A program made the translations under genes and the position numbers. From assembly GCA_030062745.1 (NCBI GenBank), contig CP099839.1:3953115-4017114 (forward strand): a stretch of 64,000 nucleotides of DNA, given 5' to 3'. Shown here piece after piece: positions 1-64,000 of the stretch. Below the pieces are notes generated by a model. The model searched no databases, was not told the DNA's origin, and saw only the letters and a list, made by a program, of their open reading frames with translations. Numbering within the stretch: position 1 is the stretch's first letter; each line of letters begins with the position of its first letter. Origin of the DNA: Capitulum mitella (taxonomy: Eukaryota > Arthropoda > Thecostraca > Pollicipedomorpha > Pollicipedidae).

Positions 1-1120
1 TTTGCGGACACGGTAGAACAAGATGTAAATAATGCCGATCATTCCCGGACGAGCAAGACCGTTCCAGAGGAGGATGAAAAGGAGAGCTCACCGGTGCCAG
101 ACGTCATCGATGAGACTCCTGATGATCAGGCAGCCGTTACTGAGCCGCAGCCGTCGAAGTTTGCCGAAGCCGTCGAACGGCGGATGCAGAATCCCTCTTT
201 GGAGCCTTCGGAGATCACCTCCTGGTGGGAAAACCCCGAAGGGAAAGCGTAAGAAAAAGAAGCCAGAGGAGCTTCCAACACCCACCAAGGAGCAGCTTGA
301 GGAGACGTACAAGTACGAGGTTCTACCACCTCCAGACAACAGCGCCGTCCAGCTGGACTTTCCGGCCAGTCCGATGGCTCAGGGCGAGGAGCATCTGTCG
401 CAGCACGTGCCGCTCAATCTGTACTGCGACGCCTGCATGGCCATCGCCTACCAGCTGCACAAGGCCTTCGACAAGTTCTACAGCCTGGTCAAGAAGCGCC
501 CGCCGACCGAGAGCGAAATATACGACCTGGTGGACAAGTCCTGCCAGCGCAGCCAGTTCCTGGAGTACGGCATGCTGGAGGTGCACGGACACCGCCACAT
601 CACCGGGCCCGGCTGCAACGAGCTGGAGGCCGAGGGTGGCGTCAAGCACTCCCGCGGCCCCTGGCCCAAACGGCTGGGCGACCGCTGCCAGGAGGTGACG
701 GAGGACGTGGGCGAGCTGGCCATCCACGCCGCCTGGCTGCGCGGCGGCCGCGACCCGGAACAGCTCAAGCTGTTCATGTGCATGGGCGCCGCGCCGCGCG
801 ACTACTGCCAGCGGTACGGCCACATGGACGCGGCCGCCGAGGCCGCCGCCCGCCGCCGCCGCCGCCAGGGGACCGCCAAGCCCCAGGAAGACGCCGTGGC
901 GGCGGCCAGCCGCCTGGCCAGGGAGGCTGAAGAGGAGGAAATGCGCCGACTGGCCGCGGAGCAGGAGGCCAGCGTGCCGGAGGAGGCGGCCTCTACCGAG
1001 GAGGAACCCAGCGTGTCAGAGGAAGCTGCACCGGCCGACCTAGAGCCGAACGTGTCAGAGGAGGCCATTTCAGTAGAGCAGGAGCCCAGCTCGTCAGATG
1101 CGCGCAAGGACGAACTCTGA
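1..1120 (+). CDS. MZB1: MZB1/pERp1-like ER-resident protein, 3' part, one frame break
   Basis: The C-terminal part of a soluble ER-lumen protein of the MZB1 (pERp1) / canopy saposin-like group. Vertebrate members help oxidative folding and secretion of client proteins. Seen here: VPLNLYCDACMAIAYQL with the CxxC-type cysteine pair, then CQRS, a TGPGC motif, RGPWPKRLGDRCQEV, which resembles the MZB1 block GGPWPTRL, and further cysteines MCMG and DYCQ. A long Glu/Ala-rich tail ends in KDEL and stop (1118-1120), so ER retention is expected. The tail has loose repeats of the form SVSEEA and is much longer than in vertebrate MZB1. Bases 1-249 read in frame 1 as an acidic linker ending SWWENPEGK, then stop. 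The domain is in frame 2, and removing one base from the C4 run at 234-237 joins the two. The signal peptide and start lie left of the window. The family call is from memory of motifs; a generic canopy-type protein is the alternative. Confidence 0.8.
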
Positions 1121-1270
1121 AGGCTTGAAAACGAACCTGATTCTGTTTACGGTTGGGGATCTATTGCTAAACGTTTAGATGTCTTAGCTCTAGAATACTG
1201 TTCGTCTCATGAGACCTTGATCATTGGCTTAGAAGTCTTCAGTTTTTTTTTCTAGGTCGAGGTTGACGAA

Positions 1271-1276
1271 AATAAA
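1271..1276 (+). terminator. AATAAA polyadenylation signal of the MZB1-like gene
   Basis: A canonical AATAAA hexamer lies about 150 bases after the KDEL stop codon on the same strand. It would end a short 3' UTR at about 1290-1300. Confidence 0.55.
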
Positions 1277-1843
1277 TTGAAGACCCACGCGACTGTTGCT
1301 TTACATCAGTTTGTAATTTGTCTGTCGACTTATTATCGTTGCCGTTTCGTGCGAAAAACAGCCGAGACCACAGTTAGCGTTTCGTGCTAGTAGTGGGACT
1401 GAAGTTAAACACCAGCCTTGTGCTGTTGCTCAGTTCAACCAAACGAAGCTCATAGAGAGATGTAGATGTTCCGTTCGGGGTCCTTTCCATGAAACGAAAA
1501 TCTTCCAGCAAATCATGGAAGGACCAGCCAACTGACAATGCGTTACTGGCAATGCGTTACTGAAATGGAAGTCAACTGTTTTACCACCGCAGCCAAAGGA
1601 TGCCAAAAATCAGTTTCGTTTCATGGGTTGTTTTTGTATCGTAGTCGGTTTGAAGAAAAGGTTACGACGTAAACACTTACCCGCTGCAGAAGTGGCACTT
1701 TCGTATGCTGGACTTATGTCAGATGTGACGTTCATTTGCGGTCTGAGCGTAAGAATCAAACTTGGCATGTGCTACGTAAGCGTGGTCTTGTTCATTGATA
1801 AAGTACAGGTTTGTCACATGTTCGTTCTTTTTCTTTTTTGCAG
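1277..1843. other. Spacer before the first visible SKP2 exon; no F-box found
   Basis: About 570 bases between the MZB1-like polyadenylation signal and the first recognisable SKP2 exon. I read all frames for an F-box and found none. A short open stretch at about 1489-1575 begins with ATG and codes for a basic peptide (MKRKSSSKSWKD...), but nothing ties it to SKP2. A polypyrimidine tract and CAG end at 1843. Confidence 0.5.
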
Positions 1844-3487
1844 GCATTGAAGAGCTGCTGTCGTCGTGCCGGTCTCTTCAGAAACTGAGTTTAGAAAGGT
1901 GTTCGCTGACGGACCGCGCGTGCGCCAGCGTCGCCGCCAACTCCCAGATATCGGCGCTCAACTGCGCGCTGGCCACCGGGATAACGGCCACAGGGCTGGG
2001 CCACATGCTGGCCGGCTGTACCAGGTCCGTCACGTCCAGCGCCGCCCACAGGCTCCTCAACCAAGACCGAGTCAGGGCCGGCCAGTGGGCTGACAGCTGA
2101 AACCTGTCTCAGGATCAGTCGGTGGAATGCTTGAGTAAAACTGCGGATTATTTAAAAACTCAGGATTATTTATGGGTGCCTTGTGTTTATCTGACTACGC
2201 TTGGTTTGAGCTATTTTTTAACGTTCGTACACGGATGTGTTTGAGGGAAAATGGCGCCGTCTTCACTTCAGGCTGGAGGAGCTCAATCTCGGCTGGACGA
2301 ACCTGAGCGGGCAGGCGCTGACCAAACTCGCTGAATGCATTCCGACAACTGTCACCAAGTTGAACCTAACTGGGTGCAAGGACGAACTGAAGGATTCGCG
2401 TAAGTTGCCACACGATTTGTCTCTTTATTTCCTGCGTGGATCAGAAGTGGCCGCACAAGCCTGTATTCAATGCAGTGCACATAACATGTGTTTTCCGCCC
2501 CAGAGGTTCATGTGGTAGAATAAGCATGATTAAGTCATGTTCCCATGGTGGGAAAGCTCACCAGATGTTAATTTTTCTGCGGATGGGGCTGTCATTGTTC
2601 TGCGTTTTAGCTTGTCGGCAGCTTGAGGTCACAGTCACCTACCTCACTCGTTGAACAAAATTCCGAGAACGATCAGCCACGTTCCATCAGCTCCTTCAGT
2701 TCTGTGAACCGTCAACGAACTCTGCACCATAGGAGTGCCGAACCCAGTGTTCATTGTCCCCGTGACGTGTATCCCCGTGTTTCGGCTGTGGACGCGTCCG
2801 GAGGCCGTCGGTGGCCTGGTGAGACCGTCATGGTAACCGGACGGTCCGGCTTCGGCCACCGACAGACGTGCTTCAGCTGCTGCGCCGCGCCGGCGGCCGG
2901 CTGCGCGTGCTGGACCTCAGCGACGCCACCAGCATCGGCCAGGGCGCGTTCGACTCCGTCATGCAGTATCTGCCGGCCGTCGAGCAGCTAGGCCTCAGCC
3001 GCTGCTACAACATCCCGGCCGTCAACTGCGTGTACGTCCGCTCAATGGGCGGCACCGCCGCCGACTGGTACTCGTCTGACCGTGTCCGACCTCTCTCAGA
3101 CCACGTGTCGGATCATGCTGAGATCCCAGTCACACCACGTGGTCGATCCTGTTTGCCGGCGAGTTTGGTCCGTCCGACCACGTTTCTGCTCCTCGTTTCA
3201 CCACGTTTCGGTCCCCGCCTCGCCACGTGACTGATCGTGTGAGTGACCTGGCCACGTTTGCACTGGACGCGCCGACCTCAGCGCCCGCTGCTGTTCCCAG
3301 GCAACTGGGACAGCTGGTGACGCTCTCCAGGATCGAGATGTACAACTGCTTCAACGACTCGGGCGTGGAGACGCTGCGCCGGGCGCTGCCCGGCGTGCAG
3401 ATCAACACGCAGCCGTTCAGCAGCGTGGCGCGGCCCACGGTCGGCAACCGGCGCACCTCCATCTGGGAGCAGCGCGTCCGGGACTGA
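1844..3487 (+). CDS. SKP2: SKP2 (F-box/LRR substrate receptor of SCF), C-terminal LRR half
   Basis: SKP2 is the substrate receptor of the SCF ubiquitin ligase that targets p27/CDKN1B in the nucleus. Four exons fit in phase: 1844-2024, 2272-2399, 2866-3031 and 3301-3487, giving the last 220 residues. They code for successive leucine-rich repeats: GIEELLSSCRSLQKLSLE, then CTR joined to LEELNLGWTNLS, then LRVLDLSDATSIGQG and LGLSRCYNIP. The last exon carries the SKP2 signature ALPGVQINTQPFSSVARPT followed by VGNRR and IWEQ, close to the human C-terminus (LQINCSHFTTIARPTIGN). Acceptors end in CAG, ACAG or CCAG; donors are GTCCGT, GTAAGT and GTACGT. The Skp1-binding F-box exons, which should precede 1844, are not visible between this point and the upstream gene. 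The first exon begins with two bases of a split codon, so at least one upstream exon is expected. Confidence is high for identity and low for completeness. Confidence 0.9.
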
Positions 3488-5379
3488 GACAGTCGTCCGC
3501 CGGGCCGTGAGACAGCAGCGTCTCCGGAACTGAGACAGCTGTCCGCCGGACCTCAAGACAGCGACGTGTGCGAGATCGAGGTGCCTGCCGCCAGCCAGCT
3601 GGGGTTGGCGGCCTGCAGGCGGCCGATCTGGGCTCCGTTAGTCCTGGTCCAGAACTATACCATACCTGGCTGGTGAGCGTAGTCTCCGTTCGGATTCCAG
3701 GTCCAAAACTGTACTATAGCCCGCTGCGGAACGTGATCGATGTCCGGCGTAATAGGTATAATGAATAACAGTTACCCGTCCCGTACCCATCGGCTTCAGC
3801 TTATCTTCAGCCGTTTGTCTGCTGGTTGTCAGTGCTGAAAGTGGCAGGTTTTCTTTCCCCTTGTGCGATGCAAGGGGCTCCTGGTGGAACATGACGAGCC
3901 TGGAATTTTTGGCGTTGGTGGGTTTGCTTGTCCAGAAAATTGAGAGGGTTGTTTGCTTGTTTGAGTGCTGTATGGGGTTGTCATCGTTGCGTTTTTGGAT
4001 TTTCGTTTTTCTTTTTCGCATTGCGTTCGTGTTTTCCAGTTCGGAAAATATCCTCCACGGTGCACGTGCCGCCTGGACAGTTACAAAGCCAAAACGCTGG
4101 AATTGTCCGGAACGTACCTGGTAAGCTAATCTGCCGCGGAATCAGGCAGGCCTCACTCTTGGTCGACGTCTTGGGCAAACGATTTGTGGGGTGAAGTGCA
4201 TTCGGCTGGGCAGGTTTCCGGTAAGTTTTTACAGCAGCTTCCGTACAACTGCGTAATTTCCGAGGGCTGCCTGTAGCGTCATACCGCTGCAACGCATTGA
4301 TTCTCGTTTGATGTTCGTTTTCTGGCGTGCAAGAATGCAATGTATTAAGCGCAATAATGCAGTGTTCAGACATCAAGAGCGGTTTGTCGAAGCCCGCACT
4401 TACATGAAGCTGAAGTTTGGTAGCAGTTTGTTCCGTTTCTCCCGGACAGTGGAGGCTCCTTCATGCCCCAGCGTTTGATAACTGAGACCCTGATGACAAA
4501 TGACTCTGGACTCGTGACGTCACGCGTTGCAAGGCTGTGTGGCAAACGATTCGCGTGCGGCTCATACTCGTCTTTCGGTGTTGACGGAGGACTGGATTGG
4601 CCTGTTCTTTCGGTGTCGAGGGAGCTCGGTTGGTCGTGATGTGATTTCCGGTGTTGCTCCTGCGTGGACTGGGCGTCTCGTTTCCGAGGTTCGCCGTCCG
4701 ACCGCCGGGTATCACGTATCTGAGTGGTGCCCGCGGCCGCCGGTGCTCGGATCAGGACCGGGTCGCGCCGCCCGCAGCGTCGGCCGCCGGCGGTGCGTAT
4801 GTCGGCCCTGAGGCGCCCTCTCCCCGGCGCGGTCTGCGCTAGCCCCGAGGCACTCGCGGCCGGCCCCGCCAGCCGTGAGGTCCCACAGCCGCCGGGCCGT
4901 GGTCTCCGGTCTGACGGCCCGGCCTCGGGTCCGGTGGCCGGCGCAGACTCCCCAGACCATACCGTGGCCGTCGTTCTTTGGTGTGTTGCTTTTTGGGGAA
5001 TGCAGTGATTCTGCCGCGGGCAGGCCGCCCTGTTCCAGTGTTGCTGCCCTGTCGTGGCGCGTCACGTGCGGCGGGGGACAATGACGGCGAACATGTGAAA
5101 TGGGCGGGGCCGGTGATAAATACATGATACCAGTGTTCGTCGCGTTATTTCATTTGCGTTCCAACTCGACGAAACCAACCCAGAGACCCAAATGAACTAT
5201 TTCATTGGTGGCCACGACTCAGCCACCAGCAGACATTCATAAAATCAACAAAGCGGCGGATGCGCGTCAGGCCGCCGACGCAGCATGACTACCGACACCA
5301 CCAGGCGACGCGAAAGCGACAACTCGAGACACTTACAAACACAAATCCCCCGGCAAACAAGCAGGCCGACCACCCGCCG
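3488..5379. other. Intergenic between convergent SKP2 and KRI1
   Basis: Spacer of 1.9 kb between the 3' ends of SKP2 (+) and KRI1 (-), so it should hold both 3' UTRs. The 4.6-5.1 kb part is GC-rich and open in several frames without any recognisable protein. I see no AATAAA that clearly belongs to either gene. Confidence 0.5.
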
Positions 5380-8300
5380 CTACGACCTGCCCGCCCCGTA
5401 CCGGATCTTGCCCTTGACCTTCTTCGGGTTGAGTCCGAACGCCTCCAGGCGGGCGTCCGACATGGACAGCACCATGGCGGCCGGCGTGCCCTGGCCCGGC
5501 CGGCGGCCGCCGTCCCGCCCGTGCTTCCGCTCCTTGCGTCCGCCGGCCGGCTCAGCGCGGCCGCGGTCGGCCGGCGGCGGCGCGCCGTCCGACTGGGCGT
5601 CCCCGCTTCTTCTTCCGGCGCCGGTGAGCGGCCGGCTCCTCGCCGTCGGCGGCCGGCGCCGGGCCGGAGCCGGCGTCGCTGCCGCCGTCCCCGGGCGCCG
5701 GACGGCCCGAGTCGTCCCCAGACTGGCGCCGTTTGGAGCGCTTCTTCCCCGGCGTCTGGTCCGGCTCCTCGCTGGCTGCGCAGGCGGCTGCGGCGGCCGC
5801 CTCACCGTCTGGCTGGTGCTTCCGCTTTTTGCGTTTCTTGGTTCCTTCTCCGCCGTCTTCGTCAGTCGCCGCCGATGCGCGGCCACTGGCGGCGGGTGAC
5901 TGGTCTGGTACACCTGGCTCTGCATCCGGCCTGTGTTTCCGCTTCTTGTGTTTTCTGCTTTCCACAGCTTCTTCTGTTCCTGTTGAACAGCTTCCGTTGA
6001 AGGCGGCTGGAGCGGGGTTTATGAACATTTGGCAACTGTGCTGCATTGTCCTCTTCCCCGGGCTCCTTTTCCTTCCTCTTCCGCTTCTTCTTCTTTTTCT
6101 TTTGTGGTTCGTACGTCTCTGGGTCTTCGTTCGGGTCACCTTCGCTGTAAACAATGACGAGAGCTATCTGAAGACGCATCGCCATTGGGAAATGCCGCTT
6201 GTCACCCCATTTCTGGCTGCGTGCAACAACTAACTCGAATATTTTGTCACTGTGCAATTTTAAGCTAATCTGCCCCGTGCGACTGGCCTCCATATCTCAA
6301 ACATTCCGCTACTGGTGTCACAGTACGGAGATCACACTATCCTAGAGTAACTACCATGTCTTCTGGCAACGATGGTTCTACACCGTGCGCGCCTAAGGCC
6401 TAACCACAGAGTTTCGCTTTGAGTAGAATATTATGAAAACAATCTCTCCGTTAAAAACGTCTCTTGGCGTATAACCTTTGAGACTCTCGCTTCGCACCAG
6501 CCAGGTTTGTCATACCTCGTGTATAAGCTCTGCAGGATTTTCTGTTTATAAGCGGTATTTCGGGCTTTCGCTTTGTACTTCTTTACATCGAGCAGTTCTT
6601 CGTCGAGTCGCCGGTACTGAGACATTTTCTTAACCGACACCCATCGGTTCAGGTCCCGTTCGTCCGCCATCAGCACCTGTCGGGATAGCACGGCCAGCGG
6701 GCGACCGAGTTCAGCCGCGCGCTCTGTATGGAGACGAACGACAAAACAACGCGGCCTCTTGTGGCAATACGTCGCCACTTTCCCGAGGTATCCTAGCCCA
6801 AAACAGTCGATCAAAGCAGCCCCTGTCACATGCGGTCCATCAGCTCATGTAGAGGCGTGACGCGACTGAAGAACTCAAGTCGTCCGCCTCCGGGAAAATA
6901 CCAATATCTCGACAAAGGGTCACTTCTTCAAGAGGGCAACATCCACGTGTTTGAATGCTATGCGTTTTCTTTTATTCATGTCAGACCCCTAAAGGAGAAA
7001 TACGATTTGGTTAAATGGTGGCTGTTTCAGGAGACACTGCCTGGTTGATTCCGTGCATGACAATGGAAGAAAGTGCAAGAACACATCATTCGTCGAGGGC
7101 AGCACGCTCAAGCATGACATGTCTCACGCTGTTCCGACAAATGATTTCTCGTATAATGAAACCCGCAGACCTAACCGTGTTCGGTAATGTCTAACCGATT
7201 GTTCAAAGCCCTCGGTCATATTATTTTTTTGTCAGATTGTCCCTAGATCAACCAAACTCAAGCACATCAGCCAAATTCAGCATAAATTTCATGGCCTGAT
7301 GTCATCAAACCGCAAAGATAACACGAATCGAACATAACCATGAGATCACCGCTTGACAGGAAAATCTCACTCCCAAAAGCGCTAACGCGCAACGCGTGCA
7401 ACCCACCAATGTCCGGGCAACGCAGGCTTCGGATCAGTCTTGCACTTACGGTCGGCGTGCGCGCCCCAGCCACCGCCCACGCAACCCACCTCGGTGGCGT
7501 CCAGGCCGAAGTCGTTGGCGGGCACCTCCCGGTAGCGGAACGGCTGCGGGTTGGCCAGCTCATCCAGCCGGTAGTACTGGTCCACGTAGTCGGCCAGCGC
7601 CTGCGGGCCGTGCGGGTCGAAGCGCGGCTTCTGGCGGCGCAGCACCTCCGCCAGCCGGCCGCGTCGCTTCTTGCGGCCGCGCCGCGTAGCCTCGATCAGC
7701 TGCTGCTGCGTCTCGGCGCGCGGGTCGTACTCGCAGTCCATCTGAGGCCGGCAGAGAGCGTCACGGCGGTCAGTGATCATCAGCAGTCCATCTGAGGTCG
7801 GCAGAGAGCGTCACAGCGGTCAGTGATCATCAGCAGTCCATCTGAGGCCGGCAGAGAGCGCCACGGCGGTCAGTGCTCATCAGCAGTCCATCTGAGGCCG
7901 GCAGAGAGCGTCACGGCGGTCAGTGATCATCAGCAGTCCATCTGAGGCCGGCAGAGAGAGTCACGGCGGTCAGTGATCATCAGCAGTCCATCTGAGGCCG
8001 GCAGAGAGCGTCACGGCGGTCAGTGCTCATTAGCAGTCCATCTGAGGCCGGCAGAGAGCGTCATGGCGGTCAGTGCTCATCAGCAGTCCATCTGAGGCCG
8101 GCAGAGAGCGTCACGGCGGTCCGTGATCATCAGCAGTCTATCTGAGGCCGGCAGGGAACGTCACGGCGGTCAGTGCTCATCAGCAGTCCATCTGAGGCCG
8201 GCAGAGAGCGTCACGGCGGTCAGTGCTCATCAGCAGTCCATCTGAGGCCGGCAGAGAGCGCCACGGCGGTCAGTGATCATCAGCAGTCCATCTGAGGCCG

Positions 8301-11300
8301 GCAGAGAGCGTCACGGCGGTCAGAGATCATCAGCAGTCCATCTGAGGCCGGCAGAGAGGGTCACGGCGGTCGGTGATATCAGATCAAAGCCGTTCCGACC
8401 CACAGCACTGGAGCTTGCGGCGCAGTGTGCACACAAATTACATGAGATTGCGAGGACCTTCGACAACTGCGCCCTGGATTACGACGCAATGTTCTTGCTT
8501 AAGAAACAAGGAACGACAAAAAATGTTACTGAACTATGACCTCCTCAGATGATTTAAGAGGCTTTTTCGTGCCAGCGATTTCGAGAAATTACTGTACCTA
8601 TAAGACATATGTTTGAACATCACGGCGTGAAATACATGTCGATAGCAAAGCCAACCATAAGATATAAACCGATTTGTCCACATAACGTTAACCCTTCTGG
8701 TACAGCCGAGGTTGTGCGATGGCCACGAAACCAGGACCGATCCGAAGTGAACGTGGCTGGACAGGATGTCAACTTTCAGAGCTACGCACGGGCCGTCAGG
8801 ACGCCACTCCCCAGGGTTGACAGGCCCGGACAGAATGCCATTCTCACGGGTTTTCACCGCCAGGCGGTCTCGAAAAGCGGAAACTTGGATCGCGGACAGG
8901 TCACTCGACGTCCTCTGGAATACTGCATTATTTGCCAACGACTCCACAAGCCTTGTGTTCGACTTAAAGCCATGGAACTCCTGTACTATATTTTTCCGCT
9001 GACGGAACTAAAAAACGAACAGCCGGGCGGATGTACCGAAACAGTCTCGTGGACGGCACGCTCACCACAAATCCGGGCTGCTCGCAGGCCGGCGCGCCCA
9101 GCTGGGACTCCTGCTCCTGAGCATCTTGTGCTCCATCCTCTGTCTCTGGCTGCCAATCGTCCCAGTTCTCTGCAAAACAAACACGTCCGCTACATTTCAC
9201 GTTTACACATTTTGGGCCTCAAAGGAGGGTCTAGAGGTACCGGCACCAAACAACGGAGAGGCGAAAGCCAAATCTGACCATGACCAAACAAGAGGTGCCA
9301 ACAGCTGTTCATTTCCCGGGCTTCCAGAGCAGCAGGCGAACATTGAGAGGCCTTCTCCTTATAACCTGAAGATAAACGTTTGGATCCAGGCTGGTTAATC
9401 AATAACCACATGAACGAAGTCTAATGCAAGCCACTGGGTTTTAATTGCCACCAGAAATTTCCTAGCGTGGGGGGAGGAACATGACGCATCCTACCGTCAT
9501 CGGAGAAAACTGGTTTCTCATCTCCCTCTTCATCAGCATAGAAATTATCGTCATCGAAAATTTGTTGCATTTTCTTATCGTGCTGCTCTGGGTCAAAGTC
9601 GGTATCCAGATCGTTGGCCTGAAGCAAACAGACTTTCGGTCAACACGATCACGAAAGTATTCTACGGGGATCACAATGGACGAAGTAGTAACAAATACAA
9701 TTGCAGACATGACACGTCGGAGTCGGAGACCAGTCTGCAGCAATCAGTCACAAGCATTTGGTTTCCCAACTAAGTCACAATCAATCGCAAGGATTGCTGC
9801 TGGCGTTCATCCTCATGATACGTGTTTTCAGCTTAACAACCAGTGGTCCAAAAACGCGAACACATACCTCAAATGGCAACTCGGCATTGCCAACGGCTTC
9901 TTTAAGTTGCTCAAGCTTTTCCAGAATTTCTTTACGTTTTAAGGCCTTCAAACGTTTCAGTTCTTCTTCCTTTTTCTTTTTCTCTTCTTCTTTCCTCCGC
10001 TTCTTGTCTTCTCGCATGTTTTTACGGCGGTCATCTTTCTTTCTTAACGAATTTTTTATTGTTCTAGGATAGCGTTTTATCTGCCAAAGGAGGCAAAGTA
10101 TAAATTATGACAGAAAGAACACATTATGAAAACATAACCTTGCGAGGTCAATCTTGGTGCAAGTCAGATATGACTTCATATCTGCCTCTTACTGGATGGA
10201 GAAAGAGTAGTTTCCTTACAGGGTAAGAAATATGTCAACATGGCTATAATAAACCTTTTTGGCTGAGGTACAAGATCACACTTTTGGAGTGTAAAATGTT
10301 AATGAAAAATACTAATAAAAAATATAAAATGGAGCGCATATTTTCTGGTGTCCTCAAGCACCAAAAACACCTTTTCCATCCTTGCCTGCAACGCCTCCCC
10401 CCGCCGAAGAAGGGCCAACTCACGAACTCCTGGTCGGGCTCCTCGAACCTGAAGTTGAACTTGTGCTCGAACTGCTCCTGCTGGCCGATCGTTCGCTCGT
10501 CCTCCGACAGGTCGTCGGCCGAGTCGTGCACCACCTCGTCATAGCTGGGCACGTACGAGTCGTCTCCCTCCTCCAGGTACCTGCGGCCGACCACGACACC
10601 CGGTACGACTGGGCCCGCCCGTCCACGGAGCCGCACGCGCATTTCATCGGCGAGAGGACGAATCGTCCAACCTCAAAGTCCGGCTCAAAACGACAAAAAC
10701 TGGCCAGAACAGAAACAACTGCAGAATGGAGCTATCATGTTGCCACTGGACTCACCGCTTGCTGAGGATGTAGTCTCGTAAGAATGCTTCGTCTTTTGAG
10801 ATGCCAGGGTTCGACCAGGCCTTTTTTAGTCCGGTGAGATCACGTTCCATTTCCTTATCCTTCACAGACTGCTTCCTCCCCGCCAACCAGGACTTGTACT
10901 GCCCATCCTCTTTCTCCTGTTAACAAAAACATATGATCATCACTGAAACCTACTAAAAAGACAACACAGTACTGACCAGCTGTGCAAATTACCACGTGAC
11001 ACGCTGTGCACAACGTAATTGGCTCCCAGCAGTACCTGCCCCCGAAAGTTATCCAAATGGACCCAAGTGGGGCAAGGACGATGATGGCTTAAGACGACTT
11101 TGAGGTGATCCGCAATTTACGACAGCTATGAACCGTTTGGAGCTGGCACAGACATGTCACATACCACACGTCTCCCAACACATCTAATGCATCACATCCA
11201 CTTCACAGTTTTGCATTGAGGCGAGACAACCACCACAGTGACCACGACCCGTCGAGCTAGAAAAGGTCCGACAAACTGCGAGGAGGCGTCGTGGTTCCGT

Positions 11301-14300
11301 CCTGAAGATCTAGTCGTATTTGGGCTAAAGCACGCAAAGGCCATGTCACGGCAAGGAAGGCCGTAAATTTCAGAAACTGGGATCATTCCTTATGCACTTC
11401 CGTCTCCAGTGACACAGTTTACATCGATAACCCGATTATCACCGGATATACAATCCATGCATTTTAATCATAGGCCGTATCAATGGCCGTTGGCACCATT
11501 TGACAATCGTTCGAGAAATACCGCTAAACGGACCACACCCTTTTGCGATAACACGGCCAAGCTGAAGCATCTACCTATGAGGGTTTGTTAACGCGGGATG
11601 CTACACCATGGATGGTGCAAACAGTTGTTGCCCATCACATGCCACGGGCGCTTTCTGTGTTTCAATGAGACTAAATGGCAGTCCAAGCGACCAATGCGAA
11701 TACCTCGTTCTGATTCGACCCTTTCTTCTCCCGCAACAAATTGCCGCCAGGGTCATCGCCCTCCTCCCCATCGGAGTCGTCGAGAAACGCCCTAAAACCG
11801 GCTTTGATATCTTCCTGTTCCTCGACATACGTCTTGTCAGAGCTAACACCAGCCGTGCTTTGATCATCTGTGAAAAGATTTAAAATTCATTATTAAGGAG
11901 GAAAAAATGCAAGCACAGAAAACGGTGATTTAACACACAGCACGCGAGGCCAAAGGGAAAACACCATACATAGACGTCGTAGGGCTACCATGACAATGAA
12001 CACATAAGAACAGGACGTTATCAGCTGCTATACAACGACAACGACCTGGGAAGTTTAGGGACTCCTCAAAGCATATGGGTGCAACTCACCTTTTTCATGA
12101 TAAACTCCACCAGTCATCAGCATTTCTCGTTCATAGTCTCTCAGGTACATTGGCTTGTTTTTCTGTTTCTTTCTACTTGCAGGATCCTTGTTTCTGTCTT
12201 CCTTTTCCTTGAAAAACTTTTTCCCCGGGTCGTAGATGTCTGGATCATTTTCTTTCAGCTTCGAAAGAGCCTCAAAAAACTGTTTTTCGACCTCGGGTGT
12301 GATTTCCTGGAATGTGTACCAGCGGACGTCTAGCAGTTTACTAGAATACGGCATTAAAATATTTCCACAGTAAAATAAAAATATTGACACTTTTTATGCC
12401 CGAGCAGCATCAAAGTCTCTGAACTTGTATGTTTGATGGAAAAGCCACCGATAAGACAATAGCCATTCTGCGAAAATGATTGAGCGAGGGGGCGGCGGCG
12501 GTCAAAATGTTTACCAGCAACATAAGATCCGTCATGCGTGGAACATCCCCAACATGTGGATATCCAAGCAGAATTGGGGCCAAGGTTGATAGGGTCCGAT
12601 GGTGGCTTTCTCGACGAAAAGTAATGCTTTTAGCTTGTATGTACGTCATTCCACGTCAAACTACATAGGGATTGACCCAACCCTTTCGATTTTGATGAAA
12701 TTTGGTGCGCTCACCGAACCTATCAAACGATGGCCAGCCAGAAATTTTTAGCCTTGGGTGACCTCTGAAGTCAAAAGTATAGGTCATGAAAGGCCACTGG
12801 TTATTAAAGACACTGCATGATTTAAATGCCCATAACTAGGTGACAGACTGTCACAGCAAGGCGTGGTTACCGCCATTCAAAACATAAATGTTCCGCTTTT
12901 CCGGTGACCACGGGATGACCTTTGACCTGACCAGACCACATCGAACATTTTCGGTTTTTACCATGTCTGCCCACCGTGATCTTCGCGAAAATGTAGCACA
13001 ACAGGTCTCCAAGTATCCGCGATAAGTGTGGCAAAAAGAGGACATTTCTAAACAAGCTGGAACCTTTTCATGTTTCATGACTTAAAAGATTCGAAGTGGC
13101 GTTTAAAAAAAATTAAAAAATATGACCTGAGGCTATCTGACAGATACTGATTGATTTTGTGCCTTTCGTCTGTCCGACTGTTCAGCAGTCCGGTGTGCAA
13201 AATGTCCTGTACGCCTGCTACACATCAGGTTTGTTTCAAAACGCTTGCCACAAAAGATCAAAGGTCATGTCACCCACCACCAATCAAACACTGCCATTCA
13301 ATTCTGACATACCCGTTCTTCACAATTCTACGAAAGTATGTCCATCGGGTATTTTGTGCTTAATTCCAATTGAGACAATCACAGTGGTCCATCGGGACCT
13401 TTGGAAGGTCGACCGAGGTCACTAACATCAGTTGACCTTGGACTGCCTGTGTTGACCTCGGATCATTTGGATTTTGGGGGGCGTTGATTTGATGTCATTT
13501 GCAACTATTCCAACATTTAAGACAGCACGTCATGACAAAAAAATGACACCATCTAGATGAAATGAAATCCTCGATATGTGCAAACCTCTATACGTTAATA
13601 ATATACATGGAATTTAGAATCAAAACCCTAAAAACGTTGCTGGATGGTTATTGGGGCTTAGGGGCGCACCGACTGCAGGGTCATTCGGCGTCCACAAAAA
13701 CGCTGTCAACGGCCCCGAGCCAACAGTTTATCCAAGGTCAGTCGACATAAATGGCCTTGGCTGACCTTCAAAAGGCCTCGATGCTCGACTAAGATTGCCT
13801 CAAGTGTCCAGGACTAACAGCATCTGACAGACTCACTTCCGTGTAAATGTGAAGAACGGATACGTTAAATCTGGATGGTAGGAGTCGAATGGTGGTGGGG
13901 TATCGTGACCTTTGACCATTCTGGTCACGAAATTTAAAACTAAGATGACATGTAATAGGCACACGGGACACTGTGTACAGCAAATTGTAGAACAATCGGA
14001 CAAAGAATAGCGCGAAACCAATTTTCGTCAATTACCCTCCGGGCATACTTCTCAAGCGACACTTGACAACACTAAATTTAAGGTATCTGAAAAAGTCTTA
14101 AGGTCTTAAAAAGTCAAGATATATGAGAAGTCTTTTTACCTCAGAAAAAAAGAATATCTCAAAAAAAAATTTGACCACAGGCATTTTTTGCCAAGCTTAT
14201 TGTAGATACTTGGGGACATGTACTACATTTTCGTGGAGATCCTGATGGGCAAACATGGTTAAAACCGTAAATGTTCGTTGTGACCTTTTCGGGTACAAGA

Positions 14301-17300
14301 TGAACCCGAGGTCACCAAAAAATAACCTGCTCATCAAACCTGGAACATTTCCCTTTCGAATGGCACTTATCACACCATTCCGTGACAACCTACCACTGCG
14401 TTATGGGCATTTGAATCATGCAATGTCCGCAAAAATCGCTGACCTGTGACCTGTAACTTTGGTTTCCGAGGTCACTCTGGACTAAAATCTCAGGCTGGAC
14501 GTTTTTCGATCGGTACTAAAGGTGTACCAAATTTCACTAGAATAGGAATAGGTCTGGTCAATTCTGCTGCACTTTGCCCGGAATGACCCATATATAACAA
14601 AAATAACCCTGAGCTTGATATACTCAGTACAACAAATGTGTACAAGAGTAACAATCACTGGAAGTGCATACCTTTACAACATGGATCTTAGTAATGGTCA
14701 AGATGTGGAGATTTTTTTAGGTAGTTTTCCACATAATCAAACGATCATTTCTACTACATCTGTTACCATCTGGCCAAAATGCCAAGATGTAGTTGAAATG
14801 TTAAATGAACATGGGGACAGGATCAATGTTAAATGAACATGCCACAGAAACAATGGATAAGAACAAATCAGCACTCATTACTGGGACAAAATCTTACCTC
14901 TGCATCTTCATCTTCGGAAGATGAAGAATCATCGTCAGCATTGCCCTGGTTGACTGAAATATCTTTTCCATACTTTGCTTGCACTGAAACAGAAAAATAA
15001 CATTATTTTGAATGCAATGAAGATAAAGCTATTGTTATTCTTCACCAGAAATCGTTCAAAATGCAGCTGTTTTGTCTGCTTTGAAACTGTAGGTAATGTC
15101 CCTATTCACATATTAGAAAAATCTATCAACTTAAAAATACTATTACTGTTTATCCCTTGCTTTATTACAGTTGGCATCTAAGTTCTTTATAACAATAAAC
15201 TGATAACACCTTCAATTTCTTTTGAAAAACAGCACCATGAGGATTAGCCCATCTGACCTTAGGCACCAACTAGAACTTAACACAGTGATTTAAAACACCA
15301 AACATCACCCATTTTTTCAGTCTGACATGTGCTACTGTTGCAAATGATTACACAACATGGCACCCCACCACAGTCGGCCAAAGATGGAACAATACCAGCT
15401 CAGCTCATCATCTTGATAAGTTGTGTGCTTCCTGTTTCCCAGTGCATGCACTAATGTATGCAAGCATGTACAGTTTTTAGTTTCATTTAACATGCACCAT
15501 AGAAGGGGGTTTTGCACTAACCCACACCAGAAAGGGGGGCACAAAATGCCTCCTCCTATCTTGGAAATGGCAAGGGCCAGAGGCATAAAATTCTACAGGG
15601 TACAGTAGGATCATAAAGACTTACATAGTATGAAATTATCATTACCCTAGACCAGTATCCTCAAGGCAAAATGGGGTCAAAAGGTCAACTCTGGACACTT
15701 TCTTGGCCTGTCAACTCTGGACACTTTCTTGCCTGATAAGCCATTCTGTATGGCTTTTGAACAAAAGACAAAAGGGTGTGTGTTTGAGCATTAAAATGTG
15801 AAATGTGAGTCTTACAACAATGCATCCCAGTATTGGCATGTCTCAGTTTTGAACCATGTGGGAGCAAATTTATCCAACTTTGTGGATAGGGACAAGACCC
15901 ATCAAGGGGACCAAATATGTCATACCAAAGGTAGCACAACCTGCATTATGATGGGCATTCCTGCTTAAGTGGAGGAAGAACAGACTCCAGTCAGGATCTG
16001 GGACCCAATGACAAGAAGGCATGTCAGTTACCCACCATTCCAGTGCAAGCAGGAACTGGTCCAGTGAGCTAAAGGCTAACTAAAGGGTGGACAGCTGGTG
16101 CAAAAAAAACTGACTGGCACAAGTGTGACAATTCCAAGCCTGCACAGTAACTGATGAAGGCCAGTGGGAAAGGCCACCAGATTCTATTGCAGTTCAAGTT
16201 GAGGCCCAAGCTAGTATACCACAGCAGCCTGTACACTTTCATCCAGTCCCATGATCCACTAGCAAGAAATGGAGATGTTTAAACCACCTGACCCCTACTG
16301 GAGTCTTTGTGTGGTTTAGACAGCAGATGTTTTGTTTTATGCAGTGGCTGCATCATTCCATTCCATATGGACCTGATTTCACATATGATTACCATGGAAT
16401 AGAGGTAACAATGTAGGCCAGTCAAGTGTTACACAGGAGATTTCAGGTGATCACAAAAGAGCACAATAAAAACATTTCAAGCTTGTCAATTATCACTGAT
16501 TAGTAACTGTTATGCCAGCCAATCACACTGGACAGGTAACTGTGATCTGATGAAGTGAAATGATAGTCCTCCAGACAAGCAGCCTGTGGGTTTCTATAAG
16601 CTTGCTGCAGGTTGCATTAAGTACAGTTAGAAAACAATTACAGTGCAAAGAGAAATTTGTGATTGCAATTCTGGGTACACCAAACTTTTGAGGCAATTGG
16701 TGATCTTTGTCAACATGAAAGCTGAAAGCAGACATGACCTGCCAGTGACAAGGCTTGCAGTACTTGGACATGGTTATTCATGTCCTACTTCAAAGGCAGT
16801 TTTAGCAGGCAATCCTTTAGAAGCGCACGCCATAAACCAAGCACACTGGATGACACATATACGGCGCGCGTGGCAAAAGGAGACGTCAGCTGTTGCGAGA
16901 AACAACAACATTATGCACTGGAGCTCCAGGTCGTAGATCACCTACTATTCGCTCTTGTTTTACACAGTAGGTTAGGTTAGGTTAGGTTAGGTTAGGTTAG
17001 GTTAGGTAAGGTAAGGTTAGGTTAGGTTAGGTTAGGTTAGCGAATAGTAGGTGATCCACGACCCTGGAGCTCCAGTGTATAATGTTGTTGTTTCCCGCAA
17101 CAGCTGACATCTCCTTTTGCCACGCGCGCCGTATATGTGTCATCCAGTGTGCTTGGTTTATGGCGCACGCTTCTAAAGGATTACCGTTTTAGCATCATGA
17201 CCGCAGAATGCGGGTCTCTGAGGCCATGAGGAAGTGGAAGCATCATTAACAAACTGGTTTTCAGAAACTGCAACCTGTAGCTGAATGTACAGTTTGTGCT

Positions 17301-17647
17301 GGCTTCAATGAGCATAAGATAAATTCATAAACATTTGATTTTAATGGCAGGCTATACATTCCATCCATCTCAAATGAAACAAGTCAGTTAATTCCAAACC
17401 ACAAAGACAATGCAGATCACTAACAGGTAACTCCAAAATTGCCCAAAAATCGATGGAATCTCCTGCCCTACAAGACAATGCGTAGCACTTCCTTTTGCAC
17501 ACCCACAATGTCCTTATTTCAGCAGCCATACTTACATTTTTGGTATTCCTCCTTCTCCCTCCATTGGTTGTACCTTTCAGCATACTTCCCGCTTACGGTG
17601 AATCCCTTCTCCGACCCAGAAGAGTCGTCATCAAATAGGCGCGCCAT
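5380..17647 (-). CDS. KRI1: KRI1, nucleolar ribosome-biogenesis factor, 12 coding exons
   Basis: KRI1 works with KRR1 in the nucleolus in early 40S pre-ribosome assembly. Exons on the minus strand: 17647-17536 (start, [16 protein letters not shown]), 14983-14898, 12306-12090, 11867-11704, 10916-10756, 10580-10424, 10080-9868, 9618-9495, 9169-9066, 7741-7490, 6676-6516 and 6144-5380. All junctions are GT-AG and phases agree throughout; with two one-base corrections in the last exon the model is 837 residues (human is about 700). Family landmarks in order are [126 protein letters not shown] joined to [17 protein letters not shown], a Lys-rich tail, and the C-terminal [15 protein letters not shown]. 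The long basic tail is nucleolar in character. Frame breaks sit at G4 6014-6017 and C4 5601-5604. Introns 1 and 2 carry large inverted repeats. Confidence 0.95.
7735..8380 (-). repeat. 13-copy, 50-bp minisatellite that contains the KRI1 exon-10 splice acceptor
   Basis: The plus-strand motif tctgagg recurs at 7741, 7791, 7841 and every 50 bases to 8341, giving 13 copies with a few substitutions each and no length change. Read on the minus strand (the sense strand of KRI1), each unit holds CACTGAC, CGCTCTCTGCCGGCCTCAG and ATGGACTGC. The copy at 7741 is the true 3' splice site of exon 10, so the array repeats the acceptor plus the first nine exon bases. In the internal copies ATGGACTGC is followed by TGA instead of GAG. 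Confidence 0.95.
12640..14600. repeat. Large inverted repeat, about 2 kb, in KRI1 intron 2
   Basis: The left half (about 12640-13440) and right half (about 13780-14600) are diverged reverse complements. Examples are tagttatgggcatttaaatcatg (complement of 12817-12839) against ttatgggcatttgaatcatg (14401-14420); gatacttggagacc (complement near 13005) against gatacttggggaca (14207-14220); and ccccaccaccattcg (complement near 13885) against cacccaccaccaatca (13271-13286). By eye the arms agree at roughly 65-75 percent, with about 340 bases between them. No coding capacity is visible. Edges are approximate. Confidence 0.8.
16811..17182. repeat. Foldback element with a TTAGG array in its loop (KRI1 intron 1)
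   Basis: The left arm 16811-16953 and right arm 17039-17182 are near-perfect inverted repeats of about 143 bases. The outer end is aatcctttagaagcg on the left and cgcttctaaaggatt on the right. The inner end is cctactattcgct on the left and agcgaatagtagg on the right. The loop, 16966-17038, is mostly a (TTAGG)n array of about 14 units with two TAAGG variants. There is no open reading frame of note. Confidence 0.93.
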
Positions 17648-20600
17648 TCTTCATACAATGATGCGTTCCGTGCGCCCGGAACACGACCACGCGAGTCCGC
17701 AGCCACACGTGCCGCGAATCCCTCGAACGGCCTGTATTGCAGCAAATCCAAGGTAACTCAAACGCTAGTGAAGCGCGCTTGCCCGAGCATTACGCCTCTA
17801 CTGGCCGAGCGTACAATGCTAAAACACTGACATAATTTTGCTATGTCATTTCCCACGTGATATGTCCGGATGAATATAAATAAAAGGGATACGTTTTATG
17901 CCAAAACATTAATTTATCCGAATATGCAAAGACAAACCATCTTGGGTGAGTTATCATAGGATTAAAAGCTTAAAAACTTTTATGAAGGCCGAGAAATCAG
18001 CAGCTGTTTCAATTACTACGCGCTTGTTACGTTTAATATTTCCCATGAATCATCATGACAACAGAAAATATTCCGGTGGCTCGGTGGAGAGCGGTTCAGG
18101 ACCAAGATGACTTTGCTCGCTGACGCCGGCGAGAGTCGACTGACTGACGCCTGAGGAGTTAGACGATTTTTCGCAAGACTGCGGCAGTAATGTCAAGCTT
18201 GACTGGTGCGTCGACAAAGAAGACAGAAAACAAAGTAACAGTGACTCTGACTTGAAGATAATCCCACAGTTGTGAGTACAAATTTTGGCGCCGGTAACTC
18301 GGGAATTTATGATTTTATCCATATCGCTTTATAAGCATCAGGACTTATGATGCCTGTAGTGTGGTTTCGTTACTGAATGCCTGAGCCGGAAGTGACTTTG
18401 TGCCCTAATGCAAAGCAACCAACCAATACAGGAAATAGTCCATATTGGCACAGTGGATGGAAGCATAATCACAGGCTGTGGGCTTAAATCTCTTGCAGCC
18501 AGCTCTTGATCAAGGATGTATGGTACATTTTAGGCACTGGACACCTGAGCCCAAATGCCTGTGCAACCTAACGAACAAATACTGAAGAGATATACGGCAT
18601 ACTAGTGTTTGGCAGGTTGCAAATTTTGGGCCATGCAATGCTTTGCACCAGGTGCTTATTTTCCAGCAGAAAATAGCATAAATAGTGCAAATATCACACA
18701 TCAAATTGTTTTGAGACAACTACTTGTGATACAGCAATGCATAATGTCATTACAAAATCAGAAATTTGAAAAATTACCAAATATTCTTGCCACTAAATTT
18801 ATGGCTGACTGCAACATTACTGTTTGGTTTCTCCTGGGATTCTGTGGTATTAAATTCAGAAAGGGCAGTTTCCAGCATTGAGGTATTTCAGACTTGTGAT
18901 GTAATCAGTGCAATTACACCTAATGGATAATAAACAAAATAAACAAGATACCTAACCTAACCTCAGCTAACCAGACCTAACTTAACCTATCATGACCTAA
19001 CCCAACCTAACCAACATAACCTATTTGGACATGTAAACTAATCTCTGTTGGATAGAACCAAGTCCATTCACACCCTTCATCAACTTGCAGCCTTTAGTAT
19101 CCTATACTACACCATTGGTAAGGGGTTGCACCTTTTGCAGTACATTATGCTCAATGAACACTTGTTTATTTTAGTAGCCTGTCCCTGCAACACCATGAAA
19201 TGTTATGCAGTACATAGGGTGTCCTTGGAGGTAAAGGTAGTGTAAACAACATGGTGTCACAAGTGTAATTTTTGGTCAGTCCCATTTGTGTTATTTACCA
19301 TGAAATTGAACTCCATTTTCTCCAGAAACAGCACCATTGGTGTCACCATTTCTTTCTTTTGCAGGAAAGTTTGTGCTCTTCTGCATGGTATATACAGCAG
19401 AAGTGATCTGTGAAAGGTGCAAATGTGATGCATCACTATATTTTGGGTGTATGTGTGTGTGTGGGGGGGGAATGTCATAGGACTTGGTTGTTTTGTACTG
19501 TTTGTATGGCTTGCTGACTGTAAATGGTTTATTTTCAGGTATAAGGCACATCAGTCAGCATGATTTGGGAAATTACCATAGCAATTTTCATGTCATACTC
19601 ATTAGTTTCCCTTACATTGCTTTTTTACCCATGTCTTGTGCATTCAAAGAAGAAAACCTGCTTTCTTCTGCCAGCATATCAGCCATAGGGGAGGTAAGCA
19701 TAACTATGCTAACATTCAACCATTGCTGGATAAGGAGGTGGGCAGAAAACTTTGTGTTAATTTGGAACTTGTCAACTAAGCTACAGCCTTGTGGGTTAAT
19801 TCTGTTGTCAGTTATCTCCATTCATGATTGTCTGGCACACTCATTCATGTCAATCTAAGATCACCTTAAACCAAAATCAACCAAAGTGCAGCATGTGTTG
19901 ACACCATGGATGGTACCTGTGTTATGATACATAAGGCTGAAGAAGACCAAGGACCTAAAAACATTATGTGTTCTCATAATAAGTGTAAGCATACTGTGCT
20001 GTCTCTCCATGGCATGTCCTTGAGAAAGACGTCATCAGTCAGTAACCTGTTGGCTCTGACCTGAAGCTTTTGCAAAGTGTGGAAAGTTTTTAAATTCAGC
20101 AGTGTGAAATTTGAGAGCTATCAGAGAAGAAGATGCCTTGTGAAAGACTTCATGGCATTGCCCAGCCTGGCATTTGGCAAACACAGTCTGATGCACAAGC
20201 CTGTTTATTTCAGGTGCGGGAGAACGAGCAGAAAACACAATGCCAGCATTTGAGTTGTGAGTAAAAGTTCTGCATCTTGCAAAATACAAAACAAAAACAG
20301 TTTGCCCTTTGCTTAATTCTCTACTAAACTATTCAAGTGTTGTAATATGCTGACGATGCCTGGTTTGAGCTCAGTTAACAAGAATAAAATTTTAGCAGCC
20401 CGTCGCGGACTCGACCAATGCGGAATCGACGGACGGCCCGAATGACAACACCCGAGCATTGATGACGCCACGATCAAGCTCCACCAATGCTCTGCCCATT
20501 GCTGCCTAATGCCAGTCTGGGATCAAAAACCAAACAAAAACTTCATCCAAGTTTTTGGTTGATTCCATTGCAAACGTCACTTATTCAGCACGTCCACGGG

Positions 20601-21078
20601 GCTGGCGGTGCGGATGAGTCCAGTCAGGTTGAACTACCTTGGGTGTCAAAATAAGCTAAATAGGTGGAAATGCAAGCAATTTGTATGCCTGTCACCATCT
20701 CATCACTGAAATATCATTGTTATTTTTTCACCATCTCATCATATTACATTCTTCATAGACCATAACATGTTAAGTACAGTAGCGACTGGTAGCCGTTTGT
20801 CGTGAAAATACTTTAGACAACACAGGTTGAAATGTGAATGAATTGTGATTCAGGATGACATCAGCAGTTGTCATCTGCATGCAGAAATGTGTGACGAGAC
20901 CTGGACCTGGTTTTGATGCTAGACCTAGCTGTCCTTTCCGCCTCAGCTCTGCTCGTTTTTCCAGTCCCAAAATTTATGCAGTGAGTGTGCTGGTTGATTC
21001 TTTTTTGCCTTTGTTCACAAGCACAAGCACTGAGTTTTTTCTCACCCACGCCAACCTCGTTTGACCATGATGTCGCAG
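17648..21078. other. Spacer between KRI1 5' end and the first visible GDPD1 exon
   Basis: Diverging genes flank this stretch, so it should contain both promoters and the missing first exon(s) of GDPD1. The block 17.65-18.35 kb is the likely KRI1 promoter/5' region. In it 18146-18271 is open for 42 codons (LTPEELDDFSQDCG...) but unassigned. From 18.6 to 19.45 kb lies a dispersed repeat. The remainder is AT-rich without recognisable coding sequence. I looked for the HRG...ENT motif expected in the GDPD1 first exon and did not find a convincing one. Confidence 0.5.
18620..19445 (+). repeat. Dispersed repeat with internal CCTAA array, copy 1
   Basis: Aligns by eye along its length with 40310-41125 in the same orientation. 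Shared landmarks are ggccatgcaa, ttccagcagaaaat, tgtttggttt, aataaacaa, gataccta, a CCTAA-like array (18952-19024 here), agccaagt or accaagtcc, tgtccttggaggtaaagg against atccttggagcaaagg, and atttctttcttttgcag against atttctttcttttataag. No intact protein is encoded. Confidence 0.8.
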
Positions 21079-24000
21079 CGCTGTGGTGGAGTGCGGCACG
21101 GATATGCTGGAGTTGGACTGTCAGCTGACGCTGGACGGCCAGGTGGTGGTGGCGCACGACCCTGACCTGCGGCGGGCCGGCCAGCGGCAGGTCACCATTG
21201 GCGAGCTGAAGTACGCCGACCTGCCGCCGCTCTCGCCCCAGCTGCCGCTGGACTTTGTGCCAGGTACGGCCGCGGGAATCGTTCCCGTGCGGGGAGGGAA
21301 CCGGAATGAAAGCTGGAGAAAACATCCACGTTATATATTTTGCATAGTTTTGCACATGATCCGTAGCGGCCACAAATGTCCTGGGCTTTGGACAGATCAC
21401 GTGAATTTTGGCATGAAAGCCAGTAGGAATGCGAAGGGGACGCTGTTCATTGTCGTGGTTTTCAGACTTGTGACAGCTATTGAAAGTGTTGATCAGATTG
21501 AAGAGTTTGCCCTTTCCTGTGGGCTTTACTGTCAATAAGTGAATCGGGGAAACCCCAATGTTGTTCAAGACAAAATAACCGATTGAACTGCCGCAGACAG
21601 TTCTTTGCGTCTTTACAAAGCGAACAGTGCGAAAATAGGTGTTTCGTGTTATGGCACGGTATGATGCATCTGCAGAGCCATTTTAAGAAATGTCTTGACC
21701 TTGAATGTGCACAGAACTTTTATTCATCCTTTTAACCTGTTGCTTTCCACGTACGTCAGAAATTTGTTGGATCCGCAGCTTCTAGAATGGAACCCAGTCC
21801 GCAAACAGTTACTGGGAATCGAAAGGTTTCATAACATTACACCAATGGCGAAGTGCAGTTTGAAGCTGCTTTGGATTTGGGAGGTTTTGTTGCCTCCTTC
21901 TCTCCCTCTTTGGTACAAATCTTTAAGGATCCGAGAGTTACTGCCTGTTCCCAGGTATTTTGCGGTATGGGGAAAATTTGTTGCGTGGTGACCGTGTGGA
22001 GGAGCGCGTGTGTTCCGGTCACCTGCTGTCACGGCCGTCCGGCGCGCAGGTGAGGTGTTCGACGCCTCCGGCTGGCCGGAGCGGCGGAATCCCGCTGCTG
22101 CGGGAGGTGTTCCAGAGGTTTCCCGACACGCCCATCAACGTCGACATCAAGGTGGACAGCGACCAGCTGGTGGCGGCCGTCGGCGGTCTGGTGTCGGAGT
22201 TTGGCCGTCAGCGGCTGACCGTCTGGGGGAACCGCTCCTCCAGAGTCGCCGACAAGTGTTACAAACTGGTGAGTATCGGCCTCGGCGACAGCCAGGGCTT
22301 TATCTGTCTGGGTGTGAGCGAGGGCTCGGTGGTCTACTTGGCTGTGCAGTTGTTTCGTGTTTGCTGAACCCATATGGCAAAAACACAGATGTTACAGATG
22401 CGCCCTTTTTGCGACTGTTTACTGAAAGTGGAATAGTGCAGAATATGGTAGATTGGGTCGTGCCATGCTTGGACCTCGAGATCGTGTGGTGTTTAAATTA
22501 TACACATACATACATACATTGCCCTGCAAAGTGAAGGTGGACTTGCATCGGAAAGCCTACGGTGTTGCCACTGGCTAGTAACAGTTATCCCTCCCCTCGT
22601 GAAGACGAGGTTCCTTGTAAATGATCAGCTAGCCGGAAAATCGTTCATTTGCGAGATATGGGGATGGTCGCATTACGGTCATGTTGGTTCACCCTTCTGT
22701 TCCAAAAAAAAAACAATCTTTGAGTACCGTAATGCGTTCTGGGCATACCAGTTGTCCACGATATGTTCCAGAATATCTTAATGTCTTAAGGTGAAAACAT
22801 TACACCCATTGATGTGTGGTTTACTTTCGAAGACCGAGATTAGTTAATGGTTGAATTTTCAGTTATGGATGCGGATTGTTCGTTAATGTTTCCTGCTCAC
22901 CCTCTCGTCAAAATACCACAGGGATCGTCCTTTCGGGTCGAGAACAGAGTTTAGGTCACGGTCTCCCGATTCCCACTCTGGCTTTTCTGGACTACCAGCT
23001 CCAAGCCGCCTGGATAAACCAAACAGTATTTCACCTTTAAGTCATTCATTTCCGCCCCTTCGAAAAAGACGTCCGTCCACGTTTTGGTGTTGCCGTTGTT
23101 ATTGCAAGGAGGGACTGGCTTCTTCCGGCGCTGTTTGAGTTCAGGTGACGCCGTGTGCTGCAGGATCCGAGCATCCAGCTGTTCTGCTCAATGTCCACCG
23201 TCGTCAAGATCTTGCTGTCGGCCTACGTGGGCCTGCTGCCCTTCCTTCCGCTGAGAGAGGCGTTCTTCGAAGTGCCCATGCCCAGTATTTTGTACCCGTG
23301 AGTGGCTTCGGACATGTTGCAAGCGGTAATAGCCTGGCGGTATGGAAAACATGGGGTTTGTCTGTTTTCCTTTTGCTGTTTTTCGTTCAGGTAATGTCGT
23401 AATTAGTCTCACATTCTTTAAGCTTAGTTCGGAAGGATGTCATAGCATTTAAATGCTCCTGTGAAATTCGCGGGAGGCATGATTAAAGGGGATCAAAGGT
23501 CTTGTCTTTGGTTGGGTTGTTTTTCTTCTAGCTAGAGCAAGTAATTGTGGCAAGCAAGGTTGTCACAGAAGCTGTAAATTAGTAAGCAAGGATTCAGAAG
23601 ATGGGACTTCAGTTAATATTAACTTATCAAAATAAAACTGTTGAATATTGAAGCCGAAAATGAAGCTGCATAAACACCGTTTTATTGTATTTCCGAAAGG
23701 TGGGACAACAAATGTAGATCCAGGCAGTAGAATGTAGATCCATCTCCTCGGGAAGTCGTTAGATTTCATGTCTGTCTCTTTCATTAGATTTCATGTCTGT
23801 CTCTTTGGGATGCATTTCAAGACCTACCACGGACTCCCGGGTCCATCGCGTGTCGTTCATAATTGCGTTGCCAACGTACAATTAAACGTCGTTGAGGCGG
23901 CTGGAATGCTCCAGCATCCAGCAGCCTGGACACAGGTTGTCCGTCGGCTGCAGGGTGGCTGGCCGTAGCCGGAGAAACTAGATTCATTTTAACCCTTGTA

Positions 24001-25878
24001 TCGTAACCCTTATATTTTGTCATTCTTATTGCGGGGCTTTTTGCGTCGCAATAATTCATAATTCATAGTTCATAATAATTCGTAAGGGGATTCGGGTTGT
24101 ACAGGGATCTTTTCAAAATCTCCATTCCTCGATCGACTGAGGAAGAGCAGAGCTATCAAGTTGGGTGTGAGTCTGTCAGTGAAGCACTCAAGGGAACAGA
24201 GATCGATCTCATACTGAAATTAGTGTTTTGTAATCTCTGACTAGTCGACATCACCGATCGTTCTCATGTACGTAGTGTCACAGTTTCATTCAATTTATAA
24301 CGACAGATATAGACTACTAGCAAATATACGGACGAAATGCTGTGGAAGATGCTTCTCGTATGAAAAGTTTAAGTAGAAACGAAGTGTTACGTGGTTTTCT
24401 TGCTGCCAAGGATTATTTGTACGTATATGTTTACTCACGATCGTTGACATGCTGGAGAGGTGCCGCATGGATCGGTCACCATTTTTAGAAAACCATCCCA
24501 ATGGAGGCAGATGCCAGCTGCAGCAATTCCTGGTTGTAGCATGCGTGTACCATGTTCACAGATTTGTCAGTAGCCGCCTCGCCAGGTTCTCCGTGTGGAC
24601 CGTGGACAAGCTGCTGATGCGGCCGTTCATCATCAATCACCTCCGCCGGCGCGGGATCCAGGTGAGACAGCTCGAGGTCCTGCTGTCGCTCGGACGTCTG
24701 GTCGGCTTTGCGGCTCTTGTGTGAGTTCAGCTCGGGGCAGTGGTGCAGCCAGGCTTTCATTTCGGGAGGGCACAGATGTCGGAACGGGGTTCGCGCCCCC
24801 AGTGGGCCCCCATAAGAACCAAAAAAGGTTTCGTGCATTTCATTTCCGCAGGCCGCGAAGATGGAAGGCACGAAATGCGGGGGATCCTTCGGGCTGGAAA
24901 GTTTTGTTGGAGAGTCTTGTGAAGAAATGGGTAGAAATGCATTGCTTGGTCAAAATTTTGTAGTGATTCCCAACGTTAGTCCGTTCGGCGAAAAGTCATT
25001 CTCACAATTTCCTGATGGTGGAGTTGCAAAATAATGCTTTTGGGAGTTCTTAATTTCGCGGCTTCTGGCACCGCAGACGTGGCGACCCAGAAACGAAAAA
25101 CAGACCCTTAGCACACGGGCTCCGAACCGAGCATGGGGCGCCCGACAGTCGTTGGGTGCAGCTGGTACAGGGCCTTGCTCCTGACGCACACCGTTTTCCC
25201 TGTCACGAGCACCGGGCCCCTGACACGAGGGTCAGGTCGCCAGCATTACGGAGCCAGGGTTTTGGGCCTCTGACACGGACATCGGGGCCTGTCACCATCT
25301 GGCATTTTTAAATTGTAATAAGGCGGATTTTGCGACCGCGCGCTTCTGGCGCTGGGGTCCTCTACAAAGTTTTGGGAGGGGCACGTGCGCACTGTGCCCC
25401 GCTCTGGCTCTGGCTGGCTCGGGAGCTCAGAATCTGCCGCCTGCGTCGGCGTCGGACGAGCGGCCGCCGCCGTGGCCGTTCGTCTGTCAGTCCGCCGGTG
25501 GAACTCAGGTCCCGCAGGAGCTGAGCTGTGACTACAGCCGGCCCAGCCTGGCCTCAGGGTCAGCGTGCCTTGCCGGACTGCTGTGGTCATGTGGACTCCA
25601 CGAACATCCGCCGGCGACTGCGGACTGAGATGACGCCTCTGACTCGCCCCCCCCCCCCTCAGGTGTATCTGTGGGTGCTGAACTCGGAAGACGAGTACCG
25701 TCGAGCGTTCGAGCTGGGCGCCACGGGAGTCATGACGGACTACCCGTCCCGGCTGCGCGCCTTCCTGCTCGACAACCCGCAGTATTCGTGCGTCGTGCGC
25801 GGCGGCAAGCAGCCAACGTCACGTCACCGACCCGACCACCAGCCGGCCGAACCCGAGTCATTCAAACCATCGGTCTGA
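21079..25878 (+). CDS. GDPD1: GDPD1-type glycerophosphodiester phosphodiesterase (lysophospholipase D), 5' exon missing
   Basis: Members of this family (GDPD1/GDE4, GDPD3/GDE7) are membrane-anchored lysophospholipases D that release lysophosphatidic acid or N-acylethanolamine. Exons 21079-21263, 21955-22268, 23164-23297, 24571-24661 and 25663-25878 join in phase to give 313 residues from a split codon before AVVECGTDMLELD. Seen: CGTDMLELDCQLTLDGQVVV followed by AHDPDL (metal and catalytic region), ELKYADLPPL, GGIPLLREVFQRFPDTPIN, VDIKVDS, LTVWGNRSS, VGLLPFLPLREAFFEVPMPS, HLRRRGIQ joined to VYLWVLNSEDEYRRAF, and ELGATGVMTDYP. The exon with the N-terminal membrane anchor and catalytic HRG...ENT motif is not seen upstream. 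The second exon adds about 40 residues (ILRYGENLLRGDRV...) absent from human GDPD1, because its only phase-compatible acceptor is at 21954. The last acceptor follows a C-rich tract. Confidence 0.92.
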
Positions 25879-27480
25879 GTCTGAGTCTCTCTCTGACTCC
25901 TCCCTCCATTTCCTGACCCTGACTCTCCCTGTTTCCCTGCTCATCCGTGACGCCTGTCCACCTCCTGGGTCCTTCCTGTTTCCCTACTCGCCCCGTGGTT
26001 CCTGTTGCATTCCTTCTCCCCTCCCCCGGACAGCCCTGATCTCTGTTGCTGCTGGCTCCTCCCTGGCCCCGTGCCGGCCCGGCAGACGCTGCCTTGTTGG
26101 AAGGCCGGGGCTGACAGTGTGAGCGCCCGCTGGCCGGAGTTGTCGACGCGTACGCCGCCGGCCCAGCCGACCGGCTCCGCTTCACAGGGAACCCGCCGTC
26201 CACAGAGTGGCGGTACCACGGGCCCGCGGTACCGCCGGAGGGTACACGGCCCCGTTGTACCGCCGGAGGATATACGGGCCCATCGTCCGTTAAGAGCAGG
26301 CGCGCGCCCGCACCGAATGGAGATGACCGGTGCCGTTTGTGAAGCCGGCTGTTGATTGACACAGGACCGCCGGAACACGTGCGGAACAAGATCAGCTGTT
26401 TTCTTAGGACTAGTCAGTCTTGTGTAGTGCATTGTCGGCCATACTCTATTGGCGGCCTATATCTAGTCAGTTTTACCGTATGTTCAGGTTTTTTGAGTGG
26501 TCTGGAGAACGTTAGTAACAGCCAAGAGAATTCAGGCGGCTCATTAGCGCTTAGTTTTGACCTAAAGAGATAAATATCTAGTCTGCATAGCCTGTCTTAG
26601 ATATGAATGTTAAGTCTGCTTTCCGAGTCGGACAGGACGGAGTAGGAGTATCTTGTGTGTATTCGACACTTTTGTAGATTCAACCGCACTTATACTTTTA
26701 CGTACATTTGGACGATCTCGTGACTGACAGCTCCATTCACGCATCTTTGGAGACCCGAAGCATTCCACTGGAAGTGTCCAGTTCAGATGTTGTCCAAGAG
26801 AAAGGGCCAGTGCCGGCAGTAAAGCGAAGTCGTGTATCCGTGTGCGGTATTTCAGGGCGTCACCGCTGGCCATGCGGTCGCGCGGCGCGTGGTTCTCTCC
26901 TGCGTCTGGTGTTCGTGTGGAGCGGACGTCACCGCTGGCTGCGGGCCCCGTGAAGACAGCTGCATGTCTACGGCTGTCACGTGTTAATCACGCACACGGT
27001 TATTCTGGGCACAGAATGCCCGGCGAACGGTATTATCTCTGGAAATGAACTGTGATTTGGTTGTTTCGGGTACCAGATGCGGTCACACATGGGCTGGATT
27101 TTGTTGCGGTGGGACACCTGTTGCGGCTGTGGTGCCGGGAATTGTTTGGTGATATAGGTTTCCCATGTGACGGGGATGAAGGTTGTGAGCGTGAGATCAT
27201 AGCAATGTCCGCGTACGTTTACAATGGCCGCTGATCTTTGCGACCTATCCAGTAGTGTTTTTATAGATCCGAACTACTTCTCGCCAGTTCCTGCTCAGCC
27301 ATCGCCAGTTAATATACTAAATGCCGTGGACGAGAGATGTGTTTGGGCCCGAACTTTACCGGTCGGTTGCTGTGCTAAGGAATGGATGTTCTGTCGGTTG
27401 TCTTGTACCTAGTCAGCGTCCTTTGGTTCGTATTCATCACATATAACATGGATTTCCAACAACTCAAAATAGGTTCATAT
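25879..27480. other. Intergenic between convergent GDPD1 and LEMD3
   Basis: Holds the GDPD1 3' UTR and ordinary spacer. At about 26200-26285 a short GC-rich run repeats gtaccgccggagg-like motifs. Open frames around 26.0-26.4 and 27.2-27.4 kb show no family resemblance. I see no other gene here. Confidence 0.5.
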
Positions 27481-27486
27481 TTTATT
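27481..27486 (-). terminator. AATAAA polyadenylation signal, probably LEMD3
   Basis: TTTATT on the plus strand is AATAAA on the LEMD3 strand. It is the first clear hexamer downstream of the LEMD3 stop (28864) and would give a 3' UTR of about 1.4 kb. That UTR would include the 34-bp minisatellite and the GC-rich block at 27.55-28.3 kb, whose conflicting open frames I could not assign to a protein. Confidence 0.4.
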
Positions 27487-28430
27487 CAGTGCAGCCGACG
27501 TCAAAACTGAGTACGAGTGTAGTGAATCACCAGTGACATGATCTAAACGGATGATCTGTTTTTGGAATATCCGAGCGCGGACGAGCGACCTCTTCACTCC
27601 GACTTGGCGAGGACGTCAGCGGCCAGACACCAGGTTCCGGGACAAACCACGGCCGGTCGGCGGAGGGTCCCCTCCGTACAGCGGCGTCGGCCCGGCCAGC
27701 ACCATATCGAGGTCACGCGCCCTCCGCGTACCGCCGGCCGGCCTCCGCCCGCCGGCCCATTGTACTGTAGAACCAACGACGCGCTCTCCTCCACAGCCTG
27801 ACGGGTGCACAGGTAGGCGCTGGCGGCCTCATAAGGCGGCGGCCGTCCGGTCACGGGCGGCCGCAGCCGGCTGCCGCTTCACGCCCTCCGCCGCGGTACC
27901 GGGCGCCGGGCAGACAGCCGCCGGCTCTTATCTCCAGGCAGCTGGAGACAGCCGCGCCGCCGGCGCCCGCCGAGGCCTTGTAGCGGAGCGCAGGGAACGT
28001 GAGCCGACTCCCGCCTGCCGACCTTTCCTCGGACCGCGGCGGCGCCGGCCGGCCAACCAGGCCTCCCACGGCGCCCCGTAGGTAACCCAAAAGCCAGGGC
28101 GGTCGTGCCTCGCGTGATCGCCAATGTCGACAGCACTCATTCAAAGTGTCGCCCCGCCAGATTGCAAAACCCCATCGGGAGACTTTCCGAGCTACCACTG
28201 CTAAAAAACGGGCCCGACTGGCAACCAACGCGCAAACGCCAAACGGGCAAACGCACACTACACGCGCACAACCGAGCCCGCCCGTTCAGAAGGCACAGTT
28301 ATCATGGAGACGCACGACTGGCGGTCGCCGGGCGAGCGGCTGCCAGCACCACTCGGTCGCCATCTGGAGTCGCCGACAGACGCTCCCGCCCGGGTACGGT
28401 CAGCGGGCCACTGTCTCAAGTACCAGGTCC

Positions 28431-28750
28431 AGCTGCAGGCGAGTCGGGCCGCAGCGCCAGACCCAGCTGCAGACGAGTCGGGCCGCGGCGCCAGACCCAG
28501 CTGCAGGCGAGTCGGGCCGCGGCGCCAGACCCAGCTGCAGGCGAGTCGGGCCGCGGCGCCAGACCCAGCTGCAGGCGTGTCGGGCCGCGGCGCCAGACCC
28601 AGCTGCAGGCGTGTCGGGCCGCAGCGCCAGACCCAGCTGCAGGCGTGTCGGGCCGCAGCGCCAGACCCAGCTGCAGGCGTGTCGGGCCGCAGCGCCAGAC
28701 CCAGCTGCAGACGAGTCGGGCCGCAGCGCCAGACTCAGCTGTACAGACGG
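28431..28750. repeat. 34-bp minisatellite downstream of LEMD3 stop
   Basis: The motif agctgcag recurs at 28431, 28465, 28499 and every 34 bases to 28703, with a degraded copy at 28737. The unit is GC-rich (cgagtcgggccgcagcgcc core) with an a/t and an a/g variant position. Because 34 is not a multiple of 3, long open frames through it cycle through three peptide registers and are not evidence of coding. It lies in the presumed LEMD3 3' UTR. A short (AGGTC)n run follows at 28829-28857. Confidence 0.9.
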
Positions 28751-28863
28751 CGGGCGCCGCCCTTCAAAAGAACGGCGCACCGCTGACCGGACACACTCTC
28801 CGACGGCCAGCCGCCCCGGTCCGGCCACGTCAGGTCAGGTCAGGTCAGGTCAGGTCGGCGGGC

Positions 28864-31800
28864 TCAGTCGTCCTCGGCCTGCGGCCGTTTCAGGGCGGTC
28901 AGCGAACGGCGCAGCTGGTTGGAGGGCCGCAGCGGCTCTGTGGCGCCCACGGCGTCCGGGTACCGCTCGTGGTACCGCTCCAGCCGGATGAACTTCACCG
29001 ACACCAGCCGGCCTGCCGGCGACGCCGGAAACACCGACCGCTGATCAGCCGCCGGCAATCTAACACCCACAAACCTCAGAAAACACGAGCTAAAGCGAGA
29101 CAAGGGTGAAACGGCATTTCTGCAGCCTGGTAAACATCATGAAAACATCTGTACTTCGCGCTATGAGCGGAGCCAAGACAACGACGGAAAACGTGAACGT
29201 TGCACGTCACGGAAATCCCGGAACTCCAGCAACAAGCTTCTGGACTGTTATGACTAAATGTATTACTGGTCTCTCAAAACCGTTTAAAACGTGCAAAAAC
29301 ATACTGTGCCACCTTCCCTTTGTGACTGACACAATGTTTCACCGACAAGAACAATAAGCGCTTTCAGCAGCGACCCCAAACAACAGTACCAGAAGAGCAA
29401 TGCTTCTGACGCGATGTCAGACACACCTGACGAACCAAAAGTGCCGTCAACGGCAGCCAGCTCACCGTCAAACCAGCAGCCCTGGATCCGCTTGAAGGCG
29501 CTGAGGGCGTCGTCGTCCGAACGACACTTCACGTAGACGAGGCCTTCGGTGTTCCGCTCGTCCACAGCCATGTGCAGCACCACAACGTCCTCACACTTCT
29601 CCAGCAGGGCGTCCCGAATCTCCTGCATCCAGGCCGTGCCTGTTTCACTGCGGAATACAGTGGCGGCGCGTGACGGGCGGTCCTCGTGCTGTCTCGCGCC
29701 GGAACCATCGAAACCCAGCCCCGACCCAGGACACCACGGGGCAAGGCCGAACCAGCCTGGTTCCGGTCACAGGACACCTGGAGGAGACCAAACCCAGCAA
29801 GCCGCGGTTACAGAACACCTGTGGGTTAGATCAGACCACTGGAGGATCCGGGGGTAGAGGGGAGTGCAGGGCATCGAGACCATGCCCCCCTTTTTGTTGG
29901 AAAAGGGGGCGCCAACATGTCTTGGCCATCCTTTTCGAACGGAATGGTAATTTTCGAAACGTTTTTTAAACTCATGTTTATTTTCGAAAACGGCGAAACC
30001 AAGTGGCCGGAAACCAGGAAGAAATCAACTTTCTGGGGTACGTTAGATTACACGGACGGAGCTTCGGCCCCTTCCCTTAACGCACACGATCTGGATCCGC
30101 CCTTGGACCAGACGTAGCCGATTTACACAGGTGACTATACACGAACGTCAACAAAGCGAATCGAGTGATACGGCGCAGTCTTCTGCGCCCGGTGAGTTCA
30201 CACAGCGCGCACTGGCGTCCCCAACGGCCCACTCTCGGCAGTAAAAAAACACCCCCCGGGGGGAAAAAAAAGAAAAAAAATTTTTTTTTTTTCCTTCTTT
30301 TTTTTTATAATAAAATTATATAATTGGTTGGCTTTTTTTTGTTTTAAAAAAATTTTTTTTCCTTTAAATTTTTGTTTAAAAAAACGCGGAAAGGAAGCCA
30401 GCTCCGTCCACTCCCATCGTGCTGCACCTGTATGCCTGGTACGACAGTAAGTACCAGTCCTTCGAGATCCATATATTTACAGACGACAACTTTTGGGGTG
30501 GAACATTGTGCGTTTTCGACCATTTTCATTCACAGTGAATGGAAGACCAGGCTGAAAACCTTGTGAATCAATGTCCAGCAAGCTGTGGTGGCTCGGGAAT
30601 GTGAAGTTTTGTAACATTCATACTGGAGTTCGAAACGAAGAAAGCCTGTCTGTCACATGACGCCTGGGAGGAACTCAACAATGACCGGGATCAACAGAGC
30701 GGGAGGCGCGGGCAGCCGTGAGCGGCCGTCACTCACCAGGACGGGTCGAACATGTGCCGGATCTTCAGACACGGAGTCCGGGTGTGGACCGGCGTGTTGA
30801 CGCCGCTGCTGGTCTGGAAGGCCTGGCCCAGCCAGACGCGGCGGCGCCCGGCCGCGGCGGCCGCCGCTGACGACGAGGGCAGCCACCGCCAGACGGGCTG
30901 CGATTCGCCGGCCACCAGGACGCACTCTTCCCTCACCTGCCGACACAGGCCGACTGCACGTTTACTGTACCGGTCACGGTATCGGCCACCAGAATACACT
31001 CCTCCCTCACCTGCCGACACAGGCCGACTGCACGTCTACTGTACCGGCCAACGACACAGACCTGATACACGGTTACTGCACCGGTCCCCAACAAAGGCGA
31101 GACGCACGGTCACGGTATCGGCCAACAGCACGCACTTCTCCCGAGCCAACCGACACAGGCCTAACACACAGCCACCGCAACCACCGCACCGGCCACCGGA
31201 ACGCACTCCTCCCGAATCTGCCAGCACAGGTCCAACACAAGTTCACCGCGCTGGCTACCAGCAAAGGCCCGGCTCGGCCACTGAAGATCCAAACATAACG
31301 CTGACGCTCTGATTCAAGCGCTGACGAAGGGCGACGCGCCACACAGTCTGTCAGCGGCGGGCTGGCGGTGCCGGCCCGGTATCGGCTCCACTTACCCTGC
31401 TCTCCCGGTCGCGGATGAAGCGGACTGCGCGCTGCCACAGCGCCGTCTTCTGCCGATTGCAGCGCTCGGCCGGGGTCAGCAACTGGTCACGGACGTGGTC
31501 CACCGCGACGTACGGCTGAAAACACCGCACAAGCTCGTCACTTTTAACACACGTAACTTCAACAAACTTCCGCGTGACATCGCAGCATTTGTTCCAGAGC
31601 GGTTCCGCATCGATGTTATTATTTTTATTTCTAGTTTTTATTCTTTACTTTTACGTGATATGTACTAGATGCTGATGTGCTATGATGCGATAAATATGTG
31701 ATCTGGTATGTACGTGACTAACCTTGTTTGCTCCTTAACCATGTGACACGGGGCTGTATAGCGACCACCACGGTGGATAACCCTAAGAAACACAGTAAAA

Positions 31801-34800
31801 TACAATACGGACGGAGTCCACTGCTACGTACGGCTGAAAACGCCGCACAAGATCATTCGAATGTGGTCCCCGATCCGTTCACGTGAAAAGCTTGAAAACA
31901 TTTCCCATCTGTCACGGAATGGGTGAAAATTGATTTTTTAGGGAAAGCGAATGATTCGCAGCCAGCCGTTCCACAAAGTTCTCCACCAGTTATTCGTCAC
32001 GGATGCCCGCCAACCCAACAACCCGGAGCATCCCGAGACGTGAGGAACACTGCTTGCCTTGTCGGTACCAGTCGAAGACAAACTGTGCTGCTTGACGACC
32101 TCCATGATATCCTCCACCATCTGGAAAAGCTCCTGTTGCTGCCGATGACGGTACCGCCTCCAGCTCGACAGCACAGCTCGTAAGGCCAGGGCCAATGCGA
32201 TCACTGTAAAACAGCCACAGTATCGTCACCGTTCCACGTTCTTCATGCGGTGCCAACCGCAGCTCTTGCCTCCTCAGCATAAGCCAACAGTAACAATGGC
32301 GCCGAATGCTTGGAACTAATGAACAGCGGTAAAAGACACGACGTACCACGTTCACGCAGCGCAGCAACTGTCGGGGAGCAGGGGAACACGGCAAGACTGT
32401 CCACACAAGGCTTTCCAAACAACTACCACTCATAGCCATGACCATCACGAGAAGAAAGAGCAAAACAGGCAGTCAACACCAAACAGCAGCACATAATGAC
32501 TATCAGCCAACATAACCATAAAGAAGAATTAAGTAAGACTACGCAACATACTTCCAAAGCTTATCGTCAATGTAACGTAGACAAACCCCATGGGACGTTC
32601 ATGGGGTTACAACACAGACGCCACGATACAAAGGACCGACAATGTGACATGCTAACCCGCTTGGACCGTTACAGAAACCTTTAACACCACACAGCAATGC
32701 ACATGGCCACATGCATTGCTCCAGCTGTAATGGCGGCGACAAAGTCCCACGAACCGCCGATACAACTCGGTGACACAGCTGTAGTGACTACAAACACCAG
32801 AAAGCAACACGCCGTCACGGATCAGCAACCCTTCCCAAACAAAAGGATCACCAGCGAAAGACAGAGACACAACAGCAGCGGCTGTCCACAGCCCGTGAAC
32901 CGCCCGAGCCACCACGTGGCCCCGGACCAAACCAGCAGATGAAATCGCCACGGCGGCTGGTCAAGCCACTTACCGGTGCCCAGCGTGCCGGCCCAGTGGA
33001 CGAGACGGAGGAGTGTGGCGGCGATGCGGCACAGCCAGGGCGTCGACACGCCCTCGGCCCACATGGCCCCGTCCTGCGCCTGCAGGTCGGCGCGCAGGCC
33101 CAGCTGGCCGTTGTACGCCACCACGACGGCCAGGTCCCGCAGCAGGTCCTGGCGGCGGCACGGCGGCGCGCTACAGGCGGAGACGTCGGCCCGGCCGGCC
33201 CGGTCCGGACCAAACCGTGGCCAGTTAAAGCCCCCACACGGCGCCGCCCGCGCCAGCACGATCTCAGCCTGGGGGTTCGCCCACAGCGGCCGCCGCGGCC
33301 GTCCAATACTCGCCTCTGCCACCGGACAGCCGTTAAGGGCCGCAGACAAGTTGCGGGCCTCACACGCCCGCTGCCGGCGCAGTCGTTACGAGCCGGAGAC
33401 AGCGGTCACAGGCCGCATTAACAGCTGCCGCTGAAGGGCCACAGAGAGCGCCTTTACGGGCCATCACGCAACCGTCAAGGGCCGCACAGTGTGGCCAAAT
33501 TCAGCCAGTTGGGTGTCAAGGGATTTAATTCATGAAATAAAAGAATATCAATTTATGCTGCAGGACGAATTACAGGTGGCAATTCAGGGCCAAGGCAGGA
33601 ACAAGTCTGACAGCATGAGCTTCAAGCTACATCCTTGACACCTACCTGACTAAATTTGGCCACATTAGGGTCGCACCAGAGGTCTTAACGGGCCACAGAC
33701 AGCCGTTACGGACCCCACACAGCCGTTAGGAGCCACACTAACAGCCGTAACGGGCCACACGGACAGCTACCATAGGTCAAAGTCGCGACGGACCACAGAT
33801 ACAGCCTTTACAGGCGGCAGATAGCCGACACGGGCCGCAGACGGCGTCGTCTCGGCAGCGACTGCTGCTGGACGCGGCCGGCGGGGTCGGGGTCGGGCGT
33901 TACCGTCTGTTCGATGTCGACCGCGCGCGCCAGCTCCGTCAGCGGCACGGTGCGGTTCTCGCGGCGGCCGCAGAGGGCGTCCCGGGCGGCGGCCACCAGC
34001 GCCGGCTGCACGGCCGCCAGCAGCTGGACGGCAGACTCCAGCCGCTCCCGCTCCACGCAGCCCAGCTCTAGGCCGGGCTGACCGCAGATTGGGAACATGG
34101 CCACTGCCGGCACGAGGGTCAGTTCAGGCCCGCCATAAAACGACAGGAAACAAACACACGGCCACTGCCGGCCACAGGGATCAGCCCTGACACACGGCAA
34201 AACAGCAGGACACAAAAACACAAAGTTGCTGCTGGGCACAGGGATCAGCTCTGACCAAATATAAAAAAGCAGGGAACACAAACACACAGCCAGTCCTGCT
34301 GTTTTTCAGAAAGAAAAAAACATGAAATAGAAAAACAGAAATGGAAATAGAAACGCAAATACAAATAGAAAAACAGCAGGACACAGAAACACGGTCAGTC
34401 AGCAGTGAAATCAAGTCAGACACAAGGTACAACAGTAGGAAACAAACTGCCAGCCAGAGGGGTCAGCTCTGACCAACTGTAAAAAAGCCAGAAACAGAAA
34501 CATACAGCCACTGCCGGCCAGTGATCAGCTCTGACCTACGGTAAAACAGCAGGACACAGAAACACGGTCACTGTCAGCAGTGAAATCAAGTCAGACACAA
34601 GGTACAACAGCAGGAAACAAACACACGGCCACCGCCGACCAGAGGGATCGGCTCTGACCCTCTGGTAAAACAGGAAACATAAACACACAGCCACTGCCGG
34701 CCACAGTGATCAGCTCTGACCTACGGTAAAACAGGACACAGAAACCGTCAATGCCTGGCTTAATTCAGACTTGACATGCCGCAGCAGCAAACAAGTGGCT

Positions 34801-37600
34801 GCCGCAGGACGGGGGATCGGCCCAAACCCACAACGCAACGGCTTTCCGCACATACCCACAAACAAAAAAAACACCACCAGTACACCGCACACAAGCCCAC
34901 ATCGAGCAAGCGACAACGTGGTACAATACAGTACACATCGCGTTACAACACGACGCACGGAGCACGCGTCACAGAGTGGACCGCGCCACGTGACAGCGCG
35001 CTGGCGCCAGCCGGCCGTAGCCCCCAGGAGGCGGCAGCCGGCGACGAGGTGGCGCTCACCGGCGGCGTCCGAGTCGCCGGCCGCCGCGACGTCCGTCCTG
35101 CCGTCCGCCGCCTCCTCCGACGGCTTGGTCAGGCTCAGGTAGGAGAGGCCCAGCGCGCCGAAGAAGAGCAGCGCCAGCAGCAGGATCGAGTACGGCACCA
35201 GGTGGGAGGCGCCCGAGCCGGCCTGGCCGCCGTACTGGCCGGCCGGCCGCTCCAGCTCGGCGCCGGCCGTCCAACCGCCGCCGCCGCTGCTGGCCGCGTT
35301 CATGCGGCGCCGGAACGCCTGCAGCTGCTGGCTGGGAGTAAGCGTGGTGCCGCCGCCGGCGGACGGTTCCTCCTGCTCACTGTCCGAGCCGGTGTCGTAG
35401 TCGAGCGGCGGCGGGCCGGCGGCCGGCGCCGGCCGGCACCACTCGGCCACGCGCTGGCGTAGCGTCGCCGCCGGCGGCTCGGCGTCCGCCTGCAGGCGGA
35501 CGCCGAGCGCGCGCGAGGACGTCCACGGCTTCGGCGCCTCGCGCGCCGCCGAGCCCCGGTCGGACGCCGAGGAACGAGTTGGTACCGAGCGGCGACGGCC
35601 GAACGCCGGTAAGCGGCGACGGCCGACTGCTGGCCAGCGGCGACGGTCGACCGCTGGCCAGCGGCGACGGCCGGCCGGTCGCCAGCGGCGACGGCCGGCC
35701 GGTCGCCGGCGGCGCCGCCGCGTCCGGCTGGAAGACCCGCGTCTGTCCAAACAGGCCGCGCAGCGACGCGCCGGGCCGGCGCGGGGCGGACGCCGGGCCC
35801 GGCTGGGAAACGGCCGGCTCCGGCAGGCCCAACCACCCCCGGGAAGACACCGTCGGCGACAGCGCGCTCGACAGGTAGTGCGTCGTCGGCGGCGGCGGGT
35901 CGTACTGTCCGGCGGGGCGGGTCGGCGGCTGCGGGGAGACGACGCCGCGCCTGCGGTAGGTCAGCGGGTCGGGCGGCTCGTCGTCCAGGTCCATCGGCTG
36001 CGGCGGCACGCGGTCGACTCGGTCCGCCGGCTCCGTGTCCATCTCGTCCGCCGGCCGGTGGTCGGCGCGGCGGCGCGCGGCCGGCGCGGCGGCCGCCTGC
36101 CGGGCCGGCGAGCCGCGCCGCCGCCGGCCCGGCTCCGGCTCGGCGTCGTGTCCGTTGACGGCGGCCAGCTGCAGCTGGCTGAGCCTCTTCAGGTACACGT
36201 GGCGCGTGGCGGGCGTGATCGGGCCCGGGCTGTGGCCGAGCTGCTGCAGCCGCGAGCGCAGCTCGGCGTCGCTCAGGGCGGCCGCCTCGTGCCCGTTCGG
36301 CGGCTCGCTGGCGCCGACGCGGTCCGCCTGATGACAGAGGTCAAACGCCGCTGTGGATCTGACTACTGGGGAATGTCTGGCCGGACGACGATCCTCAGCG
36401 ACCCATCGGCAAAAAACGCATACGAAAGTGCCAGTTTTAGTTCTGTAAGACACCACTGCGCTCTTATGAAAGACTAACAGAATGTCAGACGTATCCCATT
36501 CCCCAGAGTTTAATGCAAACAAACACCTCAGGGGTTCTTCTGTTGCCTGAATTCTGACTTTTGACCAACTTGTGGTAGCCGTACCTGTCCCGTTATATGA
36601 CCAATTATGCAAAGAATGACGCAATTTCAACTGTAGCATGGCCGGTTAGTAAGTCAACATATATCGCATTCTGTCCACAAACTTCAAATAACGGCTCAAA
36701 AAAGCGCCGTCTCGACACAAAGTCTGCGCGCTCAGAAGCAGTCTGAGTTGGCAGCAGCAGACCTTGCTGTATCGATGACGGTAAACGGCAATCTGTATCG
36801 GCTAAAAGCCTGATATCTCTCGGGCATTACGTACTGCATAAACATACTTGTGATTACGTTCCCGACTGCGTGATTCATGCCGGCTTGGCAGAAATGATAA
36901 GGAAGCAGACAATGCTCGAGCAATGAGGCCCCTGAGTGAACATATTGCCATGCATGCACATATGCCCAATACCAACAGGCAGTTTTTGCATCTTGGTTTG
37001 AGATATAATGGTTCAAGCAGTCAAAGACTGGCTATACTGCACAATTCTATCAATGGTTCTCACCAAACCGGCCCTTTCTTGTACGTGACCCCGTGCCTCG
37101 CCAAAACAGAACTAAATTCACGAAGGCTCTGGTATGGAGTCATGCTGCACAAAACGAGATTTGCTTGTAAAGTAGCAAAAGAAATTATAGCATGCAAGAA
37201 TGCAAAGATCTTATAATACTATGCCACGCAGCTGACGTCCTTGACAAAATGCCACTAATTTGTCTTATATCCCCTTGTCAATGGCAAACATCTGCTCTGG
37301 AGCAAAACCTCCACAAAACTAAAATATCTCCAGACAACTTCCATGCAAATGTTCTGGCCAACATGCACAATTCAGATTCATCATTCAATACAAATAACCA
37401 CACTACTCACCTCTTCATGTCCATTTGAAGCGAAGGGCATTTGCTTCCTGTAGTTTTTTCAATTTCTTGAGATAGGTTTGCCTGGTGGCTGGTGTAATGG
37501 GGCCAGGATTCAGCCCGAACTCGAGCAACTGTGATCTGAGCTCTGAGTCATTCAGCATGGCTGCTTCAGGTCCGGTACATGGCCCAATGTACTGGGATGG
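28864..37600 (-). CDS. LEMD3: LEMD3/MAN1 inner nuclear membrane protein with two LEM exons
   Basis: MAN1 sits in the inner nuclear membrane, binds BAF through LEM, and binds SMADs through its C-terminal domain. Exons: 37600-37411 (LEM-a), 36327-35060 (LEM-b, linker, TM1), 34103-33904, 33370-32974, 32203-32058, 31515-31396, 30936-30737, 29647-29466 and 29012-28864. With one extra base removed from each of the first two exons, all phases close and give 949 residues (human 911). LEM-a is at about residues 14-54 ([20 protein letters not shown]) and LEM-b at about 76-116. A RPSPLA/TG repeat is near 275-305. TM1 is near 442-466 ([20 protein letters not shown]), TM2 near 663-697 across an intron. 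Then come [46 protein letters not shown], a UHM/RRM ([27 protein letters not shown]) and the stop. One intron uses a GC donor. The first exon with a start codon is not identified. Confidence 0.93.
30242..30385. repeat. Homopolymer-dominated block in a LEMD3 intron
   Basis: Almost every base belongs to a run: C6G6, A8, A8T13, T9, A7T8, A7 and so on, between normal-looking intron sequence. It resembles low-quality consensus more than any known repeat class. Confidence 0.7.
30910..31260 (-). repeat. About 72-bp tandem units covering the acceptor of the 30936 LEMD3 exon
   Basis: Units start with ggccaMc on the plus strand at 30910, 30984, 31120 and 31191; the second is expanded to about 136 bp. 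The first unit contains the real 3' splice site (minus strand: CTGTGTCGGCAG then GTGAGGGAAGAGTG). The second repeats the acceptor and about 26 exon bases nearly unchanged. The third and fourth are more decayed. Confidence 0.85.
31491..31858 (-). repeat. 50-bp direct duplication of the 31515 exon's acceptor region
   Basis: 31491-31540 and 31809-31858 are about 80 percent identical. The shared core is acgtacggctgaaaac (plus strand), which on the LEMD3 strand is GTTTTCAG followed by CCGTACGT. The upstream copy would code for PYVAVDSVR, against PYVAVDHVR in the true exon. Ordinary intron sequence separates them. Confidence 0.8.
33371..33830. repeat. Degenerate 20-25 bp repeats in the LEMD3 intron before exon 33370
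   Basis: Variants of acagccgttacgggccaca recur through 33430-33480 and 33660-33830. A matching segment, gacagccgttaagggccgca, is inside the downstream exon near 33326-33345. Spacing is irregular. Confidence 0.6.
34097..34745 (-). repeat. About 60-bp tandem units covering the acceptor of the 34103 LEMD3 exon
   Basis: About ten units of 55-66 bp begin with ggccactgccgg-like sequence near 34099, 34158, 34224, 34288, 34395, 34450, 34505, 34566, 34627 and 34691. One stretch near 34300-34380 is replaced by A-rich sequence. On the LEMD3 strand each well-preserved unit ends CCGGCAG then TGGC, which is the real acceptor plus exon start at 34103. Units also share gatcagctctgacc and aaaacagcaggacacagaaac. 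Confidence 0.85.
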
Positions 37601-38639
37601 CTGTGAAGGAAGAAATAATAAAAAAGCATTTAATGCAGAGCAAACAAAGTCTGAGGTAACTTCTCTCAGAAGTGAACTTTTGTCAATGACACTGTCAAAC
37701 CCAAATAGACTGTACAATAGACTGCACAAGGCTAAGCCAACTGCTCACCCTTGATCTTCTGATTTTTGCACAGGAGATGGGCCTATCTGCAGAGAAGCCA
37801 ACTGCAGACTAGTTCAAGGAACATGACAGGAATTCTACTATGCTGCTAAAAGCAGCAGATGACTGAGATGACTGGATGGACTGACAACAAGCTTTCTTTG
37901 CTGCTGAACTGCTTCAGTAAGAACAAATTGAAAGTAAATTAAGTAAAGCAAGTGCTGGTGCTGAGCACATGGCCCATGGTTAAAGAACTGCCTTAAGCTG
38001 GCATAACAGTAGGCAGCACAACAGACCAGAACTCCTTAGTATCATGTATCAAACCTTAGTATCAAACCTTAGTATCATGTTGGTCCAACAACACATGTTA
38101 ACCACATACAGACCAACTGAAAGTGAAGTGCACTGGAAAACTGGCAGCCACTACACAGCATGTCCTATCCCTTCACACACTTAACTAACCTGCAACTTGT
38201 TGAGGGAGAGGGGCATCAGACACCCCTGTTTTTTTGTGAAATGCAAACCTCCATAACCAAATGGCACATCATCACATTCTAAGTGCCCCACAGTATGTAA
38301 ATTATACACATTTGGGCAAAAATCTTTTTACTGAGGTTATCCAGGGTCACAGGAAAACAATATCATAAATGCCATTACATTTTACAATTTTGCTATTTTT
38401 CAGAGGATGTGGCAATATCTGGGATACTTGCTGTGTATAATGGTCAGCAGTGCAGTTTGTGTCACAATGTCATGAAGGGCCCATACTGAACACCTATAAC
38501 CTCACCCAAGGCAATCACATAAACTGAAATTTTTTCAAAAATATTGTCAATTTACATCATAAAACCTGCTGTGAGAGTTACCTGATTACTGTATTGTACA
38601 AAGATGAGAATTAAGAGCCAGATGATGAAGGTTTAATCT

Positions 38640-38735
38640 GTTTATAAACTTATTAGTCAGGCTTGCTTATATATATGTATATAAGCAAGCCTAACTCATA
38701 AGTTTATATATTATATAAATAAACTATATAGATAT

Positions 38736-38778
<43 letters not shown>

Positions 38779-38960
38779 CATATATAAACTTATATATATA
38801 TATATATAAGCAGACCTGACCTGACCTTTAATATATATAATATATAACATATATAAATAATAATAATATATACATATGATATAGGCCAGGCCAAGTTTGC
38901 TTATATCTATATCATATAAGTATTATATACATATGTATATGCATATATATTTATGTATAC
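38640..38960. repeat. TA-rich tract with long palindrome
   Basis: 38640-38706 is an inverted repeat: ataaacttattagtcaggc on the left answers gcctaactcataagtttat on the right around a TATATATGTATATA centre. It is followed by (TA)n and more ATATA sequence to about 38960, with partial repeats of the aagcaagc / gcttgctt arm. Confidence 0.85.
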
Positions 38961-40309
38961 CAATCTTCCCAAAAACCATTCAGCAATGTGACTTTGATCC
39001 CTGACCATGGCAGGATCCCCACTAAACACAAAACAGCCCAAACACAGTGTGACAAGTATACTTTTGATGACAACAACAGCCATTTATGTCACATTTCAGG
39101 TTATCACACTAATCACAACAGGGCAGTCAACTGAAGAAGCAGACAAAAAGAAACAATTTTTGGGATACTGACTGGGAATTTCTATTTCTTTAATCAGTAA
39201 AATATAGTGGAGTCTGGGCTATAGTTTTGTATGGTGAATCTAATTAGAAAACTGATCATAAGAACACAGAATAGGTTAAACATCCCAGTGTTACCCATTT
39301 GGAGCCCCACACATGACAAAGAAATCTACAAAATGTAATTAAGCCAAGAATGCTGATGACAGGGGGTATAATTCAGGTCTATAAACCATAGAGGGGAGAT
39401 TTCATAAGACTCCACCTTTGCTACTGAAACAGGCATGACTTAGGGCAACCACTTACATACTCAGAATTCATGTGTTAGAAGGAAAAGGCTCACAATTTAT
39501 ATGAATGAGGGAATATCATGTGTAAACATTCTGCTCCACATACACATACACCATACACCAAATGTCTGGAAGAGCCCACCACCCTTTGCTGTATTGGCAC
39601 AAGCACTTAACATCTTCAAGCCAGTTGGGTGACCCATGGGTCTGAGCAATACCTCTGGTGAACAGTGAAGAAAAGAATCCATGAACTACCAGCAGGAAAG
39701 ACAAAGCAAAGATCAAACAGGCTCATAGCCAAAATCCCAAAATCCTGCCACACACAAAATCTGAACATCAGCAATGCTGGGGTTGTTGGTACCCATTTTT
39801 AACAGCGCAAATTTTCTTTACACTTCAAGTTCAGTGTCTGTGCATTCTGGTTTAGTCATTCCACCTGTAGCTGTAATGAGACCAATTATTATCCACTTAA
39901 TAGTGCCACCTGTTCTATTTTTCCATTTTTTGTAACAGATGTCTCCTGAATCATTTGCTAGCATGATGCTAGGGATCACAGCCCATGCTAAGCAAGGCTA
40001 TTTGCAATCAATCTATCTCATAGACCACACTATTTTATTTCAGGTAGCTGCCAATTTTGCAGTGAGAGTTAAACATATTGTCCAGGGTACAACAGTGTGT
40101 TAGTTATCATGGACCTTTGTTAGCCACCTGAGTCTCTCTCACAGCCAGATGTCCAGCTTCAGTACTTCCTTCCATGAATCACTAATGGGATAACGTTAAC
40201 TATTCAAAAGCTGGGGGCAGAACTGACCCCAATACCTCTGGTGATACTGCCACTGCCCGCAAGCCCAACAGTATTATCGATACAACTGTTTTTGGAGGAA
40301 GACTGGCCA

Positions 40310-41125
40310 TGCAACACATTTTTTCCCAAATGCTAGTTTCTAGCAGAAAATTGCATAAATGGCATAAAAACCATACAACAGATGGTTATAAGGTAAACAC
40401 TTGTGATTCAGTGCTGCATTATATCATTCCAAGATGAGAAATGTGACAAAATGCCAAACAATATCGTCACTCCATTCACTGCTGACCACTGTGCCACTTG
40501 TCTGTTTGGTTTCTGTCAGGATTATCTGCTAACAAATTCAAAAAGAACAATTCTCGAGGTTAAGGTACTTTATGCCTTATGTCATCAGCATAATTAAACT
40601 TAAAGACTAATAAACAAGATTAAAAAGATACCTAAACTAAATCAACCTAACCCAACCCAATCCAACCCAACCCAACCCAACCTTACCTAGCCAAACCAAA
40701 CCTAACCTAACCTAACCTAACCTAACCTAACCTAACCTAACCTAAACCTACATGCAACCTAACCTCTGCTGAAACAGAGCCAAGTTTAATCACACCTTTT
40801 ATTGGCCTGTGGCCTCTAGCATCCCACACCATGCCTTTGGCACAACACTACACCCCACAAACTTCCCTTTATTGGCCTGTGTCCTTTAGTATCATTTACT
40901 GATGAAGTCATCAAACATCATGCAGTGTGTGGTGCATCCTTGGAGCAAAGGCAGTGTAAACAAGATGGTACCATGAATTCTAGTCAGGTTTGCTTGTGAT
41001 AAAATCCTTCAGAAACCATACTGGTGATGTTGCCATTTCTTTCTTTTATAAGAGTTTATGTGTTCTGCATCTTGTATACAGCAAAGTGGTCCATGAAAAG
41101 GTATAAATGTAGTATACTACTAGAG
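40310..41125 (+). repeat. Dispersed repeat with internal CCTAA array, copy 2
   Basis: Same family and orientation as 18620-19445. Its central array at 40632-40748 is the cleanest, with nine or so exact CCTAA units in its second half and CCCAA variants in the first. Flanking landmarks are gaaacagagccaagttt, ttattggcctgtggcctc and agcatcccacaccatg. Confidence 0.85.
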
Positions 41126-41913
41126 AGCTAAATTTTCAGCATATTACAAGCCAATTTAGCACAAGACACACCCAGGGAAATTGTTATCTGAGCATTGTAC
41201 TATTTGTTTGGTATGGGTTACTTTCCATACTGCCTCAGGCAGCCAATGCTGCCAATAATGCTGCTGTACTGAAAAATCTAGCTGTGCCATAATTGATTTC
41301 AGTGGGGGAATAAACAGACCTTGGTCAACATCTAACAATATGAAAAAAAACATGAAGTGAACAGAAATGGAGACGATGAATAAAACGGTGACCAATGATT
41401 CATACATTGCAGACCCCAGGAGCAAAATCAGTAAGGATTGCACTAAATCGAGCAAGATAAAGAATTGTTTCCCATCAAAAATCAGGAGCCACCTGGGCAG
41501 CCACATACGTAAAAACAGAATGAGCATTTCGAGCCAAACAAAAATAAGGCGTTTCGGCTTCAACAACAAAACGGTAACGCGCTGCCAGCGACAAGCACAG
41601 GAACATTCATTCCAGGTATTGTGACATCACGCCTACCTCTCACGCCAGACCGGTGACAACAAGATAGTACAGAAGGCATAAATCCTGTAACGAGCGCAGC
41701 TACTTTATGCAGATGTATGGTAAAGGGAGGGCAGAGTATCGGGTCTGAAACAACTCGTTCCTCCCTCCTTCAAGGACTGCGTTAAAGACTGCTCCAAGGA
41801 CTGCTTTAAATGCAAGTCTAAAACACTGGTAAGACCAGAAGCTAAGCGTCCTTGTAAACCTGTAATGATAAGCGTTTAAGACTGTTTGCTACCAGTCAGT
41901 GCAGCGTATGCAT

Positions 41914-42084
41914 CGGCGCAGCCAAAGGGGGGTTTCGGGGGCCCGGTTTCGGGGTCCTACCCTTAGGCCCACATGTTTTCGTAAAAACCATTGCACATCG
42001 TCTTCCCAATAAGTAGTTTCCGTATGATTTCAGTTTACACCAAGATCCGCACCCCCCCTGAAGAAAATCCTGGCTTTGCCCCTG
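41914..42084 (+). mobile_element. MITE-like element, short form
   Basis: Starts cggcgcagccaaagggggg and ends aaaatcctggctttgcccctg, with an internal ccattgcacatcgtcttccca block shared by the other three copies. The ends are short imperfect inverted repeats of the form GGCGCAGCCA / TGGCTGCGCC. It is non-coding. Confidence 0.75.
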
Positions 42085-43029
42085 AACGTACGTATAATTC
42101 CCAAAGAAAAAAAACAGTGACCGGTTTATACCAGCGACCGCAAAGCCTTACTTAAGTATGTGCAGGCAAGCACCGACCAAAGCCGTGTTTCGAACTTCAG
42201 ACCATAAATATCTAGAGCGTCACCAAATAATGAGTGTGATGTAACCTTGAAATTCTTACTGTGACGGTCCCTTAGGCTTGACACTTAAGTTTTCGTACTT
42301 CCATGCAGCTTATATCGAGTAATGTAGAGTGGTGTGTAGCATGTACGGTATGTGGCCTGACCAATGGACCTGGCCCATTCACCAAATTTGCACCTTCATT
42401 CCTCATTGGATACACCATGCTTGTTGACAAAAATTTCAACGCTATCGACCGCAAGGATTCGTGAGATGGGTTGATCCAGGATTTGAGATGCTCTCATTTC
42501 ATGTGCTCTCTTTACTGCTAAAGGTCCTGTTAAAAATGATGCGAAACTGATCCGTGAGTCAGCTGATCATTACTGCCTTAACCGCGTCGTAATTGTATCC
42601 AGCATTTTGTGCAACGTGCTCGCGTGCAACTGTAATTTTGTTCTAGTGGGTGGTGCGACAGCCGCTCGGGCAAAAACTCGTGCAAGGTAAATTAGCTTGG
42701 TAAGTGGGGCATTGTGCTTTAGTTCATTGCTTGCTGGTGGCGGTGATGTGTTTTGGAAGCTGGTCATTGGTGGTGCATATTTTGTTTCTTCACCAGACAT
42801 TGATAAATGTGGAGTGCGATGGCCGCTGTGTCATGCCAATTTGTGCTGTCTCGTTTGCTTAGTGGATGGAAATTCAGACTCCCAGTTGCAGGGCTGTGGA
42901 TTCAGATCTGGATATTTTCGGCTCCCCATCGGTAACACTGTAACATGGGTGGTGTCCATTGGATACAGGATGCCTGGGCTCAAGTGGCTGTGGGCCTGAA
43001 CCGAATTCATTAGGCGCGATACATCACTT

Positions 43030-43900
43030 TTTCACTGTTTCACAGACCACTTTTGCTATTTATACGATGTAGAAGAGCTTATGAACTTTTCTATGAAAGT
43101 AGGAATTGGCAACACCACTGGTATGGTTTCCAAAGGAAGTGGAGTTATATTTTGCTATCCCACACTGTAATGGGCTGCGTAATGTTTGATGATGTCACCA
43201 GAAAGGATTCTAGAGGCTGCAGTCCCAGAAACGGATGTTCACTGGGCGTAATGTGGTGTCAAAGGCATGACCCCATGCTGGAGGTGTGGTATGGGATACT
43301 AGAGGCCACAGGCCGATTAAAGGTGTGTTTGGACTTGGCTCTGTCAAACAGAGTTTAGGTTGTGTGACCAAATAGGTTAGGCTAGGTTATGTTGTGTTTT
43401 GTTACATTACATTACGTTACGCTACGTTATGTTACGTTAGAATGATGACATCATTAGGCCCAAAGTACCTCCACCTTGGATATTGCCCTTTTTGACTTTG
43501 TTAGCATAGAATCTCAGCAGAAGTCCAACAGACAGGTGGTGTGGCAGTCAGGGAGGAATGGAGGGATGATGTTATTTGGCAATTTTTTACTTTCTTTATC
43601 TTGAAATGATATGCAGTAACCAAATGACAAGTATTTTGGCATAAAATCATCTGTCATATGATTTGTAATGCTGTTTGTGTCATTTTTCACCATGTGGTGA
43701 AAATGTGATATATGGCCTCATTAGGAGTTAGTTTTATGTTTGCAGCAGCCTCAGTTTTTTTGCCTAAATGGGGTAGCAAGCCACCCCACTTTGGACTAAA
43801 CATATGAACACAACCAACTCCCAAAATGGTATGCCTTGCCAGATTCAGGTCATTTCCTTGGTAATCTGCAAAAATTTGTTGCATTTCTGCATTATTTTTG
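43030..43900 (-). repeat. Dispersed repeat with TTAGG-like array, copy 3 (reverse)
   Basis: The reverse complement aligns with 40310-41125. Landmarks read on the minus strand: aacagagccaagtcc, aatcggcctgtggcctctag, tatcccataccac, gtgacatcatcaaacatt and ttgccaaataacatcatccctc. The central array at 43366-43436 has decayed to TTAGG, TTATG, TTACA and TTACG variants. Confidence 0.8.
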
Positions 43901-44905
43901 TTGTACGATCAGGCATCTGTGGTGTATTTTCAACAAATGTGGTGCATTGGCACTGTTGCTGCCATTGATTGATGGTTCTCATAGACTTTTTTAGGTAAAG
44001 GGGGCCCCGATTGAATGTTTTGCCCTAAAGTTATCTGTGTGGCACCAGTTTTGGTACTTCTACCCCAAAGTCTTTGATGGCCTCCACATAGTTGGTATTT
44101 TGCCCCAGCTCTCCTCTGGCAGGATCTTGCTGAAATCCACTGGCAGATTCAGGAGGGGCCATCTTGGCCATGGTCTCCCAACCACAATGGGGGTTGAGAG
44201 GCCAGGGCCATTTCTGAGCTGTTCAAAAGAACATAGAGAAATAAGCCTAAAAATGAAAACATTGCTCTTGGAATAATTATGTGGAGGAAAGAGTTTTACA
44301 TGCTGGCACATTGCAAATGCAGGTAGACAGATTTCAGAGAACTGAGCTTTCTTCTAGTGAAAATTTTACAATTTGGTGCCAATGTTTGCAAAGTTATTGG
44401 CCCCCAGAAACCATTAGAGCTGGGCTGGGTCGTTCAGTTGGATTTTTTTTTTCTGGTTGAACTTAAGACTTATCTGCATTTGGCCTTGCTCGTAATAACA
44501 TGTCTTGGATGGTGGATGCCACCCTCATCAGCCATGAAGGGCAGGGTTGAAACTTAGTCAGGAAGCTAATTCTTGATACATTGCAGTGCAACTATTTCCA
44601 TTTTTCAAGTCACAACATACTGCTGCTGCAATGTTTGGCATCACTTAGGCATGTGGGACTGCCCCATGTGTCTGGCCAGCAGATGGCCTTTAAGGCAGTT
44701 GACTTGATGCACCTATGCCTAATATGTTTATCAGTGATGTCCCCATGGTACTGGAGAGCAGATATTTTTCCCAGTAAGATCAAACTTACATCTGTCATTA
44801 ACAGACATGTACCAGTGGTATCGATGGAATTCGGATCATTCCCTTTTGCATCCAATTCCAAGTTGACCGTGCAAGTGTTTTGGCGCATCTGCACCTGTTT
44901 GCCAG

Positions 44906-45155
44906 GGGGTGCAGCCAGGATTTTCTTAAAGGGGGAGCTCATTGAGAACTTAGACCATGCAAAAACCACCTGCTGGGAAGACTGTGTGCAATGGGTTTTG
45001 CTAAAAGGACTCCTATTGATGATCGTTACGCATTTTCGTAAATGAAGTATGGCAAGACGCCTCGCTCGCTGCGTACGTTCTATGAAACAAGAAAAAATGT
45101 GGGCATAAGGGGTGCCTGGACCCTGGGCACCCCCTCCCACCCCCGGCTGCGCCGG
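44906..45155 (-). mobile_element. MITE-like element, long form (reverse)
   Basis: Runs from gggtgcagccaggattttc to cccccggctgcgccgg. Relative to the short copies it has an extra segment of about 80 bases (read on the minus strand: cttgtttcatagaacg ... gcgtcttgccatac) that the copy at 57914-58167 also has. Confidence 0.75.
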
Positions 45156-47073
45156 TGCCGATTTGCTCTGGCGGGATGTGGCCGTTCCGAGATGACGCGG
45201 TGACACGCCCGTGTCAGCAAAGTATTTTGTACAAAACGAGGATAACCATCATTTTACCAGATTCCAGACATGTCTGCTCATTGAGGTTAAATCTGCAGTG
45301 CATGTTACAGTGGTTTGGCTGCAACTTTGTCGGTATGCTCGGAAGCTTATGTCAGAAGGCTGTAAGAAATCGTAGTGATGCTGATTTGAGTTAAACCCTA
45401 CCCTGCCTGGGACGAAGGGCAGTTGACAGCCCTCCCTCCTCCCCCTCCCGAGGTTTTTCAAACATTGCAAGAGACTGAACAAATGCAACTCCACAAAACT
45501 GTGTACCTTTCATTTTTTGATGCTTTTTACATTTTGTGTCAAAGATTGACCTCAGATGGAATCAGGTCCCCGACCTTGGTCGGATCAAGTGGACCGGTGT
45601 CCACTTGATAGACAGCTTGTAATTTTTTCTGAAATCGAGGTGTTACAGTGCAATTTTAAGGAAGTAGAGACCTTCATACGTGCAACGAAATCTGCTGTCT
45701 CAGATTTTTCGGGAACGTCTGGGTCATTGGCCTAAAGTGAAGCAATTTTTCAAGACAAGTTAACAAACATTTTGAGAGTGAGGTGATGCAGACATCCAGT
45801 GATCGTCATTGGGCAAAGTATCAGTGAAATGCAACCATTGACCCGAGGTCAGGTCGTCAATAACTGTTATGGGCCAAAATGCACTGCCGTCAAAATCGGT
45901 GTTAAATGATTTGGAGCGGACGGAAAGTGGCTTGATAATTACTTATTTTGTAATTAAACGCGGAAAACTGTAAAACAAACAACTGGCATCAAGAAACACT
46001 GCTTCGCAATGCTTGGGAACGTTAAATTTTGTGCCCCCTAATTCCATTCCGTGTTTGGCAGTGGCGCCTGTGGTGCAGTTGCTTGGAAATCGCTGAAAAA
46101 AATTATCATAAATGTCAGCAAATCAGGGAAATTAGATGCGTCTTTTCTTTTCTTTTCGCGTCTTTTCAAAAGTCTGTGGACTTTTGTATTTTGTTTATGC
46201 CTGTACTAAGACTTGATAAAGCACATCCCTCGAGATCCATACCGTTTCTCGAGTTCACATGGTCGGCTGTGAGAAAACATATATAGAGCGTAAATGGCTT
46301 ACATATTATCCAAACGCAAAACATGGGGCGAGTTTCGAGCTCTCGTCACGAGCTTTTCCAGCGGCTTGCTTAGTTTTATCGTGTAACCGACCGTTGGCGA
46401 GTCAGAGGGGAAGGGTGTCAGCAGCTCCCCTTCTCGTGGCGCCGACTGCCAGTCAGACGTGGATTAGGGGCGCGTGCCGACTGCGTAGTCACTTGTGCCC
46501 AGAACGTTGATGTGCTAAAAGACGATAGCAAATGGTAAATTGTTGGCAAAGATTACTGCTGAGAATAAGTGAGCGTGTATGTCCGTATGTAGAGGTATGT
46601 TCCTGGGTCTGTAGCGGAGACCTAACCCTTCGCTGTCATGCCGCTTCGGCATTTTTAGATTGTCATCGGTATGTCTGCCGACATGGTTTTTATGATGGCT
46701 CATGGCTACCGCATGTACTTCGTCTTTCTTTTGCCTGCTGCCACTGGTACATGATTTGTTTCCGTAACTTGGTGGCTGGAATGATTGTCTTATCTCGTGT
46801 GATGCTTTCACCATCACCATCGGCATCAGCAGCCATCACTCCCTTTGCTTTCGCCAACTATTTCCTCTATACTGGGAATGTTGATTTTGTGGTAGATTAA
46901 TACAGCTGCAGACGAGTTTGTTGTATCGTCTTTCGTGGAGGAAAACGTAAAACTGAAATATCTTTTGTGCGAATCTTTTGTGCATGTTTAGTTTAGTCGT
47001 GATGTTTTTAATTCGTTGAGTAGTTGTTGTTTTTTTCGTAAATATGATCCGAATGGTTTGGTAGGGTGTTTTG

Positions 47074-47120
47074 GGATCAGAGTCCGCGGCAAGCAATGAT
47101 TGTGTCGCGGACTCTGATCC
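47074..47120. other. Perfect 15-bp stem inverted repeat
   Basis: GGATCAGAGTCCGCG (47074-47088) and CGCGGACTCTGATCC (47106-47120) are exact reverse complements separated by 17 bases, 390 bases upstream of the LTV1 start codon. Confidence 0.9.
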
Positions 47121-47261
47121 GTCTGATCCGTCCCTAAACCTGACCGGGCAGTTTCAGATTAGCGTCAGAATTTGGTGGCGAAACTTTAACGTGCTGACTT
47201 GAACGACATGGCCGCGCGGTAACCGTTGTCTCCCTCTGTGGGTCAGCTGCCAGGTGGCCTG

Positions 47262-47352
47262 CGGGAGAAACAGCGAGCGCAGAGGCGACGCGAACCCACC
47301 TTGCTAGGGTGGGGAGCGGTGACAGACGCTCTGCCAACTGACCTACCGACGC
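47262..47352 (-). repeat. tRNA-like sequence, possibly a SINE head
   Basis: The minus strand has an A-box-like GTAGGTCAGTTGGCAGAGCG and, 45 bases later, a B-box-like GGGTTCGCGTCGCC. The T stem does not pair well, so a functional tRNA is unlikely. A tRNA-derived SINE relic is the simplest reading. Confidence 0.4.
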
Positions 47353-47507
47353 GACACCACATATGACGCAAACGCATGTTTAATGATCTGGATGAATCAG
47401 TTTTGCCTTCATAATCTGCAGTGACACCATTTTCTTCTGCCCACAGGCAACGAGGTCTAATTTTCAAGAAATTGATCTTCGTGATTGGATAAAACGCCTC
47501 TGAAACC

Positions 47508-48908
47508 ATGAGTCGCAAGCGATTCATAGATAAGAACAAAGCGGTGTCGTTTCACCTGCTTCATCGATCTCAGAGGGATCCGTTGGCTGCCGACGAGTCA
47601 GCTCCGCAACGGGTCCTGGTGGAGGCCGCAAACGAAAAAGGCGACGAGGGGCTCTCCCGGACGGAGCTCAATGCCAAGTACGGTATCTACTTCGATGATG
47701 ATTATAATTACCTTCAGCACCTGAAGGATTCCAGTAAGCAGCATGTCGTGTGGGTCGAATCCGCCGCTGCTGCGAAGAAAAAGGGGAAAGGTTCCAAAAA
47801 CACAGCTGATGCGTCAGAGTCGAGTTCCGGACCATCATTACAGCTACCGTCATCGGTGTTTGCGTCCCATGTGGAAGAGGAAGTTGGTCTTCTCAACAAA
47901 GCGGCCCCCGACCACAGCCCACCGGACGAAGTGGAAGCAGAGCTGATGCATGTCATGGATGATGACTATGTGCCCAACCCGGACGACGAACTTGAGGACA
48001 ACTTTTTCGAGCTGGCGGGTGGTTTGCCCTCTGATGACGAAGATGACGAAGAAATAGAAATTGAGGTAGACGAGGACGACGGAGAGGATGTTGACTCGGA
48101 TCAGTTCGATGAGGATGATGTTTACGATCCGAGGCGTCAACACCAGGCGAAGTCTCACTTTACGGAGTACTCCACAACTAGCCAGGGAGTGCTCAGCACT
48201 GTTGAGATGGAGGCACTCAACGAGAGATTTGAAAATTTCATGGGACAGTACGAAGATCTGGAGGTTGGTGGTTTAGAGTCGGAAGAAATTGCGGGAACGT
48301 TGGACCCCAATTCCGATCGCCTGCTACAGCTGGCGGATGAGTATGGAAAAACGAAGGAGAAACCCACGATTGACAAGGAAGTAGCGCTCAGAGAGGTGGA
48401 CGTGGACGACGAAGAGGAAGATTTGGTTGTTATGACGGTGTATGAGAATGTGAAAGAAGATAGAATGGACTGCGAAAGTATCTTGTCAACGTACTCAAAC
48501 AAAAAGAACCTCCCGCACCTTATCGACGCACCAAACAAACCGTCAAAGATCATAGTCAACAAAAAAGGTATTGCTCGGGATGATAAGCCCAAGCTCACGA
48601 AGAAGACCCTGGCGAAGCTCAACATGCCAGAGGAAGATGATTCTGACTCAGATACTGATGGTAATGCCGGCTCAGAATCGTCGTTCGGCAACGAAACGCT
48701 GGCCAGCAGAATCTCGATGCTGTCTGTCCGACCTGAAGGGGAGACCTCCGACGAAAGGAAGTCAAGAAAACACGAACTGAAAGCCCTGCGAAGAGAACGA
48801 ATCCAAGAGAAGAAGGCAAACCAGCTTCTCACGAAAGTGTTGTCCGAACGCCAAGCACAAAGCCAGAGGGACAAATTGAAAGCGAAACAAGGAATTCGCT
48901 ACCATTGA
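47508..48908 (+). CDS. LTV1: LTV1, 40S ribosomal subunit biogenesis factor
   Basis: LTV1 is a late cytoplasmic 40S maturation factor that binds the nascent beak (uS3, uS10) and is released after phosphorylation by casein kinase 1. The whole protein, 466 residues (human 475), is in one uninterrupted exon. The conserved N-terminus is MSRKRFIDKNKAVSFHLLHR followed by SQRDPLAADE. Then come YGIYFDDDYNYLQHLKD, a VVWVE segment, a Glu/Asp-rich stretch at about residues 165-210, FENFMGQYEDLEVGGLE, RLLQLADEY, TVYENVKEDRMDCESILSTY, and a basic C-terminal helix (SDERKSRKHELKALRRERIQ) ending KAKQGIRYH. The ATG follows aaacc and is the first in frame after a stop. A CCCACAG at 47446 could be the acceptor of a 5' UTR intron. 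The frame is intact although it contains several C4 and C5 runs. Confidence 0.97.
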   Translation: MSRKRFIDKNKAVSFHLLHRSQRDPLAADESAPQRVLVEAANEKGDEGLSRTELNAKYGIYFDDDYNYLQHLKDSSKQHVVWVESAAAAKKKGKGSKNTADASESSSGPSLQLPSSVFASHVEEEVGLLNKAAPDHSPPDEVEAELMHVMDDDYVPNPDDELEDNFFELAGGLPSDDEDDEEIEIEVDEDDGEDVDSDQFDEDDVYDPRRQHQAKSHFTEYSTTSQGVLSTVEMEALNERFENFMGQYEDLEVGGLESEEIAGTLDPNSDRLLQLADEYGKTKEKPTIDKEVALREVDVDDEEEDLVVMTVYENVKEDRMDCESILSTYSNKKNLPHLIDAPNKPSKIIVNKKGIARDDKPKLTKKTLAKLNMPEEDDSDSDTDGNAGSESSFGNETLASRISMLSVRPEGETSDERKSRKHELKALRRERIQEKKANQLLTKVLSERQAQSQRDKLKAKQGIRYH

Positions 48909-50312
48909 GAGAACAGGAGCCCAGCAGTCCGACTCGAAGATGAAAAATCTGGCCGTAATTAAGCTGTGCTCGTGCGTTCTGATAGTTTTCCTGCCAGCTG
49001 GACTTGGAAACCACGACCTGTATGGAGAAGTCTGGACGGTGGGTGTAAATAACTGACTAGGTGCGGCCGTGGCTGTTGGAAGGAATGCCGCCTTCATCTA
49101 TCGAATGTGCTATGATATGGACGCTATACTTGAATCTGGAACCGTGATGTAAGGATTGCGCAACTGTGAGGTTATGGGCACTGCCGAGCCGTTTCTTTAC
49201 GTTGTCATTGGTAACCATGGAGGGATGGGTACCTAAGATTGTACTGAAAAGGGCGCCTTTGGTGTTACTTTGTGTGCGCGCAGTTTTATGTTGGTTGGTC
49301 GTGAAAAGGCATGATTTTTAATGAGAAAGGCGTATTGAATCAATCGTCAGCCCATTTTTCAATTTTTTCCTCCACCCCACTGTTTCACGGCAGTGGCGTC
49401 CACCGCAAAGATTGCTGTCTGCTGCTATTGCGCGTGTTGCTGATGAAATACATGTTTCAGAATAGTAGTGCCGCTGTTTATCAGGAATTCATAGCTCAGT
49501 GGAATGTCCTGATGTGGTTAGTCAGTTCGTGGAGTCTTGGTCTCGTGCGCTTCCAGGCCAGGAGGCGAAGGTCAGCTGACGGAGTTGCAACGCTGCCGTG
49601 GCGTTCATGAAAGGACATTTAGCTGCAAAATCAGCTGCCGCTTGGAAATGCTTTTTGGGTGTCTGATTCAGACTGTGTGCATGGCACGCTTGCAATGTGT
49701 GATATTGTTAAGCATTGAATTCAGAATTTGGAGATAAGAATTTGATGGCACAGAAGTGCAATGTGCGACGCTTAACACTGGGATAGCCGTTCTTCATCGA
49801 TGTTCACGTCCGTCTAGCTAGTAGTGAGAACTTGCCTATACACCGGGACCCTTTGCCAGGTTGCTGCGTCTCGACGACGTCTCATTTGACGAGAAATGAC
49901 TCACTGAATCGCCGAACCGTGACAACAGCGACAGCGGAGCGCGTGGGAGGCTGGATGGGACTTCAGCACCTGCTGGTCGCCATCTGTCCCTCCGCCGGCT
50001 TGCCGCTCACCCCTCTGGGTTTGACTGGAGTGCTTGGTCATTTTACTGAGCGTGGCCGTGTTGCTATCAGCTGCATACCGATTCGATGGCCGTGAAGCGA
50101 CAACGGGGATCAAATGCTGCGATGTCCCTTGGGCGGATATGCTTTTGCATCGGGCCGCTCAGCATTTCGTTGTTCAAGATGCCCAGGGAATACTGAGAGA
50201 CACGTACCTGATGCATGTAAATACGGTTATAAACGAGTAAGTACTGCTCTGTAAATTTTACTCCTCGCAATTCAGCGATCACATTTGCTGGTTCACTTTC
50301 GTGTAACCCTTG

Positions 50313-50354
<42 letters not shown>

Positions 50355-50415
50355 TCGTTACGAAGATCTCGAAAAAAAAGCAACGCAGACAATACAGTTG
50401 TGTTATTTTCCTGAC
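48909..50415. other. Spacer after LTV1
   Basis: LTV1 3' UTR and spacer. No convincing polyadenylation hexamer and no gene. A GC-richer patch at 49.90-50.10 kb is open for a few dozen codons on both strands without recognisable homology. Confidence 0.5.
50316..50351. repeat. (TA)n microsatellite
   Basis: Eighteen or so uninterrupted TA dinucleotides just 5' of the LINE fragment. Confidence 0.95.
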
Positions 50416-52228
50416 CAATCGATCACGATCCGCCGTGGGCCGACAGGCCAAACGGGTTCTTTGCGTCCGTCGGCCCCAACGTGACTGGAGTGCTGGCAGC
50501 ATCCTACACCGGAGAGACCACGGCCGCGCCCGCCGCGCGTGCAGCGGCGCGTTCGTCCCGCGCCCGGCCACGCTCCCGGAACTGTCGGCGGCTCTGCGGC
50601 GGACGAACTCGTCCCACGCTAGCGGCTCAGATGGTATCGCAATCGATATGCCAGAACTGACGTTATCGGTTGTGGGGCCCGACCTTCTCCGAGTTATCAC
50701 CAGCTCGATTGTCAACCGTGAGGTGTCACGTTAGTGGAATGCTGCCACCGTCATGCCATTGCATGAGAAAAGCGACTCTTGTGACCCAAATAACTGTGAA
50801 CCTACTTCCATCTTACCTGGTGTGGCGAAGCTTTGGAGTGCGGAGTGCGCACTCAGCTTATGAACTACATGACCTCGCGCAATGCCCTGTGCTAACAGGA
50901 GTACGGTTTTTGCCCCGGTCTCTCCACGGAGGGGGCGCTGCTCGATGCTGTCACATGCGCTACTAATACCAGATGAAGCCATGGTGACGTCATTGGTTAC
51001 TGCCGACATCTCTGAGGCGTTCGGCAACACTGAGCACGGCCGCCTCCTGGAGAAGCATATGGTATCGACGTCCAGTGATTCAATGCTTGGCTGTATAGTG
51101 GTTCCCAGCAGGAGTGTAGGAACATTCAGAAAAGTGGGGGGGGGGTCAGAAACATTTTTCCCCATAGGGTTCATGTCAAATTTCCCAAAGTGGGATATCG
51201 CCCCCTGCCCCTCACTTGTTCCTTCGCCTTTGGTACCCAGTCAATGCGGGACGGCGTCAACGTTGGGTGTCACACGTGGTTTAATCCAGCGCTCCATACT
51301 GGGCCTAGCCTTGTTTTTTATCTTTACTCATGACATAACACATCATATGCCACACGGAAAGACCACTGCGTACGTTGATGATGCCTAGTTTCTTCACGTT
51401 GATCTACTCGTAAATACCTCGGAACCCAAAATTCGTGCTGAGGGAAACTTGGTAATAGCAATGAAATGGTCCTCTCAGGACCGTCTAAAAATAAACCCTT
51501 CCAAAACAGAAGAAATTTCGATGAAGTCTCGCCGGCTTAACACCGACTCACAATTTACGGCAGCCTTTGACAGCGACGAAATAAAACCTATAAAAAGCTC
51601 CAGGATCCTGGGTATCACCACTGATTCAGACCTCAGCTGGAAAAACCACATATTAATGATCGTGCGCCTTCGCTTACGGCGTTCTGAATGCACTCGCCCG
51701 TATGCGACAGTATTTACCGACAAAGACTGACGGGATGATGATGGAAGCTCTGATGTTCCCCCATATTCCATACCGCATGACTGTCTGTCTGTCTGTCTGG
51801 GGTGGCTGCTCAGCCACACAGAAACAGAAGGTTCAAAAAGCTCTGAACTGGGGCGCCTGTATCGTCCTCGATTTGAAGTGCCGTGATCATGTGTCTCCCA
51901 CGATGCTTGAGTTGAGATGGACAGAAATACCGGATATGGTCGGCGAACGGGATATAATGGCATTGCAAAACATCCTGTCGGTCACCAGCGCGCCCGAGGC
52001 ATTTCGCAAACAGGTGGTCGGTCGCACCTTGGTGTCCTACCGCGCCACTCGGGCCACGGCTGGTGGCTGTTGCAGCTCCTGCGAGAGCGCACCGAGTTCA
52101 CGCGCCGATCGTTTATTTCCCGACCGACGCGCATGTGGAACGCACTGCCATCAAACGTACACCTGTCGTTCACTGCTGTTATCCTGGCCTTCAAGAACAG
52201 CCTAGTCGCTTACCTGCGATCGAGATGA
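50416..52228 (+). mobile_element. Degenerate LINE (non-LTR retrotransposon) reverse-transcriptase region
   Basis: Reverse-transcriptase blocks appear in the right order but in changing frames with stops. They are GSDGIAIDMPEL (the SS-x-GPDGI block), WNAATVMPLHEKSDSCDPNN (the WK...TPLYKKGD block), VTADISEAFGNTEHGRLL (the DISKAFDTVDH block), LGVTRGLIQRSILGLALFF (the GVPQGSILGPLLF block), TAYVDDA (catalytic xxDD), LKINPSKTE, SRILGITTDSDLSWKNHI, and a terminal FISRPTRMWNALPSNVH with NSLVAYL. About 110 bases of G/C-rich sequence (51125-51235) interrupt it between the second and third catalytic blocks. It is inactive. It resembles the jockey/CR1-type clades, but I cannot place it further. Confidence 0.85.
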
Positions 52229-52899
52229 ATCTTATCGCCGTCTTCATCTGACGTGGTTAACGTGCATGTTTTTTTTAACTTTTGTGTACTGTGCATATGA
52301 CGTGGATACCGCAAAAGCCATATATAGAGGATTGTCCTGTCTATATATCTGTCTACATATCTATCCTGCTCTTCGAGACCACCTGATACTGAAACATTGC
52401 AAAAAGATGAAACGTTTTCTTTCAAGGCTATCAACCAGATAGATAACCGGTGATTTTTTAGCCATCGCCGTGCCGGAAGTCTTGCAATCCCCCACCCGGC
52501 TTTGCTGAAGCTAATGGAAAAATGAAAAAGCGCAGAGATACGAGGTGTAGAGCACTTTTCACATGTCATTTTTGCACACTGAGCCGATTTTTTAGACCCA
52601 GAGTCATCTCAGGTCATTGACCTAGGGCACGTCAATTAAGACATGTTCCAAAAAACAAAACTGACTTAACATTTAGTTAAGTGATCGATTGACATGACGT
52701 TTTGCAAATGATAGAGCGTTGCAAATGAAACAATTTTGCTATCCTCGAATTTCTCGGAAAATTCAAGATCATTGACCTTAGGCACGCTGAACTTTCGGTA
52801 TTTTTGACGTGTGCTATTGAGACTGTGGGACTGGTTCAGTGGTTAGACGGAAAATTGAAATCTGCCACACAAACAGAATTGGAATCGATCTATACGGCG

Positions 52900-53090
52900 T
52901 AATTCAGCCTAATGGATCTTAATGAACTGAATGTCGAAATGGACTCATTTTATTTTGAGTCAGGACCGGAATAAATTCAGTTTCGGAAAACCACTTTGAG
53001 TCAGAATCAGAACCAACTCAGAATGCCCTAAGTCTGATTCGGAATCGATTCCCCCAAGTGGAGTCAATCGCAAACCGAAATACGAGGCTC
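52900..53090 (+). repeat. GAATCG-rich dispersed repeat, copy 1
   Basis: Shares ggactcatttt / cgactcatttt, ggaaaaccacttgag-type, and gattcggaatcgattccccc / gattcagaatcgatgccccg blocks with 59690-59910 in the same orientation. The sequence is rich in GGAATCGA and AGTCAGAATC motifs. Confidence 0.65.
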
Positions 53091-53280
53091 TAAACACAAC
53101 CGTGTGCTTCTTGTCTTCCCTGCTCTCCTGATACGCCCGCACGAAGTATTATTTCACCAAACTTTCGACGAAGTTTTGGCGTTACCGTCGTAGTCAAAGC
53201 GTCCGTTTTATCGCCAGCCAAGCAGAGTCCAAAACACGGTTCGTATCTCACAGCGGGGCAGGGGAGGCGGGGGATGCCGG

Positions 53281-53710
53281 CCATTGCAGGAGGGGATGCG
53301 TTGACCCCGGCCATCGCAGGAGGTGAGGCGGTGATGCTGGCCATCTCAGGAAGGGAGGCGGTGGCTCCGGCCATCGCAGGAGGGGAGGCGGTGGCTCCGG
53401 CCATCTCAGGAGGGGAGGCGGTGGCTCCGGCCATCGCAGGAGGGGAGGCGGTGATGCTGGCCATCTCAGGAGGGGAGGCGGTGGCTCCGGCCATCGCAGG
53501 AGGGGAGGCGGTGGCTCCGGCCATCTCAGGAGGGGAGGCGGTGATGCTGGCCATCTCAGGAGGGGAGGCGGTGGCTCCGGCCATCTCAGGAGGGGAGGCG
53601 GTGATGCTGGCCATCTCAGGAGGGGAGGCGGTGATGCTGGCCATCTCAGGAGGGGAGGCGGTGGCTCCGGCCATCGCAGGAGGGGAGGCGGTGATGCCGG
53701 TCACTTGAGG
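53281..53710. repeat. 30-bp minisatellite, 14 units
   Basis: Fourteen exact 30-base units of ccatcKcaggaggggaggcg plus ten bases that are either gtggctccgg or gtgatgctgg. The two variable sites combine so that units 2-5 and 6-9 form a near-identical 120-bp higher-order repeat. Since 30 is a multiple of 3 and the unit lacks stops, frames on both strands stay open for 140-200 codons. That is a property of the repeat, not evidence of a gene. Confidence 0.95.
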
Positions 53711-54183
53711 AGGGAAGACTTCATGAGAGACTTGAGGAGAGAAGAAGTCATTTCAAGAGGAAATCCCGGCCAGCTCGGAGGGAGCGGAGCATCTCTTTCC
53801 ATCTGGGCCGCCGGGACACACTTTGGCTAGTCGAGGGTCCGTGAAGGACTCCGGTTGAAGTGCAGGACCGCCTGTCCCTCGACAGGCCCGCTTAAATGTT
53901 TATCATCGGGGCAGAAAAGGGACGACGGTTAGTGAGACACTTCAGACATTGTTGCCCGTTGAAACGTTGGCTCACACAGAGTGTCACCGTCTATTAGTCG
54001 TTGCTGAGGAGAAAAGATTTCTGTCGCTTGGAAGCCTGTCTATATGTTATGCTTACCGCCATTCTGGTGTAAAATCAGTGTGTTTTGCCCGATTGTTTGT
54101 TGATGTTCTGCTGTGGTTTAGTATTCCAGTCCCGCCGCAAAACGCAACAAACTGAAGCGTTCCGACATCGGACATATAAAAAA

Positions 54184-54327
<144 letters not shown>

Positions 54328-54615
54328 ATGTATAATGGCTTACATTACAACATTTAGATCGCCACATCTATATTCTAATATTCGCCGAGTCTAAATATGA
54401 TCATCATTATCATGTATTTCCTTGGAATCATCCACGTAAAAACTTAAGGCCAAAACGATCCCGCGTGAATATTGAAGATGTCAGCGGAGGTGTGATACAC
54501 AGAACGAAGCATCACAGCATTAGGATCAAAAGAGTGCAGATGAAAGATGAAGGTCGAGCAGCAAAACAAAGGATAAAACATCGGAACATACATTCAGACA
54601 CATTAAGAACATTTA

Positions 54616-55290
54616 ACGCTTGGCCGCAAGATGACGCTTAAGACCAGTCGCAGAACTCACCTGAGAGCAGTTAATGATAGTTGCCGGCAGGATGTTATAT
54701 AGTCTAGGAGCTCTAAAACCGAAATGGCGTTGTCCGGTCGCAGTGCTGCATCGAGAAACGCAAAACTCTTCGTTTTGTCCTGTACGATTTTGCAGTGTCA
54801 TTTCGTACTAGCTTGCCAGCCAGGTCCTCCGGCCCTGCGGTCGCTAAGAGTTCGTGAGCAAGAGAGAGAGCATGAAAAGTGGCAAGGTCGCCGGCTGAAA
54901 GCCATTCAAGACTCTTCAGCAGGTCAGTACATGGGCTTTTTTGGGTTTTACTTTTCTACATGGGCTTTACAGATTGGGTTTTTTTCTACCATAGATTATT
55001 TTGGCTAAAAAGTTAATTGTTTTTTTTTGTATTCATTCAAGGCCGTTTGTTTTCCTGCGCGTACCGTAAACGGAAACGCAGTATCTGACTAGTGAAAGAA
55101 CTAGAGCCGAGACAACAGATGTTAGGATGGGCTGCGGAAGGAAATGCTTGAGATGGAGAAAAAAGCGTTCCGGGGCAGCGACGAATGAGAGCCGAAATGT
55201 GTTTGTCCCAGGTGAGATGGCGATCAAAACGAAGTCCTAAGTTTTCGGCATGATCAGTCAGGGCGATGCGAGTCCCATTTGAACTTTATC
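54616..55290 (-). mobile_element. LINE reverse-transcriptase 3' fragment
   Basis: The minus strand reads, in order, ENLGLRFDRHLTWDKHISAL, LPQPILTSVVSALVLSLVRY followed by CVSVYG, and GFRAPRLYNILPATI with a terminal LKRHLAAKR stop. These are the post-catalytic thumb and C-terminal blocks of a non-LTR element. A/T-rich sequence at about 54925-55030 interrupts it. It is truncated at the 5' end. Confidence 0.8.
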
Positions 55291-57913
55291 TTATATTCTT
55301 TGTCCAATTCCCTGCCAAATATCTGAGTCATCCTAATCTGAGTTCTCAGCTGAGGTCAACGGGCCACTGGCAAGTGGAGACATCTATGCCCGGTATGATA
55401 ACTGCCTGGGGAAGTGATACAAACGCAGCGGATTCAGTTCATACTATCTATCTCTTGCAATACAGCGACACGGAGTGGTAGAGGCGAAACAGATCATATG
55501 CTCATATGATCATATCATATGCCACTCACGGCCGGAGTGGAACCAATGGTGCACCACGTCCCCAGTTGATCGGGCTGGCCTGTACCGCACGGATCTGCGG
55601 CAATTTTGCCACAGCGCTCATCACAGTATATCAGGGCGATTTTCCGCGCCAAAAACCGCGTTCATTATTTTGTGTTCTTGTACGGATTTTCCCTTCAAAA
55701 AATGACATGCTCTGACTCAACCAAGGCTCTCATAACATTCAGTAATGTGCTTTGCGCCTCGGCGCAGCCAAAGGGGGAGGTTTGTGGGGGCGCAGCCCCC
55801 CTTCCCTAGACCCGCATTTTTGCGAAAATCTTTGCACATCGTCTTCCCAGCAGGCGGTTTTCGTGTGATTTTAGTTCACACTGAGCTCTGGGCCCAATCC
55901 CCTTTAGGAAAATCCTGGCTGCGCCCCTGTGCTAGTGTACGGTTTCAATGCACACATTATTTGCACATATTTTTTCGTACCTTTCTTTTTTCGTTCTGAT
56001 ATTTGCCGCTCTTCTCACTCGTTTTGACAGATTTTGGTCCTGCCCCATGCTCCGTTTCAGTCAAGTTCATTTGTGGCCTGGAACATGAAAATCGGATACG
56101 GAGCCTCATTCTGAACTTGTCTGAACTTTTCTATCATTGGAGAACGTAAGCTTGATCACATTAAGGATGGTCCATTACACTTGTACGGACGCCGCGGTTT
56201 GCTTGCTGACTACGCTCGATGAGCTGAGGTATGGCCGCAACCTGAATGTGACAGGTCGAATGGTGGTGTTGCACCTTCCACTCCCGGCTTTGCAGCTTGA
56301 GAGTTTTGTTTGAATAACACGACATCTAGACCTTCTCAGCTGTGATGAAGTATAGGCAGTCTACGACATTACATGAAATTAGTAATGTTACCTTCCAAAT
56401 TTACGATTGGATGAAAGGGATTTCAAATGCATCAGTTGAAAAAGAGACGTTTTTCTGTTAGGCAGAAATTCTAACAGAACTTCTTGGATTGGAAAGTACA
56501 GAAAATCCACCAAAAAATCTCTCAACCTCCGAGGGGCGTGTCAACGTTACAGCCACCACCTTTGCAGACGGCGACTACAGCCATTGCACACGGGCAAAGA
56601 GGATAGGCCGTCCTTACTTCCTAACCGGAGGCGCCCAGGCCGAGTCGGAGTCGCTGTCTGCGGAGCTGACGTCACAGCAGACGGCGCCCATTCCACGCCG
56701 CTGGCTGCGCCCGATCCCCTGGCTCTCAGAATTCGCGGATGGCTTTCTCCTGGCCGGCGGTTGCCTTTGCCGCGCCGCCGCTGGCGCCATGTTTCCGCGG
56801 ATTAGCGATACGAGCATCGCTGGTGCCTGGCGCAGACGTCATCTGCTCAAAACGGCAGCCATTTTCATCTCGAATCCGCCTACAGATCCGGGTGTGACGC
56901 TGGTGCTTACCTGGAGATGATCAGATGTTTCTGGTTGAAGATGCTCCTCAAGGCCGTCCTCCCGGCTTTGCTTTCCCTTGATTTATTCGAGGAGATCTGG
57001 ATGATTAAATTATCAGCGTACAACCACCTAGCCATTTTGTTTCTAGAGAATTCCTTATCGTCGACTTATACTTAACTTATAAGAATGATCAACTGACTAA
57101 TTATACGCCACCTTCCTTTTGCCCACAAGAAACTTGACAACTTTCATGCCGCGTCGTTAGAAGAAACAACCAGAACACCTTGCTTGAAGTGTAATATACT
57201 GCTTATCATGGCCACGTCAAGTCCTGTCGGATAGCATGCACTGTCAGCATGTGGCCATTGAAAAGATGTAGAACCTATTGCCTAATGCTTGGTCCCTTCC
57301 ACTGGACAAAATTTCTGTTTCCCCTGGGTGCCAGACTTGTGTTCGATTCCTTCGCGATCGGAATCAAATTCGGAATCGTTCGTTCGTTCGTTCCGACCAA
57401 AGTCATAGTCAGACTTAATTCTACTGAAAAGTGCCGGAATCAGAGTCGGAGTTGGACCAGGGCGGATCCGGAATTTCCCAAAGAGGAATGGGGGTTAATG
57501 GTCAGCGCTGGACCCCCTGCCGGCCGCCCCTCCCCTCCCCCGTTTTTTGCGCCTCGGATATGAAAAAGGTGGATCCATGCAATTCCAGAGGGAGATATTT
57601 CATGTAATTTTGTGATTTTTGCCATACAAAATCGGCAAAAAATCAAACGCGCTACCTTATTTCAGAAAATTTTGCATTTTGTTCCGGTACAAAGTGGCCG
57701 AAATAAGATAAAAGAACGGTGAGGTTTTAGGCGTCTGCGTCCCTCCCTCTGTTTTAAATGTCGTTTCTGTATCTGGCTCGGGAGCGCCTCTGCCCCCTCG
57801 TATTTTCTGGACACTTTTTGCCAGCTTAGATTAGGTTCGTTCTTGCAGTTACAGGGGTGCTTTGGTGGTCCCGGGCCGTCTGCTGTGTCAGGGCCCTCCA
57901 GTGGTCTCTGGCA
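55291..57913. other. Spacer without recognisable gene
   Basis: Contains one short MITE-like copy (55.76 kb). An open frame at 56489-56920 (143 codons, +) crosses a GC-rich patch that is also open on the minus strand. It shows no family resemblance and could be a promoter/CpG patch or a first exon. GAATCG-rich sequence recurs at 57.34-57.46 kb. Confidence 0.45.
55761..55929 (+). mobile_element. MITE-like element, short form
   Basis: Best-preserved ends of the family: GGCGCAGCCA at the left and TGGCTGCGCC at the right, a 10-bp perfect terminal inverted repeat. Its internal tttgcacatcgtcttcccag block matches the other copies. The extra 80-base segment is absent, as at 41914. Confidence 0.8.
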
Positions 57914-58167
57914 CCAGCGCAGCCGGGGGGGGGGGAGTCGGCGGTCCCCCAGACCTACCTTTCTTTCTTGTTTGATGGCACGGACGCAGCGAACGAGGTG
58001 TCTTGCCATGCTCCATTTACAGGAATGCGTACCGATGATCACTGGGAGTCTTCGTAGCGAAACCCATTGCACATCGTCTTCCCAGCAGGTGGTTTTCGTA
58101 TGATTCCAGTTCTCGCTGAGCTCCGCCCCCCCCCTTCCCCTTTAAGAAAATCCTGGCCTCACCCCTC
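57914..58167 (+). mobile_element. MITE-like element, long form
   Basis: Starts ccagcgcagccggggg and ends gaaaatcctggcctcacccc. It contains ttgatggcacggacgcagcg ... gtgtcttgccatgctcc, the segment also seen in the reverse copy at 44906-45155 and missing from the two short copies. Confidence 0.75.
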
Positions 58168-58169
58168 GT

Positions 58170-59640
58170 CTCAGGCTCCCTTTACAGTTCCACGTGTTCC
58201 TGAGGACGTCTCAAGTGCTCCTTTGGCAGTTTCAGGGCACCTCGGACAGTTGTAGGGACTCATCAGGCAGTTTCAGGAGCTCTTAAGCCATCTCGCATTC
58301 CCTTCTGTCACCCCTGGGACATTTTTGCCGTCTAAAGAGCCTCTCAGGCAGTAACAAGGGCCCTCTATAAGTATCTCTCTGTCTAAGGCTGTCTTTGCTC
58401 TCACTCTAGGTCCTTTAGCCGTTTCTGGAGCTGTCTGGACGTTTTAGGAACCCCTTTGGTCGTCTCTCGGGAGCCTCTATTGTTACAGACTGCTAGTTAG
58501 CAGTCACAAAGAACCCTCTTCAGCAGTCTCAGTGGACCCTTTGTTGTCCTAAGTGCCCCTCTTGTTGTCTCTGGGGAACGTTGCTGCCGTTTTAGGGGCC
58601 CTCTGACAGTTACAAAAAAACCTTTTAGCGATTTCAGGGCCCCCTGTGCAGTGTCATGAGCCCTCTGAACGTTTTCGGTGGTCCCATGGCTGAATCAGGG
58701 GTCTTCCTCCGCTACATGGGGGTATAGCTGGCAGTCTTAGGACCACTCTACCCGTATCAGCGGCCTTTTATTGGCGTTTCAGGGGCCTCACTTGGCAGTC
58801 TCAGCGGAACCTTTTCCGTTTCAGGAGCCCACCTAACACGTTTGGGGGCCTTCTGGCCATCCAGGGTCCCCATAACGTCGTAAAGGCCCTCCTGTCGTCT
58901 TTGTTTAGCAGGGACTTCTCGGACCTTTTAGGCGGTCTCAGGGGACATTTGCCGTGTGGGGGCCCATCGTGCCGTCTCAGAACCCACCTGGCTTTGACCT
59001 TCCAGGCTTCATGACTGCATCAAGAAACCCTACGGTTTTCAAAAAGAACAGTGAAGCCCATTTGGGGTCCCCCTAGAGGTCGAAAGACCATCGATAAATT
59101 CCCGGTCAGGGGGCCCTGTCATTGGCCAGGGGCTCCTTGTAACGTGCCAGGCATCGTCTTAAGTTCTTGCAGTCTCAGGGGCCTCTCTGGCACTTTTAGC
59201 AGTCTCATGGACCATTTGCCGTGTTTGGGCCCCTTTTGCAATCCCAGGAACCATTGGAGAGTTTCAGGGGCCATTTTATCCGTCTTAGGGGTCATTTTGC
59301 CGTTTCAGAGTCCCATTAACCCTCCCGGAGGCCCTCTTGCTGTATCAGGAACCTTCAGCTTTCTACACAGGCCTACGAAACCCATTCGGGGCCCCTATGA
59401 TATTCCAGGGGCACTTATGCCGCCCAAGGAACTAAGTCCTCATCTTGGCTGTCTCAGGGGCCCTATGACCTTTCTGGCGGTCTCACGGGGCACTCTACCG
59501 TGTTGGAGCCTTCTTTGCGTGTCATGGGTCATCTAGCCCTCCCAGAAGCCCTCTGACTGCATCAAGAACTCTTCAGATTTTTACAGAGACCCGTGAAGCT
59601 CATACGAGGCCTTTTGGGACCCCTCTCAGGCCTCGGGATG
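58170..59640. repeat. Degenerate short-period array, 1.4 kb
   Basis: Dozens of variants of a motif like gcagtctcaggggccctcttg recur every 25-45 bases for the whole stretch. Spellings include gtctcagg, tttcagg, cgtcttagg and ctggcagt, each followed by a C/T-rich half and a GG or CC dyad. There is no exact period. Open frames in it (for example 59051-59536) are by-products. Confidence 0.75.
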
Positions 59641-59689
59641 AAGTGGGACGATCGCCCCCTCGCCCTCCTCCCTGGATCCGCGCCTGAGT

Positions 59690-59910
59690 TGGATCACACG
59701 GTTGTCTACGGAATCAGAAATGGAATAGCTTCCAAAGGCTTCTTTCGATATAGTGGTGCTTCGAGTAATCGATCCCGAAATCGACTCATTTTGTTCGGGT
59801 CGGAATCGGAATCGATTTAGATTTGGAAAACCAAGTTGAGACAGAATTATAACTGATTCAAGCCACAGACCAGATTCAGAATCGATGCCCCGAAGTGGAA
59901 TCAAACTCAA
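59690..59910 (+). repeat. GAATCG-rich dispersed repeat, copy 2
   Basis: Aligns with 52900-53090 in the same orientation, including the terminal gaatcgatgccccgaagtgg against gaatcgattcccccaagtgg. Confidence 0.65.
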
Positions 59911-61017
59911 GTCTGTTGCGTGCAGCGTGAAAAAATGTGCTTAAGCGTGAAAGAGAAGAAAAGAAAAATGGATGACTCAAAGACACCGGGACTTACAGCG
60001 GAAGCATACATTATCCGCAATTCCACGGACACTAAAATCATCATGGCCATAGGTTTCGGTGAGGGCCTAGGCCCATCTCAAAGAGGGCTCTCTAACGTCT
60101 TGAACCATGCATATTAGGTTTATAAGGAAGCGGTGGTAACTTCAGGGATATGAGGGCCAAAGCTGCATTTTGGTTCTCCTATTGTCCTACGGGGCTCTAC
60201 GCGGCGCTCATTGTGGAACAACCAGAGCCCTTCCTGAACTCTGTGCGATTTCCCGCACTCCAAAATATTGCCGTCACAGATTTCCAATCAGCTGCTGTCC
60301 ATGCTCTTCGCATCCGCTTTGTTGAACTACGAGTGCGTCATATTCAATTGCCTTCTGTAAGAGGTAACTCCAAATAGACCACGAAACATTCTGCATCATC
60401 TGACGTTGACGGGCGCTCCGAGATTAAAGCTTCAGGATATCGTCCACGTTGAAGCTTAATGTAGGTCTCACAGAACATATGAAATCTCTAAGAATACGGG
60501 CGTTGTTATGTGAAGTCGGTGGCCGACAAAACAGATAGAAAAACAAAAGCAGATGGGAGACATAACATGCGCCCTGTGTTTGCATGAGAAAATCTGGACA
60601 GAGGATAAATGATATATGGCATACATCCAACCCATTTGTCAAAACCTGAAAACTGATTCGCTGATAGGCCCGTCCACCAGGACTGATACCGAAATGATTT
60701 GGTTTCGACTTCACCTTATTTCGGGTGCAGGGACTTAATGTTCCGGATTTTTTGTTTGTCATTGCCAGGAACAGTTTTGGGTAAAACCATGAAACGTAAT
60801 CTATAGCATGCATTCAGTCTTCACACTCCAGACGTATAGTGAAGCCATCCGCAATAGTCTCGCGGCTATTACGGCCTCTCGTCAAAAGTAACAAAAGCGA
60901 GGGGTAAGTCGTCATCAATACACGCAATGCCAAACATACAATGTACGTAATCACTGTCATTTGAACGACTTAAAGAAAAAGTGCACAAGACGCAACAAAA
61001 CAACATATTGAAGGACG

Positions 61018-61152
61018 GCGCATCATCCCTGCTCTCTGCTTAAGTGGCGTCTCAGGTGGCGACCAAACAGGGAGATGGGGAGCCGCGGCAGATCGAGTGG
61101 CAACGAGTTGAGCTGCCGTGCCGCACGGCTGCAAAAACGTTTCCGGCCCATG
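61018..61152 (-). mobile_element. LINE 3'-terminal relic
   Basis: The minus strand reads GRKRFCSRAARQLNSLPLDL followed by LFGRHLRRHLSR. This is the typical end of non-LTR polymerases (F-x-x-RA-x-x-LN-SLP ... F-x-x-x-L-x-x-HL). No upstream blocks are present. Confidence 0.6.
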
Positions 61153-63000
61153 GTACAAATAGGTTGCCATTCTGCCTACTTTAACGTACTTATGTAAATG
61201 GATTTCCCCACTTTATTTTGCCAGCATATTTAACTTTACAATTTCCCTTATCATCAAACGAGGGTCTATGGAAAGCTTTTAAGAGTCATGTCTAATCGTT
61301 TTTCGTGCCTTTGAAGTCTGGGATAGAATCAGTAGCGCAACCATATGGGATCAGGTGGGTTAATTGATCCCTCCCCCTTCCATTATGTTTATTTGTGCCC
61401 AAAAAGTGGTCGGTTATCACAATCTACTTGTTTAGAAAATAAAAAGTGCCCAAAAATGCCCAATTTCTGTGTGTGCAATTTCTTTAATCTTAACTCTCTC
61501 CCCCCTCCCCCACGACCATTCTAGCTACTCTGCTGGATAGAATGTGCATATATCCGTTGTCATGGGAATCGGAAAACAGACGGAAATCAGCTTGATAAAG
61601 GAGGGAATAATCAGCAGTGATGTTCTATAAAGCGTGGTGAGCATAAATTGCTTTTTTCGATATGGCCTGTGCTTTTTTCTCAGCGTTACGTGCCAGTAAA
61701 ATGCAGTTATGTATCCATGTCCGTCTTACATCTCACGCTCAATGGAGTCGTCGTCTTTTAATCGTCACCATGACCTATTTGCTAAAGAGTCGGGCAACAG
61801 GGCCCGGTGAGTGGCAAACATTGGGTTCGAGTTCCAGAGCTGGCATCTGTATTTCACCTGAGACCGAAAGGGTCAGCCGATCACGGAACAGCCGTGTTTT
61901 GAAGTCGAGCATCGCGGTAAAGATTATCCCGCGTCATTTGTTTCGGCGCCGGGGGAAAATTACTTCATATTTGGAAGCATCTGGGTGGCGGGGTCACAGT
62001 CCAGAAACAAGATCAGCTTAACGTGGACTGCGATCTCGACGCCACGCACTTAACACATTCGGGATAAATTTACCGAAGCAACTGTTTGTCCTTCGACTCA
62101 TTTTAAACGCGGTCAGTGTGTTGAGAACATATTGAGTCAACGGAAGGATGCTATCGACCACACACTATCAGCCTGGCGAAGAGCACCCCATGATACAGGC
62201 CGCGGTAAACATATACTGATATTTTTTGTTGTACATTAACTCTGCATTAACGACAAAATCCATCACATGTACAAACTGCGGTGTCGTCCGTTCCTTTCTT
62301 TGCAGGCGATGTCTTTGTTTTATGTTAAAAGCGATTTGGAAGTCACGGGTTGCTTCCATTCTGCAAAACGCAAAAAGGCGCCCTGTTTTTAGTGGTTGAA
62401 TTTTGGACATCAGTGGGCATGTCTGTCCAAAAAAATCTGATGTAGTCTCTGACCATGGTCGGAGACTACGTCAATATTTTCGGTCACAGGATTCATGCCA
62501 TTTGAAGCCTGAGATGATCCTCGTCACGACAGGTGAACCCATTGGTTGCCGTTAACTTCGGACCACGTCCTCTCACCTGATATACATGCGTCAAAGGGGA
62601 TGCAATCGACTGATATTAAGCGTAGTCAGACGTGCGAGACCGTCACCTGAATGGTTATTGTCAACGAGAAAGGGATGATAATGACCACCAAGTCGACGAA
62701 CGGCGCTCATCTTCAAATCTTTGACCATGTTCTTCCCAGTTACCAACTCTCCGTGAGCATTAAACATGCAGCTCAATTTGATAAAAGTTTGCCGCATCAA
62801 GTAAACGATGCCATCTAAAAGAAAAAGCCCACCTCCATTTTGTGATGCTTGAAGATTTTGTCCGTACAACATGGCCAATGTAGCCATCTTTCCCAAGCCA
62901 ATGCAAATGTATTGCCCTTTTTTCGCGCACCCTATTTCATATCTATTGTTAATCTCAAATCATACGTATCATGTGTCAAATCATCTTCGGTTAACTTTAA

Positions 63001-63037
63001 TGTGCCTTCAGTCACACCAAATGTGACTGAAGGCACA
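63001..63037. other. Perfect 15-bp stem hairpin
   Basis: TGTGCCTTCAGTCAC and GTGACTGAAGGCACA are exact reverse complements around the 7-base loop ACCAAAT. Confidence 0.93.
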
Positions 63038-64000
63038 AAACGTCAAGCCGATGCCTGATGTGATATGATGTATATCCGGTAAAAACAGCGATGGTAGCAA
63101 ATAAGTAACACCGTAACATGGCAGATTACGTCGGTAAGGCCCGTCCAAAATCATTCTTAGCATTGGCAAAATTAGGAAAATGTATGCCCATGCAAATTTC
63201 GTTTTACTCCGTATTTTGGGCGCCCATTTTCCCGCCTATGAGCATATTGCGATTACGGGACTCATTATTTCAACTGCCCAAAGTCAAGACAAGTTTTATT
63301 TGGCTCTGCCTTAAGCGTTATTATCAAAGTTAGTAGGACTTAACCATGCTAGCCTTGGACTTGGTGGAGCTGGCCTAATTCTCCCTTTCGATGTGTACCT
63401 TCATGAATAGCAGCTTCTCGATCTGGTCAGGCTCGCGAAGATGTCGCAGTTGACTGCTCCTCCGCACCGTTCAAGTTTTTCACGCTCAGTCACCTCCGCA
63501 TCACGCAGCGGTGTATACCGTCAGCCCGCACTGGTATACTGTACCAGGCTCGGTGGAACTACTGGCAGTTGCAGACAACCACCGTTTTCACCAAGTTTTT
63601 CTTACCAGCCTAGAGCTCGTTGACGAATGATTCACAATCTTAACTGCGCGTCATACCTTGTCATGCATTGTCGGGTGGGATCGTATTCGGTGCTTCAGTT
63701 ATAACGCGGATCAAGGCGTACCTTGAAAATTTTTGCCTGGTTTCTATGACAGGTAATACCATCATTGACAGCTTTATCGCCAACGTCTCGTCACGATTTA
63801 TTGCAAGACGATTTCATTTTTCTCCTGTGTGCATTCTTTGACTGGACCGAAATCTAGTAAGGTCAGATCGTAGTTGATCTTCCGGTTGTAACGCAAATCA
63901 AGACGCTCCTTACAAAAGAAAAACCACAGCGTTTGTTGCACTGAAGCACGTTAAATTTGGAGATGAGTATTACCCTATTAATATGCCATACTGACATTTT

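Follow-up and report, generated by a model that had tools for sequence, protein, structure and literature searches.

A tandem array of thirteen 3' splice sites at an intron/exon boundary of KRI1

A 13-fold, 50-bp array of splice acceptors in a KRI1 gene is confirmed as genuine in the 64,000-nt stretch of DNA analyzed here (hereafter the window). The array itself, the anatomy of its acceptors, the reading frame, the premature stops and the exon downstream are all directly visible. We consider it probable that the array is a near-neutral minisatellite of the kind called 'mirages', a name given in amphioxus to tandem repeats of intron/exon boundaries found in the globin genes BflGb6 and BflGb9 and in Adh3 (PMC3087553): the terminal unit would be chosen in most splicing events, and stray products would be removed or truncated.

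The gene is KRI1, as the original prediction had it, judging by matches to the Pfam families Kri1 and Kri1_C and to yeast KRI1 (E 1.2e-17). Its features are as follows (a slash marks an exon border).

17536..17647, minus strand: probable first KRI1 exon, 112 nt (motif scan, sequence, length)
12306-12090, minus strand: KRI1 exon of the gene model; its ORF is without a KRI1 match in Pfam
11867-11704, minus strand: KRI1 exon of the gene model
10916-10756, minus strand: KRI1 exon of the gene model
10580-10424, minus strand: KRI1 exon of the gene model
10080-9868, minus strand: KRI1 exon of the gene model; its ORF matches Kri1 (PF05178, E 7e-09)
9618-9495, minus strand: KRI1 exon of the gene model
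9066..9169, minus strand: exon before the array, 104 nt, ending in phase 0; donor TTTGTG/GTGAGC
7742..9065, minus strand: array-bearing intron of the gene model, 1324 nt, of which 641 nt are array
7783..8382, minus strand: twelve decoy acceptors, each leading to M/I-D-C-stop (reading on from each CTCAG)
7733..7782, minus strand: 3'-most (terminal) copy, predicted to hold the true acceptor, with its AG at 7743-7742 and the exon starting at 7741
7490..7741, minus strand: 252-nt exon downstream of the array, with the first part of Kri1_C; donor GAG/GTGGGT
6516..6676, minus strand: following KRI1 exon, with the second part of Kri1_C (PF12936, E 2.6e-10)

The exons from 12306 onward form a nine-exon partial model of 517 aa, whose borders were picked by visual inspection that took the frame into account and whose frame is open through all eight junctions; it is this open frame that places the end of exon 9169-9066 in phase 0. 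The exon after the array matches PF12936 with an E value of 5.4e-06 (26.9 bits; cut-off 25). It is internal rather than last, as intron 7489-6677 comes next, and the arrangement required by an argument from nonsense-mediated decay (NMD) is thus present. This exon is the eighth of the partial model. The sequence at 17647-17536 was found by a motif scan with a KRI1-like pattern, and it is described as a probable first exon because it has no Pfam match; its phase calls for at least one further exon before 12306, so that the label 'exon 10', previously given to the array exon, is plausible although not proven. The first codons of the array exon are probably conserved in other KRI1 proteins, although the yeast KRI1 alignment is weak at this point. 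A 142-aa query from the KRI1 exons around the array found no relatives in viral, prokaryote and phage collections, an absence that says little given the nature of these collections; the unit core found no match in a viral contig collection.

TRF describes the array as a 50-bp unit in 13.0 head-to-tail copies at 7733-8382 of the minus strand (94% matches, 0% indels, score 1160). All thirteen copies are in register and of equal length, in line with the constant period originally claimed; the span then proposed, 7735-8380, is correct in location and two bases short at either end. When the whole window was searched for the 22-mer unit core CTGCCGGCCTCAGATGGACTGC with up to three mismatches allowed, thirteen occurrences were found, eleven exact and two with one mismatch, all inside the array (chance expectation 0.00; maximum of 0 in 100 shuffles). 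Each unit is composed of 41 intronic and 9 exonic nt; the repeat thus spans the intron/exon boundary, at a border supported by the frame. The 64-kb window, which is without any N, also contains TTAGG arrays, TTAGGG arrays being absent, an indirect sign that the host is probably not an amphioxus. Rfam and tRNA scans of the window gave nothing informative on the host.

Every unit presents a complete 3' splice site: a branch-like CTGAC or CTGAT/CTAAT, a pyrimidine tract, CTCAG and the nine first bases of the exon. This part of the original prediction holds across the thirteen copies; the CACTGAC ascribed to each unit is exact in ten of them and altered in three. CTGAC is found at the corresponding place in 11 copies, whereas all 13 keep CTCAG and, at 38-39 nt before the exon, CTGAT or CTAAT. 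No copy has another AG between unit column 8 and the acceptor; of the 56 AG dinucleotides in the intron as a whole, 37 precede the array. The terminal copy matches the consensus at every one of its 50 columns (0 mismatches). As anticipated, when reading on from all thirteen copies, copy 7782-7733 alone runs into the exon (ATGGACTGC GAG TAC GAC), and the 12 others reach a stop. Going upstream from the true site, the first AG encountered belongs to the previous unit, 50 nt away; under the scanning rule for AG choice after the branch point, as presented in PMC1431707, the terminal unit would therefore be self-contained.

Identity between decoys and the true site extends over -13 to +9 in 10 of the 12 decoys, over 39 nt in five and over all 50 nt in one, and consequently the unit's own sequence cannot mark out the true site. 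Use of any of the twelve upstream CTCAGs would bring a premature stop, as had been foreseen. The predicted product, Met-Asp-Cys-stop, is correct for eleven decoys, while copy 5 reads ATAGACTGC and would give Ile-Asp-Cys-stop; likewise, the stop codon is TGA in eleven cases and TAA in copy 7. A second in-frame stop immediately follows the first in all 12. These stops lie 290-840 nt before the next exon junction, and an exon begun at a decoy would measure 302-852 nt instead of 252. Predicted folding of the array RNA is less stable than that of shuffled sequences (z +4.16; none of 20 shuffles folded less well). The decoys are therefore not concealed by predicted structure, and we rejected the idea that folding hides them.

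Copies 2-13 differ from each other at 2.5 of 50 nt on average (5%), 11 of the 13 copies depart from the consensus by one or more point differences, and one variant is common to five. The low mean difference, the shared variant and the decoy that equals the true copy are consistent with the recent or homogenised expansion first suggested. Divergence is highest in the 5'-most copy (seven differences, five of them at the array edge), while the unit at the 3' boundary does not differ from the consensus at all. There is no clear dependence on unit distance: neither a higher-order repeat nor distance-dependent similarity is evident among the units, with mean differences of 2.9-3.5 at lags 1-6, copy 1 included. 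A terminal copy identical to the consensus and a most diverged 5'-most copy are consistent with the functional border being the founder or a constrained copy. We also considered selective sparing of the decoy acceptors. The acceptor region (columns 29-50) received 2 of 14 distinct substitution events, copy 1's five edge differences being left out, which gives P 0.020 for a region chosen post hoc and P 0.158 for any 22-column window; sparing is thus not significant and was rejected.

In the explanation that we favor, a segment made up of the final 41 nt of the KRI1 intron and the 9 nt that open the next exon would have undergone tandem duplication, after which expansion would have brought the array to 13 units of 50 bp. 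Since a branch-site-like motif, a pyrimidine tract and a CAG come with each unit, choosing an acceptor would amount to choosing a branch point: once a unit's own branch-like motif is selected, the first suitable AG after it would be used. Full-length KRI1 mRNA would arise from the 3'-most unit only, which we infer to be chosen in most cases since no other unit borders on the real exon, with its sequence beyond +9 and its downstream 5' splice site at 7489. Occasional use of an upstream unit would add three codons and a stop, probably resulting in NMD or else in a KRI1 protein without Kri1_C, and the array may have been retained because enough transcripts take the last site. Near-neutrality is most likely, and is our default reading. 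Several considerations go against this explanation: the twelve near-equal decoys are nearer to the 5' splice site than the terminal acceptor is, and proximity would therefore favor them; a decoy does no more than stretch the exon, so that exon definition may discriminate little; and the 3' boundary unit is undiverged, in contrast to those of BflGb6.

More consequential readings can be envisaged. We think it unlikely that the spliceosome reliably skips twelve acceptors, exon information beyond +9 overriding proximity and signal strength, or that a length-variable NMD rheostat sets KRI1. If the skipping were real, exon-side information beyond +9 would outweigh both proximity and signal strength; if the rheostat were, KRI1, and hence ribosome-building capacity, would be set by array length through NMD. 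That copy number determines the fraction of KRI1 spliced to decoys and decayed, and that this is used or selected, seems to us quite improbable. Each decoy is a full acceptor with a stop well ahead of the next junction, and the 38-bp VNTR6-1 in TERT intron 6 offers a precedent for an intronic VNTR capable of altering splicing and NMD through its length (PMC11830802); however, the acceptor region is not significantly spared, and RT-PCR suggested to the authors of the amphioxus report that genes with mirages are spliced regularly, without interference (PMC3087553). The 'tunable' array setting KRI1 output, as originally envisaged, is unsupported.

Alternatively, SF1/U2AF or a pyrimidine-tract binder may be recruited co-operatively by the thirteen branch/pyrimidine units, with the effect of enhancing or reducing splicing at the terminal site. 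CTCTCT, a motif bound by PTB, is retained in 12 of the 13 units and folding of the array RNA is predicted to be weak, but CTCTCT is just a part of each pyrimidine tract, and such a platform is very unlikely in our opinion. There is about as little reason as for the rheostat to expect that the real genome has fewer or more units. Tandem arrays are often mis-assembled, and the BflGb6 mirage seemed aberrantly assembled in its draft version (PMC3087553); yet eleven copies carry point differences with no indels, the window has no N, and a collapse would reduce the number of units, not increase it. Most improbable of all is a different KRI1 border, for instance at an in-frame GAG 12 nt into the exon, which would make the array ordinary intron. 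Such a border (ATGGACTGCGAG/TAC) would preserve the frame, and the tract before CTCAG is T-poor (0.24 of -20 to -4, level with the lowest of the eight modelled KRI1 acceptors). Against it, CTCAG is preceded by a tract with a pyrimidine share of 0.71 over -20 to -4 and by a branch-like CTGAC at -29, and the frame is open from ATG onward.

Under the favored explanation too, thirteen near-identical, evenly spaced acceptors of which one is productive are a ready-made experiment on 3' splice-site choice. Across the array, sequence strength hardly changes whereas distance and exon context do, which sets proximity against exon context; the near-identity of the decoys to the true site bears out its value as a natural test, and an unusually clean one, as originally proposed.

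Several known systems resemble the KRI1 array in part. A minisatellite with multiple splice donors was reportedly described by Turri in 1995 and is said to be that of IFI6 (6-16). Its units would likewise each supply a splice site, but these are donors, in contrast to the KRI1 acceptors; the sole GT of the KRI1 consensus unit (column 19, CGCC/GTGACG) is a poor donor by the usual consensus, which makes an IFI6-type array unlikely. In UBC, equivalent dual-specific splice sites are arrayed in tandem within a single gene and spliced stochastically (PMC10809524). The UBC sites are, however, AGGT sites between coding repeats in that account, whereas the KRI1 array is intronic and its border is AG/AT (CAG/ATGG, or CAG/ATAG in copy 5) with no donor there, which sets aside a UBC-type array. 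TERT VNTR6-1 is also an intronic VNTR with effects on splicing and NMD, but its action is tied to an expanding G-quadruplex in the intron, and its units are not described as splice sites in the abstract of PMC11830802. The MSY2 minisatellite of DDX3Y, presented as part of a promoter rather than as a source of acceptors in the account of PMC3039753, was not retained as a parallel.

The KRI1 array is best placed with the known mirage kind, as a new member that is probably from outside amphioxus, the amphioxus mirages being the closest precedent among the matches listed. The repeat in BflGb6 combines the 3' end of an intron with the 5' part of an exon, occurs as 6 and 3 units in two haplotypes, and has AG/GT splice signals in many of its units (PMC3087553); for KRI1 the window gives a single haplotype. 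In KRI1 as well, a minisatellite-like array (50 x 13.0) of near-identical units spans the boundary (41 + 9 nt), with a single authentic copy that is terminal and leads into the exon. The two differ in scale, thirteen units of 50 bp with only 9 exonic bases in KRI1 against six or three of 150-160 bp in BflGb6, and Adh3 units are given as 10-72 bp; furthermore, the 3' boundary unit of KRI1 is undiverged, whereas the boundary units of BflGb6 are described as diverged. Mirage repeats are probably harmless passengers and, if the host of the present array is an arthropod, they would not be peculiar to amphioxus.

Analysis with TRF supports the original prediction of 13 copies at an exact 50-bp period, with no indels. 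The array and the exon that probably opens the gene are located as follows:

7733-8382, minus strand: 50-bp tandem array (TRF: 13.0 copies, 94% matches)
17647-17536, minus strand: likely first KRI1 exon (112 nt, without Pfam match)

Cut after ATGGACTGC, the consensus unit reads TGATGATCACTGACCGCCGTGACGCTCTCTGCCGGCCTCAGATGGACTGC on the minus strand. We numbered copies from 1 (8382-8333) to 13 (7782-7733). Copies 10 and 13 match the consensus fully, copies 2-9, 11 and 12 show 1-4 differences, and copy 1 shows seven, five of which fall in the first five columns, that is, at the array end. No further instance of the 22-mer core was found outside the array in the whole window, allowing up to 3 mismatches.

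A Pfam scan assigned three of five minus-strand stretches to KRI1 families: the two halves of Kri1_C (PF12936) are split between the array-adjoining exon and the next, and Kri1 (PF05178) lies on an exon further upstream; the other two stretches, 12055-12393 and 5380-6018, had no match to KRI1. Joining nine exons across GT-AG borders yields 517 residues in one frame with no stop, an openness that is partly by construction, the borders being chosen by eye. Against solved structures, yeast KRI1 is the sole strong match of the joined product (E 1.2e-17). Phase requires at least one further exon between the likely first exon and 12306.

With phase 0 at the end of the exon before the array, translation of the nine first exon bases gives Met-Asp-Cys. 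As predicted, only the last copy runs on into the exon, through the AG at 7743-7742 (the true site). The 12 other CTCAGs (decoys) lead to EQPGFV-M/I-D-C-stop: a stop follows in all 12 cases (the anticipated TGA in 11, TAA in one), and the anticipated Met is in fact either M or I. Decoy use would give an exon of 302-852 nt versus 252 nt, with the stop 290-840 nt ahead of the next junction. Junction-dependent nonsense-mediated decay (NMD) follows a 50-55 nt rule; because the array exon is internal, decoy transcripts would satisfy it, but the host may not follow it fully.

CTCAG is kept in all 13 units. The branch-like CACTGAC, initially attributed to every unit, is exact in 10 of 13 and not in the other three; CTGAC occurs at -29 in 11, and all 13 carry CTGAT or CTAAT at -38/-39. 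In units 4, 5, 7, 8 and 11, a T-to-G change at column 7 creates an additional AG downstream of the CTGAT/CTAAT motif and upstream of CTGAC, which leaves CTGAC as the one motif there with no AG between it and the acceptor. Units 1 and 6, which lack CTGAC, also lack this AG. Copy 5 has an additional AG within the repeated exon bases. Decoys are identical to the true site in 10 of 12 cases over -13..+9, in five over 39 nt and in one over 50 nt. Over -20..-4, the true acceptor has an ordinary pyrimidine share for KRI1 (0.71, versus 0.47-0.76 in the seven other modelled acceptors) and is T-poor (0.24, equal to the two lowest of these seven).

Selection on the decoys is not significantly indicated: columns 29-50 take two of 14 distinct substitution events (copy 1 edge differences excluded), with P 0.020 if the region is preset and P 0.158 for any equal-length window. 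Invariance of the AG columns is uninformative, since the chance of zero events there is 0.56. Array RNA is predicted to be less stable than shuffles (200 nt: z +2.05, 198/200 shuffles at least as stable; 700 nt: z +4.16, 20/20). This weak predicted folding is consistent with accessible sites, or may be a mere effect of unit composition.

With duplicated splice sites, early in-vitro work reportedly found that proximity and exon sequence both count. Upstream units would be favoured by nearness to the 5' splice site, and the last unit by exon sequence. KRI1 is required for ribosome building, hence sufficient transcripts must take the last unit. Under the scanning rule (PMC1431707), the first suitable AG past the branch point is used: each unit could then function alone, and competition would be among branch points. 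A regulatory role of the array is conceivable but unsupported.

The window (GC 0.50; CpG observed/expected 0.91) holds other repeats. TTAGG-type arrays occur at 16972 ff and 40701 ff, and (TTAGGG)2 is absent from the window; TTAGG is the telomere repeat of arthropods, TTAGGG that of chordates, which indirectly makes an arthropod a likelier host than amphioxus. The array at 16968-17040 is flanked by inverted arms (16808-16930 / 17063-17185; 123 nt, 95% complementary), and this element (16808-17185) sits in the stretch that separates the likely first KRI1 exon from the remaining gene. For the second telomere-like array, (AACCT)n at 40643-40764, a search of 40300-41100 for inverted arms (30 nt or longer) found none. 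A 34-bp minisatellite (28429-28741; TRF: 9.2 copies, 97% matches) lies about 120 bp past the stop of minus-strand ORF 28864-29136, which we take to resemble the C-terminal end of a MAN1-like protein with a LEM domain; its neighbours, ORFs 31354-31644 and 29287-29766, have no Pfam match at 0.01. A 24-bp repeat (35588-35714, 5.3 copies) within a minus-strand LEM-domain ORF (PF03020, E 1.2e-14) is probably coding, its unit length being a multiple of three. A 74-bp tandem duplicate (30909-31047, 1.9 copies), whose minus-strand unit contains a donor-like CAG/GTGAGG (slash at the putative junction), may be an intronic part of the LEM-domain gene. Several frames are open in a 30-bp array (53260-53714, 14.5 copies, higher-order period 90 bp).

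Among the literature matches listed, which take in few subscription papers and not those on Adh3, we saw neither an array of 13 complete acceptors nor a mirage-type case outside amphioxus, a mirage being a tandem repeat of an intron/exon boundary. The present array matches the description of mirages in the amphioxus globin paper (PMC3087553). The structure is real, clean and instructive, and its kind is already known.
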